A stretch of 64,000 nt of DNA, from contig JAUIHI010000001.1 in NCBI GenBank assembly GCA_030432295.1, forward strand, positions 124,001 through 188,000. Direction: 5' to 3'. Positions 1 through 64,000 of the stretch are shown here, one piece after another (the stretch's first letter is position 1; each line of letters starts with the position of its first letter). The notes below the pieces were generated by a model. That model did no database searches. It had not been told where the DNA came from and worked only from the letters and a program-made list of their open reading frames with translations. Source of the DNA: Anaerolineae bacterium (lineage in GTDB: Bacteria > Chloroflexota > Anaerolineae > Caldilineales > Caldilineaceae). The translations under genes and the position numbers were made by a program.

Positions 1-42
1 AAAGACCCGGCCACAGGTACCTTCAGCGAGCGGGTGGTGTAA
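1..42 (+). CDS. 3' end of a truncated upstream gene
   Basis: The first 42 bases read as an open frame ending KDPATGTFSERVV and a TAA stop at 40-42. A long inverted repeat follows, as after most genes in this window. The gene begins outside the window and only 13 codons are visible, so no function can be given. The frame could be fortuitous; stop position and downstream hairpin are the only support. Confidence 0.4.
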   Translation, partial: KDPATGTFSERVV

Positions 43-58
43 CTCCTGCCCGGCCTGC

Positions 59-125
59 GGCCTTTCAGGAAGGGGTCATAAAGTGGGTCCACGTCCACTC
101 TTGTCCTGACCCCTTCCCGGAAGGC
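59..125. terminator. Inverted repeat after the truncated gene
   Basis: Arms at 59-78 and 107-125 are near-complementary (an AGGAAGGGGTCA core against TGACCCCTTCC). The loop is about 28 bases. The position just downstream of the stop at 42 and upstream of the next promoter suggests a terminator or an intergenic palindrome of the kind seen throughout the window. Confidence 0.5.
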
Positions 126-163
126 AAAGACCGCTCCCTTCTCCACGATTCACTAAAACGCTT

Positions 164-192
164 TTGACATCTCCCCAGCCCGCGGCTACACT
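164..192 (+). promoter_or_regulatory. Sigma-70-type promoter for the DapA-family/enolase/MFS genes
   Basis: TTGACA at 164-169 and TACACT at 187-192 are separated by exactly 17 bases. Transcription would start near 199, giving a leader of about 90 bases before the ATG at 289. Both hexamers are close to consensus. Confidence 0.7.
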
Positions 193-288
193 GACAAAAG
201 CGTGGGGATCGCGGTTCTCAGCCCGTCCACCGGTTCACACACCACGCACAACACACAAAAAAATTAACCCTACACCCGGAGGTCTGCT

Positions 289-1188
289 ATGCCCCAGCCC
301 TGGCGCGGCATCTTTGTGATTGTCGTCACCCCCTTTCTGGAAAACTACGAACTGGACGAGGCTTCCCTGCGCCGGGAGGTCAACTTCTGCATCGACGCGG
401 GCGCAACGGGTCTGGTCGGCCCGGCCAACGCCAGCGAATTTCCCACCCTCTCCGACGACGAGCGCAAACGCTGGATTGAGATTGTAGTGGAGGAGGCCGC
501 GGGTCGGATTCCCGTCATCGCAACGACGAATCACGGCCACGCGCTGCCCGCTGTCGCTCTCAGCCGCTGGTCCCAGGAAGTGGGCGCGGACGGGGTGATG
601 GCTATGCCCCCCTCTATCCTCTCCCCCGGCCCGGACGGCTGCTACGCCTTCTACAGTGCGCTCTCGGACAATCTGTCCATCCCCATTTTCATCCAGAACT
701 ATGCGGGCGTGGCGGGCACGCCGATGTCGTCCGAACTGCTGGCCCGGATGTGCAAAGAATTGGAGTGGGTGCAGTATCTGAAGGAGGAGACTCTGCCGGA
801 GCCACGGGCCATCAGCAGCACGTTGGCCGCGGCCGGGGATGCCTGTAAAGGGGTCTTTGGCGGCCAGGGCGGGGTCTATCTAATCGACGAATTCAATCGG
901 GGCAGCCACGGCAATATGCCCGGTTGCCAGTCTACAGATGTTCACGTGGCGATCTGGGAGAAGCTGGAAGCGGGAGACCAGGCCGGGGCGCGCAAACTCT
1001 ATAACCAACTGTTGCCGCTGATCAACTTCGAGCGGATGCACGGCGTCGCCACCTACAAAGCGGTGCTGAAACGGCGGGGTATCTTCGCTACGACAGTCAG
1101 CCGTGCGCCGGGCAAGTTTCTCGACGAGGCGGATATGCGGGAGTTGGACGCGATTCTGGCCGATGTGGAGCCGCTCTTTACCGTCTAG
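289..1188 (+). CDS. Dihydrodipicolinate synthase/N-acetylneuraminate lyase family aldolase
   Basis: This 299-residue protein has the full length of the DapA/NanA class I aldolase family, which forms or cleaves C-C bonds with pyruvate through a lysine Schiff base. The N-terminal strand FVIVVTPF, the segment GATGLVGPANASEF (the family normally has GTTGE) and the lysine in VQYLKEE fit a TIM-barrel aldolase. The altered G-T-T-G-E motif argues against DapA proper and for a sugar-acid aldolase or dehydratase. A GGAGGT ribosome-binding site lies 6 bases before the ATG. The following dehydratase gene suggests a two-step sugar-acid pathway; the substrate is unknown. Confidence 0.85.
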   Translation: MPQPWRGIFVIVVTPFLENYELDEASLRREVNFCIDAGATGLVGPANASEFPTLSDDERKRWIEIVVEEAAGRIPVIATTNHGHALPAVALSRWSQEVGADGVMAMPPSILSPGPDGCYAFYSALSDNLSIPIFIQNYAGVAGTPMSSELLARMCKELEWVQYLKEETLPEPRAISSTLAAAGDACKGVFGGQGGVYLIDEFNRGSHGNMPGCQSTDVHVAIWEKLEAGDQAGARKLYNQLLPLINFERMHGVATYKAVLKRRGIFATTVSRAPGKFLDEADMRELDAILADVEPLFTV

Positions 1189-1209
1189 CCACCTGCACAG
1201 CACGATACT

Positions 1210-1237
1210 GTACGGGCACGATATATCGTGCCCGTAC
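1210..1237. terminator. Perfect 28-bp palindrome between two catabolic genes
   Basis: Bases 1210-1237 are a perfect palindrome centred on ATAT with outer arms GTACGGGCACG. It lies 21 bases after the aldolase stop and 39 bases before the next start, so it may be an attenuator or mRNA-stabilising hairpin inside one operon rather than a full terminator. Confidence 0.6.
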
Positions 1238-1276
1238 TTCCTTCACAACTCACTGCCACCTCACAGGTAATATTTT

Positions 1277-2446
1277 ATGACCGACACAATCACATCTATC
1301 GATCTCTACCCTCTACGCATTCCCCGGGATGTGCCCTATCTGGGGCCCCTGGAAGAGGGCAACCGGCCCAACGAAAAGGGGTATATCATCCGCCCCGGCA
1401 ACCGCACCATCTACAGCATCCACGACCAGACATTGCTGGTGAAGGTGACGACCGACAGCGGTGTGGTGGGCTGGGGGGAATGCTTCGGCGTCGTCGCGCC
1501 GCAGGTGGTCCAGACGATTCTGGAAGAAATTTTCGTGCCTTTTGTCATCGGACGCAACCCCCACGACGCCGAGCGCATCTACGAAGACCTCTACGACAGC
1601 CAGCGGGTGCGGGGCTACTTCGGCGGCTTCGCGCTGGACGCCATCGCCGGGCTGGATATGGCCCTGTGGGATTTGAGGGGCAAATTGTTGGGCCAGCCGG
1701 TTTGGCAACTGTTGGGGGGGAGACGCCACGAACGTATCCCCGCCTATGTCTCTGGGCTGCCGGGGAAGACAGTGGCCGATCGGGCGGGGGTCGCCAAGAC
1801 GTGGCTGGATCGGGGATACTCTGCCTTCAAATTTGCCGGCGCGGTGGCGGATGCGGGCGAACTGGCCGAGATGCAGGCCATCCGGGAGGCCATCGGGCCG
1901 GGGCCAAAGATTCTCGTCGATCTGCACTGGCACTACACCGCGCTGGAAGCCATCCGTCTCATCGACCAGCTCTGTGCCCACGACCTCTACCTGGCCGAAG
2001 CGCCCGTCGCGCCGGAGGATATGGACGGCCAGGCCCAAGTCGCGGCGTCGGTCAAAACCCTCGTCGGCATCGGCGAGGAGCTGCGTACCGTCCACGAATA
2101 TCTGCCCCGCTTCGCCAAGCGCTGTATGAGTGTCATCCAGCCGGAGATCGCGCATACGGGTATTACCGGAATGCGGCGCATCTGCGAACTGGCCCAGGCC
2201 TTTCACTGCACTGTCATGCCCCACGCCACGATTAATGTGGGGATTGTCCAAGCGGCCAGTCTACACGTGGCCGCCACGCTCGGCAATCTGGCTATGCAGG
2301 AGTACCAGCATTCCATCTTTGACCGCAACCTGAGCTTCCTGCACACGGATATGGCCTGCGCCGCGGGCTACTTCACCCTCCCCAGCGGCCCCGGTCTGGG
2401 CGTAGAACCCCGGGAAGAACTGTTCGAGTATGTGATTCAAAAATAG
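1277..2446 (+). CDS. Mandelate racemase/muconate-lactonizing enzyme family (sugar-acid dehydratase)
   Basis: The 389-residue protein has the enolase-superfamily layout: an N-terminal capping domain to about residue 125, then a beta/alpha barrel. Likely magnesium ligands are Asp215 (VDLHWH), Glu241 (LAEAP) and Glu267 (GEEL). His217, two residues after the first ligand, and the later MPHATINVG histidine are seen in acid-sugar dehydratases of the mannonate/galactonate type. At the usual KxK site the sequence is KFA, so the second lysine is missing. The enzyme probably dehydrates an aldonic or uronic acid to a 2-keto-3-deoxy acid, which the preceding aldolase could cleave. The exact substrate cannot be read. 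Confidence 0.85.
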   Translation: MTDTITSIDLYPLRIPRDVPYLGPLEEGNRPNEKGYIIRPGNRTIYSIHDQTLLVKVTTDSGVVGWGECFGVVAPQVVQTILEEIFVPFVIGRNPHDAERIYEDLYDSQRVRGYFGGFALDAIAGLDMALWDLRGKLLGQPVWQLLGGRRHERIPAYVSGLPGKTVADRAGVAKTWLDRGYSAFKFAGAVADAGELAEMQAIREAIGPGPKILVDLHWHYTALEAIRLIDQLCAHDLYLAEAPVAPEDMDGQAQVAASVKTLVGIGEELRTVHEYLPRFAKRCMSVIQPEIAHTGITGMRRICELAQAFHCTVMPHATINVGIVQAASLHVAATLGNLAMQEYQHSIFDRNLSFLHTDMACAAGYFTLPSGPGLGVEPREELFEYVIQK

Positions 2447-2534
2447 AACGCGGATAACGCGGATCGAGCGGATGTGCGCGGATTTTTCACTTGCTTTATC
2501 CGCATTTATCCGCCCAATCAGCGTCATCCGCGTT
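2447..2534. repeat. Intergenic inverted repeat of the CGCGGAT family
   Basis: The stretch begins right after the dehydratase stop. The left half carries several CGCGGAT or GCGGAT units about 9-12 bases apart. The right half carries the complementary ATCCGC units, ending ATCCGCGTT at 2534. The same unit recurs near 20850-20990, 39301-39373 and inside larC. Confidence 0.75.
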
Positions 2535-2556
2535 CCATCTCTTCTGGTGACATCCA

Positions 2557-4008
2557 ATGCAAACGCCCCCAATCGATTACAGTCGCAAATGGTTTGTGAT
2601 GGCCGCGGTCGGTGTGGGCACTTTTCTGGAGACCATCGATTCCAGCAGCATCAATATGGCCCTGCCCACACTGGTGGAGAGCTTCCGCATCGAATTTGCG
2701 GTGGTGCAATGGGTGGTGCTGGCTTCGGTCCTCACCCAATCCGCGCTGATGCTGGTGGCGGGGCGTCTGGGGGATACACTGGGCAAGAAGCGCATTTTTG
2801 TGGCCGGGTTTGTCGTGGCCGGGATCGGCGCGGTCTGCGCGGGGTTGTCGCCCAATATCGGCTGGCTCATCGCCTTCCGGGTGGTGCAGGCGGTCGGGCT
2901 GGCAATGTCGATGGCGCTGATGTTCGGCATAGCCACCGAAGCCTTCCCCCCCAACGAGCGGGGCAAAGCCCTGGGCACAATCGGCGGTATCGTCTCCCTG
3001 GGTGTGGTCCTCGGCCCGTTGTTGGGCGGCTATATTCTGGAATCGCTCTCCTGGCGCTGGCTCTTTTTCGTCAACATTCCTATCGTTCTGGTGGGGATTC
3101 CCATTGCCCTGCGCTACCTGCCCGATGTGCGTCCCGGCGGTCGGCAAGCCTTTGACTACGTAGGCGCGTCGCTCTTTTTTGTGGCCCTCTTTGCCCTGCT
3201 CCTGGCCACGACTTACGGCCAGCGAGACGGCTACGGCGAGCCCCTGGTGCTGGGTCTGCTGGGCGTGACCGGCGTCCTCCTGGCCGCCTTTCTGCTGGTG
3301 GAGCGTCGCCATTCCCACCCGGTGGTGGACCTGAGCCTCTTTCGGATCCGGGCCTTCAGTGTCAATGTGGTGCTACGTTTCATCAGTTTTATCGTCTTTG
3401 TGGGCGCGGGCCTGCTCCTGCCCTTCTACCTGCAAAATGTGCTCCACTACACACCCGGCGAGATGGGGCTGCTGCTGACGGTCATGCCTCTCGCTTTTGG
3501 GATCACAGCGCCCTTTGCCGGGACTCTGGCCGACCGCTTCGGCACGCGGCCGCTCTCTGTGTTCGGCCTCTTCCTGCTGGTCTTTGGCTGCTATGCCCTG
3601 AGCACCCTCAACGCAGAGACAACTACGCTGGGACTCATTCTGCGTATGATTCCATTGGGCGCGGGGATGGGTATCTTCCAGTCGCCCAACAGCAGTGTGA
3701 TTATGGGGGTGACGCCCCGGGACCGCCTGGGGATGACCTCCAGTTTTGTGTCGGTGGTGCGCACTGTGGGCCGCAGCACAGGTATTGCCATCATCGGCGC
3801 TTTCTGGGTGAACCAGGTGCTGGTCTATGCGGGCGCAGGCTTTTTGGACGCCCCGACCGCGCCGATTCCCGCCCAGGTCATCGGAACCCGCCATGCTTTC
3901 TGGCTGTGTGCTGGATTTATGATTCTCTCCCTGCTTCTGATCGGTTGGGATTGGCTGCGGGAACGGCAGGAGAAATGGCAGACTGCGCCCGTCGCGACAG
4001 GCCAGTAG
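2557..4008 (+). CDS. MFS transporter of the 14-helix DHA2 (EmrB/QacA) family
   Basis: A 483-residue integral membrane protein with about 14 hydrophobic segments. The first helix contains FLETIDSSSINMALP, matching the DHA2 motif D1 (LDxTIVNVALP). GRLGDTLGKKR between helices 2 and 3 is the MFS motif A, and the segment around GIVSLGVVLGPLLGGYI is motif C of antiporters. Such proteins export drugs or metabolites by proton antiport. Third in a row with two sugar-acid enzymes, it could export an intermediate or protect against a toxic acid; this is inference. The start follows a weak GGTGA site. Confidence 0.88.
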   Translation: MQTPPIDYSRKWFVMAAVGVGTFLETIDSSSINMALPTLVESFRIEFAVVQWVVLASVLTQSALMLVAGRLGDTLGKKRIFVAGFVVAGIGAVCAGLSPNIGWLIAFRVVQAVGLAMSMALMFGIATEAFPPNERGKALGTIGGIVSLGVVLGPLLGGYILESLSWRWLFFVNIPIVLVGIPIALRYLPDVRPGGRQAFDYVGASLFFVALFALLLATTYGQRDGYGEPLVLGLLGVTGVLLAAFLLVERRHSHPVVDLSLFRIRAFSVNVVLRFISFIVFVGAGLLLPFYLQNVLHYTPGEMGLLLTVMPLAFGITAPFAGTLADRFGTRPLSVFGLFLLVFGCYALSTLNAETTTLGLILRMIPLGAGMGIFQSPNSSVIMGVTPRDRLGMTSSFVSVVRTVGRSTGIAIIGAFWVNQVLVYAGAGFLDAPTAPIPAQVIGTRHAFWLCAGFMILSLLLIGWDWLRERQEKWQTAPVATGQ

Positions 4009-4037
4009 GGTTTGAATAGGCCAGTAGCCTTTGAATC

Positions 4038-4069
4038 GGATAGAGAAACCCCCCCGGCACTTTCTATCC
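4038..4069. terminator. Hairpin after the MFS gene
   Basis: GGATAGAGA at 4038 and TTTCTATCC ending at 4069 form a nine-base stem with one mismatch, 29 bases after the MFS stop. The rest of the gap (4070-4120) holds half of a GGGGACTT repeat pair and then the MITE-like element. No gene is visible between 4009 and 4353. Confidence 0.5.
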
Positions 4070-4120
4070 CAGCGAGCCGAATGCGTGTGCTCACTCTACG
4101 AAGTTTGTGAAGTGTCGGGG

Positions 4121-4345
4121 ACTTGAGAGGCAGGGCAATCGCGAGTAGGTGGTAGTGAGGACCGACGCCGGCTGAGTGCCGCCTTCAGGCGGTGTATCGA
4201 AGCCCAGTCGGGCCGAACGGTCGCAAATCCTGGATTTCGATACGGCGATGGGACCTGAGTTCTCAGGGAAAATAGCCTTATCGCCTACTCAATCGGCGGA
4301 TTCACTCCCTTACTTCCCAACTCGCGATTGCCCTGACTTGAGAGG
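4121..4345. mobile_element. MITE-like element with 16-bp terminal inverted repeats and 10-bp target duplication
   Basis: Perfect 16-base terminal inverted repeats lie at 4131-4146 (CAGGGCAATCGCGAGT) and 4320-4335. They bound a 205-bp non-coding element. Immediately outside both ends is the identical 10-base direct repeat ACTTGAGAGG (4121-4130 and 4336-4345), the signature of a transposition target duplication. The interior holds a copy of the palindromic repeat seen at 47946-48103. No transposase is present, so it would need one in trans. The right-hand duplication overlaps the AGAGGG ribosome-binding site of the histidine kinase that follows. Confidence 0.8.
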
Positions 4346-4353
4346 GTTCCTCT

Positions 4354-5937
4354 GTGAATCCAGTCTCGGCCTTTTTTGTTCGCAATATTATTGTCGTCTT
4401 TTTCTTCTACGGTCTTGCCTTCTTCGTACTGGGCCTGGCGTTGTTGTTGGCTGCCCGCCGCCAATCTGAATATCATTTTGCCAGCGCCATCCGCCCCCTG
4501 GCCGCCTTTGGCTTTCTCCACGCTCTGCACGAATGGTATGAAATGTACCAGAAATACGCGGCCCTGACTGGCGGTTACTCGCCCACCCCCGGCGAGGAGA
4601 GCCTGCGCCTGTCGGTTCTCGTCGCATCTTTTGTCTGCCTGCTCGTCTTTGGCATTACACTGCTGAACCCGGGCAAGGGGAATGGCTGGCGGGTCTATCC
4701 AGCCATCGGCGGGATGCTGGGGTTGTGGGCGGTGAGCCTGGCCGCGGTCAATATTCGCTTTGCCCCACCGGCAGAAGAGCTTCTTGCCGTGGGGGATGCG
4801 TTGGCCCGCTACAGCCTGGGCATTCCCGGCGCGGCCCTGGGTGCCTGGGCGCTGATGACCCAACAGCGCACCTTTCGCGCCCACAATCTGCCACAGTTTG
4901 GCCAGGATTTGGTCTGGTGTGCGGCGGCTCTGTTGCTCTACGGCGTCGTCGGTCAAATCTTTGTGCGTCCCACACTGCTGGTCTCCAGCCAGCTTCTCAG
5001 CAGCACCAATTTTCTCCAGTGGTTTGGCATTCCCGTACAACTTTTTCGGGCGGCAATGGCTGGGGTGTTGGCCTTTTATATGGCCCGTGCCCTGCGCGCG
5101 TTTGAGGTGGAAAGCCAGCGGCGGCTGGAGGAGGCACTCCTGGCCGAACGTCGCACGGGCCAGGAGCGGGAACGGCTCAATGCGGAGTTACAGCACGAGC
5201 AAAAAGTGCTGGCCGAACTGCTGGACCGGCTGGTGGATACCCAGGAAGTGGAACGCCAGCGCATCGCCCGGGAACTCCACGACGCCACCGGCCAATCGCT
5301 TACGGCTATCTCTCTGGGGCTGCGGGGTGTGCAGCGGGTTTTGGAAGACAGGGATGCCACGACCGTAGGCCAGTTGCGCGAGTTGGAATCCTTCAGCACT
5401 GGCGCGCTGGGCGAATTACGTCGGATTATCGCGGATTTGCGTCCCCATCAATTGGACGATCTGGGGCTGATTCCGGCCCTGCGCTGGTATACCCAAAGCT
5501 TCCAGGCCCGCCGGGGAATTGCCTGCGAATTTCAACTGGTGGGCGAGGCGGTCCGTCTGCCGCCGGAGACAGAAACGGTCATCTTCCGCATCGTCCAGGA
5601 GGCATTGACGAATGTGGCCCGCCATGCCCAGGCCCAGCGCACGACGGTCTGCCTGGAGAACCAGCCCGACGGGGTGGTGGTGATGGTCAAGGATGACGGC
5701 CAGGGCTTCGACACCGCCGCGTTGGGCCACCGCCAGCAGACCCGCAGCGGTTGGGGGCTGCTGGGCATTCGGGAGCGGGCGCGGCTGTTGGGCGGGCGCT
5801 GCGCCATCGAATCGTCGCCGGGCCAGGGCACGCAGGTGCGGGTCTGGATTCCGCTGTCAGATGGCGCGTCTGGCGAAACTGACGAAAATAAGAATCGGAA
5901 CGCAGATTCCACTGAGGACGCAGATTCCGCAGATTGA
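4354..5937 (+). CDS. Membrane sensor histidine kinase, NarX/LiaS (HPK7) class
   Basis: A 527-residue kinase starting at GTG 4354, eight bases after an AGAGGG ribosome-binding site. The first 250 residues hold about seven hydrophobic segments and no extracytoplasmic sensor domain, suggesting membrane-embedded sensing. A coiled coil (about 255-300) leads to a HisKA_3 dimerisation domain with phospho-acceptor His309 in RIARELHDATGQ. A HATPase domain follows, with N box EALTNVARHA and G box DDGQGFD. The response regulator gene begins 73 bases downstream. The pair sits directly upstream of two cytochrome operons and probably controls them in response to a respiratory or redox signal. Confidence 0.9.
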   Translation: MNPVSAFFVRNIIVVFFFYGLAFFVLGLALLLAARRQSEYHFASAIRPLAAFGFLHALHEWYEMYQKYAALTGGYSPTPGEESLRLSVLVASFVCLLVFGITLLNPGKGNGWRVYPAIGGMLGLWAVSLAAVNIRFAPPAEELLAVGDALARYSLGIPGAALGAWALMTQQRTFRAHNLPQFGQDLVWCAAALLLYGVVGQIFVRPTLLVSSQLLSSTNFLQWFGIPVQLFRAAMAGVLAFYMARALRAFEVESQRRLEEALLAERRTGQERERLNAELQHEQKVLAELLDRLVDTQEVERQRIARELHDATGQSLTAISLGLRGVQRVLEDRDATTVGQLRELESFSTGALGELRRIIADLRPHQLDDLGLIPALRWYTQSFQARRGIACEFQLVGEAVRLPPETETVIFRIVQEALTNVARHAQAQRTTVCLENQPDGVVVMVKDDGQGFDTAALGHRQQTRSGWGLLGIRERARLLGGRCAIESSPGQGTQVRVWIPLSDGASGETDENKNRNADSTEDADSAD

Positions 5938-6010
5938 ATCCGTGCAAATCCATTCCATCCGCGTTTCTCAGTGTTTATCAGTGGCTACTTTCAGGCAAAG
6001 AGAGGCAAAA

Positions 6011-6667
6011 ATGTCCAAAATCCGGCTTCTGCTGGTTGACGATCACGAAATTGTGCGGGCCGGGCTGCGGATGCTCTTCCTGGCCGAGCCGGATATGGAG
6101 ATTGTGGGGGAGGCGGGTGGCGGCGCAGATGCCATCCGCGCGGTGGCGGACCTGCACCCGGATGTGGTGCTGATGGATGTGGCCATGCCCGGTATGAATG
6201 GCATTGAAGCCACCCGGCGCATCAAAGAGGCCAACCCGGAGACGGCGATTCTGGCCCTGACGATGTACGAGGACGAGCAATACTTTTTCGAGATGCTCAA
6301 TGCCGGCGCGTCGGGCTACATTCCCAAAAGGGCCGCACCGGACGATCTGGTCTCGGCCATCCGGGTGGTGAGCCAGGGCAATGTCTTTCTCTATGCATCC
6401 CTGGCCCGCTTTCTGCTCAACGAAGTGCTGCCCACCCACGATGCCAAGGCCGGAGATTCCCTCACAGAGGAGTTGACGCCCAGGGAACGGGAGGTGCTCA
6501 CCCACATTGCCGAGGGCAAAACCAACCGGGAGATTGCGGATGTGCTGATCATCAGCCCCAAAACTGTGGACCGCCACCGGGAGAATATTATGCAGAAGCT
6601 CAATCTGCACAGCCGGGTGGAACTGGTGAAGTATGCGATTTCCAGAGGGTTGATTCGGGTGGAGTAA
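6011..6667 (+). CDS. NarL/LuxR-family response regulator
   Basis: A 218-residue two-domain regulator. The receiver domain (1-120) has acidic pocket Asp10-Asp11, phospho-acceptor Asp56 in LMDVAMPG and Lys in YIPKRA. The LuxR-type helix-turn-helix (about 150-210) has LTPREREVL and the recognition segment SPKTVDRHRENIMQKL. ATG 6011 is chosen because an AGAGGCAAAA site precedes it and the receiver fold starts there; the frame stays open upstream but encodes no domain. It is the cognate partner of the preceding kinase and the likely regulator of the neighbouring cytochrome genes. Confidence 0.92.
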   Translation: MSKIRLLLVDDHEIVRAGLRMLFLAEPDMEIVGEAGGGADAIRAVADLHPDVVLMDVAMPGMNGIEATRRIKEANPETAILALTMYEDEQYFFEMLNAGASGYIPKRAAPDDLVSAIRVVSQGNVFLYASLARFLLNEVLPTHDAKAGDSLTEELTPREREVLTHIAEGKTNREIADVLIISPKTVDRHRENIMQKLNLHSRVELVKYAISRGLIRVE

Positions 6668-6885
6668 TGGACGGCAGACGACCGACGAAAGATGACCTGA
6701 TGGCAAAATCAGACACTGTAGGTTCGTCTTTCATCCACCGTCATCTTTGTGGGGCGAATCCCCCATACGCGAAATGTGGTGAAGTCCCAATAGATTCTTT
6801 CTCCAGAAAGTGGTACTGTCGTAGACAGAAGTTCGGACTTTTTAGCAAAGTCGAACTTCTGGACCCTACGCAAAGGAGAGGATCA
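6668..6885. repeat. Non-coding gap with two hairpins
   Basis: The gap between the response regulator and the mini-protein gene contains loosely complementary GACGA/TCGTC arms (about 6670-6765). It also has a clear hairpin at 6827-6860 (AGAAGTTCGGACTTT against AAAGTCGAACTTCT) that recurs almost unchanged at 60923-60955. The frame through this stretch is open but encodes only the hairpin sequence, so I do not treat it as an N-terminal extension. Confidence 0.6.
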
Positions 6886-7077
6886 ATGGGCGGCTTCTAC
6901 ACAGCAATGGTAGTTCTGGGCTTCTTCGTTCTGCGTCTCGGTGTGCCTATTCTGATCACCGCAACCGTCTGTTATGGATTGCGCCGATTGGATGCACGCT
7001 GGCAGGCAGAGGCAGAAGCGATGAATGGAAACCGGCAGGAGGTAGCAGTTGTCAATAGCGGGGCCAGAAGGGGCTGA
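6886..7077 (+). CDS. Mini membrane protein heading the octahaem cytochrome operon
   Basis: A 63-residue protein with one hydrophobic segment (about residues 5-28) and a basic, soluble tail. An AAAGGAGAG ribosome-binding site lies 6 bases before ATG 6886. The motif FYT-x5-F-x2-LRLGVPIL is shared with the 43-residue protein at 11119-11250 on the opposite strand: 10 of 20 aligned residues are identical. Both genes stand first in a multihaem cytochrome operon. The downstream cytochrome start lies inside this gene (29-base overlap), implying translational coupling. The function is unknown; a small subunit or assembly factor of the cytochrome complex is the obvious idea. Confidence 0.75.
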   Translation: MGGFYTAMVVLGFFVLRLGVPILITATVCYGLRRLDARWQAEAEAMNGNRQEVAVVNSGARRG

Positions 7078-7855
7078 AAAGGAATTCACTGACATCCAAC
7101 AGACAACAGGCACAGGATGGCAGGCCAAGAGCCAGTGGATTGCACTGGCTCTATCGGGCTGCCTTGTGGCATTTTCTCTGGGGCTGACGCTGCTCTGGCC
7201 TGCGTCCGCGCCCTCTTTGGCCGCGCCCGAATCCCTCTCTGTGGCTGCCAGTGCGGAAGGCTACGAGAGTCCTCAACGCTGCCGGGAATGTCACGAAGAA
7301 ATCTATCAGGCGTGGACCCACACCAGCCACGCCAACGCCCTCTTTGATCCAATCGTGCGCACGTATATGCAGACGATTGAGGAGCCGGGGGAGTGTTTCG
7401 CCTGTCACACCACCGGCTACAATACCAACAGCGGGCAGTTTATTCTGGCTGGTGTCACCTGCGAAGCCTGCCACGGCCCCTATCGCTCGGAACACCCGGA
7501 CGAAAGTATGGCGATTGCCACGTCCCCGGATTTTTGTGGCAGTTGCCACCCATCCACCCACAGCGAATGGGAGAGCAGTCGCCACGGCCAGGTCGGCGTC
7601 CTCTGTATCGACTGCCACGAAGTCCACACCCAGACCACCTACACCGAGACTGTGGAGCAAGTGCTCTGCGCTCGCTGTCACCAGGCCGACACCCAGAACG
7701 AGGTCCACCAGCAGCACGCAGACGCAGAAATTCATTGTATCGACTGCCATCTGGACCGCTCTCATCGGACAATCCCCATCAACGGCGAGAAAGCCACCGG
7801 CCACTCCTTCGCTGCTACCGGTGGAAATTGCACTATGTGTCATCTGGACCAGTAG
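7049..7855 (+). CDS. Octahaem c-type cytochrome, membrane-anchored (cytochrome c554-like)
   Basis: The 268-residue protein starts at TTG 7049, five bases after a GGAGGT site within the preceding gene. An N-terminal hydrophobic segment (about 28-50) is an uncleaved anchor or signal peptide. The exported part has eight CXXCH motifs: CRECH, CFACH, CEACH, CGSCH, CIDCH, CARCH, CIDCH and CTMCH. It resembles cytochrome c554/NapC-NrfB-type electron carriers. At this size it is more likely a transfer protein than an octahaem reductase. Convergent genes encode a heptahaem cytochrome and a quinol-oxidising module that could feed it electrons. Confidence 0.9.
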   Translation: MSIAGPEGAEKEFTDIQQTTGTGWQAKSQWIALALSGCLVAFSLGLTLLWPASAPSLAAPESLSVAASAEGYESPQRCRECHEEIYQAWTHTSHANALFDPIVRTYMQTIEEPGECFACHTTGYNTNSGQFILAGVTCEACHGPYRSEHPDESMAIATSPDFCGSCHPSTHSEWESSRHGQVGVLCIDCHEVHTQTTYTETVEQVLCARCHQADTQNEVHQQHADAEIHCIDCHLDRSHRTIPINGEKATGHSFAATGGNCTMCHLDQ

Positions 7856-7918
7856 TGTGGCAGCCCGCTCTTCCAACCGAAACGTGAAACGAGAAAGCAA
7901 CTGTACAGGCAGACAGCC

Positions 7919-7999
7919 AAAGTCCCCGGTACTTCACGTCCAACAGGGGTGTAATGGTTACGCACCTGCTGGCTGGTAAAGAAAGTGCTGGGGACTTTT
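7919..7999. repeat. Paired GGGGACTT inverted repeat after the octahaem gene
   Basis: AAAGTCCCCGGTACTT at 7919 and AAGTGCTGGGGACTTT ending near 7998 are complementary, about 50 bases apart, with a T-run after the right arm. It may terminate the + strand operon. Similar pairs lie at 4053-4124 and 11444-11525, i.e. in the three gaps around the two-component/cytochrome cluster. Confidence 0.55.
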
Positions 8000-8007
8000 T
8001 TATACAG

Positions 8008-8057
8008 TGAAAGATGAAAGGTGAGATCGCCCGGGCGATCTCACCTTTCATCTTTCA
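8008..8057. terminator. 50-bp perfect palindrome between convergent cytochrome operons
   Basis: Bases 8008-8057 are self-complementary without a mismatch and with no loop, centred between 8032 and 8033 (CGCCCGGGCG core). The site lies between the + strand octahaem gene and the - strand NrfD-like gene, where a bidirectional terminator is expected. Confidence 0.8.
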
Positions 8058-8087
8058 GTACTCACTTTTACTCTTCACCTCTGCGAT

Positions 8088-9251
8088 TCAGTGCTGCTCA
8101 TACCCCAACTTCACAGCACTCCCCATCACAAAACGCACGGCCAGATACCAGAGGAGCATCCCGGCGGCGACGATGCCCAGGGTGGAGAACCACTCCAGCA
8201 GGCTGGGCGAGTAGAACGCGCTGGTGGGGGCCGATTGGGCGGCCAGGGTCGCATTGAAGCGATTCATCCCCACGCCGAGAAGAGCGGACAGCGGGGCGAC
8301 CCAATGCACCCAGGGCTGGCGACGCAGTGAAGGCGTGGCCCACAGTACAATCGGAATCAGTGAGCAGAAGAGAATCTCACCCAGCCAGAGGCGGTTGAGG
8401 GGCGTCCACGTCAGGAGCAGGGGCAGCTCGCCTGCGTAGATCACCTCGCCCACCCGGATGAGCAAATAGAGCAGTGCGACGGCGACGATCCCTTTGCCCA
8501 GACCGATGGCAATGGCCGGATTTTCCTTTTGGCCGCGCACAGCCATTGCGATTTTGTAGGCAATGATGCCCAGGCTCAACCCGGCCAGAATGGAGGATAT
8601 GTAGAAGAGCACCGGCAGAATTGGGGTGTACCAGAGGGGGTGCAGCCGGTGGGGCATATTGAGATAGAGCGTCCCCAGGGTGGACTGGTGCAGGGTGGAA
8701 AGGGTGATGCCGATGATTGTCACCGGTGTCATCAGGCGGTAGACCAGGCGCAGGGGCCACTTCCAGGGCAGATTGGCGAGCAGGTCCGGGCTTACTTCCA
8801 GCACCAGCACAGTTGTGTAGAGCAGCACACACCAGCAGATTTCAAAGAGAGGCGAGTGCATATTGTAGAAAAGTAGAAAGTTGTAGAAGCGGTCAGGTCG
8901 GCCCAGGTCCAGGAGCAGTAACATCAGCACAGCCACATAGCCGAACAGGCCAGCCAGAATGGAGGGCCGCAACAGCGGTTGGAACTGGTGCAGATGGAGG
9001 ATATGCACCACCGCTGCTATCGTAAAACCGACACCCGAAAATGCAATCAGGGCAAAATCGAAGCCGATCCAAATGCCCCAGGGATAGGCGTCGGTCAGGG
9101 ATGTGGTGGCTCCCATCCCCGCGAAGAGCCGTCCCACACCCGCAGCCAGACCGATGAGTACCAGAAAGCCCAGCAGCCCGGCGATGATATCGCCCTTGCG
9201 AAAGGGACCGATCTGCCATTCCTGGCGAAGAGAAGGGGCGTGTACGGTCAT
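8088..9251 (-). CDS. NrfD/PsrC/HybB-family quinone-interacting membrane subunit
   Basis: A 387-residue protein with about ten membrane helices and no cofactor motifs, as in NrfD, PsrC, HybB and ActC. Family features include the early segment AYPWGIWIGFDF and DLGRPDRFYNFLLFYN between helices. These proteins bind quinol in the membrane and pass electrons to a periplasmic FeS subunit. Its ATG overlaps the stop of the FeS gene by four bases (ATGA), so the two are translationally coupled. It is last in the - strand operon. Confidence 0.9.
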   Translation of the reverse strand: MTVHAPSLRQEWQIGPFRKGDIIAGLLGFLVLIGLAAGVGRLFAGMGATTSLTDAYPWGIWIGFDFALIAFSGVGFTIAAVVHILHLHQFQPLLRPSILAGLFGYVAVLMLLLLDLGRPDRFYNFLLFYNMHSPLFEICWCVLLYTTVLVLEVSPDLLANLPWKWPLRLVYRLMTPVTIIGITLSTLHQSTLGTLYLNMPHRLHPLWYTPILPVLFYISSILAGLSLGIIAYKIAMAVRGQKENPAIAIGLGKGIVAVALLYLLIRVGEVIYAGELPLLLTWTPLNRLWLGEILFCSLIPIVLWATPSLRRQPWVHWVAPLSALLGVGMNRFNATLAAQSAPTSAFYSPSLLEWFSTLGIVAAGMLLWYLAVRFVMGSAVKLGYEQH

Positions 9252-10177
9252 AATTCATCTCCCGGTTTCTGGCTGGTAATGTGGACAGTGGCCTCGCCGT
9301 TGACCTGCTGCCGTCGTTGCATAAAGAGATGGAGGGCGGTGACCACCGACGCCACAGTCAGCGCGATGGCGGGCGTCTGCTTCATCACCGCTTCGGCGTA
9401 GCGGGGATTGGGTTCGTCGCCCAATTCTGGGAAGCCCAAGAAGGAGAAGGGCACGGGCGAGAGATAGAGCACCGACGTGCCGCCCACTTCGTATTCGCCA
9501 TAGACCTTATCCACATAGCGGCCCGGATTGGAGGTGATTTGGGCGTGGGCCTGGGCCAGCAATTGCTTGCGGTTGCCAAAACGCAGCGCCCCATTCGGGC
9601 AGGCCGCCACACAGGCGGGAGACTCGCCCTCGGCCAGGCGGTCGGCACACATCTGACATTTGTGGATCAACCCCAGGGGGTTCTCCCATTCGTAGGCGGG
9701 CACGCCAAAGGGACAGGCGTACTGACAGTAGCGGCAGCCGATACATTTGTCGGCGTCGTAGACCACTGGCCCTTCGGGGGTCTTGCGCAGGGCACCGACT
9801 GTGCAGGCCGACACACAGGCCGGATGCAGACAGTTCATGCACTGGTGTTTGACGTATACACTCTCGGTTTGGCCCACACTGTTCTCGATCTGTTTTTCCT
9901 CTACAAAGCTGTACGCATCCGTGTCCAGCCCGATGGGCGTCTGATTGGGGTTTGGCCGATCGTTGGTCTCCTTGCAGGCCAGGGCGCAGGATTGACAACC
10001 GGTGCAGCGGGTCAGGTCGATGAGAATGCCCCAGGCACTGTCGCTCTCCTCGCCATCGCTGGCGTGGGCCAATTCGGGGTGAGCGACCATTGCGCTGGAG
10101 AGCATCAGCGCAGCGACGCCACAGCCCATTCCTTTGATCAGGTCACGCCGGGAAAGTTCGCTCTGTGTGGTAGTCAT
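9248..10177 (-). CDS. Tat-exported four-cluster ferredoxin-like subunit (HybA/NrfC type)
   Basis: The 309-residue protein begins with a twin-arginine signal (SRRDLIKGMG plus hydrophobic stretch, about residues 8-35). It has four cysteine groups for [4Fe-4S] clusters, beginning CTGCQSCALAC, CMNCLHPAC, CIGCRYCQYAC and CQMC. A C-terminal hydrophobic helix (about 280-300) could anchor it, as in HybA. It would relay electrons between the NrfD-like subunit and the heptahaem cytochrome. The start at 10177 is fixed by an AAGGAGGAG site and a TAATG overlap with the upstream gene. Confidence 0.92.
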   Translation of the reverse strand: MTTTQSELSRRDLIKGMGCGVAALMLSSAMVAHPELAHASDGEESDSAWGILIDLTRCTGCQSCALACKETNDRPNPNQTPIGLDTDAYSFVEEKQIENSVGQTESVYVKHQCMNCLHPACVSACTVGALRKTPEGPVVYDADKCIGCRYCQYACPFGVPAYEWENPLGLIHKCQMCADRLAEGESPACVAACPNGALRFGNRKQLLAQAHAQITSNPGRYVDKVYGEYEVGGTSVLYLSPVPFSFLGFPELGDEPNPRYAEAVMKQTPAIALTVASVVTALHLFMQRRQQVNGEATVHITSQKPGDEL

Positions 10178-11070
10178 TATTCTCCTCCTTTGCGGCCATA
10201 GCGGGCCACAAAGAGCATAAAGATGATCCCCAGAATGCCGCCGATGCCGATGCCAAAGCCCAGATTGAGGGGAGTCAATACCTGCAAAGATTTGGTCGTT
10301 TGCTGGGCAGATGCGAGACGGGCGTCGAGTTCGTTGGCCCGCTGCTGTTCGTCGTGCAGTTGCGTCAGGGCCAACTGTTGCACGTCCAGCCGTTCGGCGG
10401 GATTTGTCACGCTTTCCCGATGGCAGTCCAAACATTTGGCCGATGAGACGGTCGTGAAGTCGTGGATGGGGGCGGTAATGTTGGCCTGGTTGCCCACCAT
10501 CACCATCTCGCCGGAAATTGTCGTCGGAGACATATGGCAATCGGTGCAGGCTGCATCCACATACCAATGGGCCGAGTGGAAGCTGTCGGAGAGAGATTCC
10601 GTGTGACAGGCGCTGCACAGTTGATCGTCGGTCAGCCGCAGGTCCTGGGAGTGGACCTGATGGCAGCCGATGCACTGCACATTCTGGCTGGCGTGGATGG
10701 AATGTTCCCACTGGTCGTAGGTGGCTTCGTGGCACTCCTGGCAGATCGCGGAATCGACAGTCAGGAGTTCCATCGCCCCGTCTTCCGGGTGGCCTTTGCT
10801 GTACTCGCCGTGACAGGCGGCACAGGTGGCTCCGGTTGTCCCCGCTGTATCGCCCATCTCCACCGCGTGGGCGGAATTGAGCCAGGCGTCGGTTTCGGCG
10901 GAGTGGCAAGAGGCGCAGGGGTCTGCACCGGTTGGGTTCTCCTCATCTGCATACGCAGTAGTGCCGTTGCTCAACAGCAGCAGCGCTGCGATGCTGAACA
11001 GAAGAGCGATGCTCAGGAGACCCCAGCGCTGTCTCTGTGTGGAAATTCGTTGTGTGGATAGGGGTAACAT
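10177..11070 (-). CDS. Heptahaem c-type cytochrome with C-terminal membrane anchor
   Basis: A 297-residue protein with an N-terminal signal peptide (hydrophobic about 16-40) and seven CXXCH motifs between about 50 and 215: CASCH, CAACH, CQECH, CIGCH, CSACH, CTDCH and CLDCH. A charged helical spacer rich in Gln/Glu (about 225-260) precedes a glycine-rich transmembrane helix near the C-terminus. It is the first large gene of a three-gene set with the FeS and NrfD subunits, which resembles the electron-transfer half of Nrf/Qrc-type complexes. No molybdopterin or NrfA-like catalytic subunit is present. Confidence 0.9.
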   Translation of the reverse strand: MLPLSTQRISTQRQRWGLLSIALLFSIAALLLLSNGTTAYADEENPTGADPCASCHSAETDAWLNSAHAVEMGDTAGTTGATCAACHGEYSKGHPEDGAMELLTVDSAICQECHEATYDQWEHSIHASQNVQCIGCHQVHSQDLRLTDDQLCSACHTESLSDSFHSAHWYVDAACTDCHMSPTTISGEMVMVGNQANITAPIHDFTTVSSAKCLDCHRESVTNPAERLDVQQLALTQLHDEQQRANELDARLASAQQTTKSLQVLTPLNLGFGIGIGGILGIIFMLFVARYGRKGGE

Positions 11071-11118
11071 TTTGTCCTCACCTCTTATTATCTGGCTGGG
11101 AGAGTATCCGTATTCCGG

Positions 11119-11250
11119 TCAGGATTGCAGATGCAGCAACCGGCTGTTGACTGTCTTGCCCACCCACATCAGGAGTAGAGGAATGCCGAAACGCAGGGTT
11201 GTGAAGGTCAATAGAATCAAAATTGTGTAGAAGAGGTCTTGGATTGTCAT
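11119..11250 (-). CDS. 43-residue mini membrane protein heading the heptahaem operon
   Basis: The frame from ATG 11250 to 11119 encodes 43 residues, almost all one hydrophobic helix, with the motif FYTILILLTFTTLRFGIPLL. An AAAGGAGT ribosome-binding site lies 7 bases upstream. It matches the protein at 6886-7077 in FYT, LR, G, P and the spacing between them. The open frame upstream of this ATG is not supported by a ribosome-binding site. Its conserved place ahead of a multihaem cytochrome suggests a functional link such as a small subunit, quinone-site partner or assembly factor; nothing in the sequence proves which. Confidence 0.7.
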   Translation of the reverse strand: MTIQDLFYTILILLTFTTLRFGIPLLLMWVGKTVNSRLLHLQS

Positions 11251-11443
11251 GGCTGACTCCTTTGGAATCGAGTGGCTCAAAGAACTTGCCTTGACAATAG
11301 CACGGCGCGCAGATCGATTCCATCCGGTGCGCGCCCCATCCCACACCCCATCTTTGGCGGCAGGAAGCGGGTGTATCTTTGCGGCGCGTGGGGAAGACAC
11401 CCCATTGGCGAGGAGTGACAGCGGACGGCGGGCGGCTGACAGC

Positions 11444-11525
11444 AAATGCCGGGGACTTCACGCCGGTAGTTTGATGGCCGGGAGTGAGATCGCCACCGCA
11501 CTTTCATAAGTCCCCTGTACTTTTC
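11444..11525. repeat. GGGGACTT repeat pair in the divergent gap
   Basis: ATGCCGGGGACTTCA at 11446-11460 and AAGTCCCCTGTACTT near 11508-11522 are complementary and resemble the pairs at 4053-4124 and 7919-7999. No gene is visible between 11251 and 12010; the gap holds this pair, the second MITE-like element and a promoter. Confidence 0.45.
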
Positions 11526-11551
11526 CTGCTTTCGCCTCTGTTGTGGGATAG

Positions 11552-11816
11552 CTCGAAAAGAGGGTGTAATTCAAGTTCGGGGCAGGTTGTGGTTGCGACG
11601 ATCGCTCCGGGCTAAAGACCATGGGTCAAAGACCCCAGCTATTGAGCGACGCCCCCTAAACGGGGCTGCAAGAGAGCCGAGCAGAGGACGGATAAGCCGG
11701 ATTTATCCGGCGTGGCTCGGTAGCCGGGCTACTCGAAAGTAGCCCGGTGTCTTTAGCACCGGGCGGCACAGACGATTCTACTTCGCCCCAAATCTGAATT
11801 GCACCCTCGAAAAGAG
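11552..11816. mobile_element. Second MITE-like element with 11-bp direct repeats
   Basis: Direct repeats CTCGAAAAGAG lie at 11552-11562 and 11806-11816. They enclose a 243-bp element whose ends (11563-11583 and 11785-11805) are imperfect inverted repeats beginning GGTGTAATTC and GGTGCAATTC, matching at 17 of 21 positions. The interior is rich in short hairpins, for example around 11722-11748 and 11743-11763, and has no plausible gene. The layout equals that at 4121-4345, but the end sequences differ, so it belongs to another family. Confidence 0.7.
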
Positions 11817-11844
11817 AGCGAGCGGCGTGTTTTCCTGACATCTG

Positions 11845-11853
11845 TGCTATAAT
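11845..11853 (+). promoter_or_regulatory. Extended -10 promoter upstream of the epimerase gene
   Basis: TGCTATAAT at 11845-11853 is a full consensus extended -10 element. No good -35 hexamer lies 17 bases upstream. Transcription would begin near 11860, about 150 bases before the epimerase start and just outside the MITE-like element. Confidence 0.55.
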
Positions 11854-12010
11854 TAGGAGGTCGTTTTGAGCCGATTCTTCCCCTACGAATCAGTCCAGCC
11901 GCCAGCCCAATATCGTCTGCCACCTCACATATGAAAATCCGTGTAAATCTGTTCCATCCCTAAAATTCGTCTCCTTTTTTTTCGTCAATAGCGCGTGAAA
12001 GGAATTTCCT

Positions 12011-12856
12011 ATGCGTGTAATCGTCACTGGTGGCACAGGCCGGGCCGGACGCTGGACCGTCCGTGAACTGGCCGAGGCTGGCCACGAAGTCGTCAATGTG
12101 GATCGGGCGCGTCCGTCGGAGCCACTGCCCGGTTCCTTCATCCAAATCGACCTGACCGACGCGGGGGAAGTCTACGACGTTTTTGCCCAAGTGCGCCCGG
12201 AGGGGGTCTGCCATCTGGCCGCCAACCCGTCGCCCAGCGGTTTCTCCCGCAACGGCACCTTTGAAAACAATGTGCTGAGTACCTATCACGTGATGCAGGC
12301 CGCGGGGGATTTGGGCGCGGGCCGCTTTATCTACGCCAGCAGTGAGATGGCGACGGGCTGGCTGACGACGGAGGCCCTGCCGCCCCACATCCCCTTCAAC
12401 GAGGCGGACCGGGTGGAGTCTCCCAACGCCTACGCCCTGGCCAAATATATGGGCGAAGTCATCGGCGCGTCCCTGGCCGTGCGCTATCCCGCAATGGGGA
12501 TCTGCTCCCTGCGCATCAACAACGTCATCCCGCCGGATGAGTACGACCGGCTCCAGCGTCGCCGGGACAACTTCCCCGACGAGGGCAGCGGCAATTTCTG
12601 GAGTTACATCGACGCGCGGGATGTGGCCGGGGCTTTCCGGGCCGCGTTGGAAGGGCAGAGCCGCGGCCACGAAGTCTTTCTGATCGCAGCCGCGGACACT
12701 TGCATCGAAGTCCCCCTGGCCCAGGCCATCGAAACCCGCTACGGCCAGAAACCGAATATCGCGCCCGGCCACGGCGACTTCCAGTCCGCCTTCGATTGCA
12801 GCAAAATCAAGCGCTTCTTCGGCTGGGAAGCCCAGTACAGTTGGCGGAATCAGTAA
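12011..12856 (+). CDS. Extended short-chain dehydrogenase (NAD-dependent epimerase/dehydratase family)
   Basis: The 281-residue protein starts with a Rossmann dinucleotide motif VTGGTGRAG (residues 5-13). It has the active-site Ser-Ser in YASSEMATG and the catalytic YxxxK in NAYALAKYMGEV, placing it in the extended SDR/epimerase family. An acidic residue after the second strand (VNVDRARP) favours NAD over NADP. The likely role is sugar oxidation or epimerisation, in keeping with the GH4 hydrolase encoded just downstream. A GAAAGGAA site precedes the start. Confidence 0.85.
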   Translation: MRVIVTGGTGRAGRWTVRELAEAGHEVVNVDRARPSEPLPGSFIQIDLTDAGEVYDVFAQVRPEGVCHLAANPSPSGFSRNGTFENNVLSTYHVMQAAGDLGAGRFIYASSEMATGWLTTEALPPHIPFNEADRVESPNAYALAKYMGEVIGASLAVRYPAMGICSLRINNVIPPDEYDRLQRRRDNFPDEGSGNFWSYIDARDVAGAFRAALEGQSRGHEVFLIAAADTCIEVPLAQAIETRYGQKPNIAPGHGDFQSAFDCSKIKRFFGWEAQYSWRNQ

Positions 12857-12938
12857 ATTGGGGGCTGGGGATCGGGGATTGGAGACTGGTACGCGAACGC
12901 CCAATCCCCAGTCTCCTGTCCCCAATTCCCAATCCCCT
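12857..12938. repeat. Intergenic inverted repeat of the ATTGGGGATTGG family
   Basis: It begins at the epimerase stop. The left half has repeated GGGGAT/TTGG units; the right half has complementary CCAATCCCC units ending near 12938. The family recurs at 26447-26517, 30315-30386 and 33114-33188, and as a single arm inside the alr coding region. Confidence 0.7.
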
Positions 12939-12957
12939 CCACACCTGCGAGGTCACA

Positions 12958-14340
12958 ATGACTACTTCTCCCTCTCCCAAAGTCGTCGTCATCGGCGCGG
13001 GGAGCCTCTTTTTCGGGCGGCAGGCCATCTGGCAGATGGTCCATTCGCCCCATTTGAACAACGGAACCCTGGCCCTGGTGGACACGGACCCCAAGCGGCT
13101 GGAACAGATGGCGACTCTGGGCGAGATGGTGGCCCGGGACAACGGCGTCAATCTGCGCATTGAGGCGGCCAACGACTGGCGGGATGTGCTGTCCGGCGCG
13201 GATTTCGTTGTGCTTAGCTTCGCTCGTCAGACGGTCAAATACCGGGGGATGGACTGCGCCATCTCCGAAAAGTACGGCGTGCGCATGTGCTCCGGCGACA
13301 CAATCGGCCCCGGCGGCATCTTCCGGGCCATGCGCGAGTTCCCGCTGATTCTCCAATGCGCGGCGGACATCGAGCGTCTCTGCCCGAACGCCTGGGTGAT
13401 CAATTACATCAACCCATCCACTGTCCACGGCATCGGGCTGATGCGTTTTGCGCCTAATCTGAAAAGCTTTGCCCTCTGCGACAGCCTGCACATGCCCCAC
13501 ATCAAAAAGCGCTACGCGGGCCGGGCCGGGATAATCGAATTCCCTGATGACTACAACGACGACCTCGACAGCCGCTTCGACATGCGCATCGCAGGCGTCA
13601 ACCATTTCACGTGGATGCTGCGGGCTGAGTTCGACGGGCGGGATGTGCTGCCCGCCATCGCCGACTCCATCCGCCAGCAGGCCGCCACCGAAGACACCGG
13701 CGGCGACACGGGTGCAAAGGCCTGGCTCAACAACAGCATCGCCCACCAGTTGTACGAAATCTTCGGCTACGTCCCCGTCTGTGTCTCCCACACCAAAGAG
13801 TACGTCCCCTACTATCAGGGACGAGGCGTGCTGAAGGATCGCATCCCGCCCCTGGCCATCTGGGAGACCGAAGACCGCTACGAACGCCACGCCGCCATGT
13901 GGGATCAGGTGGAGGGCTTTGTCGGCGGCAACACCCCCATCGGCCAATATATGACGACCCTCGGCCCGGATCACGCCACGGACGTCATCGAAGCGATGGT
14001 AGGCAATCTGGACAAACCCTTCTACATCAATACGACCAACCGGGGCGCGGTCACAAATATGGCCGACGACGCCTTTCTGGAACTGCTCTGCGATGTGGAT
14101 ATGGATGGTCCCCGGCCCCGGCCTGTGGGCGAGATGCCCCGGGGTCTGCTCGGCTTGCAGCAGCAGGTGCTGGACACCCACGAACTGACCGCCGAAGCCG
14201 TGGCCAAGTGCGACCGCACCCTCCTGCGTCGGGCAATGCTCACCGACCCGCTGGTCAATTCGATTGCCGACGCGGACGCGATCATTCGGGAATTGTTGGA
14301 AGTGGAGCGAGAGGCGTTGCCGGGGTGTTGGTTTGAGTAG
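12958..14340 (+). CDS. Glycoside hydrolase family 4 (alpha-galactosidase/alpha-glucosidase type)
   Basis: A 460-residue GH4 enzyme, which cleaves glycosides by an NAD- and Mn-dependent oxidation-elimination mechanism. The N-terminal VIGAGSLFFG is the NAD-binding motif. NYINPS and GDTIGPGGIFRAMRE are family signatures, and Cys174 (ALCDS) with His216 (GVNHF) are the expected metal ligands. ATG 12958 is preceded by GAGGT and directly followed by the Rossmann strand. The preceding epimerase and following amidohydrolase suggest one sugar-degradation operon. Which glycoside is used cannot be told. Confidence 0.92.
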   Translation: MTTSPSPKVVVIGAGSLFFGRQAIWQMVHSPHLNNGTLALVDTDPKRLEQMATLGEMVARDNGVNLRIEAANDWRDVLSGADFVVLSFARQTVKYRGMDCAISEKYGVRMCSGDTIGPGGIFRAMREFPLILQCAADIERLCPNAWVINYINPSTVHGIGLMRFAPNLKSFALCDSLHMPHIKKRYAGRAGIIEFPDDYNDDLDSRFDMRIAGVNHFTWMLRAEFDGRDVLPAIADSIRQQAATEDTGGDTGAKAWLNNSIAHQLYEIFGYVPVCVSHTKEYVPYYQGRGVLKDRIPPLAIWETEDRYERHAAMWDQVEGFVGGNTPIGQYMTTLGPDHATDVIEAMVGNLDKPFYINTTNRGAVTNMADDAFLELLCDVDMDGPRPRPVGEMPRGLLGLQQQVLDTHELTAEAVAKCDRTLLRRAMLTDPLVNSIADADAIIRELLEVEREALPGCWFE

Positions 14341-14483
14341 GTGAAACAGACCTGTACGGATGAATTTTTTTTCGAAAGGTGTGGAACGTAAAGATCGTCG
14401 CCTGTTCTTACGTTTTACGTTTCACGCCTCCAGTACGAAACAAAGAATCTACATAACCCAGACCTGCCACCGGGAGCAATCCT

Positions 14484-15248
14484 ATGCACATCATCGACAC
14501 CCACTGCCACATCGGCCTGCACAAATATGAACCCGTGGAAACCCTGCTCTTTCACATGCAGCGGGCCGGGGTGGACCAGGCCGTTTTCATTCAATATATG
14601 GGCAACACAGACAACGCCTATCTGGCCGAGACAATCGCCGCCTATCCGGGCAAATTTGCTGCGGCGATGCTTGTACCCCCGGACGATGATGGCAGCGCCA
14701 TCCGCGCCTGGGCCGAGCAGGGCGTCGGCGGCATTCGTCTGGCCGCCAACTTCCGCGGGACAGGCAGTGATTCCCTGGCCCACTGGCGTACAGCCAACGA
14801 ACTGGGACTGGTCGTCAGCGCGCCCAGCAGCCCGGCCAGCCTGGCCAGCGCGGAATTTGCCGAAGTGCTGGGCCTCTTCCCCGATTTATCAATAGTCATC
14901 GAGCATCTGGGCGGGGCCAAGCCGGGGATGGCGCCGGAGGAATTTGAGCCGGTGCTGGTTCTGGCCGCCCACGCCAATCTGACCATCAAACTGCCCGGCT
15001 TCGGCGAATTCTGCCACCTGCCCCACCCCTTCCGGGATGTGCCCGACTTTGCAGATCGGGTGCTGGAAGCGTTTGGCCCCCGGCGGGTGATGTGGGGCAG
15101 CGACTGGCCTCCGGTCAGCAGCCGGGAGGGATACGACAGTTCTCTCTCCTTCCCGATGGATTACTTCGCCGATCTCAGCCCAAACGAGCGGGGGTGGATA
15201 TTTGGAAAGACCGCGCAAAAGGTATGGGAATTGGCTGTGGTATACTGA
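14484..15248 (+). CDS. Amidohydrolase family 2 (ACMSD/lactonase-like TIM-barrel hydrolase)
   Basis: A 254-residue metal-dependent hydrolase. The N-terminal HIIDTHCHIG carries the HxH metal pair, IVIEHLGG supplies a mid-barrel His, and VMWGSDWPP near residue 215 provides the catalytic Asp. This is the COG2159 pattern of lactonases, decarboxylases and related enzymes. Placed after GH4 it may open a sugar lactone, which is inference. The 143 bases before it contain weak hairpin sequence but no gene. Confidence 0.85.
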   Translation: MHIIDTHCHIGLHKYEPVETLLFHMQRAGVDQAVFIQYMGNTDNAYLAETIAAYPGKFAAAMLVPPDDDGSAIRAWAEQGVGGIRLAANFRGTGSDSLAHWRTANELGLVVSAPSSPASLASAEFAEVLGLFPDLSIVIEHLGGAKPGMAPEEFEPVLVLAAHANLTIKLPGFGEFCHLPHPFRDVPDFADRVLEAFGPRRVMWGSDWPPVSSREGYDSSLSFPMDYFADLSPNERGWIFGKTAQKVWELAVVY

Positions 15249-15297
15249 GTGGCGTGCGGTGGGAGAGGCGCAGAAGTTGCACCAGAGGAGGCAATAA

Positions 15298-15516
15298 ATG
15301 CAGACGATTCAAGCGGTCATTGACAAAGACGGCTCTGTCCGGTTGTTGGAACCAGTCCATCTGACCGATTCCCATCTGGCAATCGTGACGGTTCTGGATG
15401 TTGCGCCGAAAGATGAACTACGCCCCTATGGCCTGTGCGCGGGAGAATTTATCGTCCCCGACGACTTCGACGATCCGCTTCCAGACTATCTATTGGACGC
15501 GTTTGAAGGAAAATGA
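15298..15516 (+). CDS. Antitoxin of a VapBC-like pair (DUF2281-type)
   Basis: The 72-residue protein has an N-terminal AbrB-like beta region (IQAVIDKDGSVRLLEPV). Its acidic tail GEFIVPDDFDDPLPDYLL is typical of antitoxins paired with Sll0205-like PIN toxins; the tail normally occupies the toxin active site. An AGAGGAGG site precedes the ATG. Its stop overlaps the toxin start by four bases (ATGA), so the two are co-translated. Such pairs usually repress their own promoter. Confidence 0.85.
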   Translation: MQTIQAVIDKDGSVRLLEPVHLTDSHLAIVTVLDVAPKDELRPYGLCAGEFIVPDDFDDPLPDYLLDAFEGK

Positions 15517-15905
15517 AAATCCTTCTGGACACCCATACATTCCTCTGGTATATCAATGCCGACAGGCAACTGCCTGCCAGCTATGTCGCGCAGTTGCGCA
15601 GCCCAGGGAACACTGTCTATTTGAGCGTTGTCTCCTTGTGGGAGGTGATCATCAAATACCAGTTGGGAAAGCTCCCCTTGCCCCAGCCACCCCATTTGTA
15701 TCTGCCGACCCAACGACAGCGGCATCAGATTCTCAATTTAGATGTCGATGAGGATAGTCTGCTGCCGTTGGTTTCTTTGCCCTCTTTGCATCGAGACCCC
15801 TTCGATAGACTACTGATTTCCCAGACGATCGCCAAAGGAATGACGCTGGCAACCCTGGACGAGCAAATCGGCAAATACCCCGTCCCTATACTGACCACTT
15901 TTTGA
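15513..15905 (+). CDS. PIN-domain ribonuclease toxin (VapC-like, Sll0205 family)
   Basis: A 130-residue PIN domain with acidic metal ligands Asp6 (LLLDTHTFLW), Glu44 (SLWEV) and Asp95/Asp98 (HRDPFDRLL). TLATLDEQIGKY follows near the C-terminus. This is the full set for the PIN_Sll0205 family, toxins that cleave RNA. It overlaps its antitoxin gene by four bases. The pair stands between sugar-catabolism genes and an amidase, as an accessory module that was probably acquired. Confidence 0.9.
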   Translation: MKILLDTHTFLWYINADRQLPASYVAQLRSPGNTVYLSVVSLWEVIIKYQLGKLPLPQPPHLYLPTQRQRHQILNLDVDEDSLLPLVSLPSLHRDPFDRLLISQTIAKGMTLATLDEQIGKYPVPILTTF

Positions 15906-15938
15906 GAACAAACCCATAGAATCGAAGGAACAGACCCG

Positions 15939-17315
15939 ATGACCGACCTCACCTTTTCCTCCGCCACGGAAATCGCCCGGCGCATCCGAGCGCGGGAAGT
16001 CTCTTCCGCCGAAGTGGTGGAGGCCCATCTGCGCCGCATCGCGGGCGTGAATTCCGCCCTCAATGCAGTGGTCACACTGACTGAAGATGCCCACGAGCGG
16101 GCACGGGAAGCCGACGCCGCGCTCCACGCGGGGGAATTGTGGGGACCCCTCCACGGCGTGCCGATGACAATTAAAGACTCCTTCGACACCGCGGGCGTCG
16201 TCAGCACTTGGGGCACAGTAGGCCGCCGGGAATTTGTCCCCGACGCTGACGCCACCGCCGTGGCCCGGATGAAAGCTGCGGGTGCGATTCTGTTGGGAAA
16301 GACAAACACCTCCGAATTTACAATGTCCTTCTACACCAACAATCGCCTCTTCGGCGCGACCCGCAACCCCTATAATACCGAACGGATGAGTGGCGGCAGC
16401 AGTGGCGGCGCGGCGTCGATTGTGGCCGCGGGCGGCTCGCCCATCGACCTGGGCACAGACACCGGCGGCAGTGTGCGTCTGCCCGCCCACTATTGCGGCA
16501 TCGCTGGCATCCGCCCCACCAGCGGACGGGTCCCCCGCACGGGCCACGCCATTCCCTTCGGTGGTCCGGCTGATCTGCTCACGCAGGTTGGTCCCCTGGC
16601 CCGCCAGGTGGAGGACGTGGCCCTGGCCCTGTCGATTATCACCGGTCCCGACGGTATCGACCCGTACATCACCCCAATGCCACTGGGCGACTATCGGGCT
16701 GTGGAACTGTCCGGTTTGCGGGTTGCCTACTTCACCGACAACGGCGTCGCCGCGCCCACGCCGGAGACTGCCGCTTGTGTGGAACGGGTGGCGGGCGCGC
16801 TGGCGGGCGCTGGCTGCCGGGTGGAGGAGTCCCGCCCGCCGGGGATGGAGCAGAGCTTTGACCTGCTGCGGGGCTTCCTGGGCATCACCGGGCGGGCGGG
16901 ATTGAAGATAGCACTGGAACGGGCCGGGACGGGTCTGGATGAGACAAATATGAGCTTTGTACACGGGGCCAAAGCGCTGGGACCGCAAGAGTTGGAATTC
17001 TTTTTGGAACGAGCGGATCGCTTCCGCTCGGAGGCCCTAGCCTGGTTCCAGCCCTACGATCTGCTCATCGCGCCGGTCAATGCGGGGCCTGCTCTGCCTG
17101 TGGGCGAAATCGAAGAACAGATTGCCAAGTTCACCTATACAATGACCCACAACCTGACCGGCTGGCCCAGCTCTGTGGTGCGGGTGGGCACATCACCGGA
17201 TGGGCTGCCGATTGGCGTACAATTCACCGCCCAGCCCTGGCGGGAAGATGTGGCCCTGGCCGGGGCTGCCTTCGCCGAAAAGGTCTTTGGCGGCTGGCAG
17301 AAGCCCGGTCTGTAA
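15939..17315 (+). CDS. Amidase signature family hydrolase
   Basis: A 458-residue amidase hydrolysing C-N amide bonds in the cytoplasm. The Ser-cisSer-Lys triad is complete: Lys79 in MTIKDSFD, Ser154 in SGGSSGG and nucleophile Ser178 in DTGGSVR. The sequence is as close in pattern to GatA as to catabolic amidases, but no gatB/gatC neighbours exist, so a catabolic amide or carbamoyl substrate is more likely. The TAA stop lies inside the REP-like repeat at 17311-17366. Confidence 0.9.
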   Translation: MTDLTFSSATEIARRIRAREVSSAEVVEAHLRRIAGVNSALNAVVTLTEDAHERAREADAALHAGELWGPLHGVPMTIKDSFDTAGVVSTWGTVGRREFVPDADATAVARMKAAGAILLGKTNTSEFTMSFYTNNRLFGATRNPYNTERMSGGSSGGAASIVAAGGSPIDLGTDTGGSVRLPAHYCGIAGIRPTSGRVPRTGHAIPFGGPADLLTQVGPLARQVEDVALALSIITGPDGIDPYITPMPLGDYRAVELSGLRVAYFTDNGVAAPTPETAACVERVAGALAGAGCRVEESRPPGMEQSFDLLRGFLGITGRAGLKIALERAGTGLDETNMSFVHGAKALGPQELEFFLERADRFRSEALAWFQPYDLLIAPVNAGPALPVGEIEEQIAKFTYTMTHNLTGWPSSVVRVGTSPDGLPIGVQFTAQPWREDVALAGAAFAEKVFGGWQKPGL

Positions 17316-17366
17316 CGCAAGCGGTTAGCTTGCGAAAATTGGCGCAAGCTAACCGCTTGCGTTACA
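17311..17366. repeat. REP-like double hairpin, copy 1
   Basis: Two perfectly complementary 24-base arms (17311-17334 and 17343-17366) are separated by an 8-base loop. Each arm is itself a small hairpin, GCAAGC-GGTTA-GCTTGC, so the unit can fold as one long stem or as two REP-like stems. Copies 2 and 3 lie at 18202-18257 and 18909-18964 with identical 24-8-24 geometry, flanking the transposase gene. Confidence 0.9.
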
Positions 17367-17384
17367 GCAAAGGAGCCAACCCGA

Positions 17385-18197
17385 ATGTCCCTCATCCAGT
17401 GTGATTTTTACTCGGAAACCTTGCAGCTTGCCGTCTCGATGGATGTGCTGCTGCCCCGTACCACCCAGGCCCAGCGGGATGTGCTTGGCCCGGGCTATCG
17501 TTTTCCGACCCTCTTTTTGCTCCACGGGATGTCCGCCGACCACACGGGCTGGCAGCGTTTTACTTCCATCGAGCGCTACACCCGTTTTATGAATCTGGCG
17601 GTGGTGATGCCCGCGGTCCACCGCAGCTTCTACACAGACCAGGCCGATGGCTACCCCTACTGGACGTTCATCAGTGAGGAAGTGCCTGCCCAGGCCCGTT
17701 TCTTCTTTCCGCTTGCCACTGAGCGGGAGCGCACGTTTGTGGCGGGCCTGTCCATGGGTGGCTACGGCGCAATGAAGATGGGGCTGCGCCATCCCGAACA
17801 CTACGCGGCCGCGGCCAGCTTCTCCGGCGCGGTGGATATGGGCGAACGTATCCGGGAAGCGCTGCCTGAGCGGGCGGCGGAGATGCGCCGTACCTTTGGC
17901 GATTTCGAAAAGTTCCCTGGCAGCGACAACGATCTGGTTCACGTGGCGAGTCAGTTGGCCCCATCCGACAGACCCAAACCTCGGCTCTTTCTCTCCTGTG
18001 GCACGGAGGACTTTCTCTATGAGAATAATCTAGGCTTTCGGGATCATTTGCAGAGCCTGGGCTTCGATTTGACCTACGAAGAAGGCCCCGGCGCACACGA
18101 CTGGACCTACTGGGATGCGCAGATTCAGCGCTGCCTCTCCTGGCTGGGTGTGCAGAGTCTGGAAGATGTGACGGGGATTCCGTCCATATCGGCGTAG
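17385..18197 (+). CDS. Esterase of the esterase D/tributyrin esterase family
   Basis: A 270-residue alpha/beta hydrolase with nucleophile Ser123 in GLSMGGYG, acid Asp209 in CGTEDF and catalytic His238 in GPGAHDW. The oxyanion-hole region is LFLLHGMSADHTGWQR. There is no signal peptide, so it acts in the cytoplasm on short acyl esters or carbohydrate acetates. REP-like repeats copy 1 and copy 2 bracket the gene. It may deacetylate substrates for the surrounding glycan-degrading enzymes. Confidence 0.88.
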   Translation: MSLIQCDFYSETLQLAVSMDVLLPRTTQAQRDVLGPGYRFPTLFLLHGMSADHTGWQRFTSIERYTRFMNLAVVMPAVHRSFYTDQADGYPYWTFISEEVPAQARFFFPLATERERTFVAGLSMGGYGAMKMGLRHPEHYAAAASFSGAVDMGERIREALPERAAEMRRTFGDFEKFPGSDNDLVHVASQLAPSDRPKPRLFLSCGTEDFLYENNLGFRDHLQSLGFDLTYEEGPGAHDWTYWDAQIQRCLSWLGVQSLEDVTGIPSISA

Positions 18198-18201
18198 GCC
18201 C

Positions 18202-18257
18202 TGTAATGCAAGCTGTTAGCTTGCGCTCGTTGCCACAAGCTAACAGCTTGCGTTAAC
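18202..18257. repeat. REP-like double hairpin, copy 2
   Basis: Arms 18202-18225 and 18234-18257 around an 8-base loop. Relative to copy 1 the loop of the mini-hairpin changes from GGTTA to TGTTA, and the opposite arm changes in parallel from TAACC to TAACA. A few mismatches exist near the outer end. It lies 11 bases upstream of the transposase start. Confidence 0.88.
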
Positions 18258-18268
18258 ACAGGAGGAGT

Positions 18269-18913
18269 ATGAGTAATCTCGACTACCGTCTCTCCTATCG
18301 ACGTAACCTGCCCCATTACCAACCGGCCAACGCTACACTCTTTATCACCTTCCGCTTGGCGGGTTCCCTGCCTGTGGAAATTCTCCAACGGCTTCGCGAG
18401 GAATACGAACGCGTTGTCGCAGAGGTTGACAGTTCACTGAGTATGCCTGAACGCAGCGAGATGGAATATGCGGCACAGCGTCGCTTCTTCGGCCGGATGG
18501 ATGCTTTTCTTGACGCTGCTGAGTACGGGCCACGCTGGCTGAAAGAACCGGCGATTGCCCAATTGGTAGCAGACAGTTTGCACTACCGTCACCGGCGTGT
18601 GTACGATTTGGATACTTTTTGCATAATGCCGACGCACGCGCATGTCGTATTTAGTCCTTTGGCGGGCGGTGACGGCAAACCACATTCGCTATCATCAATT
18701 ATGCAATCATTGAAGGGGTATACAGCCCACAAAGCAAACACAATTCTCGGTCGGGAAGGGGCGTTCTGGCATCATGAAAGTTACGATCACGTGGTGCGAG
18801 ATACCGAGGAACACGAACGGATCGTCAAATACGTTTTGAACAATCCAGTCAAAGCGGGTCTGGTTGCAGACTGGCAAGACTGGCCGTGGAGTTACACAAA
18901 ACATCAACTGTAA
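18269..18913 (+). CDS. REP-associated tyrosine transposase (RAYT, Y1/HUH family)
   Basis: A 214-residue IS200-like transposase. The HUH metal motif is His123-Ala-His125 in MPTHAHVVF. The C-terminal block GAFWHHESYDHVVRD, followed by ERIVKYVLNNPVKAGLV, is diagnostic of RAYTs, with Tyr188 (KYVLNNP) the likely nucleophile. RAYTs are domesticated single-strand nucleases that spread REP hairpins. Here REP-like copies 2 and 3 sit immediately before and after the gene, and its TAA stop lies inside copy 3. A GGAGGAG site precedes the ATG. The gene looks intact. Confidence 0.93.
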   Translation: MSNLDYRLSYRRNLPHYQPANATLFITFRLAGSLPVEILQRLREEYERVVAEVDSSLSMPERSEMEYAAQRRFFGRMDAFLDAAEYGPRWLKEPAIAQLVADSLHYRHRRVYDLDTFCIMPTHAHVVFSPLAGGDGKPHSLSSIMQSLKGYTAHKANTILGREGAFWHHESYDHVVRDTEEHERIVKYVLNNPVKAGLVADWQDWPWSYTKHQL

Positions 18914-18964
18914 CGCAAGCTATTGGCTTGCGGCCATCTGCGCAAGCCAATAGCTTGCGTTACA
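18909..18964. repeat. REP-like double hairpin, copy 3
   Basis: Perfect 24-base arms at 18909-18932 and 18941-18964 around an 8-base loop. The core reads GCAAGC-TATTG-GCTTGC with compensating changes in the other arm. It overlaps the transposase stop codon and ends 12 bases before the next gene. Confidence 0.9.
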
Positions 18965-18976
18965 AAGGAAAGTTCA

Positions 18977-19936
18977 ATGCCCAAAGCAATTTTCTTCACA
19001 AATCTCGTCCCGGAACTGGCTGGACAGATCGTCGCGCCCGCGCCGGCTGGCTGGGATGTACAGGTCCATTCGGCCAAACTGCCTGTGGCTGAGAAGGCCG
19101 CGGTGGCCGCCGACGCCGACTTTCTGATTCTCTTCCCGCCGGTGCTGGAAGTGGAAGTACTGGAAGCCGCGCAGAATCTAAAGCTGATCCAACTGGTGAG
19201 CGCGGGTTTCGATCAGATGCCTATCGACGCCATCGCAGCCCGGGGCATTCCCGTGGCCAACAACGGCGGAACCAACAGCATCGACGTGGCCGAGCACACC
19301 CTGGCCCTGATGCTGGGTGTCTACCGGCTGATGCCACAGATGGACCGCAACGTGCGCAGCGACGACTGGAAAGCCATCGACAGCGGCCTGCACACCTTCA
19401 CCATCCACGGCAAAACCGTCGGTATTATCGGCTTGGGCCACATCGGGCGGCAGGTGGCCCAGCGGCTGGCCCCCTTCGGCCCGGAGCTGATCTACTACGA
19501 CCCCTTCCCTGCCAAGCCAGAAGTAGAGCAGGCGCTGGGTGTGGAACGCTGCACGCTGGATGATCTCCTGGGCCGGGCGGATATTGTGACACTCCACGTG
19601 CCACTGAACGATCAGACCCGCCACATCATCGACGCCCGTGCTCTGTCACTGATGAAGCCGACGGCAGTCGTCATCAACACCTGCCGGGGGCCGGTCATCG
19701 ACGAACCGGCCCTGACCGCGGCCCTGCAAGAGGGGCGCATCCGGGCCGCGGGGCTGGATGTACTCTACAAAGAGCCGCCCACCGTAAACAACCCGATTCT
19801 ACAATTGGAAAATGTGCTCTTTTCCCCCCACAGCGCGGGCGTCACCTACGACACCTGGCAGCGTCGGGGCGCGTTCATCTTTGAGAATTTGCAGCGGGTG
19901 GCGAACGGAGAGAAGCCGCTGGCAGTCATCGGGTAG
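18977..19936 (+). CDS. D-2-hydroxyacid dehydrogenase (phosphoglycerate dehydrogenase-like)
   Basis: A 319-residue NAD-dependent oxidoreductase. The cofactor motif is VGIIGLGHIGRQVA and the acidic NAD-selective residue follows in IYYDPFPA. The catalytic Arg is in NTCRGPVID, and LYKEPPT and FSPHSAGVT supply the Glu and His of the relay. ATG 18977 follows an AAAGGAAAG site; the longer open frame upstream lies in REP-like copy 3 and is rejected. Substrate could be a sugar-derived hydroxyacid. The TAG stop is inside the small palindrome that follows. Confidence 0.9.
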   Translation: MPKAIFFTNLVPELAGQIVAPAPAGWDVQVHSAKLPVAEKAAVAADADFLILFPPVLEVEVLEAAQNLKLIQLVSAGFDQMPIDAIAARGIPVANNGGTNSIDVAEHTLALMLGVYRLMPQMDRNVRSDDWKAIDSGLHTFTIHGKTVGIIGLGHIGRQVAQRLAPFGPELIYYDPFPAKPEVEQALGVERCTLDDLLGRADIVTLHVPLNDQTRHIIDARALSLMKPTAVVINTCRGPVIDEPALTAALQEGRIRAAGLDVLYKEPPTVNNPILQLENVLFSPHSAGVTYDTWQRRGAFIFENLQRVANGEKPLAVIG

Positions 19937-19959
19937 GTCGGACTGCCAGTCCGACCTAC
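19933..19959. terminator. Compact palindrome at the dehydrogenase stop
   Basis: GTAGGTCGGACT, a 3-base loop and the exact complement form a 12-base stem that includes the TAG stop codon. The sequence GTAGGT...ACCTAC at its ends recurs in the repeat after the heparinase gene. Confidence 0.65.
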
Positions 19960-20005
19960 GGAAGCAAAATGCTACACGACACTCAAAACATCAAAGGAGA
20001 CACCT

Positions 20006-20839
20006 GTGTTCAACCAATCCGAACTCGACCACTACAAAGAGCACGGCTATGTGATGATCGAAAACGCCCTGGACGACTTCGGCCTGGGGCGTGTCCAGGC
20101 TGCCTATAAGCACATCCAAAGTCTGACCGAACCGGCCTGGCGACAGTCGCTGGTCGAGGGCAACTACAAAGGCGGCTATGGCAACGGCCCGGACGCCCAC
20201 ACAATGGACAGCATCTACCAGTACGACAATCTCTGGCTGGACATCGCGGCCAATCCCCGCATCCTGCCACTGCTCAAAGAGATCGTCGGGATCGACGTGC
20301 AGACAATGGAAATGGTCGCCCACTGCCACCACGCGGGCACAGAAGCCCACACGGGCTGGCACCGGGACTGGCCCGCCTGGACCCATCCCCAGTATACGCT
20401 GAAGGCCAAAGTCTTCTACTTTCTGGACGACCAGGACCCGGATATGGGCTGCTTCACACTGGTCCCCGGAACCCACAAACTGGACGACGGCCCACCCCGC
20501 GATCAGTACGTCCACGAAACTTTGGAGGATATGCCCGGCCTGAAGAAGATTGTGGGCAAAGCGGGCAGTGCGATTGTCTGGAACGTCCTCTGCTGGCACA
20601 CGGGGCTTGCCAACACCAGCCAGCGGGATCGGCGCATCGCCATCTACGGTTATATGCCCTTTTGGGTCAAAAAATATGGCAGCGAACGCCCCCACCAGTC
20701 CATCATCGACTGGGCCGACACACCCCACAAGCGGCAGTTGATGGGCATCCACGCGGTGGAAGGCCGGGCTTCCTGGGATCGCAAAGATGTGGACTATCTG
20801 CCGGAGCATCTGGAACTGGTGAAGAGCAAGAAATTCTAG
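20006..20839 (+). CDS. Phytanoyl-CoA dioxygenase (PhyH) family oxygenase
   Basis: A 277-residue Fe(II)/2-oxoglutarate oxygenase. The iron triad is His119-x-Asp121 (GWHRDW) and His198 (VLCWHTG); the Arg in RDRRIAIYGY would bind 2-oxoglutarate. The GTG start at 20006 follows AAAGGAGA by 6 bases. Bacterial members hydroxylate many small molecules, so the substrate is open. Its place between a hydroxyacid dehydrogenase and a heparinase suggests a catabolic role. Confidence 0.88.
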   Translation: MFNQSELDHYKEHGYVMIENALDDFGLGRVQAAYKHIQSLTEPAWRQSLVEGNYKGGYGNGPDAHTMDSIYQYDNLWLDIAANPRILPLLKEIVGIDVQTMEMVAHCHHAGTEAHTGWHRDWPAWTHPQYTLKAKVFYFLDDQDPDMGCFTLVPGTHKLDDGPPRDQYVHETLEDMPGLKKIVGKAGSAIVWNVLCWHTGLANTSQRDRRIAIYGYMPFWVKKYGSERPHQSIIDWADTPHKRQLMGIHAVEGRASWDRKDVDYLPEHLELVKSKKF

Positions 20840-20904
20840 CGGAAGAATAGAACGCGGACGACGCGGATTGGGCTGATAACCGCGGATAAATGTTGTGCTG
20901 AACA

Positions 20905-20993
20905 GAAAGTTTGGGACGCAGATAAACGCGGATGGACGCTGAACCAGAGGAAAAAATCTGCGTTTTCAGCGTTTATCTGCGTCCCAAACTTTC
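20905..20993. repeat. Intergenic inverted repeat of the CGCGGAT family
   Basis: GAAAGTTTGGGACGCAGATA starting at 20905 is the exact complement of the right arm ending at 20993. The arms continue with near-complementary AACGC units. The stretch 20850-20900 before it carries extra unpaired GCGGAT units about 11 bases apart. No gene is present between 20840 and 21017. Confidence 0.75.
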
Positions 20994-21017
20994 ATCCACA
21001 AGCAAAGGAGACTACCA

Positions 21018-22928
21018 ATGCTCCAACAGCGCTACTCCCTCCAAGACCTGGCCGGCCTGCTGATTCCCCGCGCCGAGTATCATCCCCACCCGATGATTGA
21101 AGACCGCAACGCTTGGGCGGCCCTGCCCGCGCCCGTGCGTGCCGCGCAGGTGCAACGGGCCGAAGCCTATCTGGGCTTCGACTACCCCAGCCTGCCCGCC
21201 ACCCTCTTTCTCCAATACAGCCGGATGGGCAACCGGCGCAACTACGAACGCCTCCACTTCGAGCGGCGGGGCGCGCTGGAAATGCTCGTCACCGCCGAGT
21301 GCATCGAAGGTGAAGGGCGCTTTATGGACGACATCGCCAACGGTATCTGGGCCATCTGCGAGGAGAGCTACTGGGGCGTGCCCGCCCACATCCGCGTTCA
21401 GAGTGCGGGCAACACCCTGCCCGACGCGGCCGAACCCACCGTCGATCTCTTCGCCGCCGAGACGGGCAATCTCATCGCCTGGACCCACTACCTGCTGGGC
21501 GACCGGCTGGACGGGATTTCCCCCGTCATCCGCGAGCGGATGGCCCTGGAGTTGGATCGGCGTATCCTCACCCCCCTGGCCGTGCGGGACGACTTCCACT
21601 GGATGGGTTTCTCTCTGCGCGCCGGTCAGCAGCGGGTGAACAACTGGAATCCGTGGATCTGCTCCAACTGGCTGTCGGCGGTGCTGCTGATGGAGACAGA
21701 CGAGAACCGGCGCACCGCCACCGTCCACAAAATCATGCGCGCCCTGGACAATTTTATCGATCCCTACCCCGCGGACGGCGGCTGCGACGAGGGGCCGAGC
21801 TACTGGGGCAAGGCCGGCGCCTCCCTCTTCGACAATCTGGAACTCTTCCACAGCGCCAGCGACGGCCAGATCGATCTCTACGCCGAGCCGCTGGTGCAGG
21901 ACATCGGCCGCTTTGTCTACCGGGCACACATCGACGGGGACTATTACGTCAACTTCGCCGACGCGCCCGCGCTTGTCTACCCGGACGGGGTACTGGTCTA
22001 CCGCTACGGCGAGCGCATCCGCGACCCGCAAATGATGCAGCACGGCCTCTGGCTGGCCCAGCGCCAGCACCTGGCCGAGCAGGGCTACGGGGCCAACGGC
22101 GACATCCGCCAGAACAATTTCCAGCGCCTGCTGCGGGGACTCTTCAGCCTGGCCGACCTGCCCGCCACCCCCGTCAGCCCGCCCCAGTCACGGGATGTCT
22201 GGCTGCCGGTCATTGAAGTGATGCTGGCCCGGGACAAAGGGGGCCGGACCGACGGTTTCACCCTGGCGGCCAAAGGCGGCCACAACGCGGAGAGCCACAA
22301 CCACAACGACATCGGCAACTTCGTCGTCTATCGGGACGGCAAGCCCCTGCTGGTGGACGCGGGCGTGGAGACCTACACCGCAGCCACTTTCGGTCCCAAC
22401 CGCTACGACATCTGGACAATGCAGTCGGCCTATCACAGCCTGCTGCCCACAGTGGACGGGGTGATGCAGTCGCCGGGCAGCGACTTTGCCGCGTCGGATG
22501 TCTCCTATTCCTCTGACGACACGACTGCCCAGCTCTCTTTGGAAATGGCGGGGAGCTATCCACCCGCAGCCAAAATTTCCGCCTGGAGAAGGACGGCCCG
22601 CCTGGAACGGGGGGTGGGCGTGACGATCAGCGACGAATACGCGCTGATCGCAGACGCGGCCGAAGTGACGGTCTCCCTCGTCACTCCCTGCGCGGTGGAC
22701 ATCAGCCAGCCGGGGATCGTAAAACTGGGCGAGCGGGCGATTCTGGACAGACGGGTCTCCGCATCGGGAGAGGTCGAATACGACGCAACACTCTTTACTG
22801 CCGCCGTCGAAACCGTCACACTGACCGACGAGCGGATGGGCGGCACGTGGGGCAGTGAACTCTACCGGGTGGTGCTGACCGCGACGAATCCCAGCCAAAA
22901 GGGGAAGTGGACCTATCGGGTATCGTAG
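21018..22928 (+). CDS. Heparinase II/III family polysaccharide lyase-like protein
   Basis: The 636-residue protein has the Heparinase II/III architecture: an alpha-helical toroid (about 1-370) followed by a beta-sandwich. The signature GGHNAESHNHNDIGNFVVY (near residue 420) contains the conserved His-Asn-Asp cluster, and YGERI in the toroid belongs to the active-site region. No signal peptide is visible, so it may act on imported uronic-acid oligosaccharides. An AAAGGAGA site precedes the start. The last codons (WTYRVS and stop) are duplicated 140 bases downstream. Confidence 0.88.
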   Translation: MLQQRYSLQDLAGLLIPRAEYHPHPMIEDRNAWAALPAPVRAAQVQRAEAYLGFDYPSLPATLFLQYSRMGNRRNYERLHFERRGALEMLVTAECIEGEGRFMDDIANGIWAICEESYWGVPAHIRVQSAGNTLPDAAEPTVDLFAAETGNLIAWTHYLLGDRLDGISPVIRERMALELDRRILTPLAVRDDFHWMGFSLRAGQQRVNNWNPWICSNWLSAVLLMETDENRRTATVHKIMRALDNFIDPYPADGGCDEGPSYWGKAGASLFDNLELFHSASDGQIDLYAEPLVQDIGRFVYRAHIDGDYYVNFADAPALVYPDGVLVYRYGERIRDPQMMQHGLWLAQRQHLAEQGYGANGDIRQNNFQRLLRGLFSLADLPATPVSPPQSRDVWLPVIEVMLARDKGGRTDGFTLAAKGGHNAESHNHNDIGNFVVYRDGKPLLVDAGVETYTAATFGPNRYDIWTMQSAYHSLLPTVDGVMQSPGSDFAASDVSYSSDDTTAQLSLEMAGSYPPAAKISAWRRTARLERGVGVTISDEYALIADAAEVTVSLVTPCAVDISQPGIVKLGERAILDRRVSASGEVEYDATLFTAAVETVTLTDERMGGTWGSELYRVVLTATNPSQKGKWTYRVS

Positions 22929-23217
22929 GTTGGGTGAATGCCCCGCACACAACAGGCTCTACCCGACCAGCCAGCACAGGCATTCACCGATTCTGGGCAG
23001 CGAGAACCCAACCTACGGCTATTCGTTGCGGTATACCAGAAGGGGAGGTGGACCTATCGGGTATCGTAGGTTGGGTGAATGCCCCGCACACAACAGACCC
23101 TACCCGACCAGCCACACAGGCATTCACCCAACAGCCGTGCGGTCGTGTTGGGTTCTCGCCGCACACGTGAACGGCTATTCGCTGATCCTGGACAGCGAGA
23201 ACCCAACCCACAATTGT
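22901..23217. repeat. Tandem repeat duplicating the 3' end of the heparinase gene
   Basis: Bases 22901-22988 and 23041-23128 are nearly identical direct copies with a 140-base period, starting with the last nine codons of the heparinase gene. Each also contains a long inverted repeat: GTAGGTTGGGTGAATGCC on the left, GGCATTCACC and CCCAACCTAC on the right. A partial third copy of the right part lies near 23171-23217. Between 22929 and 23362 there is no gene; the remainder holds a promoter and one more hairpin. Confidence 0.8.
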
Positions 23218-23224
23218 TTGCTCT

Positions 23225-23252
23225 TTGACAACGACCAACAATCGACTACACT
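23225..23252 (+). promoter_or_regulatory. Promoter for the Uma2/kinase pair
   Basis: TTGACA at 23225-23230 and TACACT at 23247-23252 with a 16-base spacer. The predicted start near 23259 falls inside the following inverted repeat, so the transcript would begin with a hairpin. Confidence 0.55.
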
Positions 23253-23253
23253 G

Positions 23254-23319
23254 GACAAACCACGGAAGACACGAAATACACTGAAAAATTCCGTATTTTC
23301 TGTGTACTCTGTGGTTGTC
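23254..23319. repeat. Inverted repeat in the Uma2 leader
   Basis: The left arm carries ACGGAAGACACGAAATACAC, with units about 11 bases apart. The right arm is complementary with a few mismatches and ends GTGGTTGTC. It resembles the ACACGGA-type repeats at 45384-45453 and 54069-54137 and would lie in the 5' leader of the Uma2 mRNA. Confidence 0.6.
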
Positions 23320-23362
23320 TGTTCGCCGTTGATACAGGACGCAGTCAGGAACGGAGAATCAA

Positions 23363-23947
23363 ATGACTGTTGCAGTCAAACTTCCAAAAACAATCACACC
23401 CGAAGAATATCTGGAGATGGAGCGCGTAGCCGTCCAAAAGAGCGAGTATTACGCGGGCGAAGTTTTTCTGATGGCGGGCGCGTCGCCCAATCACAATCGC
23501 ATTGCTCGCAATGTACTCACCGAACTCAATAGCGGGCTGCGAGGAGAGTCGTGCGAAGTTTTTGGCAGCGATCAGCGCCTGTATGTCAGCAAAAATGGCC
23601 TTTACACTTACCCGGATGTGATGGCCGTCTGCGGACGCATTGAATTTGACAACCGGGACAGGGACTCACTGACCAATCCTGTCCTGATTGTCGAAGTGCT
23701 GTCACCCTCCACCGCCAACTACGACCGGGGCGGGAAGTTTGAGTTGTACCGGGACATCCCCAGTTTTGGCGAGTATGTGCTGGTTCATCAGGACAAAGTA
23801 CTCGTCGAACATCACCGCCGCGACGAGCAACGGCGCTGGCTGCTCACCGAATACAAAGATTTGCAGACTTCGCTGCTCTTTGAATCCATCGGCATTTCCA
23901 TTCCACTACAGCGCATTTATGAACGGGTGGATTGGCTGATTGGTTGA
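23363..23947 (+). CDS. Uma2 family (DUF820) restriction-endonuclease-like protein
   Basis: The 194-residue protein opens with TITPEEYLEME and has the Uma2 core: PDVMAV, then PVLIVEVLSPST, then YDRGGKFELYRDIP. Together these give the D-(E/Q)-x-K arrangement of the PD-(D/E)XK nuclease fold. The family is expanded in cyanobacteria and Chloroflexota and its role is unclear; many copies are solitary, as here. The next gene starts within its last codons. Confidence 0.9.
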   Translation: MTVAVKLPKTITPEEYLEMERVAVQKSEYYAGEVFLMAGASPNHNRIARNVLTELNSGLRGESCEVFGSDQRLYVSKNGLYTYPDVMAVCGRIEFDNRDRDSLTNPVLIVEVLSPSTANYDRGGKFELYRDIPSFGEYVLVHQDKVLVEHHRRDEQRRWLLTEYKDLQTSLLFESIGISIPLQRIYERVDWLIG

Positions 23948-24938
23948 ACTATCTCTCCCCGCGGACATTCTTCAAATATTTGCCCTGCGCCCACCCATCG
24001 AATCCTTCCCCATCAGCCAGGGCAGCAACAGCCGCACTATTGGCGTGCATACGGGCGACGGGGATTTTCTGTGGAAGGCGTATCAGCCTGTCCATTCGGA
24101 AGCCTCTCTGCGATACGAATGTGGGTTGCTGACGTGGCTGGCCGGGCGCGGTCTTTCCTTTGCAGTGCCCACACCTGTGCCCACAGCGGACGGTGACATC
24201 CTCTGTCGCATTGGTGGCTCAGTCTATGCCCTCTTTTCCTTCATCCCCGGCGTATGGCCGCTCTACACAGAACCACGCCAGTTGGAAAATACCGGAGCTG
24301 GCCTGGCCGAATTGCACCGGGTCTTGGCAGAATACCCGACCGATCCCCGTCCGGGCATCAACCCCTACGGCAATCTGGCGACTGTCCATTCGGCGATCCT
24401 CAATCCCTATGCCCTGCATCCCGTGGACCTGGGCCTGCCGGAACGGGAACCTTTCACATCCCTGCTCGCCTGGTGGCGGGAAGAGGTCGCTGAGTTGCAG
24501 CACTTCAGCGGCGGAGCCTATGCGGGCCTGCCCCGGCAGGTGATCCACGGGGACTACACCCCGTCCAACACCCTCCACGCGTACGGTCGCTTGACTGGAA
24601 TCGTCGATTTTGAGTTTGCTTGCCCAGACGTGCGGGCAATGGACGTGGCTTCCGGCATCTACTTTTCTCTACGACTGTGGATCGAAGGCGATGCCTGGGC
24701 GCGGGCGGAGGCTTTCTGTCGCGGCTATGCAAACGGTATGCGGCTGACTGAAGTGGAACGGACCGCCCTGCCCTGGCTGATGCGTCTGCGCAACGCCGTC
24801 TCGAAAATCTTCTGGCTGGGCAAGTCTCTGGTCGACGGCACCACGGAGAAACAGGTGTTGGATATGGGGGATTTGCAGGAGTTCAATCGCTGGTTAGCTT
24901 TGAATGGCAAACGGGTGGGGGAACTGCTTGGCGAGTGA
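23940..24938 (+). CDS. Aminoglycoside phosphotransferase/homoserine kinase-fold phosphotransferase
   Basis: A 332-residue APH-fold kinase with the catalytic loop HGDYTPSN and the metal-binding IVDFEFA, about 18 residues apart as in the family. The TTG start at 23940 overlaps the Uma2 stop by eight bases and is inferred, as no ATG lies near the start of the fold. The small-molecule substrate cannot be told; homoserine, choline, hydroxylysine or thiamine-like compounds are known for the group. Confidence 0.8.
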   Translation: MVELSLPADILQIFALRPPIESFPISQGSNSRTIGVHTGDGDFLWKAYQPVHSEASLRYECGLLTWLAGRGLSFAVPTPVPTADGDILCRIGGSVYALFSFIPGVWPLYTEPRQLENTGAGLAELHRVLAEYPTDPRPGINPYGNLATVHSAILNPYALHPVDLGLPEREPFTSLLAWWREEVAELQHFSGGAYAGLPRQVIHGDYTPSNTLHAYGRLTGIVDFEFACPDVRAMDVASGIYFSLRLWIEGDAWARAEAFCRGYANGMRLTEVERTALPWLMRLRNAVSKIFWLGKSLVDGTTEKQVLDMGDLQEFNRWLALNGKRVGELLGE

Positions 24939-24949
24939 GCTACTCAGCA

Positions 24950-24984
24950 AAACAGCCCCCGTCCGGTCTGGACGGGGGCTGTTT
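24950..24984. terminator. Bidirectional terminator between the kinase gene and tRNA-Thr
   Basis: AAACAGCCCCCGTCC and its exact complement around a short loop, ending in GTTT, form a 15-base GC-rich stem. A-rich and T-rich flanks suit termination of both the + strand kinase and the - strand tRNA. Confidence 0.8.
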
Positions 24985-24989
24985 GATTG

Positions 24990-25062
24990 AGCCGTTGGTC
25001 GGACTCGAACCGACGACCTGCTCATTACGAGTGAGCTGCTCTACCAGCTGAGCTACAACGGC
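24990..25062 (-). tRNA. tRNA-Thr (anticodon CGT)
   Basis: The 73-base cloverleaf has acceptor stem GCCGTTG/CAACGGC, a D arm with GCTC/GAGC, anticodon stem GCTCA/TGAGC around loop CTCGTAA, and T arm GTCGG-TTCGAGT-CCGAC. The anticodon CGT reads ACG (threonine). CCA is not encoded. A promoter lies directly upstream and a terminator directly downstream, so it is a single-gene unit. Confidence 0.95.
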
Positions 25063-25072
25063 GAACGACAAA

Positions 25073-25102
25073 ATTATACCTGAGACCGACGGCAAAGGTC
25101 AA
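25073..25102 (-). promoter_or_regulatory. Promoter of tRNA-Thr
   Basis: On the - strand TTGACC (25097-25102) and a consensus TATAAT (25073-25078) are 18 bases apart, ending 10 bases before the tRNA. Confidence 0.7.
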
Positions 25103-25221
25103 ATTATCCGGGGTTTTCGGGTGTATCCACATCCGGCAAGCCAGACCCGGCAGCTTTCTGATATCTGCCAGCTCTCCCCAAAAGGGGGATGCGTCTGGCG
25201 TTTTCCACACCCCGGTCGGTT

Positions 25222-25250
25222 TTGACGACTCGTGCCCAGTGCGCTATACT
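25222..25250 (+). promoter_or_regulatory. Promoter of the BMP-type ABC transporter operon
   Basis: TTGACG at 25222-25227 and TATACT at 25245-25250 with a 17-base spacer. The start point near 25257 lies downstream of a possible GTG at 25239, which rules that codon out and supports the ATG at 25365. Confidence 0.75.
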
Positions 25251-25364
25251 CCTTCCAACTTCTTTGTCTGCTCCGCCTACTTCCCCGGCATCGGGCAGAA
25301 TGCCTCTTCGGGCAGCGCCGCCCCGCCGTATCTTCCAACACCAATCCGCCGCCAGGACTGGCCA

Positions 25365-26447
25365 ATGGCCGCTCACGAACGCACACAATTCACGCTGGAC
25401 CGCATCACCGGTGCTGCATTGCCGGTACTCGCCGTAGCCGGAGCGCTGGTTGTCGGCGCGCTTCTGCTGCTGATGTTGGGGGTAAATCCCTTCACTGCCT
25501 ACGCCGCGCTCTTCAACGGCGCGCTGGGCAATGTCAGTGGCATCACCCAAACCCTGACCAAAGCCACACCCCTCCTGCTGGTGGGGCTGGGTATCTGTAT
25601 CGCCTTCCGGGGCGGCGTCATCAACATCGGCGGCGAGGGGCAGATTATCCTGGGCGCGGTCAGCGCGTCGGCCTTCGCCATCGGCTTCAGCCACTGGCCC
25701 GGCTGGCTGCTCCTCCCCCTGACAATGCTGGCCGGTACATTAGCCGGGCTGGTCTGGGGCGGCATTCCCGGCTGGCTGAAGGCCCGGATGGGTGTCAACG
25801 AAATTCTCAGCACTGTGATGATGAACCAGATCGCGCTGCAGGTGATGAACTTCCTCCTGCGTGGACCGATGCTGGACCCGGCCCAGATTGCCGCGGGCAC
25901 AAACATTCCCCAGAGCGCGGCCCTGCCCGAAGCGGTCTGGCTGACCCGGCTGGTCCCTCGCACTCTCTTCCACAGCGGCGCAATTCTGGCCGTGATTCTG
26001 GCTGTGGCCGTCTACTTTCTGCTCTGGCGCACAACGATTGGCTACCGCATCCGGGCCGTCGGTCTGAATGCCGCGGCCTCCCGCTATGCGGGCATTCCCG
26101 TCTCCCGCTACGTTGTGCTTTCGATGGCGCTGAGCGGGGCTTTTTGTGGGCTGGCTGGCGCGGTGGAGGTGATGGGTGTCCATCACCGGATGATCGAAGG
26201 GATGTCCGGCGGTTACGGCTTTAGCGGCATTGTGGCCGCTCTCTTTGGCAAATTGCACCCCCTGGGCGCAATCCCCGCTTCGGCCATCTTTGGCAGCCTG
26301 CTGGTGGGTGCGGATAAAATGCAGCGCAGTGTGCAGGTTCCCAGCTCGCTGGTCGTGGCCCTGCAGGGGCTGATCGTTCTCTTTGTCGTCGCCAGCGATC
26401 TCTACGTGCGCCGTCGCTCGCGGCGCAGGATGGAGGAGAGGGAATAG
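25365..26447 (+). CDS. ABC transporter permease, nucleoside/BMP type (NupP/YufP-like)
   Basis: A 360-residue inner-membrane permease with 8-10 hydrophobic segments. It belongs to the branched-chain/ribose-like permease family, with the typical stretch VINIGGEGQIILGA and a later YAGIPVSRYV loop that contacts the ATPase. The second permease, substrate-binding lipoprotein and ATPase follow. The best-known relatives import nucleosides or purine-like bases. ATG 25365 is preferred because the promoter excludes the upstream GTG; the ribosome-binding site (AGGA) is weak. Confidence 0.88.
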   Translation: MAAHERTQFTLDRITGAALPVLAVAGALVVGALLLLMLGVNPFTAYAALFNGALGNVSGITQTLTKATPLLLVGLGICIAFRGGVINIGGEGQIILGAVSASAFAIGFSHWPGWLLLPLTMLAGTLAGLVWGGIPGWLKARMGVNEILSTVMMNQIALQVMNFLLRGPMLDPAQIAAGTNIPQSAALPEAVWLTRLVPRTLFHSGAILAVILAVAVYFLLWRTTIGYRIRAVGLNAAASRYAGIPVSRYVVLSMALSGAFCGLAGAVEVMGVHHRMIEGMSGGYGFSGIVAALFGKLHPLGAIPASAIFGSLLVGADKMQRSVQVPSSLVVALQGLIVLFVVASDLYVRRRSRRRMEERE

Positions 26448-26517
26448 ATATTGGGGATTGGATATTTGGCAGTGACGTCGGAAGCACATCACTACCAAAT
26501 ATCCAATCCCCAATATC
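26447..26517. repeat. 23-bp-arm hairpin between the permease genes
   Basis: Arms 26447-26469 and 26495-26517 are exactly complementary (GATATTGGGGATTGGATATT and onward) with a 25-base loop. The left arm starts at the last base of the first permease stop. An intra-operon position suggests RNA processing or differential expression rather than full termination. Confidence 0.85.
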
Positions 26518-26532
26518 CAATCTCCTAACCGT

Positions 26533-27465
26533 ATGCTCAACGAACTTTTCACCCTCGCAACCCTCATCGGCATTCTGCACAGCGGCGTGCGTCTGGCCAC
26601 GCCCTATCTCTTTGCCGCGCTGGGCGAAACCTTTGCCCAGCGTTCCGGCGTCCTCAATCTGGGCGTGGACGGGATGATGCTGATGGGCGCGTTCACCGCC
26701 TTTTACGTGGCCTTCAACGGCGGCAATCTCTGGCTGGCGGTGGCTGCGGCAATCGGCGTAGGCTGCCTGATGGGTCTGCTGATGGGTGTGGTCAGCGTGA
26801 CGATGCAGGCCGAGCAGGGCATCAGCGGCATCGGCCTCTATCTCTTCGGGCTGGGATTGAGCAGCCTTCTCTTCAAAACCCTCATCGGCTCGGTGGAGAG
26901 CGTGAGCGGTTTTCCAAAGCTGGCCCTGCCATTGCTCAGCGACCTGCCCATCATCGGCTATATCTTCTTCGACCACAATGTGCTGGTCTATCTGGCCTAT
27001 CTGATGGTTCCCGTCACGGCGTTTGTGCTGAATCGTACCACTTTCGGCCTCAGCATTCGGGCTGTGGGCCACAACCCGGAAGCCGCTGACTCTCTGGGCG
27101 TGAGTGTGAACCGGGTGCGCTACGTCACACTGATCATCGGCGGTGGACTGGCGGGGGTGGCCGGAGCATCCCTCAGCATCGGCCTGCTCAATGTCTTTCA
27201 GGAAAATATGACGAATGGGCTGGGCTTTATCGCTGTGGCGCTGGTCTATTTTGGAAGCTGGCGGGCCGTGGGTGTGCTGGGCGGCGCGCTGCTCTTCAGT
27301 CTGGTCAACGCGTTGCAACTGTGGGTGCAGGTCTTGGGTATTCCCATCCCCTCGGATATTGCAGTGATGCTGCCCTACGTTCTGACAATCGTTGTTCTCA
27401 CCCTCACTGTGCGCCAGATTCAACAACCCGCGGCCCTGACCAAACCCTATGAACGGGGGGAATGA
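26533..27465 (+). CDS. ABC transporter permease, nucleoside/BMP type (NupQ/YufQ-like)
   Basis: A 310-residue partner permease with about eight membrane segments and the family signature GVLNLGVDGMMLMGA. The loop GHNPEAADSLGVSVNRVRY corresponds to the ATPase-contact region of the first permease. It forms the heterodimeric channel with that protein. The start lies 67 bases after it, with a hairpin between and no obvious ribosome-binding site. Confidence 0.88.
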   Translation: MLNELFTLATLIGILHSGVRLATPYLFAALGETFAQRSGVLNLGVDGMMLMGAFTAFYVAFNGGNLWLAVAAAIGVGCLMGLLMGVVSVTMQAEQGISGIGLYLFGLGLSSLLFKTLIGSVESVSGFPKLALPLLSDLPIIGYIFFDHNVLVYLAYLMVPVTAFVLNRTTFGLSIRAVGHNPEAADSLGVSVNRVRYVTLIIGGGLAGVAGASLSIGLLNVFQENMTNGLGFIAVALVYFGSWRAVGVLGGALLFSLVNALQLWVQVLGIPIPSDIAVMLPYVLTIVVLTLTVRQIQQPAALTKPYERGE

Positions 27466-27490
27466 GGGGTTTGACGGCAATAAATTGCGT

Positions 27491-27582
27491 GTAGTAAACA
27501 GTGGGCAGTTGTCGGCAATCAGTAATCAGTGGCTCGCCCGACGATACCGGTAACTGTTCACTGCTGACTGATAAGTGTTTAC
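27491..27582. repeat. Imperfect inverted repeat between permease and lipoprotein genes
   Basis: GTAGTAAACAGTGGGCAGTT on the left pairs with AACTGTTCACTGCTGAC and GTGTTTAC on the right, with bulges. A related repeat with CAGTAACCAAT and TGGTAACTG units occurs at 57304-57373. Confidence 0.55.
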
Positions 27583-27608
27583 TCTTTTTGCATCCCAGGA
27601 GGATATTC

Positions 27609-28652
27609 ATGTACAGACGTTTGATTCTTATGGCAACTTTTGTGTTGGCTCTGGCCCTGGCCGCCTGTGCCGCGCCCGCAGCCCCGGCCGCGGCCCCGGC
27701 TGCGGACGCTCCCGCTGCAGAGGCTCCCGCGGAAACCAGTGACCCCTTCCGTATCGCCATTGTCATGCCCAGCAGCACGACCGACCTGGCCTGGAGCCAG
27801 GCAATGTACGACGCACTGAAAAGTGTACAGGCCGAGATGGGCGGCGAAGCCAGTCTGGAGATCGCCTATTCGGAAAATATGTTCCAGGTGACTGACGCAG
27901 CCGCGGCCATCCGAGACTACGCAGCCGAGGGCTTCGATCTGGTGATTGCCCACGGAACCCAGTACGGCAATTCCATGTTTGAGGTCGCCACCGACTTCCC
28001 GGAGACCAGCTTTGCCTGGGGTACAGCGGTGGACACGGGCACAGAGCAGGGGCTGGAGAACATCTTTGCCTACGAAGCTGCTGCGGATGAGGGTGGCTAC
28101 GTCAACGGCGTGATCGCTGCCCTGCTCTCCGAAGCCAATGTCATCGGTGTGGTTGGCCCTGTGGAAGCGGGCGACGCCAAGCTCTACATCGACGGCTTCA
28201 AAAAGGGTGTGATGGATACCAAACCCGATGCCGTCGTCAATGTCAGCTTCACTGGCAATTTTGGCGACACAGCCCTGGCTGCCGAGGCTGCCAATGTCCA
28301 CATCCAGGCCGGTGCCGATATTCTCACCGGATCGGCCCAGCAGGTGGTGGGCGCGGTGGGTGTTGCCAAAGAGAACGGCGTCAAGTGGCTGGGAACCCAG
28401 AGCGACCAGACCTCCCTTGGCCCGGATGTGGTGGTTGCCAATCAGGTCTACGAATGGACCGGCACTGTCAAGGATATGATCGCCAAAATCCAAGCCGGGG
28501 AACTGGGCGGCACTGCCTATAACCTGACCCTTGCCAACGGCGGGCTGGTCATCGCTTACAACAGCGCTGTGGCCGTGCCTGACGACGTGAAAGCCGCAGC
28601 CGATGCCGCGATTGCGGGCATCGAAGACGGCTCGATCACAACGATGGAATAG
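27609..28652 (+). CDS. BMP family substrate-binding lipoprotein (nucleoside-type)
   Basis: A 347-residue exported lipoprotein. The lipobox is ALAAC with lipidated Cys at about residue 20, then an Ala/Pro-rich linker (about 21-43). The BMP fold starts at FRIAIVMPSSTTDLAWSQA, and FDLVIAHGTQYGN and GGYVNGVIAALLS are core motifs. It delivers the ligand, probably a nucleoside or purine, to the two permeases. ATG 27609 has an AGGAGGATATTC site. An MglB-like sugar ligand cannot be excluded. Confidence 0.9.
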   Translation: MYRRLILMATFVLALALAACAAPAAPAAAPAADAPAAEAPAETSDPFRIAIVMPSSTTDLAWSQAMYDALKSVQAEMGGEASLEIAYSENMFQVTDAAAAIRDYAAEGFDLVIAHGTQYGNSMFEVATDFPETSFAWGTAVDTGTEQGLENIFAYEAAADEGGYVNGVIAALLSEANVIGVVGPVEAGDAKLYIDGFKKGVMDTKPDAVVNVSFTGNFGDTALAAEAANVHIQAGADILTGSAQQVVGAVGVAKENGVKWLGTQSDQTSLGPDVVVANQVYEWTGTVKDMIAKIQAGELGGTAYNLTLANGGLVIAYNSAVAVPDDVKAAADAAIAGIEDGSITTME

Positions 28653-28654
28653 GG

Positions 28655-28743
28655 AAGATGAAGGGAGGAAGGGATGACAAGATGAAAGGGTGAAGCAATG
28701 GGTCACCCCTTCATTTTGTCATCCCTTCTCCTTTTCCAGAAGG
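28655..28743. repeat. Inverted repeat between lipoprotein and ATPase genes
   Basis: GAAGGGATGACAAGATGAAA on the left pairs with TTTGTCATCCCTTC-type sequence on the right around a GGTGAAGCAATGGGTCACC centre. It is the third different hairpin at a junction of this one operon. Confidence 0.7.
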
Positions 28744-28756
28744 GATACACTTTTTC

Positions 28757-30313
28757 GTGACTTCTTCCTCACCTCCTCTCCTCCCCACGGGCCGACCGGC
28801 CATCGAAAGTCTGGAAATGCGTGGGATCGTCAAGCGCTTTCCCGGTGTGCTGGCCTGCGACGCGGTAGACTTCGACATCCGCCGCGGCGAGGTCCACGCG
28901 CTGCTGGGCGAAAATGGCGCGGGCAAATCCACGCTGATGAAGATTCTCTACGGTCTGTACAGCCATGAGGAGGGCACGATTCTTCTCAATGGCGAGCCAG
29001 TCTCTATCCGCACGCCCACCGACGCCATCGAACTGGGTATTGGAATGATCCACCAGCACTTTATGCTGGTGGACACCCTGACCGTCACCGAAAATGTGGC
29101 GCTGGGGCTGCCTTCCAGCCGAGGACCCCTGCTCGATCTGGACAGAGTGGCCGCCCGCATCCGGGAACTGAGCGAGACCTACCGGCTGGACGTCAACCCG
29201 GACGCGCTGGTCTGGACCCTGGCCGTGGGCGAACGCCAGCGGGTGGAGATTATCAAAGCCCTCTACCGGGGCGCGGCCCTGCTGATTCTGGACGAGCCGA
29301 CCGCAGTGTTGACGCCCCAGGAGGTGGACGATCTCTTCCATATCTTGCGCCGGATGACCCAGGACGGCCACAGTCTGATTTTCATCTCCCACAAGCTGCA
29401 CGAGGTGCTGAATATCAGCGACCGGATAACTGTGCTGCGGGAGGGCAAGCTGATGGGTACTGTCCCCGCGCAGGGGATGAGCCGGGCTGACCTGGCCCGA
29501 ATGATGGTGGGGCGGGATGTGCTGTTGGAGCGGAACCGCAGCCCGGTGGCCCAGGGATCGGCCCGACTGGTGCTGGAGAATGTATCGGCGCTGGGTGTCA
29601 CCGGCCACGAGAGTCTGCGCGGCGTCTCCTTACAGATCCACGCCGGGGAGATTCTCGGTGTAGCTGGGGTGAGCGGCAACGGGCAGCGGGAACTGGCCGA
29701 GGTGATCGCTGGGCTGCGGGCTGTGACCAGTGGATGGGTGGAGATGGATGGGCTGGATGTGACCGGGCAGGCGGCGGGCGAACGCACGCAAACCGGTTTT
29801 GCCTATATTCCTGAAGAACGGATGCACGACGGAGTAGTCCGGGAATTTTCTGTGTCGGAGAATCTGATCCTACAGGATCATACGCGCCCGCCATATTCAA
29901 AGGGCATCTTCCTCGACTTTGCCCACATTGCCCAACACAGCCAGGAACTGGTGCGCAACTTTCGGGTCAAAACACCAGGCATTGAAACCCCGACCAAAAG
30001 CCTCTCTGGCGGCAACATCCAAAAACTGATTCTGGCCCGGGAATTGGCCCGCTTGCCCAAAGTGCTGGTGGCGGCCCAGCCTACCCGGGGCGTGGACATC
30101 GGCGCGATGGAGTACATTCACCAGCGCCTGCTGGATCAGCGGGAGACGGGCACAGCCACCCTTCTCATTTCGGAAGACCTGGACGAAGTGCTGGCGTTGT
30201 CCGACCGCATCGCTGTGATGTACGAAGGTCGGGTAATGGATATTGTAAAGCGGGAAGAGACCAGCGCCGAGGAGTTGGGGCTGCTGATGGCGGGGGTTTA
30301 TCCTGAAAGGTGA
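28757..30313 (+). CDS. ABC transporter ATP-binding protein with two ATPase domains (NupO/YufO, MglA-like)
   Basis: A 518-residue fused double ATPase. The first domain (about 15-250) has Walker [10 protein letters not shown] and Walker [12 protein letters not shown]. The second (about 270-510) has the degenerate Walker [11 protein letters not shown] and the signature [16 protein letters not shown], usual in carbohydrate/nucleoside importers. It energises the two permeases encoded upstream. The GTG start at 28757 is inferred. Gene order here is permease-permease-lipoprotein-ATPase, whereas related loci often begin with the lipoprotein. Confidence 0.9.
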
Positions 30314-30314
30314 T

Positions 30315-30386
30315 TAGATATTGGGTATTAGACAGTTGGCGGTGACGCACTGAGTCATCACCACCAAATATCTAAAACCCAATACT
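30315..30386. terminator. Inverted repeat between convergent transporter operon and efp
   Basis: TAGATATTGGGTATTAG on the left and CAAATATCTAAAACCCAATA on the right pair with small bulges. It stands between the + strand ATPase and - strand efp stops, so it can serve both directions. Confidence 0.65.
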
Positions 30387-30397
30387 TGTCTTCTCTG

Positions 30398-30958
30398 CTA
30401 CTGTACGCGGGTTACATACGCGCCCGTGCGGGTGTCCACACGAATGGTATCGCCCTCTTTGACGAACATCGGAACCGACATTTTGTAGCCGGTCTCCAGC
30501 TCGATCTGTTTGGTGGGGCTGTTGGCTGTGTCACCAGCCACAGCCATCTCGGCCCAGATCACTTCCAGATCGACGGTTGTGGGCAGACTGACGTTCAGCG
30601 GTTCGCCCTCAAAGGATTCGATCTCCACCATTGTATTGTCTTTGATGAAGTCGGAGACGCCTTCCAGCGTATCGGGCGAGAGCGCGATCTGCTCGTAGGT
30701 CTCCGTGTCCATAAAGTGGGAGAGGTGACCGTCGTTGTAGAGGAACTGGACCGTGCGGCTGTCCAGACGAACGTCGTCCACACGAGAGCCGTTGTTGAAG
30801 GTCTTTTCCACAGTCGAGCCGGAGCGCAGATTGCGCAGTTTCAGGCGAATGGTTGCGCCGCCCCGGGCCACTTTGATGTGTTGATATTCCAGCACCCGCC
30901 AGAGCTGGCCTTCATCCTGGAAGATATTGCCTTTGCGTAGTTGTTGTACTTCTGCCAT
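30398..30958 (-). CDS. efp: Translation elongation factor P
   Basis: A 186-residue, three-domain EF-P that relieves ribosome stalling at polyproline. The start at 30958 gives the standard length; the open frame further upstream has no conserved residues. The N-terminal KOW-like domain aligns well (EYQHIKVARGGATIRLKLRN). The tip residue that is Lys34 in E. coli is Arg32 here, and the usual Pro-Gly before it is Val-Ala. Arg-type EF-P proteins in some Proteobacteria are rhamnosylated by EarP; no earP-like gene is in the window. Confidence 0.95.
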   Translation of the reverse strand: MAEVQQLRKGNIFQDEGQLWRVLEYQHIKVARGGATIRLKLRNLRSGSTVEKTFNNGSRVDDVRLDSRTVQFLYNDGHLSHFMDTETYEQIALSPDTLEGVSDFIKDNTMVEIESFEGEPLNVSLPTTVDLEVIWAEMAVAGDTANSPTKQIELETGYKMSVPMFVKEGDTIRVDTRTGAYVTRVQ

Positions 30959-31075
30959 CGGATGTCTTCTTTCTGCAAAAGACCCCACAGAGGCTTCCTG
31001 TGCCAGCAGAGAACAGGCGCACAGCAAAGCGTGTGGAGTCAGTTCTGGGACTCAAATCAAAAATAGTACCGAACA

Positions 31076-31105
31076 ATTATAGAGGATGGCCGCGGGGCGT
31101 GTCAA
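31076..31105 (-). promoter_or_regulatory. Promoter of efp
   Basis: On the - strand a consensus TTGACA (31100-31105) and a consensus TATAAT (31076-31081) are 18 bases apart. The leader to the efp start would be about 110 bases. It makes efp independent of the ruvA-side transcript. Confidence 0.75.
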
Positions 31106-31154
31106 AGCGAGAGGAGGCTGAACGCCGTCAAGGATGGCGGCGCTCCCAGAGGCA

Positions 31155-31745
31155 TCATTCGCCAAAGCTGCTGAGGGCCACCCGCAGCCGTTCTTCTACC
31201 CCCACCACATCCGCGGGTATCTGCTGCACAGCCCGCTGGGCCTGGACAACGCTGTAGCCCAGCCCGGTGAGCGCATCGATCACTTCGCTGTCTGCGTCTA
31301 TGGCCGAGGCCAGCCCGACCAGATCGTCGCTGACCGTCGATAGTTTGCCCTGCAATTCCAACACGATTTTTTCCGCAGTGCGCTTACCGATCCCCGGCAC
31401 ACGGGCCACCATCCCCGGCTCTTTGTTTGCCACAGCCAAACGCAGGGCATCGGGCGTCAGTGTGCTGAGGGTGGCCAGGGCGACTTTCGGCCCTACGCCA
31501 CTCACCCCCAGCAGCAACTCAAAGACAGCCAACTCTTCGTCGTTCTCAAATCCATACAGGCTCAGATCGCTCTCCCGCACCTGGAGATAGGTGTGGAGTG
31601 TGATTTGGCTTTCGGCCCGGAAGCGGGCCAGGGTTGGCTCTGGCACAAAGACGCGCAGACCGATACCGCCGCCGCTGCTGCCGACATCGATCACAAAAAA
31701 GCTTTTGCCCACCGCTGCCACTGTGCCACGTACTTGTCGGATCAT
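31155..31745 (-). CDS. ruvA: Holliday junction branch migration protein RuvA
   Basis: A 196-residue RuvA. It has an N-terminal OB-fold (MIRQVRGTVAAVG), two helix-hairpin-helix motifs (LLGVSGVGPKVALATLST and VPGIGKRTAEKIV, about residues 75-125) and a C-terminal three-helix domain that binds RuvB (from about 150). It binds four-way junctions as a tetramer and loads the RuvB motor. Its start is 5 bases from the preceding response-regulator stop, and ruvC follows that regulator; ruvB is not in the window. Confidence 0.95.
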   Translation of the reverse strand: MIRQVRGTVAAVGKSFFVIDVGSSGGGIGLRVFVPEPTLARFRAESQITLHTYLQVRESDLSLYGFENDEELAVFELLLGVSGVGPKVALATLSTLTPDALRLAVANKEPGMVARVPGIGKRTAEKIVLELQGKLSTVSDDLVGLASAIDADSEVIDALTGLGYSVVQAQRAVQQIPADVVGVEERLRVALSSFGE

Positions 31746-31750
31746 AGGGT

Positions 31751-32476
31751 TCAGGAAGGCTCTTTCTCTGGGGAAGAAAATTTGTAGCCAGCGCCCCGCA
31801 CTGTAACCAGATATTCCGGCGAGGAGGGCTGCAACTCAATCTTTTCGCGCAGACGCCGCATAGCCACTTCCACCAGATTTGTGCCGCCGGTGAAGTCGTA
31901 GCCCCAAACTTCGTGGAAGAGCTGGTCTTTGGAGACCGGGCGATTGACATTGCTCATCAGATAGTGGAGCAGTTGGTATTCGATAGGCGTCAGGTGAACT
32001 GCTTCGCCCCGCACCACAACCGTATGCTCTTCGTCGTTCAGAACCACATCGCCAAATTTCATAATCAGGAAAGAGGGGCGCTCCCTTGACCAGCCAATTC
32101 GCCGTAAAATCGCCTGAATGCGGGCATTGACCTCGCGGAAGGTGAAGGGTTTACTGATGAAATCGTCCGCGCCCAATTCGAAACCCTGTACCACATCGTC
32201 CGGGCTGTTCAGCGCGGTCAGCAGCACCACCGGGACATCGGAGCGCTTGCGTATCTCGGCGCAGACTTCAAACCCATCCATCCGGGGCATCAGCACATCG
32301 AGCAAGACCAGATCAAAGTGCTGGCTGCCAAAGTACTCCAATGCATCGATCCCATCCCGCGCCACCACAACGGCAAATCCCTCCCGCTCCAACGAGACAA
32401 GCAGGAGGTTGCGCAGAAATTCCTCATCCTCCGCGACAAGAATATGTGGTTTGTCCAAAGAGTTTGGCTTCGCCAT
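31751..32476 (-). CDS. OmpR/PhoB-family response regulator lodged between ruvC and ruvA
   Basis: A 241-residue regulator. The receiver domain (about 10-125) has AEDEE for the acidic pocket, phospho-acceptor Asp in LVLLDVLMPRMDG and Lys in FISKPF. The winged-helix domain (about 140-235) has LTPIEYQLLHYLM and VEVAMRRLREKIE. No histidine kinase is adjacent, so it is an orphan or is served from elsewhere. Transcribed with ruvC and ruvA, it may link DNA repair or cell-cycle expression to a signal; this is inference. Confidence 0.92.
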   Translation of the reverse strand: MAKPNSLDKPHILVAEDEEFLRNLLLVSLEREGFAVVVARDGIDALEYFGSQHFDLVLLDVLMPRMDGFEVCAEIRKRSDVPVVLLTALNSPDDVVQGFELGADDFISKPFTFREVNARIQAILRRIGWSRERPSFLIMKFGDVVLNDEEHTVVVRGEAVHLTPIEYQLLHYLMSNVNRPVSKDQLFHEVWGYDFTGGTNLVEVAMRRLREKIELQPSSPEYLVTVRGAGYKFSSPEKEPS

Positions 32477-32558
32477 ACGATTCCATTTGGTGGGTTGGGT
32501 TTATAGGAGAGTCTTCCACCGGCAGCCACTTTCCGCTTTCGGCCACCAGTGTAAAAAA

Positions 32559-33092
32559 CTAGCCATTGACAAGTGATTGATACCGGGCTGTCTGCAAATG
32601 ACAGAGGGCCACAGCCACGCCATCGGCTGCGTCATCAGGACGGGGTACTTCTTCCAGGTCCAGCAGACTTTGCACCATCATTTGCATCTGGATTTTATCT
32701 GCACTCCCATAGCCGGTCAAGGCTTGCTTAACAGTAGCTGGCGTATATTCGGCCACGGGCAGGTCATTGAGTGCCGCGGCCAGCAGCGCGGCTCCCCTTG
32801 CCTGCCCCACTGAAATGGCTGTGGTGACGTTGCGGCCAAAGAACAATTCTTCCACAGCTACTTCGTCCGGCTTGAACTGCCGAATCAGACTTTGCAGGTC
32901 TTCAAAGATTTCGCGCAGACGCAGATGCATTAACTGGTCTGGCTCGGTGCGGATCACACCACAGGAGACCAGGTAAAATCCACCGTCCACCCGCTGGCCG
33001 ACGATTCCATAGCCAGTGGTGGCCGTGCCGGGATCGATCCCCAGCGCAGTCCACTCACCTGTCTGTTTGCGCTGCTCCAGATCGCTCCCCAT
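32559..33092 (-). CDS. ruvC: Crossover junction endodeoxyribonuclease RuvC
   Basis: A 177-residue RNase H-fold resolvase. Four acidic catalytic residues are visible: Asp in LGIDPGTATTGYG, Glu in VAVEELFFGRN, and the pair of Asp in RPDDAADGVAVALCH. It cuts Holliday junctions symmetrically with RuvAB. The N-terminal extension MGSDLEQRKQTGEWTA is short and polar. It follows yebC on the same strand, the usual order in many bacteria. Confidence 0.95.
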   Translation of the reverse strand: MGSDLEQRKQTGEWTALGIDPGTATTGYGIVGQRVDGGFYLVSCGVIRTEPDQLMHLRLREIFEDLQSLIRQFKPDEVAVEELFFGRNVTTAISVGQARGAALLAAALNDLPVAEYTPATVKQALTGYGSADKIQMQMMVQSLLDLEEVPRPDDAADGVAVALCHLQTARYQSLVNG

Positions 33093-33113
33093 CCCTGCTC
33101 AGTTCCCGGCTTC

Positions 33114-33188
33114 TGGGTATTGGGTAATCGATATTGGGTATTGAGCCGCCATCAGGCCATCGACGAAATATCTACTATCCAATACCCA
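33114..33188. repeat. Inverted repeat between yebC and ruvC
   Basis: The left half carries GGGTATTGGGTAATCGATAT; the right half carries the complementary TATCTACTATCCAATACCC. It belongs to the same TATTGGG family as 30315-30386. The two genes are probably co-transcribed, so this is another intra-operon hairpin. Confidence 0.65.
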
Positions 33189-33189
33189 T

Positions 33190-33960
33190 CTATGCAACCT
33201 GGGCCATCATCTCGTCGGTTAGTTCCAGGTTGTGATAGACTTTGTTTACGTCGTCCAACTCTTCCAGATTCTCGATCAGCGTCAGAACCGTCATGCCCGC
33301 ATCTGTTTCCAGGGCCAGGGGTGTGTTGGCTTCCATCGTCAACTCAGACTCATCCGCGGGAAAACCAGCCTCTTCCAGCCCTTGAGCAACCTGGGCCAGG
33401 GCTGTGCGCTCGGTATAGACTTCTATCGTTTCATCCGCGACGATCACATCTTCTGCACCGGCTTCCAGTGCGGCCATAAAGACCTCTTCCGGGTCAATGC
33501 CCCGGTCGCTGCCGTCCTCGTCCTGGCGGTTGATGGCAATGTAGCCTTTGTTTGTGAACTGCCACGCCACAGAACCCGGTTCACCCAGACTTCCGCCTGC
33601 CCGGGAGAAGCAGCGGCGCACCTCAGAAATTGTGCGGTTGCGGTTGTCGGTCAGGCACTCCACCAGCATCGCCACGCCGTTGGGTCCATAGCCTTCGTAG
33701 ACAATCTCCTCGATCTCTGCCGCGTCTTTTTCCAGCCCCGCGCCCCGACGAATCGCCCGGTCGATATTGTCTTTGGGCATATTCTCGGCCCGGGCTTTGT
33801 CCACAGCCAGGCGCAGGCGCAGGTTGGCGTTGATATCCGGCCCACCCTCTTTGGCCGCCACCTGAATTTCTCGGGCAACCCGTGTAAATACTTTGCCGCG
33901 GGCTACGTCGTTGGCACCTTTGCGCCGTTTGATTGTAGCCCATTTTGAATGACCTGACAT
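33190..33960 (-). CDS. yebC: YebC/PmpR family protein
   Basis: A 256-residue protein beginning MSGHSKWATIKRRKGANDVARGK, the strict YebC signature, with AGGSLGEPGSVAWQF in the middle domain. Full length for the family. Members bind DNA as regulators, and recent work links them to resolving ribosome stalling at proline-rich stretches, so its closeness to efp may be meaningful. It is the first gene of the ruvC-regulator-ruvA cluster. Confidence 0.95.
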   Translation of the reverse strand: MSGHSKWATIKRRKGANDVARGKVFTRVAREIQVAAKEGGPDINANLRLRLAVDKARAENMPKDNIDRAIRRGAGLEKDAAEIEEIVYEGYGPNGVAMLVECLTDNRNRTISEVRRCFSRAGGSLGEPGSVAWQFTNKGYIAINRQDEDGSDRGIDPEEVFMAALEAGAEDVIVADETIEVYTERTALAQVAQGLEEAGFPADESELTMEANTPLALETDAGMTVLTLIENLEELDDVNKVYHNLELTDEMMAQVA

Positions 33961-34030
33961 ACCTGATTACTCCTACTTTTCTTGACGATGCAACAATAAG
34001 TCTACTGCAAGAAGGCCAAAAACCGGCTTT

Positions 34031-35815
<1,785 letters not shown>

Positions 35816-35978
35816 TTACCAGATCGGCCAAAAGCACCTCAAACCAAGCTATCGTAGCACACGCCAAGGAGCAATGTCAAAGAAAACCCAATGCACGCAC
35901 TATACCGACGATCCGCCTCCACCGGTCTCGATGTGTTAATGCGGAAGGGAGGAATGGAAGAAGGAATGAGGAGAATTG

Positions 35979-36950
35979 TCATCCCTTCAAATCCCGCGCC
36001 GCGGGAATGCCGTGCAATTTCTCCGCCGCCGACATCGCATTGAGCACCGCCTGGGCCAGTACATCCGCAGCCACCGCGCCGATCAGACTGGCGTCGCCCT
36101 GCTTGTCCCCGGCGGAGAGGGCGAAAATTGTGTCCCCGTCGAAGGCCGTGTGTACCGGGCGGATGGTGCGGGCCAGGCCGTCGTGGGCCATCTGCGCCAC
36201 TTTTGTGCATTCCACTTTGGAGAGGGCCACATTCGTAGCGACGACGGCCAGTGTAGTGTTGCGGTTCGCCATCTCGCTGATCGTCTGCCCCAGGCGGCTT
36301 TCGGCAAAGGCCATCGAATCGGCAAAGCCCCCCACCACCGGTCGCCGTGCCCCCGCGATAATTTTGTTGGTGGCCGGGTCGATCACATCGCCCACCGCGT
36401 TGACCGCCACCAGCGCAGAAACGACAATCCCTTTGCCGATCTGTTTGGACGCGCTGCCCAGCCCGCCTTTGGTGGCCTGCCCAAAGCCGAGCATTTTGCC
36501 CACAGTTGCACCGGTCCCCGCGCCCACATTGCCCTGGGCCACCGGATCGGTGGAGGCAGCCTGACAGGCCAGATAGCCAGCGGCTCCGTCGGGCCGTACA
36601 TCTGCCCGCCCGATGCCCAGATCGAAGAGGATCGCGGCGGGCACAATCGGCACCTTCGCCACGCCCACATCAAAGCCGTGGCCCCGCTCCTCCAGCCAAC
36701 GCATCACCCCATCTGCCGCGGCCAGGCCAAAGGCGCTGCCCCCGCTGAGCACAATTGCGTGGACTTTCTGCACGGAACAGACCGGGTCCAGCAGCGCGAT
36801 CTCCCGGGTTCCCGGCCCGCTGCCCCGCACATCCACCCCCGCCGTCGCGCCGCCGGGACAGAGTATGACTGTACAGCCTGTGGCCGCGTCGGTGTTCGTC
36901 CAGTGGCCAACGGAGAGGGTGGGGATGGCGGTGAGAGAATTGTTGTTCAT
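35979..36950 (-). CDS. P1 family peptidase (DmpA/BapA-like, S58)
   Basis: A 323-residue N-terminal-nucleophile hydrolase of the L-aminopeptidase D-Ala-esterase family, which self-cleaves to expose its nucleophile. GAGTRE-like SGPGTRE, LSGGSAFGLAAADGVM and GNVGAGTGATVGK are family motifs; in the last, the residue at the expected nucleophile position appears to be Thr rather than Ser. The start at 36950 has a GGAG site 9 bases upstream; an alternative ATG at 36965 lacks one. It is the last gene of a four-gene operon. Confidence 0.88.
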   Translation of the reverse strand: MNNNSLTAIPTLSVGHWTNTDAATGCTVILCPGGATAGVDVRGSGPGTREIALLDPVCSVQKVHAIVLSGGSAFGLAAADGVMRWLEERGHGFDVGVAKVPIVPAAILFDLGIGRADVRPDGAAGYLACQAASTDPVAQGNVGAGTGATVGKMLGFGQATKGGLGSASKQIGKGIVVSALVAVNAVGDVIDPATNKIIAGARRPVVGGFADSMAFAESRLGQTISEMANRNTTLAVVATNVALSKVECTKVAQMAHDGLARTIRPVHTAFDGDTIFALSAGDKQGDASLIGAVAADVLAQAVLNAMSAAEKLHGIPAARDLKG

Positions 36951-36968
36951 TTGTGATTGCTCCATTTT

Positions 36969-37787
36969 TTACGGCGAGATCATCGATACGGCAACCCAAT
37001 CGACTTCCAACCACTGGCGTTGTGCCTTCGCCACCGTTCCCCAGGCGAAATGACCCCAGGGCGTCACCTGCATATACTGGTTGTCCAGCCAGATGACCAA
37101 TCCCAGCGGGCTGGCTGGCGCGCTGGCCGTTTCTAACAGCGTTCGCCCGTCCACGCCAAAGGTGACACTATCCCTTCGCCAGTCGATGGAATAGATATGC
37201 CAGTCGGTCATCGAAACGGGAACACTGCGCTCGGCCACACCAATCGCCCGCTGACCGATGGGCCAGAGCCGTCTGTAGAGCGATGGCACTTTCATCAGCG
37301 GCACGGCCAGGGGAATTGTCGGGGCCAGTGCCGCAAACTGCCAGCGCCGGGCGTCGACAGTAGCCGCCTTCCAGCCCCAGCCCGGCGTGTCGATGTCCAG
37401 TTTTAGATTGGAAGGCGGCCCGGCGTAGAAGAACCAGACGGCCTGGGGCAGCGCGGCGGGCCGCGGTCCGGCCATTCCGAAGGGATCGTTCCAGAAGCCA
37501 AAGCCCGCAGTCCCACTGAGGGCTGTTGCCGGATCAGCGGTTTCGTCGATGCTGGGGTGAGAGAAGCGGGCGCGCAGGATCAGGCGCAAGGGTGGCCGCC
37601 AGGAGAAGTCGCGGCGGGAGAGGTGCTGGTAGTCGTCGATCTGGGCATTCGTATAGCCATCTGGTGCTGCGCCGTCATTGACCAGCCGCAGACCGTCCGC
37701 AGTGCATTCCCAACCGCCCGCACTGGTCATCTGCTGCTGCCAGCCGGGGCCGATTCCTGCCGGGAAGTTATCAAACAGTGGCGACAT
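36969..37787 (-). CDS. Hypothetical protein with concanavalin-like (GH16/LamG) fold features
   Basis: A 272-residue protein without signal peptide or membrane segment. It is rich in Trp and beta-prone stretches. The pattern FGFWNDPFG, then WHIYSIDWRRDSVTFGVDGRTLLET, then LVIWLDNQYM resembles the strand layout of GH16/LamG jelly-roll domains. The GH16 catalytic ExDxxE is not visible, so enzymatic activity is doubtful. It overlaps the methyltransferase gene by 17 bases and is 18 bases from the peptidase start. Confidence 0.65.
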   Translation of the reverse strand: MSPLFDNFPAGIGPGWQQQMTSAGGWECTADGLRLVNDGAAPDGYTNAQIDDYQHLSRRDFSWRPPLRLILRARFSHPSIDETADPATALSGTAGFGFWNDPFGMAGPRPAALPQAVWFFYAGPPSNLKLDIDTPGWGWKAATVDARRWQFAALAPTIPLAVPLMKVPSLYRRLWPIGQRAIGVAERSVPVSMTDWHIYSIDWRRDSVTFGVDGRTLLETASAPASPLGLVIWLDNQYMQVTPWGHFAWGTVAKAQRQWLEVDWVAVSMISP

Positions 37788-38424
37788 CGGCAGCGGCTTT
37801 CTCGCCCAGTGTCACCACCACCCGCACCGGCCCATTGCCGACGACACGCCGGGATATTCGTAGACTGGACTCGTCCAGCGCTTCGGCAAAGCGGGCTGCG
37901 GCCTGCGGGCTGGGGGGGAAGGCCAGACGGTAGAAGAATCGAAAGAGCGGATTGTCGGTGGAGAGGGCCACATCGACAAAAAGCAGACGTCCACCGGGAC
38001 GTAACACACGGGAAAATTCTTTGTGTGCTGCGGGATCGGTGACAAACCCAGCGGGAAAGGTGGCAAGGATTGTGTCGAAGGCAGCGTCAGTAAACGGCAA
38101 TTGCTGGGCAAATCCCTGCACCCGGGGCGCTGATACTCTCCCCACTATGAGTTTGCGTGTGGTGATAGTGTGCATCGCCGCCGACGCCTCCAAGCCGGTG
38201 ACAGACATACCTTTGGCTGCCATTTCGGAGAGGAGTTCGCCCGTGCCGAAGCCCACTTCCAGCACATCCGCGCCCGTCACAAAATCCAACGCCACCCGTC
38301 GCCAGTCGTCCCAATGGCCCAAACTCACCAGCCAACTCACGCCGTCGTAGGCCCAGGCAAAGCGGGTGTAGAGTTGGCGGTAGAGGAATGTGTAGAGTGT
38401 GCTGATGGGGTGGCGAAGTATCAT
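37771..38424 (-). CDS. Class I SAM-dependent methyltransferase
   Basis: A 217-residue methyltransferase with motif I VLEVGFGTGELL, a post-motif acidic Glu in VTGLEAS, and FDTILATFPAGFVTD plus VLRPGGRLLFVD as motifs II and III. It is most like UbiE/Methyltransf_11 proteins, with an N-terminal region (about 1-45) that could bind the substrate. Its start overlaps the DUF4058 stop (TGATG), so the two are coupled. The substrate is unknown. Confidence 0.85.
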   Translation of the reverse strand: MILRHPISTLYTFLYRQLYTRFAWAYDGVSWLVSLGHWDDWRRVALDFVTGADVLEVGFGTGELLSEMAAKGMSVTGLEASAAMHTITTRKLIVGRVSAPRVQGFAQQLPFTDAAFDTILATFPAGFVTDPAAHKEFSRVLRPGGRLLFVDVALSTDNPLFRFFYRLAFPPSPQAAARFAEALDESSLRISRRVVGNGPVRVVVTLGEKAAADVATV

Positions 38425-39212
38425 CAGACCGGTGACGGCCAGGCGGCTACCAATCCCTGTGCCCAGGCAGCGTCTTCATCTGCCAGAGGCGGAATCGGCG
38501 GCTCGCTGTAGTCCAGGCGCAGATCGAAGCGCGCCCGGTTGTAGAGGCTGTGGAGAACGTCATTGAGGGCGAGGGTCGGCTCGTCCTCGCCTTTTTGCAG
38601 GGGAATGGAAATCTCTGGGATGGGTTGGCGCAGGCTGAAGACGTGCAGCCGGGCGTGGGGTCGCCGCCAGCCAGGAGAGACGAGAATCCGGTAATCGCTT
38701 TCTATATCCTGCCCAACGACTGGCATTGGCTTGCCCGCACGCAGCAGATCGATCTCAACCAGATTCGTCCAGGTACGCAGCACATCCGCCCGTTTGCGAA
38801 TATACTGTTCCCTGCCTTCGTCAGAGATTTTATTGACGGGAGAGAGCAACTCCATCAGCGTAATCAGTCGTCCGGTTTTGACCTCGCGAATTTCCAGAAA
38901 GCTCTCGCTCACCTCTTCAGCCATCGGCATATCCACCTCGTAAATTGCAGGTGGCTCCGCCACAGCAAAATCAGCCATCGCAGGCACAGTCGATTGGCGA
39001 CGCTGCTGCACAATCGACACATCGGGCCGCCCTACAAAGACGATATCGTCGGGCTTGAACAGATATGCGCGACGTTCCAGTCCCACATAATAGTTGGGCG
39101 CGACCTGCGGGCTGAGTTCATCCCGAATGGCGGTTATCAGACTGTTGTGGATATCCGGCCAGAGGGACGGATGTTCCAAATAGGGATCCATTCCGGGAAA
39201 AGGTGAGGGCAT
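38424..39212 (-). CDS. DUF4058 family protein
   Basis: A 262-residue protein beginning MPSPFPGMDPYLEHPSLWPD, the family hallmark, with ITLMELLSPVNK and DYRILVS in the middle. DUF4058 has a restriction-nuclease-like fold by prediction and is abundant in Cyanobacteria and Chloroflexota; its function is unknown. The start at 39212 is set by the conserved N-terminus, with a further in-frame ATG ignored. It is the first gene of the operon driven from 39260-39288. Confidence 0.9.
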   Translation of the reverse strand: MPSPFPGMDPYLEHPSLWPDIHNSLITAIRDELSPQVAPNYYVGLERRAYLFKPDDIVFVGRPDVSIVQQRRQSTVPAMADFAVAEPPAIYEVDMPMAEEVSESFLEIREVKTGRLITLMELLSPVNKISDEGREQYIRKRADVLRTWTNLVEIDLLRAGKPMPVVGQDIESDYRILVSPGWRRPHARLHVFSLRQPIPEISIPLQKGEDEPTLALNDVLHSLYNRARFDLRLDYSEPPIPPLADEDAAWAQGLVAAWPSPV

Positions 39213-39259
39213 TGTGCAAACTCCTGCTGAACATCGAACAGTCAATCGTACACACCTGC

Positions 39260-39288
39260 ATTGTACCAGCCCGGATCGGTGGCGTCAA
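39260..39288 (-). promoter_or_regulatory. Promoter of the DUF4058 operon
   Basis: On the - strand TTGACG (39283-39288) and TACAAT (39260-39265) are exactly 17 bases apart, with an additional TG before the -10. The leader to the ATG is about 40 bases. Confidence 0.75.
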
Positions 39289-39300
39289 CGACAAAAATAA

Positions 39301-39373
39301 GGACGCAGATTTACGAGGACAAACGCTGATCTATCTTTTCTTCATCAGCGTCTATCCGCGTGAATCTGCGTCC
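39301..39373. repeat. CGCAGAT/CGCGGAT family inverted repeat
   Basis: GGACGCAGATTTACG at 39301 pairs with CGTGAATCTGCGTCC ending at 39373, with ACGCTGAT/ATCAGCGT inside. It lies between the aldo-keto reductase stop side and the DUF4058 promoter, and may end transcription from upstream. Confidence 0.7.
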
Positions 39374-39404
39374 AAACTAACTACGAAATCCGCGTGCTAT
39401 TGCT

Positions 39405-40271
39405 CTACGCAAACAGCGAAGTCATCTTCCGTTCGCCTAGCATCTCGGACATTTCCTCGTCGCTGGGACCGTAGCCCTCGAAGCGGCTGGCCGATTCCAA
39501 CACCTTCGGCAGAACATTGATGTCGCCCACTGTGTTCAGGAAGACATCGCCCCGGGCCAGGACAAAATGCACAGCCCGTTCGATGTCTGCCTGGTTTTCC
39601 AGCGGCTCGTACCAGGTGGAACGGTTGCGTTCGGTCGTGCCCCAGGGACCGCGGGTAATCGATTTGATGGTCTGGATGGCGACACCCTTCTCTTTTGCCA
39701 GGGCAACGGTTCGCTCGAAGTCAGCGGCGTAGCGTTCGTTGCGCTTCATCACATAATTCCAGGGCAGCAGAATTGAGTCGAAGTCAAATGCTTGCAGGCT
39801 GCGATAGTGCATGGCCGCCACATTCAGCCCGTGACCGGTGACGCCGATGAAGCGCACCAGCCCCTGCTCCCGCGCCTCAACCGCCGCTTCCAGCGCGCCG
39901 CCGGGACCCATTGCAATGTCCCAGTCGTCCGGGTGGGAGAGATTGTGCAGCTGAATCAGATCGAAGTTGTCGATCTGCATCCGTTCCAGCGAGCGATGAA
40001 TCTCTTCCTTCGCAGCGGCGTAGGTGCGCTCGCCGGTCTTTGTGGCCAGGAAAAAGTCCTTGCGCTGCTTTGCCATCCACGGGCCGAGCCGGTCTTCGGC
40101 CTCGCCGTAGCTGGCCGCGGTGTCGATGTGATTGATGCCATATTCCTGAATCAACTCCATCGTTTTGTCGGCTTCTGCCTGGGTCACCCGCCCCAGCGCG
40201 GCCGCGCCAAAGAGTGTGACACTGCTGTTGTGGCCTGTACTGCCAAAGGGTCTGCGTAAAATCGTAGGCAT
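39405..40271 (-). CDS. Aldo/keto reductase
   Basis: A 288-residue TIM-barrel reductase. Catalytic Asp and Tyr lie in [15 protein letters not shown], Lys in [10 protein letters not shown], and His in [13 protein letters not shown] 40271 has an AAGGAG site 8 bases upstream; the longer frame reads repeat-like sequence. The C-terminal part lacks the usual NADP-loop signature SNFG and has [24 protein letters not shown]-like spacing, as in YdbC-type or bifunctional AKRs. The substrate is not known. Confidence 0.88.
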
Positions 40272-40334
40272 GAGAATGCTCCTTTTGAAATTGAAAAACG
40301 AACACGGATGAAACGAATGAAACCCGTCAGCCAC

Positions 40335-40772
40335 TCAGTAGGCGTGACGATTCTCCTCTCCTCCAAAACGTTCGCGCAGGAAGGCCAGTGCCGAGCGGAA
40401 CATCGGATACCACTCGTCGCCGGGAACTTCGTGCAGGTCGTGCCAGAAAAAGGCGAAATTGTGGCCACCCCCGTCGGTGGTGTAGTGGACCCACGCGTCG
40501 GGTAAGTCGCGCTTCACTTCACACAAAAAGAGATGCCAGCGCTGTTCGTCCTTGTGAAACAGGAGTTGTCCCAGGGGTTCAATCACTCTGGCACCTTCTA
40601 TCCCCGATTCTTCCCACAGTTCGCGCAGCACCGTTTGCCGGGGTTCTTCGTCTTCTTCCACTGTCCCTTTGACGATCTGGCAACCGGCCTTTGGATGGCG
40701 GAAGGCGAGGATTTGCAGGCGGCCTTCCCGTTTGCGCAGAAGAACAGGGCAGGCTTTGTCAGTGAATTTCAA
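40335..40772 (-). CDS. NUDIX hydrolase
   Basis: A 145-residue NUDIX protein hydrolysing a nucleoside-diphosphate-linked compound. The Nudix box GTVEEDEEPRQTVL-RELWEESGI matches G-x5-E-x7-RE-U-x-EE-x-G-U. A TTG at 40772 is taken as start because a GAGAGG site precedes it and the fold begins there; this overlaps the larC stop by 14 bases. A longer form starting within larC is possible but would add no domain. Confidence 0.8.
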   Translation of the reverse strand: MKFTDKACPVLLRKREGRLQILAFRHPKAGCQIVKGTVEEDEEPRQTVLRELWEESGIEGARVIEPLGQLLFHKDEQRWHLFLCEVKRDLPDAWVHYTTDGGGHNFAFFWHDLHEVPGDEWYPMFRSALAFLRERFGGEENRHAY

Positions 40773-42039
40773 CGGGCGTCCTCTCTCCACTGGATGCCGT
40801 TTGTGCCGCAGCCAACGCTGCTTCGTAGACCACCCGCACAGGCACGCCCTTGGCCTCGGCAATCCGCTTGCATTCGTCGAACTCCGGTTTGGCCCCCAGC
40901 CGCTCCCCGTCCAGCAACTTCACCTTTACGGGCACTGGGCCGTAGACCGTCTCAATTGTCTGAAATTCCCGTTCGGCAATGTGCCGTGTTACCGGATAGA
41001 CCCGCACGCCTAGCGTCGTCGTCTCCCGCAGAATCAGGACGGCCAATTCTTCTTCCTTCTCCGCCGCGCCCAGCACAGAAAGCAGCGTACCCGGTCGCCC
41101 CTTTTTCATCCCAATCGCCGTCGTCCACACATCCAGCGCACCTGCCCCAAAGAGCCGCTCCCGCACTGGCTCGTACAACTCCGGGTTCATATCGTCGATA
41201 TTCGTCTCGATAACGACCAGACCGGAATGGAACGCGGATTCACGCGGATGCTCTTCGTGTCCTTCGTGCTTTTTCGCGCTTCTTCGCGCTCCACCTGCTT
41301 CCCCAACCCACAGCCGGGCTACATTCGGCCAGGCGAAATCCTTGCGCCCTGCGCCGTAGCCGATGCGCTGCAATGTCATACGCGGCTGGGAAAAGTCGGC
41401 CAGTTCGGCCAGAAGCGCCGCGCCTGTGGGTGTCACCAATTCCCCCGGTCCCGGCGCGGGGACCGTCGGCACACCGGCTGCGGCCAATAATTCCAGCGTC
41501 GCCGGCGCGGGCAGGGGGATGCGCCCGTGCATTGTCTGCGCCCAGCCGTGGCCCAGGGGCAGGGGCGAGGCGTACAGTCGCTCGATCCCCAATTCGTGCA
41601 GCCCAGCGCAGACGCCCACAATATCCACAATCGCATCCAGCGCGCCCACTTCGTGGAAGTGGATGGCTTCTGGCGTCGTATTGTGGACCCGGGCTTCGGC
41701 CTCGGCCAGCCGGGTGAAGACAGCGATGGCCCGCTCCTGCACAGCCGACGGCAGATCGCCCGCCCGGATAATCGCCGTCACATCGCTCAGATGGCGGTGG
41801 ACATCGCCTTCGGTCACTTCCACCGCGGCCAGCGTCGCCCGCAGGGGGCCTTTCATCACTGGCTGGCTGTCCACCCGCCAGCTTCCGGCAGGCAGATGCA
41901 GCGCTTCCACAACGCTGTACAACCGTTCCAACGGCCAGCCAGCGTCCAGCAGGCAGCCGAGAAAAATATCACCGGAGATGCCGGAGGGGGTGTCGAGATA
42001 GGCGAGGGTGCCGGATGTTTTTTCCACAGAGAGAATCAC
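40759..42039 (-). CDS. larC: Nickel-pincer cofactor biosynthesis protein LarC (nickel insertion)
   Basis: A 426-residue, uninterrupted LarC, which inserts nickel into the thiolated pyridinium nucleotide using CTP. The N-terminal domain (1-245) has DTPSGISGDIFLG and the His-rich FHEVGALDAIVDI. The C-terminal domain (from about 272) has ETNIDDMNPELYEPV and CKRIAEAKGVPVR. In some bacteria larC is split and joined by a programmed frameshift; here it is one frame. Between the domains lies a charged 22-residue linker made of repeat sequence. The GTG at 42039 is the start. Confidence 0.92.
   Translation of the reverse strand: MILSVEKTSGTLAYLDTPSGISGDIFLGCLLDAGWPLERLYSVVEALHLPAGSWRVDSQPVMKGPLRATLAAVEVTEGDVHRHLSDVTAIIRAGDLPSAVQERAIAVFTRLAEAEARVHNTTPEAIHFHEVGALDAIVDIVGVCAGLHELGIERLYASPLPLGHGWAQTMHGRIPLPAPATLELLAAAGVPTVPAPGPGELVTPTGAALLAELADFSQPRMTLQRIGYGAGRKDFAWPNVARLWVGEAGGARRSAKKHEGHEEHPRESAFHSGLVVIETNIDDMNPELYEPVRERLFGAGALDVWTTAIGMKKGRPGTLLSVLGAAEKEEELAVLILRETTTLGVRVYPVTRHIAEREFQTIETVYGPVPVKVKLLDGERLGAKPEFDECKRIAEAKGVPVRVVYEAALAAAQTASSGERTPVEIH
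41228..41292. repeat. Repeat-family sequence inside larC
   Basis: On the - strand this stretch reads GCGCGAAGAAGCGCGAAAAA, then CACGAAGGACACGAAGAG, then ATCCGCGTGAATCCGCG: units about 10-11 bases apart of the same kind as the intergenic CGCGGAT and ACACGGA repeats. It stays in frame and encodes a Lys/Glu/His-rich linker (about residues 249-271) between the two LarC domains. Confidence 0.75.
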
Positions 42040-42050
42040 TTTTCTGCTGC

Positions 42051-42112
42051 GACGACCGACCAGAGACGAAAGACGAACGAATGGTCTGTTGGTTCGTCTC
42101 TCGTCCGTCGTC
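42051..42112. repeat. Inverted repeat between larE and larC
   Basis: GACGACCGACCAGAGACGAA on the left pairs with TTCGTCTCTCGTCCGTCGTC on the right with few mismatches. A looser copy of the same GACGA/TCGTC sequence lies near 6670-6765. Confidence 0.7.
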
Positions 42113-42123
42113 CGCCGTCGTAT

Positions 42124-42990
42124 CTATGCCAATTCCACCAGTGGAATCAGCGTCCCACTTGTGGACCCGTTCGTTGCGCCGTTCAATCCCCCACTCTTGA
42201 ACCCGGCCAAATCCAGTGTGACGAATCGGTAGCCCGCGGCTTTGACACCGGACACAATTTCGCTGTGGTGCTGGAAGGCTTTGGGGAATTCCTCGGCAGG
42301 GACTTCGATGCGGGCGATTTCGTTGTGATGGCGCACCCGGAATTGGGGAAAGCCCAGATCGACCAGCACATCCTCGGCGGCTTCGATCTGGCGTAGAAGC
42401 TCCGGGGTGATGGCTGTGCCGTGGGGGACCCGGCTGGAGAGACAGGCCATTGCGGGCTTGTCCCACACAGGCAGACCCAAATGCTGGGCGATGGCCCGCA
42501 CTTCCGGCTTGCTGATGCCCGCTTCGATCAGTGGGGAGCGCACGTCCCGTTCCCTGGCCGCCATCATTCCGGGCCGGTGATCGCCCAAATCTGAGGTATT
42601 GGCCCCGTCCATCACCACACCCCACTCATCGGCCAGCAGCAGCTCCTTCAGCCGGTTGTGCAGCTCCGACTTGCAGAAATAGCAGCGGTTGTTGGGATTG
42701 GCCGCGTAGTTGGGGTCCAAATACTCTTCGGTGTTGACCAGCCGGTAGGGGACGCCGATTGTTTCGGCCAGTTTCACCGCATCCCGCATCTCCCGGGCCG
42801 GGTAGCTGGGCGAGACGCCGATGCAGGCCAGCGCGTCTTCGTCCAATTGCTCGTGGGCCACGGCCATCACCAGCGCACTATCCACCCCGCCGGAATAGGC
42901 GACGAGAACAGAGCCACATTCCCGCAGGATGGCGCGCAGTGTTTCGAGTTTTCCAGCGGTTTCTGATGCGAGTATATTCGTGTCTGTCAT
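42124..42990 (-). CDS. larE: Nickel-pincer cofactor sulfur transferase LarE
   Basis: A 288-residue PP-loop protein that adenylates the pyridinium biscarboxylate mononucleotide and adds sulfur. The ATP motif is AYSGGVDSAL (residues 31-40). Cys103 and Cys106 (RCYFCK) and Cys183 (MACLSSR) are present. The last corresponds to the sacrificial cysteine of Lactobacillus LarE; the three together match LarE proteins reported to carry a [4Fe-4S] cluster and work catalytically. The C-terminal tail is Gly/Ser-rich. Next to larB and larC on the same strand. Confidence 0.92.
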   Translation of the reverse strand: MTDTNILASETAGKLETLRAILRECGSVLVAYSGGVDSALVMAVAHEQLDEDALACIGVSPSYPAREMRDAVKLAETIGVPYRLVNTEEYLDPNYAANPNNRCYFCKSELHNRLKELLLADEWGVVMDGANTSDLGDHRPGMMAARERDVRSPLIEAGISKPEVRAIAQHLGLPVWDKPAMACLSSRVPHGTAITPELLRQIEAAEDVLVDLGFPQFRVRHHNEIARIEVPAEEFPKAFQHHSEIVSGVKAAGYRFVTLDLAGFKSGGLNGATNGSTSGTLIPLVELA

Positions 42991-43000
42991 TGCCTATTTC

Positions 43001-43085
43001 CATTGGTTTATTGGTTGATTCGTTCATTGGTTGGCGGAATTCTGTCGGCCCGACAATCAGCCAATGAACCAGTCAACTAATCAAC
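43001..43085. repeat. Inverted repeat between larB and larE
   Basis: TTGGTTGATTCGTTCATTGG on the left pairs with CAATGAACCAGTCAACTAAT on the right. The right arm contains the larB stop codon and its last codons. Confidence 0.65.
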
Positions 43086-43835
43086 AATTTTCCGATTAAT
43101 CAACGCTGCCAAATGCCCTGCGCCGAAGCCGTTGTCGATATTCACCACAGAGACGCCCGATGCGCAGCTATTGAGCATTGTCAGCAGGGCGGAGACACCG
43201 CCGAAACTGGCCCCGTAGCCGACGGATGTGGGCACGGCGATGACCGGCGCATTCGTCAATCCACCCACCACCGACGCCAGTGCGCCCTCCATCCCGGCCA
43301 CGACGATAACCACATTGGCGGACTGAATGGCGGGAATGTGGGGGAAGATGCGGTGCAGCCCGGCCACGCCCACATCGCTGATGCGGTGGGGGCGGTGGCC
43401 CATCAGGTCGAGAGTCAGGGCCGCCTCTTCCAGCACAGGGAGGTCGCTGGTCCCCGCGCAGATGAGGACAACGCCTTCGCTGCGGGCTGCATCCGGCTCC
43501 CGGTCCATCCACAGGCAGCGGGCCAGTTCGTGCCAACGCAGATCGGCTACCCGTTCCTGTGCGGCGTCGAAGTGGGCGCGGCTGGCCCGGGTTCCCAACA
43601 GCCGGGAAGAGCGGGCCGCCAGCCGTTCGGCGATGGCGGCCACCTGTTCCGGTGTCTTACTCTCGCAGTAGATCGTCTCCGGGAAGCCGCTGCGCAGCGC
43701 CCGGTGATGGTCCAGCGTGGCGAAATCGCCCACAGCTTCGTAGGGCAGACCCCGCAGCTGGGACAGAGCGGCATCGACGGAGAGTGAGCCGTCGGACACA
43801 TTTTGCAGTAGGATGGAAAGTCGAGATTCGTCCAT
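43077..43835 (-). CDS. larB: Nickel-pincer cofactor biosynthesis protein LarB (carboxylase/hydrolase)
   Basis: A 252-residue protein with an N-terminal helical segment and a PurE-like C-terminal domain, the LarB layout. LarB carboxylates nicotinic acid adenine dinucleotide and releases AMP. Motifs include LDHHRALRSGFPE, VLICAGTSDLPVLEEAA, VVAGMEGALASVVGGL and VPTSVGYGASFGGVSALL. The start at 43835 lacks a clear ribosome-binding site; an upstream in-frame ATG lies in the neighbouring hairpin. First gene of larB-larE-larC; no larA racemase is in the window. Confidence 0.92.
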   Translation of the reverse strand: MDESRLSILLQNVSDGSLSVDAALSQLRGLPYEAVGDFATLDHHRALRSGFPETIYCESKTPEQVAAIAERLAARSSRLLGTRASRAHFDAAQERVADLRWHELARCLWMDREPDAARSEGVVLICAGTSDLPVLEEAALTLDLMGHRPHRISDVGVAGLHRIFPHIPAIQSANVVIVVAGMEGALASVVGGLTNAPVIAVPTSVGYGASFGGVSALLTMLNSCASGVSVVNIDNGFGAGHLAALINRKIVD

Positions 43836-43908
43836 AAAAAATGATGGTGAGATGATGGGGTGATGGAGTACGTTACCCAGCATCTTATCATCTCACCATC
43901 CAATTCCC
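43836..43908. repeat. Inverted repeat between aldo-keto reductase and larB
   Basis: GATGGTGAGATGATGGGGTG on the left and CATCTTATCATCTCACCATC on the right are complementary around a GGAGTACGTTACCC centre. It fills nearly the whole gap. Confidence 0.7.
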
Positions 43909-44919
43909 CTACCACCGATACTGATTGGGGCCGAAATCGGCCTCGTAGAAGGCGCTGACCATCCGTCCGGGGGGAACCAGGGAATCCACCAGTGCCCGGT
44001 CTTCGTCGGTGATAGTCACATCCAGCGCGTCCAGATTGTCCACCAACTGCTCCATTGTGCGGGGGCCAATGATCGGGCTGGTGACGCCCGCTCGATCCGC
44101 TACCCAGGCCAGGGCGAACTGGGCCATTGTGCAGCCTTTGGCTTCCACCAGGGGCTGCAAGCCTTCCACCACATCGTAGAGTTCGACGGTCTTGCGGGCA
44201 GAGAAACGGCTGTTGCCAGACGTATCTGCGTAGCGTGCGCCTTCGGGCGATGGATTTTCGCGCGTGTATTTGCCGGTCAGCAGCCCGCCGGCCAGGGGAC
44301 TCCACGGAATGGTGCCAATGCCGAAGGTCTGGGCCATTGGCAGCAGCTCCCGCTCGATGCGCCGGTCCAGAATGTTGTAGGGCGGCTGCTCGCAGATGAA
44401 GCGATTCAGCCCCAACTCTTTGGACGCCCACAGGCTTTCCACCACCTGCCAGGCCGCGAAGGTGCTGGTGCCGATGTAGCGCACTTTGCCCGCCCGCACC
44501 AGATCGTCCAGGGCGCGCAGGGTTTCGTCGATGGCGATTTCGGGCCGGGGGCGGTGCATCTGGTAGAGGTCGATATAGTCGGTCTGGAGGCGGCGCAGGC
44601 TGGCCTCGCACTGCTCGATGATGTGGCGGCGGCTGGTGCCTGCGGCGTTGGGATCGTCGTCGTCCATGCGCCCGTGGACTTTCGTGGCCAGCACAATTTT
44701 GTCCCGCTTGCCGTTGCGTTTCAGCGCCTCGCCGGTGATCTCCTCGCTGCGGCCACGGGTGTATACGTTGGCCGTGTCGAGAAAGTTGATGCCCGCGTCC
44801 AGCGCTCGGTCAATAATCGCGTAGGAATCGTCCGGAGTGGTGCTGCGGCCAAACATCATACAGCCCAGGCAGAGTACACTGACTTTGACGCCCGTGCGTC
44901 CGAGATTGCGAAGTTCCAT
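43909..44919 (-). CDS. Aldo/keto reductase, YghZ/PdxI-like
   Basis: A 336-residue NADPH-dependent reductase. Active-site Asp and Tyr lie in FLDTANVYTRGRSEE, Lys in VLATKVHG, and His in LYQMHRPRP. The strand GTSTFAAWQVVES and IIGPRTMEQLVDNLDALDV are the cofactor-binding C-terminal elements. It belongs to the large Gre3/YghZ group and may reduce sugar or methylglyoxal-type aldehydes. Its own promoter lies at 45017-45045. Confidence 0.9.
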   Translation of the reverse strand: MELRNLGRTGVKVSVLCLGCMMFGRSTTPDDSYAIIDRALDAGINFLDTANVYTRGRSEEITGEALKRNGKRDKIVLATKVHGRMDDDDPNAAGTSRRHIIEQCEASLRRLQTDYIDLYQMHRPRPEIAIDETLRALDDLVRAGKVRYIGTSTFAAWQVVESLWASKELGLNRFICEQPPYNILDRRIERELLPMAQTFGIGTIPWSPLAGGLLTGKYTRENPSPEGARYADTSGNSRFSARKTVELYDVVEGLQPLVEAKGCTMAQFALAWVADRAGVTSPIIGPRTMEQLVDNLDALDVTITDEDRALVDSLVPPGRMVSAFYEADFGPNQYRW

Positions 44920-45016
44920 TGGGGGCCTCCTATAGAAGGTGAATGGGTGAGAAGTGTTGGGGTGAAGTTTACTTCCCGATTGGCAGCGGCAGATGTGTGG
45001 CCGCTACGATAAATAT

Positions 45017-45045
45017 AGTGTAACCGCTTTTGGGGAAAATTTCAA
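45017..45045 (-). promoter_or_regulatory. Promoter of the aldo-keto reductase/lar region
   Basis: On the - strand TTGAAA (45040-45045) and TACACT (45017-45022) are 17 bases apart, about 100 bases before the ATG at 44919. Nothing else recognisable lies in 44920-45173. Confidence 0.65.
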
Positions 45046-45173
45046 GTGGGGATCAAAACCGGTGTAGTGAGAAAATAACGGCGCTGAAACTTTCAAGCGG
45101 CGGGCCGCACAATTGGGGGCCAGCATCCGCTCCGAGGATGGGGGGGCAGGTCGTCGAACTTCTGGCATAGACA

Positions 45174-45218
45174 AAAGAAAGAGGCAGTGGACATTTGTCC
45201 ACTGCCTCTTTCTTTTTT
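45174..45218 (-). terminator. Terminator of tRNA-Pro
   Basis: AAAGAAAGAGGCAGTGGAC and its exact complement around a 4-base loop form a 19-base stem, with T-rich sequence on both sides. It begins 4 bases from the tRNA 3' end. Confidence 0.85.
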
Positions 45219-45220
45219 GT

Positions 45221-45295
<75 letters not shown>

Positions 45296-45305
45296 GTGTC
45301 ACCAC

Positions 45306-45334
45306 AGTATACCCGTTGGGGGCTGCTTTGACAA
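45306..45334 (-). promoter_or_regulatory. Promoter of tRNA-Pro
   Basis: On the - strand TTGTCA (45329-45334) and TATACT (45306-45311) are 17 bases apart, ending 10 bases before the tRNA. Confidence 0.75.
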
Positions 45335-45383
45335 ATCTGGCGAGGGGAGCGGCAAGAGTTGTACATTTGCCCTGAAATAGGAT

Positions 45384-45453
45384 TTGTGAACACGGATAGA
45401 AAGGAACACGGAGCAACCAAACTTTCTGTGTTCCTTTCTATCCGTGTTTACAA
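45384..45453. terminator. Inverted repeat after the peroxidase gene, ACACGGA family
   Basis: TTGTGAACACGGATAGAAAG plus AACACGG on the left pairs with CCGTGTTTACAA-ended sequence on the right. It is very close to the hairpin at 54069-54137 (shared ACGGAT, AAGGAACACGGA). It lies between the - strand peroxidase stop and the tRNA-Pro promoter. Confidence 0.75.
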
Positions 45454-45494
45454 AATTGCATCCCCGTGGCGTGCAACCGCATCTGGGAACTGAT

Positions 45495-47735
45495 CTAAAA
45501 GAGCCGCTCCATAGCAAAGTTCAACACCTGCCAGTAACCTTTGGCTACCCATTCCGGCCAGCCGCTGGAAGGCAGAAGCGGCGGGAAGACCGATGCGCCG
45601 GGCTGGTCGAAGCGGTTGCTCCAGGCACTGGCATCCCACAGAATGTCCGCGCCGGGGACGCCCAGCTCGGCCAGGAAGGGCGCGGGGTTGTTTCCGTTGT
45701 TCGCCAGTTGGTTGTCGTGAATCCAGTTGCGCTCGGGCAGGTCGGCCACGTCGATGACCGATGGGTCGTAGCCCACTGTCAAGCGGAAGATGGCGACCCC
45801 GGCTGAGTCGTTGCCGGTGATGATATTGTCGTAGACTTCCACTTCGTCCGTTGCCAGCAGCACCACACCTGTGCCCGGCGGGATCAGCGCGGCGGCCATG
45901 CCCGCTTCGGCAAAGTTCGCCAGATTGTTCTCCTCCACCCGGTTGTTGTAGACCTTCCCGCCCACAGAGACTTTGCTGGTCAAATTGGGTAGCAGGTCGA
46001 AGAAAATGCCCGCGCTGTTGCCGTAGGTGTGGTTGTTGTAGACTTCGGCGTTGACGCTGTTTTCGATCTCTATGCCGATAACGCTGCCGTAGGCCACCGA
46101 ATCCCGTACCACAATATCCTCGCTCTGGCCCACATAAATCCCTGCGTCGTTGACGCCGGTGGCCTCGACCCGTTCGATGAGGACGCCGGTGCTATGCACG
46201 GGATAGATGCCGTAGACGCCCGTCTTCTCCACATAGACATCCCGGATCACCACATTGCGCACACCTTCGACCAGAATGCCGTTGGCTTTGTAGTTCTTCA
46301 CGGCCAACTGCTCAATCGTAAAATTGTTGCCGCTGGAGACAACGCCGTCGGCAAAATTGTTCTCTCCATCCAGCACAGGCCACTCCCCAGCCGGGTTGGG
46401 GATGCCCCGCAGGGTGAAGTCGCTGATGTCTACCACTACGTGCTGGTTGTAGACGCCATATTCAATCTCCACTGTGTCACCGGGCCGGGCCTGATCCACC
46501 GCGGCCTGGATACTCTCGCCTGGGGCCACGCGCAGGGTGCGGGGCGGGCCGGGTTCAGCGACGGCTGCCGGCGCGTTGCTCTGCTCCACGGCTGTGCGGG
46601 CCGGGTTCTCCACCCGCTGGATTACAGGCAGACCGGAGGGCACGCTGGCGGGAATCTCTGGCATCTGGCTTTCGTCGGTCAGTGCGTGGAGAAAGGCGAC
46701 CAGATCGGCCTTCTCCTGTTCGCTCAGGTCGAAGCCCCGCACAAAGCTGTCCACCGCCTCGTTGCCAAAGTTGCGCCCACCGCCGTCGGCATAGAACTGC
46801 ACCACATCTTCCAGAGTGGCCAGACTGCCGTTGTGCATATAGGGCGCAGAGAGGGCCACATTGCGCAGGCTGGGCACCCGGAAGGAGCCGACCGGCGCAT
46901 CGGCCTGCACGCCGGGCCGCCCCGGATCGTTGACGCCCTCGGCTTCGGGGACACCGATGGCCCGGAAGGTGTTGTTGGCAAAGAGGGGTGCGGTGTGGCA
47001 TTCAAAGCAGCGGGTGGCTGCGCTGCGGAAGAGGTCCAGCCCCCGCTTCTGGCTGGCCGTCAGCGCGTTGACATCGCCCGTGGCGAAGCGGTCGAAGGCG
47101 CTGTTGTCGGAGACGAGGGTGCGCTGGAAGGCGGCCAGGGCACGGCGTAGATTGTCAAAGTTGACGGCTTCGCTCTGGCCGGGGAAGGCTGCGGTGAAAA
47201 GCTCGCCATAGGCCGGGATAGCGGCCAGCTCAGCGACAGTCCCATCCGGCTCACCAGCCATCTCTGCCGGGTGGGTCAGGGGTGTGGCCGCCTGATCTTC
47301 CAGTGTGGCAGCCCGGCCATCCCAAAAGAGCGACGTGGCCCAGCCCACATTCCACAGGCCGGGGGTGTGGCGGGGCAGCTCTGCGCCGTCCACGCCTACC
47401 GGATGAATTTTGCCGTCGGCAAAGCCCAGGTCTGGCTGATGACAGGAGGCGCAACTGATGTCATTGGCCCCGGAAAGAATCGGATCGAAAAAGAGTTGGC
47501 GGCCCAGTTCCACAGCCTCGGCGCTGGTCGGCGTGTCGTCCGGTTGCACCAGCGGGGGGAAGGTGCGTTCCAGCCCGCTCCAACTGGGATCCACGCTGCT
47601 GGCTCCAGCGCCGCCCGTGCGCGGGTCCACCAGCGGGTCCTCGGCAGCGGGCATCGCCCCCAGCACAGCCAGACCGCCCACCACCAGCAGCAGCAGAATC
47701 AACAAAAAAATCGCAATGCGTTTCAGCCAGGCCAT
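45495..47735 (-). CDS. Di-haem cytochrome c peroxidase/MauG-like protein fused to a parallel beta-helix domain
   Basis: A 746-residue exported protein. After a signal anchor (about 5-28), residues 60-375 form a di-haem CCP/MauG domain with haem motifs CASCH (95-99) and CFECH (243-247), plus YMHNGSLATLEDVV and DLVAFLHALTD. A Pro/Ala-rich linker (about 385-415) leads to a right-handed beta-helix (about 415-690) with repeated VVIRDVYVEKTGVYGI-type coils and Asn-rich turns. CCPs reduce peroxide or oxidise partner proteins; beta-helices usually bind polysaccharides. A GGAG site precedes the ATG. Confidence 0.88.
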   Translation of the reverse strand: MAWLKRIAIFLLILLLLVVGGLAVLGAMPAAEDPLVDPRTGGAGASSVDPSWSGLERTFPPLVQPDDTPTSAEAVELGRQLFFDPILSGANDISCASCHQPDLGFADGKIHPVGVDGAELPRHTPGLWNVGWATSLFWDGRAATLEDQAATPLTHPAEMAGEPDGTVAELAAIPAYGELFTAAFPGQSEAVNFDNLRRALAAFQRTLVSDNSAFDRFATGDVNALTASQKRGLDLFRSAATRCFECHTAPLFANNTFRAIGVPEAEGVNDPGRPGVQADAPVGSFRVPSLRNVALSAPYMHNGSLATLEDVVQFYADGGGRNFGNEAVDSFVRGFDLSEQEKADLVAFLHALTDESQMPEIPASVPSGLPVIQRVENPARTAVEQSNAPAAVAEPGPPRTLRVAPGESIQAAVDQARPGDTVEIEYGVYNQHVVVDISDFTLRGIPNPAGEWPVLDGENNFADGVVSSGNNFTIEQLAVKNYKANGILVEGVRNVVIRDVYVEKTGVYGIYPVHSTGVLIERVEATGVNDAGIYVGQSEDIVVRDSVAYGSVIGIEIENSVNAEVYNNHTYGNSAGIFFDLLPNLTSKVSVGGKVYNNRVEENNLANFAEAGMAAALIPPGTGVVLLATDEVEVYDNIITGNDSAGVAIFRLTVGYDPSVIDVADLPERNWIHDNQLANNGNNPAPFLAELGVPGADILWDASAWSNRFDQPGASVFPPLLPSSGWPEWVAKGYWQVLNFAMERLF

Positions 47736-48163
47736 AGGAGAGACTCCGGGGTAGGGTTATTGGATATCGGATAGTAGGTATTGGGCAGGGACGATTGAAG
47801 GACGAATGGGCGAAATAGTGTCGGGCGGAAAAGGCGTACCGCAATTCTCCACTGCGAGTAAGTCACAGATGAAGAACCACTGCCGCTACGCCGTACGCAG
47901 CAAAGATCGATGTCTCGTACATTAGCTGTTGATTAACGAAGAAAGACCAGCGCCGGTTGAGTAGCCGGGGGCTGTTTCCCGGCGTATCGAAACCAAGCGG
48001 GTAGAGACGAAATCAGCTACTTACCCGTTCGCTTGGTTTCGATACGCCTCGAAGACGCAGAATCCGAAGGATTCTGTCAGCTACTCAACCAGCGCTCACT
48101 GGTCCGATCTGCATACAACCTTGTGGCTTCGCCACCTCATGAAATACCCAATCCCCAATCCCC
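47736..48163. other. Non-coding gap with nested repeats
   Basis: No gene is supported in these 428 bases. Near 47758 a left arm of the TATTGGG family (GGATATCGGATAGTAGGTAT) appears. Its complementary partner (GAAATACCCAATCCCC) lies near 48142, so the large palindrome at 47946-48103 seems to sit inside an older hairpin. Confidence 0.55.
47946..48103. repeat. REP-like palindrome, GGTTTCGATACG/CTCAACC family
   Basis: The left half contains ACCAGCGCCGGTTGAGTAGC and CGTATCGAAACCAAGCGGGT. The right half contains TACCCGTTCGCTTGGTTTCG and CTACTCAACCAGCGCTCACT. One arm recurs at 52050-52106, and a degenerate copy sits inside the MITE-like element at 4131-4335. The motif resembles intergenic palindromes known from other GC-rich bacteria. 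Confidence 0.75.
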
Positions 48164-48544
48164 TCACTTCAACGTCAGCAGAAATTCTACCAGACTCGTC
48201 AATTGGGGGGAAGTTAACTGCTTGGCGATATTGACGGGCATGGCGTCCGGGTAGTCCTCTACGACGTAGAGGCCGGGGCGCAGAATGCTCATCTCCAAAT
48301 ACTCCTGGGCCGAAACGCCCTCCATGCGGCTGGCCGCGAGACTGGCGATCCCGGCCAGGCTGGGGCCGATGATGCGCACGTCGGGTTCCAGGGAGTGGCA
48401 GGTGGCGCAGTTGCCAGGTGACGCGCCAAAGAGCCGCTTGCCCTCGGCCTGGGCCGGGGTCAGTGGGGTAGGGGTCGGTTCGGCGTGTTGGCTACAGGCG
48501 GCGAGCAGAAATAAGCATAGAACGAGGAAAGTTACAATACGCAC
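48164..48544 (-). CDS. Monohaem cytochrome c lipoprotein
   Basis: A 126-residue exported lipoprotein starting at GTG 48544 after a GAGG site. The lipobox LLAAC places the lipidated Cys near residue 17. A Pro/Thr linker precedes a class I cytochrome c fold with haem motif CATCH and a distal Met candidate in DAMPVNIAKQ. Such proteins shuttle electrons at the outer face of the membrane. It is upstream of the CCP-beta-helix gene on the same strand and may be its electron partner. Confidence 0.88.
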   Translation of the reverse strand: MRIVTFLVLCLFLLAACSQHAEPTPTPLTPAQAEGKRLFGASPGNCATCHSLEPDVRIIGPSLAGIASLAASRMEGVSAQEYLEMSILRPGLYVVEDYPDAMPVNIAKQLTSPQLTSLVEFLLTLK

Positions 48545-48706
48545 ATCAGCCTCGGTAAAATAAGATCGGTGATAAGGAAAACCGGCTACTTCCAGAAACA
48601 GGCACCCTGGCGCTCTGTCGGGGTACTTTCGTTTTTGCCGAAGCATTATACAGTGGAGCGATACTGAGGGCGAAAAGGAAAGGGCATATTCGTCTGGGAT
48701 AGCAGC

Positions 48707-48735
48707 TTGCGTCCCCTTTTGCTCTGGGCCATAAT
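48707..48735 (+). promoter_or_regulatory. Candidate promoter of the GMC oxidoreductase operon
   Basis: TTGCGT (48707-48712) and CATAAT (48730-48735) are 17 bases apart; the predicted start lies about 27 bases before ATG 48769. Both hexamers deviate from consensus. Confidence 0.45.
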
Positions 48736-48768
48736 AGAGCCACAGACCGTCTCCTTCCCGCCACAGAA

Positions 48769-50289
48769 ATGGAAGCGCGCATGTCCCACTTCGACACACT
48801 GATTATCGGCTCTGGCTCCGCTGGCGGTGTCCTGGCCGCCCGCCTCTCGGAGGACCCCACCCACCGGGTGCTGCTGCTGGAAGCCGGACCCGACTACACC
48901 AGCGCCGAGGAATTGCCCGACGATCTTCGCTACGGCTTTGGCACGCCCTCCGGCATCCTCAGCCTGACCCACGACTGGGGCTACACTGCCACGGCTACAC
49001 CAACAGCACCACCCATCCCGATTCCCCGGGGCCGGGTGATCGGCGGCAGCAGTTCGGTCAACGCTACGATTTTTCTGCGGGGCATTCCAGAGGATTTCGC
49101 CCATTGGGTTGCTCTGGGCAACGACGGCTGGTCCTGGGATGCGGTGCTGCCCTACTATTGCAAAATTGAAAGTGACCAGGACTTCCAGGACGAATTCCAC
49201 GGCAGCGACGGGCCGATTGCCGTGGGCCGCTATTGGGCCGAAGATTGGCCGGAAGATCAGCGGGCCTGGTACGCAGCCTGTCTGGCCGCGGGCTTTGCCG
49301 AATCCCCGGATATGAACCGGCCCCACACGACCGGCGTAGGGCCATACCCGCTCAACTCCCGCAGCCGGGTGCGTTATAGCACGGCCCTGGCCTATCTGAT
49401 GCCCGTGCGTGGACGGCCCAACCTGAATATTCGCGGCAAGGCGGTGGTGCAGCGCATCTGTTTCAATGGGACACGGGCGACCGGCGTGGAGGCGCTGATC
49501 GATGGTTCTGCGGAGAAAATTTCAGCGACGAGGGTGATCCTCTGTGGGGGCGCGATTGCCTCGCCTCAGCTACTGATGCTCTCCGGAATCGGCCCCGCGG
49601 ATCACCTGAAGCGTCTGGACATTCCTGTGGCGCTGGATCGGCCCGGTGTGGGCGACGGCCTGCGCGACCATCCGACCACCGGCCTGCTCTGGCGGGTGCG
49701 GCCCGATTTCCCCTACAATGGCAGCGCGCATTTCCATCAGGTGGGGCTGCGTTACAGCGCAGCTGGCTCCGACTTCTTCAACGATATGATTGTCTATTTT
49801 GGGGTGCGCCCAGATGCGCAGACGCTCTTTGTGCGCCCGACCATCAACTTTGCCCTGAGCACCGGGCAGTTGCGCTTGACTTCGACGGATGTGAACGTCC
49901 AGCCTGCGCTCAATTACGACTACTATTCCCACCCCTTCGACCGCCAGCGCCAGCGGGAGGCCCTGCGTCTCTGTCTGGAACTGATGCAACACCCCGACTT
50001 TGCGCCGATCATCCGGGAGAGCCTGCAACACCCCGGCGACGCGCTGGACGACGACGAGGCCCTGGACCGTTGGATTCTGGCCCACGCGGATACGGGCCAT
50101 CATTCCTCCAGCACCTGCCGGATGGGGCCGGAGAGCGACCCGCTGTCTGTGGTCGATCAGCAGGGGAAAGTATACGGTACAGAGGGGCTGTGGGTGGTAG
50201 ATGCCTCCATCCTCCCCGAAACCGTGCGGGCCAATATCAATGCCACTGTGCTGATGGCGGCGGAGAAGATCGCCGACGGGTTGCGGTAG
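48769..50289 (+). CDS. GMC-family FAD-dependent oxidoreductase (choline dehydrogenase-like)
   Basis: A 506-residue flavoprotein with FAD motif LIIGSGSAGGVLAARL near the N-terminus, GMC signature 1 RGRVIGGSSSVNATIF and signature 2 near GGAIASPQLLMLSGIGP. The active-site His lies in GHHSSSTCRMG, and the second catalytic position is Asn in RANINATV. No Tat or Sec signal is seen. The family oxidises choline, alcohols or sugars. Start at 48769; an in-frame ATG at 48781 is an alternative. It heads a + strand run with four other genes. Confidence 0.88.
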   Translation: MEARMSHFDTLIIGSGSAGGVLAARLSEDPTHRVLLLEAGPDYTSAEELPDDLRYGFGTPSGILSLTHDWGYTATATPTAPPIPIPRGRVIGGSSSVNATIFLRGIPEDFAHWVALGNDGWSWDAVLPYYCKIESDQDFQDEFHGSDGPIAVGRYWAEDWPEDQRAWYAACLAAGFAESPDMNRPHTTGVGPYPLNSRSRVRYSTALAYLMPVRGRPNLNIRGKAVVQRICFNGTRATGVEALIDGSAEKISATRVILCGGAIASPQLLMLSGIGPADHLKRLDIPVALDRPGVGDGLRDHPTTGLLWRVRPDFPYNGSAHFHQVGLRYSAAGSDFFNDMIVYFGVRPDAQTLFVRPTINFALSTGQLRLTSTDVNVQPALNYDYYSHPFDRQRQREALRLCLELMQHPDFAPIIRESLQHPGDALDDDEALDRWILAHADTGHHSSSTCRMGPESDPLSVVDQQGKVYGTEGLWVVDASILPETVRANINATVLMAAEKIADGLR

Positions 50290-50327
50290 ACGACGGACGC
50301 CATTATTTTTTACAGGAGTAAGAACTG

Positions 50328-51146
50328 ATGTACACCTCCAAACCTGCCTATCCAACCCCTGCCCACGCGGCCGCGGCCCAGGCCATTGCCGAGCATTTTG
50401 CCGATGAAACCGAGGCAGTGCTGCTGCTCAACTCCTGCGCCCGGGGCAAAGCCAGCCCGGACAGTTGCCTGGATATGGCCCTGCTTCTGCGTCCGGAGCA
50501 GTACGCGGCCAGGGGAGCCAGTCTCGAAAACGTCTGGGAGGAGTGGTACGGATCCGCGCCCGTCTTCCGAGGATTGGAAGCCGCGGGCCACTTCGCCGAA
50601 GTTCACCTGGACGTGATTAGCGGCGTCTATGCCCCGACGGAGCACGGCTGGACCAGCGGACCCGATGCTTTCGAGTTGGAGATTGGCAACCACCTGCTCT
50701 ACGCCCATCCGCTTGTCCAGTCTGGCGGCTATTGGGATGAACTGCGTACCCAATGGCTGCCATACTACAGCGAAGAGATGCGGGCCGAGCGGCTGGCGAT
50801 GGTGCGCAAATTCTGCCTGAACAATCTGGACCACATCCCCCTGTACAGTCCCCGGGGACTCCCCTTCCAATGCCTGGACAGACTCTACAACGCCCATCGA
50901 GAGTTTTTGCAGGCGCTCTTCATCAGCCGCCGGGTCTACCCCATCGCCTACGACAAATGGATCCACGAACAGGTGGTGGAGATTTTGGGCCTGCCGGAAC
51001 TCTACACTCAGTTGCTCGAACTCTTCCAAATTCAGGATTTGCAGAGCAGCGAGATTGTGGAAAAGAGCGAACATCTGCGAGAATTGCTGAATCGGTATGC
51101 ACCGGACCCAAGACTTGAGCCACTGATAAACACTGATGAACTCTGA
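50328..51146 (+). CDS. Nucleotidyltransferase-fold protein of unknown substrate
   Basis: A 272-residue protein whose N-terminal part, LLLNSCARGKASPDSCLDMALLL, follows the nucleotidyltransferase pattern GSxARGxxxxxSDxDL, but with Asn for the first Gly and Cys for Asp. The helical C-terminal half, with AYDKWIHEQVVEILGLPELY, resembles DUF4037-like or KNTase C-terminal domains. The altered motif could mean altered or lost activity. An AGGAG site precedes the ATG. The PHP gene starts 11 bases before its end. Confidence 0.65.
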   Translation: MYTSKPAYPTPAHAAAAQAIAEHFADETEAVLLLNSCARGKASPDSCLDMALLLRPEQYAARGASLENVWEEWYGSAPVFRGLEAAGHFAEVHLDVISGVYAPTEHGWTSGPDAFELEIGNHLLYAHPLVQSGGYWDELRTQWLPYYSEEMRAERLAMVRKFCLNNLDHIPLYSPRGLPFQCLDRLYNAHREFLQALFISRRVYPIAYDKWIHEQVVEILGLPELYTQLLELFQIQDLQSSEIVEKSEHLRELLNRYAPDPRLEPLINTDEL

Positions 51147-52044
51147 TAACGGCATTGCCCCATTCCCTATCGATCTTCAGGTCCACAGCACCCGCTCGGA
51201 CGGGACGGAGACGCCCACTGAACTGGTGGAACACGCGGCCCGGCTGGGGATTCGGGTGCTTTCCCTGACCGATCACGACAGCGTGCTCGGCGTGGACGAG
51301 GCCCTGGCAGCGGGGCAACGGCTGGGCGTGCGGGTGATCCCGGCCATTGAATACAGCATCACCGGCGAGCGCAAGCGGGACCTGCTGGACATCAACATTC
51401 TGGGCTACGGCATCCGCCACAACGACCCGGAATTCCAGCGGATTCTGCAACGGGTTATCGACAGCCGGGTGGAGCAGAAGGTGCGCCAGGTGGAGCGGCT
51501 GCAAAGTTACGGCGTCGTCGTGCCTGTGGACGAGGTGCTGGCCCTGGCCGACGGCGTGCCAGGTCGCCCCCACATCGCGCAGATTGCCCTGAAGCACAAC
51601 CCGGACCGTTTTCAGAGCATCAGCGACGTCTTCCACCAATTTCTGGCCGGGGACGCGCCCAATTCGGTCTATGTGGGGCGCACATTCAGCCTCTCGCTGG
51701 AAGAGTCCATCGAACTGACCCATCAGGTGGGAGGCGTGGCTATCCTGGCCCATCCGGGCATCTACCAGCGGGTGCGGGACATCGACAGTCTGCTGGCCCG
51801 GATGGTGGATGTGGGGCTGGACGGGCTGGAAGTGCGCTATCCCTACGCCAGAGAGAAGCGGCGCAGCCTTCCCCAAACAGATGCGGCAGCCGTGACCTCC
51901 CATTTTGCCGCGGCGGCTGAACGCTACAACCTGCTCGTCACAGGTGGCAGTGATTATCACGGCGCACGCAAACCCAACCGTCTGGGCGAATCTGGGATGA
52001 CCGCAGACGAATGGCAGACCCTCTGCGCCCGCTGCGGCTGGTAA
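51136..52044 (+). CDS. PHP-domain phosphoesterase (YciV/RNase AM-like)
   Basis: A 302-residue PHP hydrolase with metal-binding DLQVHSTRSDG, SLTDHDSV, IPAIEYS, ILAHPG and GGSDYHG motifs, the full set for a trinuclear site. Relatives are 5'-3' nucleases and 3',5'-nucleoside bisphosphate phosphatases. Overlap with the preceding gene suggests co-translation, and the ATG lies within the previous gene's last codons. Confidence 0.9.
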   Translation: MNSDNGIAPFPIDLQVHSTRSDGTETPTELVEHAARLGIRVLSLTDHDSVLGVDEALAAGQRLGVRVIPAIEYSITGERKRDLLDINILGYGIRHNDPEFQRILQRVIDSRVEQKVRQVERLQSYGVVVPVDEVLALADGVPGRPHIAQIALKHNPDRFQSISDVFHQFLAGDAPNSVYVGRTFSLSLEESIELTHQVGGVAILAHPGIYQRVRDIDSLLARMVDVGLDGLEVRYPYAREKRRSLPQTDAAAVTSHFAAAAERYNLLVTGGSDYHGARKPNRLGESGMTADEWQTLCARCGW

Positions 52045-52049
52045 ACTTT

Positions 52050-52106
52050 GCTACCCGCTTGGTTTCGATACGGCTGGAAACAGCCCCAGCCTACTCAACC
52101 GGCGCT
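52050..52106. repeat. Single arm of the GGTTTCGATACG/CTCAACC repeat
   Basis: CTACCCGCTTGGTTTCGATA, then CGGCTGGAAACAGCC, then CTACTCAACCGGCGCT matches the complement of the left half at 47946-48003. The inner GGCTG-GAAA-CAGCC is a small hairpin. It lies between the PHP stop and the alr start. Confidence 0.75.
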
Positions 52107-52136
52107 AGACTTGTGTGGTTACTGGAGATATTAAAA

Positions 52137-53324
52137 TTGACGGAAATTGAGCCGCCAACGCCCAATCCCCAATCCCCAATATCCAATCCTCACCCCCCCC
52201 GCTCCACCTGGCTGGAAATCGATACTGACGCGCTGGCGGGCAACGTGCGGGCGCTGCGGGCGATTGTTGGCTCGGATCGCCAACTTTTCGCGGTGGTCAA
52301 AGCCAACGCCTACGGCCACGGCGCGGAGATTGTCGGCCCGGCAGCCCTGGCCGCGGGCGCGGATCGGCTGGCCGTGGCGACTCTGGGCGAAGCGGCCGTT
52401 CTGCGCCAGGTGGGTGTCACCGCGCCAATTCTGCTCCTGGGATACACGCCGGGCTATCTGGGTGAGGAACTGTTGGGCTGGCAACTGGCCGCTACTCTCT
52501 GCGACATCGAGACTGCCCGCCAGTGGTCGGCGGTGGCTGTTGCGGCGGGCAAACGGATTCCGGTCCACGTGAAGGTGGACACGGGGATGCACCGGCTCGG
52601 TCTGGCGTCTACGAATGTGCCGGGCTTTTTCTTCCAGTTGGCCGAATTGCCCGGCCTGTTTGTCGAAGGCATCTATACCCATTTCAGCACCGCCGACGAA
52701 GCCGACCAGCGCTATGCCCAGCGCCAGTTGAAAACTTTTACGGATCTGCTGGCAGTCCTTTCGTTGCAGGGACAACGCCCGCCTTTGGCCCACGCGGCCA
52801 ACTCCGCGGCCATCCTCAGCCTGCCCGAAAGTCATCTGGACGCTGTGCGCTCTGGTATCTCCCTCTACGGGTTGCATCCCAGCCCGGAGGTTCCGTTGCC
52901 CGACGCATTTCGGCCTGTGTTGAGTTGGAAGGCACGAATTGCCCAGGTCAAAATGCTGGAGCGGGGCGAGCCGGTTTCCTACGGCAATACTTGGCGCTCC
53001 CCTCGGCTTTCGACTGTGGCGATTCTGCCTGTGGGCTATGCGGATGGTTTTCCCCGTGCCCCCCGTACCTGGCAGAGTGTGCTGATCAACGGCCAGTCCG
53101 CGCCGATTGTGGGTAGGGTCTGTATGGATATGACCGTTGTGGATGTAACAGCCATCTGCGAAGCGGGGGAAATTGTCCGGGCAGGGGATGAGGTCGTGCT
53201 GATTGGTCGCCAGGGCGCCGCGGCGATCTCCGCGGAAGAAGTGGCCCGACGCACAGAGACGATCAACTACGAAGTGACCAGCCGACTGATGGCTCGGCTG
53301 CCCAGAATCGTCGTATCATCGTAG
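52137..53324 (+). CDS. alr: Alanine racemase
   Basis: A 395-residue PLP enzyme making D-alanine for peptidoglycan. The PLP lysine lies in FAVVKANAYGHG, the catalytic Tyr appears in the C-terminal domain in PVGYADGFPR or nearby, and GRVCMDMTVVDV is a family motif. TTG 52137 is taken as start because GGAG lies 9 bases upstream. The first 23 residues (PTPNPQSPISNPHPPR) are unlike other racemases and are encoded by repeat-family sequence. The stop lies inside the next palindrome. Confidence 0.9.
   Translation: MTEIEPPTPNPQSPISNPHPPRSTWLEIDTDALAGNVRALRAIVGSDRQLFAVVKANAYGHGAEIVGPAALAAGADRLAVATLGEAAVLRQVGVTAPILLLGYTPGYLGEELLGWQLAATLCDIETARQWSAVAVAAGKRIPVHVKVDTGMHRLGLASTNVPGFFFQLAELPGLFVEGIYTHFSTADEADQRYAQRQLKTFTDLLAVLSLQGQRPPLAHAANSAAILSLPESHLDAVRSGISLYGLHPSPEVPLPDAFRPVLSWKARIAQVKMLERGEPVSYGNTWRSPRLSTVAILPVGYADGFPRAPRTWQSVLINGQSAPIVGRVCMDMTVVDVTAICEAGEIVRAGDEVVLIGRQGAAAISAEEVARRTETINYEVTSRLMARLPRIVVSS
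52160..52190. repeat. TTGGGGATTGG-family arm within the alr N-terminus
   Basis: CCCAATCCCCAATCCCCAAT followed by ATCCAATCC is the right arm of the hairpin family at 12857-12938 and 26447-26517. Here it is translated as a Pro/Asn-rich N-terminal extension of alanine racemase, provided the TTG start is right. Confidence 0.65.
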
Positions 53325-53378
53325 GGGCGCTGCTTGCTGCACCCGTTATGCGCCGGGCGCAGCAAGCAGCGCCCCTAC
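53321..53378. terminator. 20-bp-arm palindrome at the alr stop
   Basis: Perfect 20-base arms lie at 53321-53340 (GTAGGGGCGCTGCTTGCTGC) and 53359-53378. They include the TAG stop codon of alr. The loop is 18 bases. Confidence 0.8.
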
Positions 53379-53397
53379 GACAACAGTCGGAGGTAGA

Positions 53398-54066
53398 ATG
53401 GATAGTCGAGCAGAAAAGGCCGAAGCCGTCTACACCCGCTTGAACGGGGCCTACGGCATTCCCGATTGGCGGCCCCAATTCGAGCCGGTGGACGAGCTGA
53501 TCCTGACGATCCTCAGCGCCAACACCAATGACCGCAACAGCCTGCGGGCTTTCGAGACCCTCAAAGCGCGCTTTGGCGGGGATTGGGACGCGGTACGCAG
53601 CGCGCCGCTGGAGGAGATCAAAGAGGCGATTCGGGTGGCGGGGATGTACAACCAGAAGGCCCCACGCATTGTGGAGAGTCTGGAAAAGCTGCACCGGGAG
53701 GTGGGCGCATACAGCCTGGACCACCTGGCGGAGATGCCGGTGGACGCGGCTCTGGACTATCTGCAAAGTTTTCCGGGTGTGGGCCACAAGACGGCCAGTA
53801 TCGTTCTGCTCTTCTGCTTTCGCAAGGCCACTTTCCCTGTGGATACCCACGTCCAGCGTCAGAGCCAGCGCTTGGGGATCAGCCGGGCCAAAGCAGCGCC
53901 GTTGGAAGTCAAAAAGGACTGGGAGAGTCTGTTGCCCGATGCAGACTTCTACAGCCTGCATCTGAATCTCATCCGTCACGGGCGGGAGGTCTGCGATGCC
54001 CGCTCGCCCCGCTGCGACGAGTGCGTGTTGCGGTCCCTGTGCGAATATCCACAATCTCAAGAATGA
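53398..54066 (+). CDS. nth: Endonuclease III
   Basis: A 222-residue HhH-GPD base-excision glycosylase/AP lyase. The hairpin-helix-hairpin FPGVGHKTASIVLLFCF carries the catalytic Lys, PVDTHVQR the catalytic Asp, and the [4Fe-4S] cluster loop is Cys-x6-Cys-x2-Cys-x5-Cys near the C-terminus (CDARSPRCDECVLRSLC). It removes oxidised pyrimidines. A CGGAGGTAGA ribosome-binding site lies within 10 bases of the ATG. Confidence 0.94.
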   Translation: MDSRAEKAEAVYTRLNGAYGIPDWRPQFEPVDELILTILSANTNDRNSLRAFETLKARFGGDWDAVRSAPLEEIKEAIRVAGMYNQKAPRIVESLEKLHREVGAYSLDHLAEMPVDAALDYLQSFPGVGHKTASIVLLFCFRKATFPVDTHVQRQSQRLGISRAKAAPLEVKKDWESLLPDADFYSLHLNLIRHGREVCDARSPRCDECVLRSLCEYPQSQE

Positions 54067-54068
54067 AC

Positions 54069-54137
54069 TTGTATACACGGATGGGAAGGAACACGGATTT
54101 TTAACCGATCCGTGTTCCTTCCCATCCGTGTATACAA
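54069..54137. terminator. 30-bp-arm hairpin after nth, ACACGGA family
   Basis: Arms 54069-54098 and 54108-54137 are exactly complementary over 30 bases around a 9-base loop. Within each arm ACACGGAT-type units repeat about every 13 bases. Near-identical core to 45384-45453. Confidence 0.85.
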
Positions 54138-54167
54138 ATCAAGGCTGGCCAGATTCACGGCCAACGC

Positions 54168-54202
54168 AAAAAGGCTGCTACACATTGTGCAGCAGCCTTT
54201 TA
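54168..54202 (-). terminator. Terminator of rpsT
   Basis: AAAAAGGCTGCT and AGCAGCCTTTTA form a GC-rich stem around a short loop with A/T runs on both flanks, 24 bases after the rpsT stop. Confidence 0.8.
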
Positions 54203-54225
54203 TACAAATCCAGACGGCAACGGCT

Positions 54226-54495
54226 CTATTCCGCCGCGGCCATTTTGTGAAGCTGGGCCATCAGGCGGCTCTTGCGGCGAGCGGCGTTGTTGGCATGAAT
54301 GGTGCCTTTGGCCGCAGCCTTGTCCAATGCCTGAATCGCTTTGAGCACAGACTCCTCGGATTCGGGATTGGCGGTATCGATGGCGGTGCGGGCCTTCTTG
54401 ACAGCCGTGCGGGCCGCAGTCCGGTAAACACGATTTTGAACCCGGCGCTTTTCGCTCTGGCGGACACGCTTTTCGGCAGATTTAATATTCGGCAT
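54226..54495 (-). CDS. rpsT: 30S ribosomal protein S20
   Basis: An 89-residue, highly basic helical protein starting MPNIKSAEKRVRQSEKRR and with a conserved GTIHANNAARRKSRL near the C-terminus. It binds 16S rRNA early in 30S assembly. It has its own promoter and terminator, so it is a single-gene unit, as often in bacteria. Confidence 0.96.
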   Translation of the reverse strand: MPNIKSAEKRVRQSEKRRVQNRVYRTAARTAVKKARTAIDTANPESEESVLKAIQALDKAAAKGTIHANNAARRKSRLMAQLHKMAAAE

Positions 54496-54591
54496 TGCTG
54501 TTCTGTCCTTCTGTTCCTGTCGATGCCGCCGGGCTGGTCGAGTAAAGACGCCACAAAACGGCAGGTTGGCTTATGCTAGTCACAAGTGAAT

Positions 54592-54620
54592 AGTATAGCA
54601 AAGTGGACGTATATTGTCCA
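54592..54620 (-). promoter_or_regulatory. Promoter of rpsT
   Basis: On the - strand TGGACA (54615-54620) and TATACT (54592-54597) are 17 bases apart. The start would be near 54585, giving a leader of about 90 bases. Confidence 0.65.
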
Positions 54621-54643
54621 ATGCGGAGCGGGCGAAAATATTA

Positions 54644-55279
54644 TCAATGGCGTTTACGGCGCAGTTCGGTCTGAATCACCTCGTTCATCGCCTCTTCCAG
54701 ATAGGGATAGGCCAGCCAGACCGACGCACCGCCAAAGAGCGCGCCGGTGGCAGTGCGCAGCCACCAGGTGCTCATGCGCAGCCCAAAGAGTTGGGTGAAG
54801 CCGTCCAGCGCAATGGGGATGAGAAAGAGCAGGTAGACTTTGACGCTGGGGGCGCGTGCCCGTCGGCGCACCAGCCCGAAGAACAGACCACCCAGCAGCA
54901 CAGTCCCATAGATGGCGATGTCACGCTGGCAGAGGGCCGTTTTATAGCCGACAGTCGGATTGCCGGTAAAGACCCGCCGCTCAAAGAGGTTGCCGCCCGG
55001 TTGCACGCCGTTGGCTTCCAGCGTACGCAGGCTGTAGAGGGGTTCCTCGCCGAAGAGAAAGTAGCTGCGTTCGGGCAGTTGGTGGCAGGCGAAGGAGTAG
55101 AGAGAGTAGACGACACGGGCTGGGCGCTCGTAGCCCGCGTTGACCAGCACCGGTGCGGTCAGGGGCAAAAAGAGATAGACACCCACGGCCAGATTGATCA
55201 GCAGCAGCCAGTGGCGGGCAATGCCCATCACAATGCCATCGGCCACGCGAGCAACCGCGGAAGAGGTCTGGGTGGTCAT
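54644..55279 (-). CDS. DUF2085 membrane protein
   Basis: A 211-residue protein with about five membrane segments. FACHQLPERSYFLFG and ALCQRDIAIYGTVLLGGL contain the conserved Cys-His and Cys of DUF2085, which may bind a metal or cofactor. Function unknown. It follows the glutaredoxin-like, TlpA and CcdA genes on the same strand, three bases after the first, so a role in redox or cytochrome maturation is possible. Confidence 0.85.
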   Translation of the reverse strand: MTTQTSSAVARVADGIVMGIARHWLLLINLAVGVYLFLPLTAPVLVNAGYERPARVVYSLYSFACHQLPERSYFLFGEEPLYSLRTLEANGVQPGGNLFERRVFTGNPTVGYKTALCQRDIAIYGTVLLGGLFFGLVRRRARAPSVKVYLLFLIPIALDGFTQLFGLRMSTWWLRTATGALFGGASVWLAYPYLEEAMNEVIQTELRRKRH

Positions 55280-55282
55280 CGG

Positions 55283-55576
55283 TCAGGAACTCAGAGCGGA
55301 TAGAGCAACCGCGCCCGCGCCCGCTGCCACTTCTCGAATCCGGGCGCGCAGTTGGCGTTGGCTGGTGGGGGAGGTCAGCCGGAACGGCTCGTCACTGTCG
55401 GCGGTTTCGATATCGACGACTGGAAACTGGCCCGCTAGTTCGCTCCGCAGGGGATCGCCCGCGTGCAGGTGACGTTTCTCATAGGAAAAGCCCAGCTCAC
55501 TTTGCAGGTCGAGCAGTTCAAAGTGAAAAGCGTCGCATAGGCCACAATCGTCTTTGGAGTAGAGGAAAACGCGCAT
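55283..55576 (-). CDS. Glutaredoxin-like thiol protein (DUF836)
   Basis: A 97-residue thioredoxin-fold protein with redox motif CGLC in YSKDDCGLCDAFHFELLD and the cis-Pro region in GQFPVVDIET. No signal peptide, so it is cytoplasmic. The start at 55576 follows AGAAGG. It lies 10 bases after tlpA. It may pass reducing power towards the CcdA/TlpA pathway. Confidence 0.82.
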   Translation of the reverse strand: MRVFLYSKDDCGLCDAFHFELLDLQSELGFSYEKRHLHAGDPLRSELAGQFPVVDIETADSDEPFRLTSPTSQRQLRARIREVAAGAGAVALSALSS

Positions 55577-55586
55577 AGAAAACCTT

Positions 55587-56183
55587 CTAATTCGCCTGAA
55601 TCTGTGACACAAATTGGCCCAACTGGTCCCCGGTGAGCAGGCCAGCCCAGCGGGCACGGATGACCCCTTCGGCGTCGATGAAAAGGGTGGTGGGCATCGA
55701 GCGCACCCCGTAGAGTGTACGCACTGCGCCGGATTCGTCCACCAGCACGGGCATCCCCATCCCAAATTCTTCGGCAAAGGGGCGGATGGCCTCCAGCGTC
55801 TCCTGGGTGTTGACTTCCAGCACCACTACACCCGGATCGCTGCTGTGCAGGGCCACAAATTCGGGCATCTCCGCCCGGCAGGGACCGCACCAGGTGGCCC
55901 AAAAATTGAGGACGACCGGCTTGCCCCGCAGACTCGCCAGGTCTGCGCCCCGGCCATCGGCCCAGACAAAGGCGAAGTTAGGGGCTGGCTGTCCGATTTC
56001 CGCCGGGTCGGTGGTGTTCTTCGCCACCTGTGCCACAGGGAAACCAGCGCCCAGGCCAACTGGAAAATCGGCCTGGGCAATCGCAGCGAATGGGGCTGGC
56101 GAGTCTGCCTGGCTGCCAGTGCAGGCGGCCAAGACCAGAAATGCGACGAGCAAAGGAAGAAAAATCCCCAGGCGTTTCATCAC
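55587..56183 (-). CDS. TlpA/ResA-like thioredoxin lipoprotein
   Basis: A 198-residue exported protein. The lipobox is LVLAAC (Cys near residue 21), followed by a linker and a thioredoxin domain with WCGPC in LNFWATWCGPCRAEMPEF and cis-Pro in VRSMPTTLFID. ResA-type proteins reduce the CXXCH cysteines of apocytochromes c outside the membrane, using electrons from CcdA. It stands directly after ccdA and in line with ccmABCD. Confidence 0.92.
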   Translation of the reverse strand: MMKRLGIFLPLLVAFLVLAACTGSQADSPAPFAAIAQADFPVGLGAGFPVAQVAKNTTDPAEIGQPAPNFAFVWADGRGADLASLRGKPVVLNFWATWCGPCRAEMPEFVALHSSDPGVVVLEVNTQETLEAIRPFAEEFGMGMPVLVDESGAVRTLYGVRSMPTTLFIDAEGVIRARWAGLLTGDQLGQFVSQIQAN

Positions 56184-56273
56184 TCCATCCTGAAAAGAGG
56201 ACGCTGATGGCGCTGAAAAGGTCGGTGTAAATCTGTACTTTCCGCGTGAATCAGCACCCTCTTTTGACTGCTG

Positions 56274-57179
56274 CTAGGCACGACTGTCGGCAAGCGAAGC
56301 GCCGCTGAGATAGCCGATATAGGCGGGAATCAGGGGCAGCACACAGGGGCTGATAAAGCTGATCACCCCGGCCAGAAAGGCCAGAGGCGCAGCACCCAGC
56401 ACGCCGGATGAGAAAGCTGCACTGACGCCAAAGGTGGCGGCAATCCAATCTTCGATGTCGAAGACCAATTCGTTCAGAAAGCCGAATTGGGTGGTCAGGG
56501 CAGCCAGCTGGTCGCTCCACAGGAGCCAGGCCACGTAGAGCAGAAAGATGCCGCTGACGATACTGACGATATTGGCGTGACGATTCAGCCGCCGCAGGAA
56601 GGCAGTGGCTTGGCTGAAGGCCGCGCCGGTGATCAAAAAGGGAATCCCCAGCCCCAGGCTGTAGATGGCGAGGAGGGCTGCCCCCTGGCCGACGGTGGCG
56701 CTGTCGCTGGCCAGGAAGAGGATGCTGGCCAGAATCGGCCCCACACAGGGAACCCAGCCAGCGCTGAAGCTGACGCCCATCAGCGCGCTGCTCAGATAAC
56801 CCCAGCCCCGTTTGACCGAATGCATCTCAGCCACCCGCCGCTCTGTGTACATCAGCCCGTTGAGAAAGCTGAGGATGTCGACCAGCGCGATCATCGCCGG
56901 GTTGCCCGCCAGATTCGGGGTGGCGCGGATTGCGTTGATAAGTCGCTGAACCAAACCCAGCGTCACCAGCCCGAAGACGAGCAACATCACAGCGCCGACT
57001 TTTTGCACAGTGCCCAGATAGGCGTTCAGGCTCTGTCCCAACAGACCGGCAGCCGAGCCGAGAAGGGTGAAGACGATGCCGAAACCCAGCACAAACGAGA
57101 CTGCGTGCAGAAAGGTCGTCGAACGGGCTACACTTTTGGGTTTGGTGGTGGCTGGATTGGGGATGGCTGTCTGTGTCAT
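56274..57179 (-). CDS. ccdA: CcdA/DsbD-family thiol-electron transporter, apparently circularly permuted
   Basis: A 301-residue membrane protein that should pass electrons from cytoplasmic thioredoxin to TlpA. The two redox cysteines are present: Cys145 in GWVPCVGPIL and Cys279 in SFISPCVLPLIPAYIGYLSG. In ordinary CcdA the SPCVLPL helix comes first and the PCVGPIL helix later. Here the order is reversed: the protein starts at HAVSFVLGFGIVF, which normally follows the first helix, and ends with SPCVLPL-helix plus ASLADSRA. With six helices, moving the first to the end keeps every helix orientation. Confidence 0.85.
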   Translation of the reverse strand: MTQTAIPNPATTKPKSVARSTTFLHAVSFVLGFGIVFTLLGSAAGLLGQSLNAYLGTVQKVGAVMLLVFGLVTLGLVQRLINAIRATPNLAGNPAMIALVDILSFLNGLMYTERRVAEMHSVKRGWGYLSSALMGVSFSAGWVPCVGPILASILFLASDSATVGQGAALLAIYSLGLGIPFLITGAAFSQATAFLRRLNRHANIVSIVSGIFLLYVAWLLWSDQLAALTTQFGFLNELVFDIEDWIAATFGVSAAFSSGVLGAAPLAFLAGVISFISPCVLPLIPAYIGYLSGASLADSRA

Positions 57180-57303
57180 TGAACGATCCTTTTGGCCCTT
57201 GCGGGGCGCTCTGTTTTATAGTCGGTGCTGCTTCTCGTCCATCAATTTCACAGACAGTTTACAGCCAACTGGGCTGGCGAGAAGTAAACACCCCTACCAA
57301 AAA

Positions 57304-57373
57304 AGTGAGCAGTAACCAATACTCAGTAAAAGAGGGTGCGTCACTGGTAACTGATTACTGCCCATTGCTCACT
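57304..57373. repeat. Inverted repeat between ccmD and ccdA
   Basis: AGTGAGCAGTAACCAATACT on the left pairs with GGTAACTGATTACTGCCCAT and TGCTCACT on the right, with bulges. It is similar in units to 27491-27582. Confidence 0.6.
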
Positions 57374-57377
57374 GCTT

Positions 57378-57521
57378 TTATTTTTTGCGTTTTGCAGCCT
57401 GAAGCTGTTCTTCCAGCATCTCCACATCTTTCTCCAGGGCACGCTGGCGCACCAGCATATAGACCACAAATGCCCCCACAGTCAGCCATAAAATGATGAG
57501 CGCCGCCGCCAAATAGGTCAT
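57378..57521 (-). CDS. ccmD: CcmD-like small haem-exporter subunit
   Basis: A 47-residue frame starting MTYLAAALIILWLTVGAFVV, one membrane helix followed by a charged coiled-coil tail (ALEKDVEMLEEQLQ) and a poly-Lys end. This is the layout of CcmD, which stabilises the CcmABC complex and releases haem-loaded CcmE. Its ATG overlaps the ccmC stop by four bases (ATGA). The CcmD family is poorly conserved, so position and topology carry the call. Confidence 0.85.
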   Translation of the reverse strand: MTYLAAALIILWLTVGAFVVYMLVRQRALEKDVEMLEEQLQAAKRKK

Positions 57522-58267
57522 TGGTAGAGTTCCTCTCGCAGGTCTTCGATACGGGATTCCAGGTTCAGTTGCCGCCAGCGGTGGAAGAAGAGAGCCAGGA
57601 AGAGAATGATAAAGCAGGTGATTGTGATGCCGAGTGTCTGGCCCATCGTCGCGCCGACGCCGCCGACTATGTCCCCGCCTTGGGCTTCTGCGTTGGCTCC
57701 ATCAAAGACGACCGGATGGATGGAACGGAAAATGCGGGCGCTGTAATAGGTGAAGGGCACGCTGATAAAGGCAAAGAGGGCGTAGATGGAGGCAAAACGG
57801 GCACGGGTGTGGCGGTTGTCCATCCCGTTGCGGAAGAGCATATAGGCCAGGTAGATCAGAATTGTGATGGTGGCTGTGGTCAGGCGGGGGTCCCAGGTCC
57901 AATAGGTGTTCCAGGTCGGTTTGGCCCAGATGGCACCTGTGGTCATAATGCCAAAACCGAAGATTGTGCCCACCTCCACACCGGCCTGGGCAATGCGATC
58001 CCAGACCAGAGAGCGGCGCACCAGATAGCCAATGCTGCCAATCACAGAGATCAGAAAACCGATGGTGGCGGTGATGTTACAGCCCATGTGGAAATAAAAA
58101 ATCCGTTGGGCGATCTGTTCATCACCGGCCAGATTAGCAGCCTCTTTGGCATAGAGCAATCCGGCCCACACAGCCACAATCATCGCCAGCCCGGCCAGCA
58201 CATCCAGTGTCAGCAGAGGCATATACCAGGGGTCAGCCTTGCGTCGCAGCGAAGTTGTTGTCATCAT
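57518..58267 (-). CDS. ccmC: Haem exporter subunit CcmC
   Basis: A 249-residue protein with six membrane helices. The tryptophan-rich WNTYWTWDPRL segment is the haem-handling WWD motif. His residues flank it in QRIFYFHMG and RSIHPVVF, expected as external haem ligands. CcmC presents haem to CcmE. The protein begins with two possible Met codons. Order ccmA-ccmB-ccmC-ccmD matches the standard operon; ccmE, ccmF and ccmH are not in the window. Confidence 0.93.
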   Translation of the reverse strand: MMTTTSLRRKADPWYMPLLTLDVLAGLAMIVAVWAGLLYAKEAANLAGDEQIAQRIFYFHMGCNITATIGFLISVIGSIGYLVRRSLVWDRIAQAGVEVGTIFGFGIMTTGAIWAKPTWNTYWTWDPRLTTATITILIYLAYMLFRNGMDNRHTRARFASIYALFAFISVPFTYYSARIFRSIHPVVFDGANAEAQGGDIVGGVGATMGQTLGITITCFIILFLALFFHRWRQLNLESRIEDLREELYQ

Positions 58268-58319
58268 TTCTCCTTTGGTAAACGCTAAGAAATAGAGGCA
58301 GCAGGTTTTTGACGGTTGC

Positions 58320-59060
58320 TCAGATTCCGTCCCAGATTAAGTCGACAATCCAATAGGCAGCCACAAAGAAGATTACATCAAAAACAGCCAGAATCACCAA
58401 CCAGGAGGTCAGACCGCTCACTGGCCTGCCGTCCAGTATCCCCGCGGTCAGGCTGACCCCGGCCATAAAGACGGGAACCATCACCGGCAGGAGCAGCACA
58501 GGCAACATCGACTCCCTGGCCCGGGTGTTGGCGGTCAGCGCCGCAAAAAAGGTCCCGACTTCGGCGTAGCCAAGCGTTCCGAGAAAGAGGCCAAGCAGAA
58601 TCACCGGGTGATAGAGATTCGTGTCGAACATCACCAGCAGCAGGGGCAGCATACAAAACTCCAGCAGAAAGAGATAGAGGAGATTGGATGCCAGTTTGCC
58701 AAAGTAGATGGCGCTGGGTTCCACAGGGGCCAGGAGCAGCCCCGGCAATGTTTCCCGATCGATCTCGGCCCCAAAGGAGCGATGCAACCCCAATATCCCG
58801 GCAAAGAGGACGATGACCCAGAGAATGCCCGGCACAACCATCGCGGATTTGGGAACCCGCAGATCGAAGGCCAGCCCGAAGATAATCACCGCCAGCAGGC
58901 CAAAGACAATCATTGTGGATGCCACTTCTTTGGCCCGCAATTCCGCCCGAATATCTTTGGCCGCCACAGCCCACACTTTGCGCAAAAAGGCTTTGGCTCC
59001 GCCGCCCGTCCGCATCTGGACCGGTCGGCCCAACAGCCCGCTCAGGGAATCACTGCTCAT
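58320..59060 (-). CDS. ccmB: Haem exporter subunit CcmB
   Basis: A 246-residue membrane protein with six hydrophobic segments and the CcmB pattern near the N-terminus (VAAKDIRAELRAKEV) and FGAEIDRETLPGLLLAPV in the first cytoplasmic loop. It pairs with CcmA as an ABC exporter. Its start overlaps the ccmA stop by four bases. Confidence 0.92.
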   Translation of the reverse strand: MSSDSLSGLLGRPVQMRTGGGAKAFLRKVWAVAAKDIRAELRAKEVASTMIVFGLLAVIIFGLAFDLRVPKSAMVVPGILWVIVLFAGILGLHRSFGAEIDRETLPGLLLAPVEPSAIYFGKLASNLLYLFLLEFCMLPLLLVMFDTNLYHPVILLGLFLGTLGYAEVGTFFAALTANTRARESMLPVLLLPVMVPVFMAGVSLTAGILDGRPVSGLTSWLVILAVFDVIFFVAAYWIVDLIWDGI

Positions 59061-59746
59061 CGCTGCCTCAATGCTTCTGCGCCGTCTTCAATCGAGCCGT
59101 CCGCCAGATAGAAAATTTTGTCTGCCCAGCGTTCGGCCCGATCCCAATTGTGGGTGGTGACCAGTACGGCCCGTCCGCCTTCGCGTAGTTGCGCGATCAG
59201 ATCGGTCAAGACCGCCACACTCTCCTGATCCAGCCCTGTGTCCGGCTCGTCCAGCAGCAACACCGGCGGGTCGTGGAGAATGGCCCGGCCAATCGCCAGC
59301 CGCTGGATCATCCCCCGGCTGTAGGTGCGCACAGGATCGTAGCGCCGATGCCAGAGGTCCATTGCGGTCAGCACAGCTTCGATGCGCGCTTCCGGCTCCA
59401 CCAGATCGTACATCTGGGCAAAGAAGTGGAGATTTTCCAGTCCGTTGAGGCTCTCGTAGACCAGTGGCCGGTGGCTGACCAGCCCCACATAGCGGCGGAT
59501 TTCGTGGCCTGCGTTGGTCAGCGGCACATTGCCCAGCCATACCTGACCCCGTTCCGGTGCGTCCAGCCCGGAGAGAATGCGTAACAAAGTTGTTTTGCCC
59601 GCGCCATTGGCTCCCAGCAAGGCGGCCACTTCCCCGGCTTTCACCTCCAGTGAGACAGAACGCAGCACTACTTTGCGTCCATAGCGCTGGGCCACCTTCT
59701 CCACCCGTACAATCGGTTCGCCTGTCGAACCATTCCCAGACGCCAT
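59057..59746 (-). CDS. ccmA: Haem exporter ATP-binding protein CcmA
   Basis: A 229-residue ABC ATPase. Walker A is GANGAGKTT, the signature region is TYSRGMIQRLAIGRA, and Walker B is VLLLDEPDTGLD. The TYSRGM form of the signature is usual for CcmA/ABC-2 type ATPases. ATG 59746 is taken because the ATPase domain begins 17 residues later; more upstream in-frame starts add no conserved sequence. A TATAAT at 59834-59839 on the - strand could be the promoter -10, but no -35 is convincing. The gap 59747-59908 has no other gene. Confidence 0.92.
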   Translation of the reverse strand: MASGNGSTGEPIVRVEKVAQRYGRKVVLRSVSLEVKAGEVAALLGANGAGKTTLLRILSGLDAPERGQVWLGNVPLTNAGHEIRRYVGLVSHRPLVYESLNGLENLHFFAQMYDLVEPEARIEAVLTAMDLWHRRYDPVRTYSRGMIQRLAIGRAILHDPPVLLLDEPDTGLDQESVAVLTDLIAQLREGGRAVLVTTHNWDRAERWADKIFYLADGSIEDGAEALRQR

Positions 59747-59908
59747 CGACACAACCTGACTTTGATAAGAACACGGATAAATGGGGATGTCACAGATGTG
59801 CAAGGACAAAGCCTGCGTGCATCCTTCTGCAAGATTATACTGTATGGAGGGATGTTTCGGGAAACGTGTGGAGGAAAATCGCAGGCGTGCTGCTTGCCCT
59901 GCCGCGCT

Positions 59909-60247
59909 TTATGACAGGCTGGCGGGCAAAAGAAATGTGCTTTCGTCATCCCGGGGGAAGTCGATTACCTCTGCCACCGCGTTCCAATTGAGCGGGCCGT
60001 AGATGTGGGGAAAGAGATGTCCGTCGGATTCTTCCCAGCGCACTTCGGCTGTCACCAGCGGCTCGTCGATGCAGAGGACGACAAACGGGCCGCTCGCCTG
60101 GCGATAGAAGCGATTGGCCACCCAGACCAGCAGGTCGGGCGCGCCGGTGCAGTGCATAAAGCCTTCGCTTTCCAGGGTGTCGGCCCGAAATGGCTGGCTT
60201 CTGTCCTGGGCTGCATAGACGGCCTGGGGAAGAATGTGATAGATCAT
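59909..60247 (-). CDS. DUF952 family protein
   Basis: A 112-residue protein with the DUF952 pattern: MIYHILPQAVYAAQ, then ESEGFMHCTGAPDLLVWVANRFY, then LFPHIYGPLNWNAV. The function is not established; the family resembles glutathione S-transferase-related or ligand-binding folds by prediction. Its ATG overlaps the MBL-fold gene stop by four bases (GATCAT on the + strand), so the two are co-translated. Confidence 0.88.
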   Translation of the reverse strand: MIYHILPQAVYAAQDRSQPFRADTLESEGFMHCTGAPDLLVWVANRFYRQASGPFVVLCIDEPLVTAEVRWEESDGHLFPHIYGPLNWNAVAEVIDFPRDDESTFLLPASLS

Positions 60248-60897
60248 TTGGCTGCTGCTGCCGCCCCCACAAATGGATTGTGAATTCGTTCGTCACCGAT
60301 AGTAGTGGCAGACCCGTGGCCGGGATAGACCGCGTAGTCGTCGGGCAGGGTGAGGATTTGGCTGTGGATGCTCTGCAGCAGGGTAGGGCCATCGGCCAGA
60401 GGCAGGTCAAAACGGCCAATGCTGCCCTGAAAGAGGGTGTCGCCCCCGAAGACCATCCGCTCGGCGTGGTGGATGAAAATTACGTGGCCGGGCGCGTGGC
60501 CGGGCGTGAAGCGAACTTCCACTTCTTCCTCGCCAAAGGTGACGATTTGGCCGTGCTCCAGAAACTCGTCGGGATCGTCGATGGGGTCGATGTGGCTGCT
60601 CAACCAGAGGCTGACCCGTTCCGGCGCGTCGCGCAGGATGGGCAGATCGTCCCGGTGCAGGTGAAAGGTGGCCCCGGTGGCGTGGCGAATTGGATCGACG
60701 GCCATAATGTGATCGAAGTGGGCGTGGGTGTTGATGATCTTTTCGACGGTCAACCCCATCTTCTCGACCTGCTGGAGTATGGCACGGGGGTTGTCGCCGG
60801 GATCGATGACCACGCCCTGGCCGGTCACGTCACAGCCAAGAATATAGCAATTCTCTTCCAATAGACCCACAGTCAGGCCAGCCACTGTCAATCCCAT
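60244..60897 (-). CDS. Metallo-beta-lactamase fold hydrolase (glyoxalase II-like)
   Basis: A 217-residue MBL-fold enzyme with the HxHxDH zinc motif in NTHAHFDHI, a further His in FTPGHAPGHVIF, the bridging Asp in GGDTLF and a last His in YPGHGSATT. These match YcbL/GloB-type thioesterases and persulfide dioxygenases. The substrate is likely a thioester or related compound. A canonical AAAGGAGCG site lies just upstream. Confidence 0.9.
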   Translation of the reverse strand: MGLTVAGLTVGLLEENCYILGCDVTGQGVVIDPGDNPRAILQQVEKMGLTVEKIINTHAHFDHIMAVDPIRHATGATFHLHRDDLPILRDAPERVSLWLSSHIDPIDDPDEFLEHGQIVTFGEEEVEVRFTPGHAPGHVIFIHHAERMVFGGDTLFQGSIGRFDLPLADGPTLLQSIHSQILTLPDDYAVYPGHGSATTIGDERIHNPFVGAAAAAK

Positions 60898-60922
60898 CGG
60901 GTGCGCTCCTTTGCAAAATGAA

Positions 60923-60955
60923 AGAAGTTCGACTTTTCAGAAAAGTCGAACTTCT
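60923..60955. terminator. Hairpin between HxlR and MBL genes
   Basis: AGAAGTTCGACTTTT, a short loop and the complementary AAAAGTCGAACTTCT form a near-perfect stem. It is almost identical to 6827-6860, 54 kb away. Confidence 0.75.
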
Positions 60956-60963
60956 GCTACTTG

Positions 60964-61320
60964 TCAGTCACAGTCCAGACATTCGTCCTGACAAAGCCAG
61001 CGGTTGCCCCAGTTGGAGACTTCCCGGATGATCGGTGTCAACTCCCGCCCCATTTCGGTCAGGCTATACTCCACGTGGGGGGGGATCGAACTGATCTGCA
61101 CCCGGCTGACGACGCCCTCATCCTCCAGCATCTTCAGACGGCTGCTGAGTGTGCTGGGGTTGACGCCGCCCAACTCCTCCTGCAATTCGCAGAAGCGTTT
61201 GCAGCGGGAATCGAGCAGGTGGTGGACGATTTGCAGCGTCCATTTCTGCCCCACAATCCGGGCCGCGGATTCAACGGGGCAGACCTTCAGTTCGGGGAGC
61301 GCTAGTGTGTCGTGGTTCAT
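60964..61320 (-). CDS. HxlR-family transcriptional regulator with extra cysteines
   Basis: A 118-residue winged-helix protein. The HxlR core is CPVESAARIVGQKWTLQIV, then NPSTLSSRLKMLEDEGVV, then VEYSLTEMGREL. Cys14 is at the position used for redox or aldehyde sensing in several members. In addition the C-terminus ends C-x3-C-x2-C (Cys110, Cys114, Cys117), which could bind a metal or cluster with Cys14. It probably controls itself and the MBL/DUF952 pair downstream. Confidence 0.9.
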   Translation of the reverse strand: MNHDTLALPELKVCPVESAARIVGQKWTLQIVHHLLDSRCKRFCELQEELGGVNPSTLSSRLKMLEDEGVVSRVQISSIPPHVEYSLTEMGRELTPIIREVSNWGNRWLCQDECLDCD

Positions 61321-61419
61321 CGCCTGTCTTCCTGTCTTGCCCGGCGGGGAGGCAGCAACCCCGCCATTTCTCGTTCGTCTGCCTGTGGCCTGGGCGATTC
61401 CCCAGCCACTACAACAAGT

Positions 61420-61448
61420 ATAGTACTACGTCTGGTCGGTGATGTCAA
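61420..61448 (-). promoter_or_regulatory. Promoter of the HxlR gene
   Basis: On the - strand TTGACA (61443-61448) and TACTAT (61420-61425) are 17 bases apart, about 100 bases before the ATG. No gene is visible in 61321-61645. Confidence 0.65.
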
Positions 61449-61480
61449 TTGGATCGGGGACGTTTCGCATATCCCAAATT

Positions 61481-61527
61481 CGGGAGATCAGACGTGGCAG
61501 GTTTCAGAAAACCTGCCACGTCTCCCG
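61481..61527. repeat. Hairpin upstream of the HxlR promoter
   Basis: GACGTGGCAGGTTT and AAACCTGCCACGTC form a 14-base stem, extended outward by GGGAGA/TCTCCC with one bulge. Confidence 0.7.
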
Positions 61528-61567
61528 TTATGCGGATGTACCCAGGAGCGCTTGTGCGCTCTCAATA

Positions 61568-61601
61568 GCAGAGGGGAAACGGCCAGTCGTTTCCCCTCTG
61601 C
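61568..61601 (-). terminator. Terminator of the secreted PPC-domain gene
   Basis: GCAGAGGGGAAACG and CGTTTCCCCTCTGC form a 14-base stem around a 6-base loop, 44 bases downstream of the - strand stop at 61646. Confidence 0.7.
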
Positions 61602-61645
61602 CTGAACAACCCACATGTGTTTACGGATGATTTTCCGCTGCCAGA

Positions 61646-63955
61646 CTACGGCAGACCCACCATCAGGTTATCGAAGATTGCCGTGACAGTATCGGTTGTA
61701 GATTTCGAGCTTCCTGCCTCAAAACCGTAACCGCCCGCCACCGCTTCCACTGTCACACTGCCCAACAACGTACCATTGGCATGGGCAGAGATTGTATCGC
61801 CGACGCAGCCCAGCGTCAGCGCATTGACCGCTCCTTTCGTGGTGTCGATTGCTTCGTTCACTGTCCAGTCGGAAAGCACGGTTACATCCCCACCGCTTAC
61901 CTGACCGATGACAAAATCGCCTGCAGGGCTGATGTCGGCGTAGAAGTAGCCGTCTTCGGTGGAGCGGCATACCAGGCCGGCATAGGCAGTCGGGTCTTCA
62001 GGCGTAAACGCGATGTCTGCGTCCAGGCGGATATCGGCGTAGGCATTGTCTTCTTGCAGCACCGAGCGATAGATGCCGGGGTCCACCGTAATCTGATAAG
62101 TGCCGTCGACGTAGCCGTAGGTGCCATTCTCCTCGTCTGTGTCCCAGCCGCTGGCAGGGTCAGAGAAACCATCAAAGATTCGCGCCCTTAGTACCACCGT
62201 TCCTCCGCTGGCGATGCTTCCCTGGTCCGTCTTGCCCGCATTGGGTTCACCCAGGAGTGTAGCCGGATCTTCCACCCGCACCAGCAGGCCGAAATCGCCT
62301 CCCTCGCCGTAGGCTTTCACCCGCACTTCGAAGATACCCGCCTCGGCCCCGGCCTGGCTGACGATTTCGGAGGATCCCAGTGATGCGCTGGTGAGGTCGT
62401 GAACCCGTGTACCGTTGTCCGCGAATTGAACGACGGACAGGTCCAGATCGGCCGCGTCTTCGCTGACAATCAGCACAGAGATAAGCTGGCCTGGATCGTC
62501 CACCGCGAATCCATAGACGATAAAACCGTCATCGTCAATCGTTTGGGCGAACATCCGATTGACTTCCATTAGCCCAACACCGGCAATTTCGTCGGCCAGA
62601 ATCGTGTAATCAGCCGCGCCGGTATAGCTGAGCACCTGAATGTAATAGTCACCGTCGCCAGGGGCCACCAGAATCACTTCCTCGTTGGGGCCGGTTGCCG
62701 TGCTGGACCACTGGTCCAGGGGCTGGGCGACGCCCACATGCAGATCGATGTCCGTATCTTCCGCATCGGATGTGAGGGTGACACGCACGAACTGGCCTGC
62801 TGCCACATCCTCCAGCCGGTAGTACTGCACGCCCCCATCTTCCACCGCTCCTTCGGTTGGCTCGCCCCATTCCAGGGAAAGGATGGGTGCGCCAGCCACA
62901 CCTTCGGCGCTCAGTGTGTAGTCTGCGTCCAGGCCGTCGTAGCTGGTGACGATCACATAATAGTCCCCAGGCAGCAACGCGTCGGTCGTGGCAGAGAGTG
63001 AGCCGTCATCCTGGCTATCAGCATAGGTGGTGTAATTTCCATCCTCATACCGGTCGGAAATCACCATCGAAAGATCGGCTTCCGTGCCCTCTGCCGGGGT
63101 AAGGGTGACCGTCACATCGTCGTATACATCGTCCAGATGCAGGCGGAAGAGTTGGTTCTTGGCGTCGGAGGCCAGGGTTGCCTCGATAGTTCCGCCCAGT
63201 TCCAACTGCACAGGCGCGCCCGCCAGGAAGACGATCAATGTAAACTCGGATCGGCGTTCCCAGGCATCTACAGTCAGGCCATAGACGCCCCCTTCGCTGT
63301 AGAAGCGAACCATATCCGCGTCATCGCTGCTGACATATTCAGAGACGCTGTCGCCGTCGACCGATATGGAGAAGCTGTCACCCTCCCGGGCCTGGAAGAA
63401 GAGCAGCACCTCCTGGGGATAGCCTACATCCGGGATGTTGAGGGTGGCGTAGCGGGTGTCGCTGACATCCGTCTCGAAGTAGACGCTACCGGCATAGAGT
63501 CGGCCCGGCGAACGATCGTCGTCGCTCATTGTGCCGATCGTCCCCAGGAGAAAGAAGCTGAGATCCTCGTCGGCCAGTGCGGTCACTTCAATTGTATATT
63601 CGCCAGCGTCCAGGGCAATTGGGTCCATTGCCAGGGGGCCTTCGTAGACGGATTCGCCCTGCTCATCGAAGATAGCCGCGCTGAAGCTCGTCGCGGCCTC
63701 CACATCGTCCGGGCTGATCATATAGTCGCCATCTTCGGACAGATAGACGACATAGGCAAAGAGATCGCCTTCGGCTGCCTCCTGCTGGACATATTCGCCC
63801 AATGTAAGTGGGGTAGCCTCCTCCTGCGCTGTAACCGTCTCCATCTCTCTGGCCTGAATCGTGCCTGGAAGAGAGGAAAAGACGAGTGCCATCAGCATCA
63901 GCGCGGAAAGCCATCTTCGCATATTCAGTTGTTTGGTACTTGGGTCTGTCTGCAT
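61646..63955 (-). CDS. Large secreted protein with PPC-like domains and a C-terminal LamG-like domain
   Basis: A 769-residue exported, very acidic protein. A signal peptide (MRRWLSALMLMALVFSSLPG, residues 12-31) precedes several beta-sandwich repeats resembling bacterial pre-peptidase C-terminal domains, each with a D-AGEYTI or GDYYVIVTSYDG-type strand. The last 190 residues (from FDGFSDPASGWDTDEENG) resemble 3-keto-disaccharide hydrolase/LamG folds. No protease or hydrolase catalytic motif is seen, so it is probably a surface adhesin or binding protein. GAGGTG lies 5 bases before the ATG; its promoter lies outside the window. Confidence 0.8.
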   Translation of the reverse strand: MQTDPSTKQLNMRRWLSALMLMALVFSSLPGTIQAREMETVTAQEEATPLTLGEYVQQEAAEGDLFAYVVYLSEDGDYMISPDDVEAATSFSAAIFDEQGESVYEGPLAMDPIALDAGEYTIEVTALADEDLSFFLLGTIGTMSDDDRSPGRLYAGSVYFETDVSDTRYATLNIPDVGYPQEVLLFFQAREGDSFSISVDGDSVSEYVSSDDADMVRFYSEGGVYGLTVDAWERRSEFTLIVFLAGAPVQLELGGTIEATLASDAKNQLFRLHLDDVYDDVTVTLTPAEGTEADLSMVISDRYEDGNYTTYADSQDDGSLSATTDALLPGDYYVIVTSYDGLDADYTLSAEGVAGAPILSLEWGEPTEGAVEDGGVQYYRLEDVAAGQFVRVTLTSDAEDTDIDLHVGVAQPLDQWSSTATGPNEEVILVAPGDGDYYIQVLSYTGAADYTILADEIAGVGLMEVNRMFAQTIDDDGFIVYGFAVDDPGQLISVLIVSEDAADLDLSVVQFADNGTRVHDLTSASLGSSEIVSQAGAEAGIFEVRVKAYGEGGDFGLLVRVEDPATLLGEPNAGKTDQGSIASGGTVVLRARIFDGFSDPASGWDTDEENGTYGYVDGTYQITVDPGIYRSVLQEDNAYADIRLDADIAFTPEDPTAYAGLVCRSTEDGYFYADISPAGDFVIGQVSGGDVTVLSDWTVNEAIDTTKGAVNALTLGCVGDTISAHANGTLLGSVTVEAVAGGYGFEAGSSKSTTDTVTAIFDNLMVGLP

Positions 63956-64000
63956 AGATACACCTCGATGTGGGTAAAAAGGGACAAGTGTAGATGCGCA

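Follow-up and report, generated by a model that had tools for sequence, protein, structure and literature searches.

The window, which is the whole stretch of 64,000 nucleotides analysed here, comes from an Anaerolineae bacterium of the family Caldilineaceae and contains the following genes and features.

4354..5937, + strand: membrane histidine kinase (HisKA_3 and HATPase_c) whose N-terminal membrane domain is conserved and carries no Pfam name
6011..6667, + strand: NarL/LuxR-type response regulator, likely start ATG 6011
6886..7077, + strand: mini-protein type A, 63 aa, R-x3-P helix without the Cys domain, which the window genus has lost
7049..7855, + strand: octahaem c-type cytochrome, 8 CxxCH, likely start TTG 7049
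8014..8061, no strand: long, almost perfect palindrome separating the two convergent units, read by eye
8088..9251, - strand: NrfD/HybB/HmcC-type integral membrane quinone subunit
9248..10177, - strand: HmcB/HybA-type Fe-S protein (4Fe-4S) with a Tat signal and a C-terminal hydrophobic tail
10177..11070, - strand: heptahaem c-type cytochrome, 7 CxxCH, C-terminal membrane anchor
11119..11250, - strand: mini-protein type B, 43 aa, consisting of the R-x3-P helix alone

The neighbouring genes confirmed the arrangement described in the sequence-only reading, in which two convergent units, one for the octahaem cytochrome and the other for the heptahaem cytochrome, the Fe-S protein and NrfD, are each opened by a mini-gene. 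The ORFs of 63 and 43 residues were both found as that reading had given them, with strong, purine-rich ribosome-binding sites (AAAGGAGAGG for type A and AAAGGAG for type B). The type A protein (P0001; 6886-7077, +) begins MGGFYTAMVVLGFFVLRLGVPILITATVCYGLRRLDARWQAEAE and the type B protein (P0002; 11119-11250, -) is MTIQDLFYTILILLTFTTLRFGIPLLLMWVGKTVNSRLLHLQS. The reported identity of 10 of 20 residues between them was borne out by direct count, and these two are the only clear copies in their own genome. A longer regulator ORF from 5693 would run into the kinase gene. The likely octahaem gene start at TTG 7049 overlaps the end of the type A gene with GGAGG upstream, as read from the sequence, and this combination (window 7038-7077) suggests that octahaem translation is coupled to the mini-gene. 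The palindrome is probably a bidirectional terminator; it was absent from the output of a simple terminator scan.

Selection on the two small frames was estimated within the genus from the window together with genomes G001, G004 and G006. The dN/dS was 0.09-0.22 for the first 46 codons of type A and 0.28-0.36 for type B, and one very close type B pair gave 1.1 from 13 differences. Changes in type A within the genus fall mostly at third codon positions. Synonymous and non-synonymous changes are not equally frequent and dN/dS is well below 1, so the frames are coding. The frames are also conserved at related loci, with relatives found across many bacterial families. In a protein search (150 relatives), matches to P0001 had E-values down to 1e-26 within the genus, and proteins from other families of the class matched at 1e-10 to 1e-15.

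A single pairwise comparison of type A with type B in one genome was weak (E 0.28). None of 5000 shuffles reached the same score for the pair, also when the hydrophobic core alone was shuffled. An iterated profile search (40 fetched loci) recovered both window proteins by one profile, and alignment of the A and B profiles with hhalign gave a probability of 97.8-98 %, an E-value of about 1e-13 and a score of 53.5, compared with a top score of 19.2 in 200 permutations of the type B columns. On this profile evidence, types A and B are one homologous family. Chance or hydrophobic similarity is ruled out by the shuffles and column permutations.

Very short, hydrophobic proteins and a weak lone comparison would also be expected of leader peptides, chance ORFs or unrelated hydrophobic peptides. 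The dN/dS values, the profile homology with its permutation controls, the tens of relatives across families, the fusions to NrfD described below, the variable place in the locus and the zero matches obtained on reversed DNA all stand against such an origin, which we regard as barely credible and which is refuted as far as sequence can do so. Leader peptides are ruled out by gene position, since the genes lie either before the cytochrome or after NrfD (type A in L080, L083, L084, L134, L135 and L137).

About 100 distinct relatives were found, all in Chloroflexota and in the class Anaerolineae wherever the class was readable. When 85,000 species genomes were scanned with type A patterns, which are narrow and set no outer bound on the range of the family, 24 loci emerged, all named Chloroflexota or Chloroflexi and assigned, where class or order was given, to Caldilineales, Ardenticatenales, Anaerolineales and kin; two of them are MAGs of Litorilinea aerophila, a cultured relative, whose contigs are those of genus members G004 and G006, and MAGs of its genus-level group have both mini-genes. 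Beyond the class, matches in the phylum sample fell mostly on the Cys-domain portion of the profile. The family had no match in Pfam, NCBIfam or PDB, which together with its conservation at related loci supports the earlier view of it as unnamed and easily missed.

Across alignments of 27 type A and 19 type B sequences, the only invariant residues were the Arg and Pro of R-x3-P, plus the start Met of type B. The FYT element of the motif first proposed is variable already within the genus (FYA, LLF, LFF, LLI), and the true signature is R-x3-P within the helix.

With about 40 residues, type B is no more than a transmembrane helix. Type A has the same helix followed by RLDARWxAEAE, to which most members add a six-Cys 'CW' domain with the usual spacing CW-x4-C-x7-C-x9-CW-x13-C-x2-C. 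Because most type A relatives are 95-170 aa long with this extra domain, the term 'mini' is fully true only of type B and a few type A lineages; likewise, the single helix of the original description is supported, but most type A members are not bare helices. The Cys domain is missing from the window genus, which has lost it, from a second lineage (L068, L148, L152, L155) and from L088/L090. The domain is likely to bind metal or Fe-S. It has no Pfam or NCBIfam name, and nothing was found in the literature under 'two-CW domain'. A histidine kinase (L116) likewise ends in a CW-type six-Cys domain, and short soluble proteins that stand alone (L115, L118, L119, L121) contain one as well.

The C-terminal side of the helix was the more positive in 26 of 27 type A and all 19 type B sequences, a charge bias of the N-out/C-in kind that would place the C-terminus, and hence the Cys domain, in the cytoplasm. 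An AlphaFold model of one type A protein had a long helix at residues 5-53, mostly at pLDDT above 90 and declining towards its C-terminus, and a Cys domain that is small and helical, at pLDDT of about 70-88. A structure search with this model found no similar solved structure.

To describe genomic context, neighbouring genes were counted for distinct members of each type. An Fe-S and NrfD module of the HmcB/HmcC or HybA/HybB type was adjoined by 46 of 47 type B and 46 of 56 type A genes, and a multihaem, Fe-S or NrfD gene by 51 of the 56 type A genes; type A was sampled partly by similarity to the query, and these frequencies describe this family rather than all small helices. Some loci were cut off by MAG contig ends. 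The usual neighbours of type A were genes for a histidine kinase and a NarL-type regulator. Two gene orders recurred, kinase-regulator-[B]-A-octahaem-FeS-NrfD as one unit and, as in the window, kinase-regulator-A-octahaem convergent with B-heptahaem-FeS-NrfD.

When HmcB-like Fe-S genes were taken as the starting point, 15 of 40 independently sampled loci had a mini-gene at the profile threshold, which rules out that the family accompanies every HmcB-like Fe-S gene. Where a 7-8 haem cytochrome lay beside Fe-S/NrfD, a mini-gene was present in 11 of 14 such loci, counting a below-threshold type B ORF in L215. On the Fe-S tree, mini-gene presence required 5 changes compared with a shuffled mean of 21.4, and none of 500 shuffles was as low.

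The two proteins had initially been proposed as partners of multihaem cytochromes. In five loci (L211, L217, L221, L236 and L143), the mini-genes were found with genes for Fe-S protein and fused NrfD and no multihaem gene in the stretch examined. This persistence indicates that the constant partner is the Fe-S/NrfD module, which, given also the fusions, is the best-supported partner in place of the cytochromes. In two closely related genomes (L223, L229) the complex was kept with no type B gene, so type B is not indispensable. In L221 (6122-13587), glpABC-like genes (anaerobic glycerol-3-phosphate dehydrogenase; by eye from protein starts) are followed by the mini-genes, Fe-S and fused NrfD.

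NrfD carries the helix as an in-frame N-terminal extension in at least three lineages, namely one supported clade (L069, L133, L213, L216, L224), a second group (L098, L143, L221, L236) and L156/L211. L069 and L133 yielded no free type B, and in L143 two family helices, both with R-x3-P, are joined to NrfD. An unusually long NrfD N-terminus holding extra helices was seen in L143 (8208-9779), L098 (3283-4836) and L236 (5768-7321). AlphaFold modelling of the L133 fusion recovered the ten-helix NrfD, with ACIII ActC as nearest solved fold; the extra helix was modelled at pLDDT 56-63 only, and its docking site on NrfD is thus putative.

The same loci bear on whether the mini-proteins might instead be CcmD-like helpers in maturation or assembly of multihaem cytochromes, acting outside the finished complex. 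Such a role would fit the 7-8 haem cytochromes in most loci and the frequent first place of both mini-genes in their unit. It is opposed by the five loci lacking a multihaem gene in the stretch examined, by a fusion partner that is NrfD and never a cytochrome or Ccm protein, and by the lack of a match of any member to a Pfam or NCBIfam family, and we consider it distinctly improbable.

The Fe-S protein of the window matched the NCBIfam models HmcB (5e-76) and HybA (7e-68), both below the curated cut-off, and its NrfD matched HmcC (2.7e-65) and HybB (1.8e-63), below the curated cut-off, and Pfam NrfD (2.5e-20); both proteins belong to an Hmc/Hyb-type Fe-S and NrfD module. Small hydrophobic proteins are known from related systems. 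The Desulfovibrio Hmc complex has HmcD, a 5.8 kDa hydrophobic peptide whose gene similarly accompanies those for a tail-anchored Fe-S protein of the HmcB type and an NrfD subunit of the HmcC type (PMC10924467, PMC10920352), a likeness in description. Hmc differs in its 16-haem cytochrome, HmcE and HmcF, and HmcD has no described Cys domain. The 16-haem HmcA, HmcE and HmcF were absent from both window units, which hold only 7- and 8-haem cytochromes and no further genes. In the NrfD-type complex ACIII, ActG is likewise a predicted single transmembrane helix without cofactors, found by mass fingerprinting and with no density (PMC5928083). ACIII contains ActB and two NrfD proteins (ActC/ActF), whereas the window units have an HmcB-type Fe-S protein and one NrfD, and the ACIII gene set (ActB-type subunit, ActC/ActF) was not found in them. 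A profile search of all PDB chains returned no ACIII chain up to E 10, though PDB may hold no ActG chain.

CydX and CcmD, with which the proteins were first compared, are also very small membrane proteins of one helix whose genes accompany those of respiratory proteins, but they have other partners, and the conserved R-x3-P belongs to the mini-proteins. The Pfam and NCBIfam libraries include CydX and CcmD models, and neither family was matched by the 27 type A (Pfam and NCBIfam) or the 19 type B sequences (NCBIfam). HmcD and ActG are therefore the nearer analogues in kind. The large window genes match a known three-gene module of tail-anchored Fe-S protein, HybB-like protein and octahaem cytochrome, for which no conserved flanking genes were reported (PMC10924467); the loci described here differ in having two conserved mini-genes, often together with a kinase/regulator pair.

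From the fusions and the analogy to HmcD and ActG, types A and B are read as NrfD-binding helices, and it is probable that they are paralogous accessory transmembrane subunits of an Hmc/Hyb-like quinone:cytochrome oxidoreductase that stabilize or tune NrfD. The complex would consist of the heptahaem cytochrome, the tail-anchored Fe-S protein and NrfD, probably joined by the octahaem cytochrome as another carrier, and would link the quinone pool to multihaem cytochromes of the periplasm by electron transfer. Each mini-protein is predicted to cross the membrane once, with the N-terminus outside and the C-terminus inside, and each helix, including that of the unfused proteins, would pack against the NrfD bundle with the mid-membrane Arg and the Pro one helical turn later as its contact face. 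An acidic partner within the helix core was present in none of 27 type A and 4 of 19 type B sequences; the invariant Arg combined with the lack of such a partner in type A cores suggests a salt bridge to another subunit, and to be neutralized the Arg would need an acidic group that lies beyond its own helix, probably on NrfD. Small transmembrane subunits of other respiratory complexes assemble, stabilize or tune them, and the likeliest job here would be to assemble or stabilize the NrfD module, or to tune its quinone or proton site.

Several observations count against reading type A as an NrfD subunit. Type A occurs without NrfD nearby in L073, L075, L077 and L085, and in some lineages it adjoins the kinase/regulator about as consistently as NrfD. 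Type A could instead serve mainly in signalling, as an input from the membrane to the adjacent kinase and NarL-type regulator or as their adaptor, with a Cys domain that senses redox state or metal and with no tie to the cytochromes other than co-regulation. A kinase lies within 4.5 kb of 35 of 56 distinct type A genes and a regulator within 2.5 kb of 32 of 56, the order kinase-regulator-A occurs without adjoining cytochrome-Fe-S-NrfD genes in L073 and L077, the kinase of L116 carries the CW-type domain at its C-terminus, and a Rex-like gene adjoins type A in L085. We nevertheless consider this unlikely, as type A shares one helix family with the NrfD-fused type B, as several lineages including that of the window have lost the Cys domain but kept the helix, and as type A in the same loci adjoins an octahaem, Fe-S or NrfD gene. 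Beside type A, a Rex-like gene (L085 423-1505) or an FmdE-like gene (L075 7900-9160) was seen instead of the respiratory module.

For type A as an accessory NrfD subunit, the cytoplasmic Cys-rich domain, which the window genus no longer has, may link the complex with the adjacent kinase/regulator pair. Only tentatively, and with low probability, would we extend this to a redox- or metal-sensing subunit, its helix on NrfD and its six-Cys domain reporting quinone or electron-flow status to the adjacent kinase; the complex would then regulate the genes that encode it.

The coupling mechanism of NrfD-type complexes, which make up a large class of quinone enzymes, has yet to be settled. The conserved pair of overlooked helices, A sometimes with a Cys domain and B sometimes fused to NrfD, means that the subunit lists and structural models of Anaerolineae NrfD complexes are probably incomplete. 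The R-x3-P motif and the natural fusions offer a means of testing where an accessory helix binds, and the link to a conserved kinase/regulator pair makes direct redox signalling from a respiratory complex a possibility. The kinases of the window (4354-5937) and of L068, L073, L088, L091, L211 and L212 share an N-terminal membrane domain (...FFFYGLAFF...HGxHEWxEM...), which had no Pfam match and is possibly an unnamed sensor domain.
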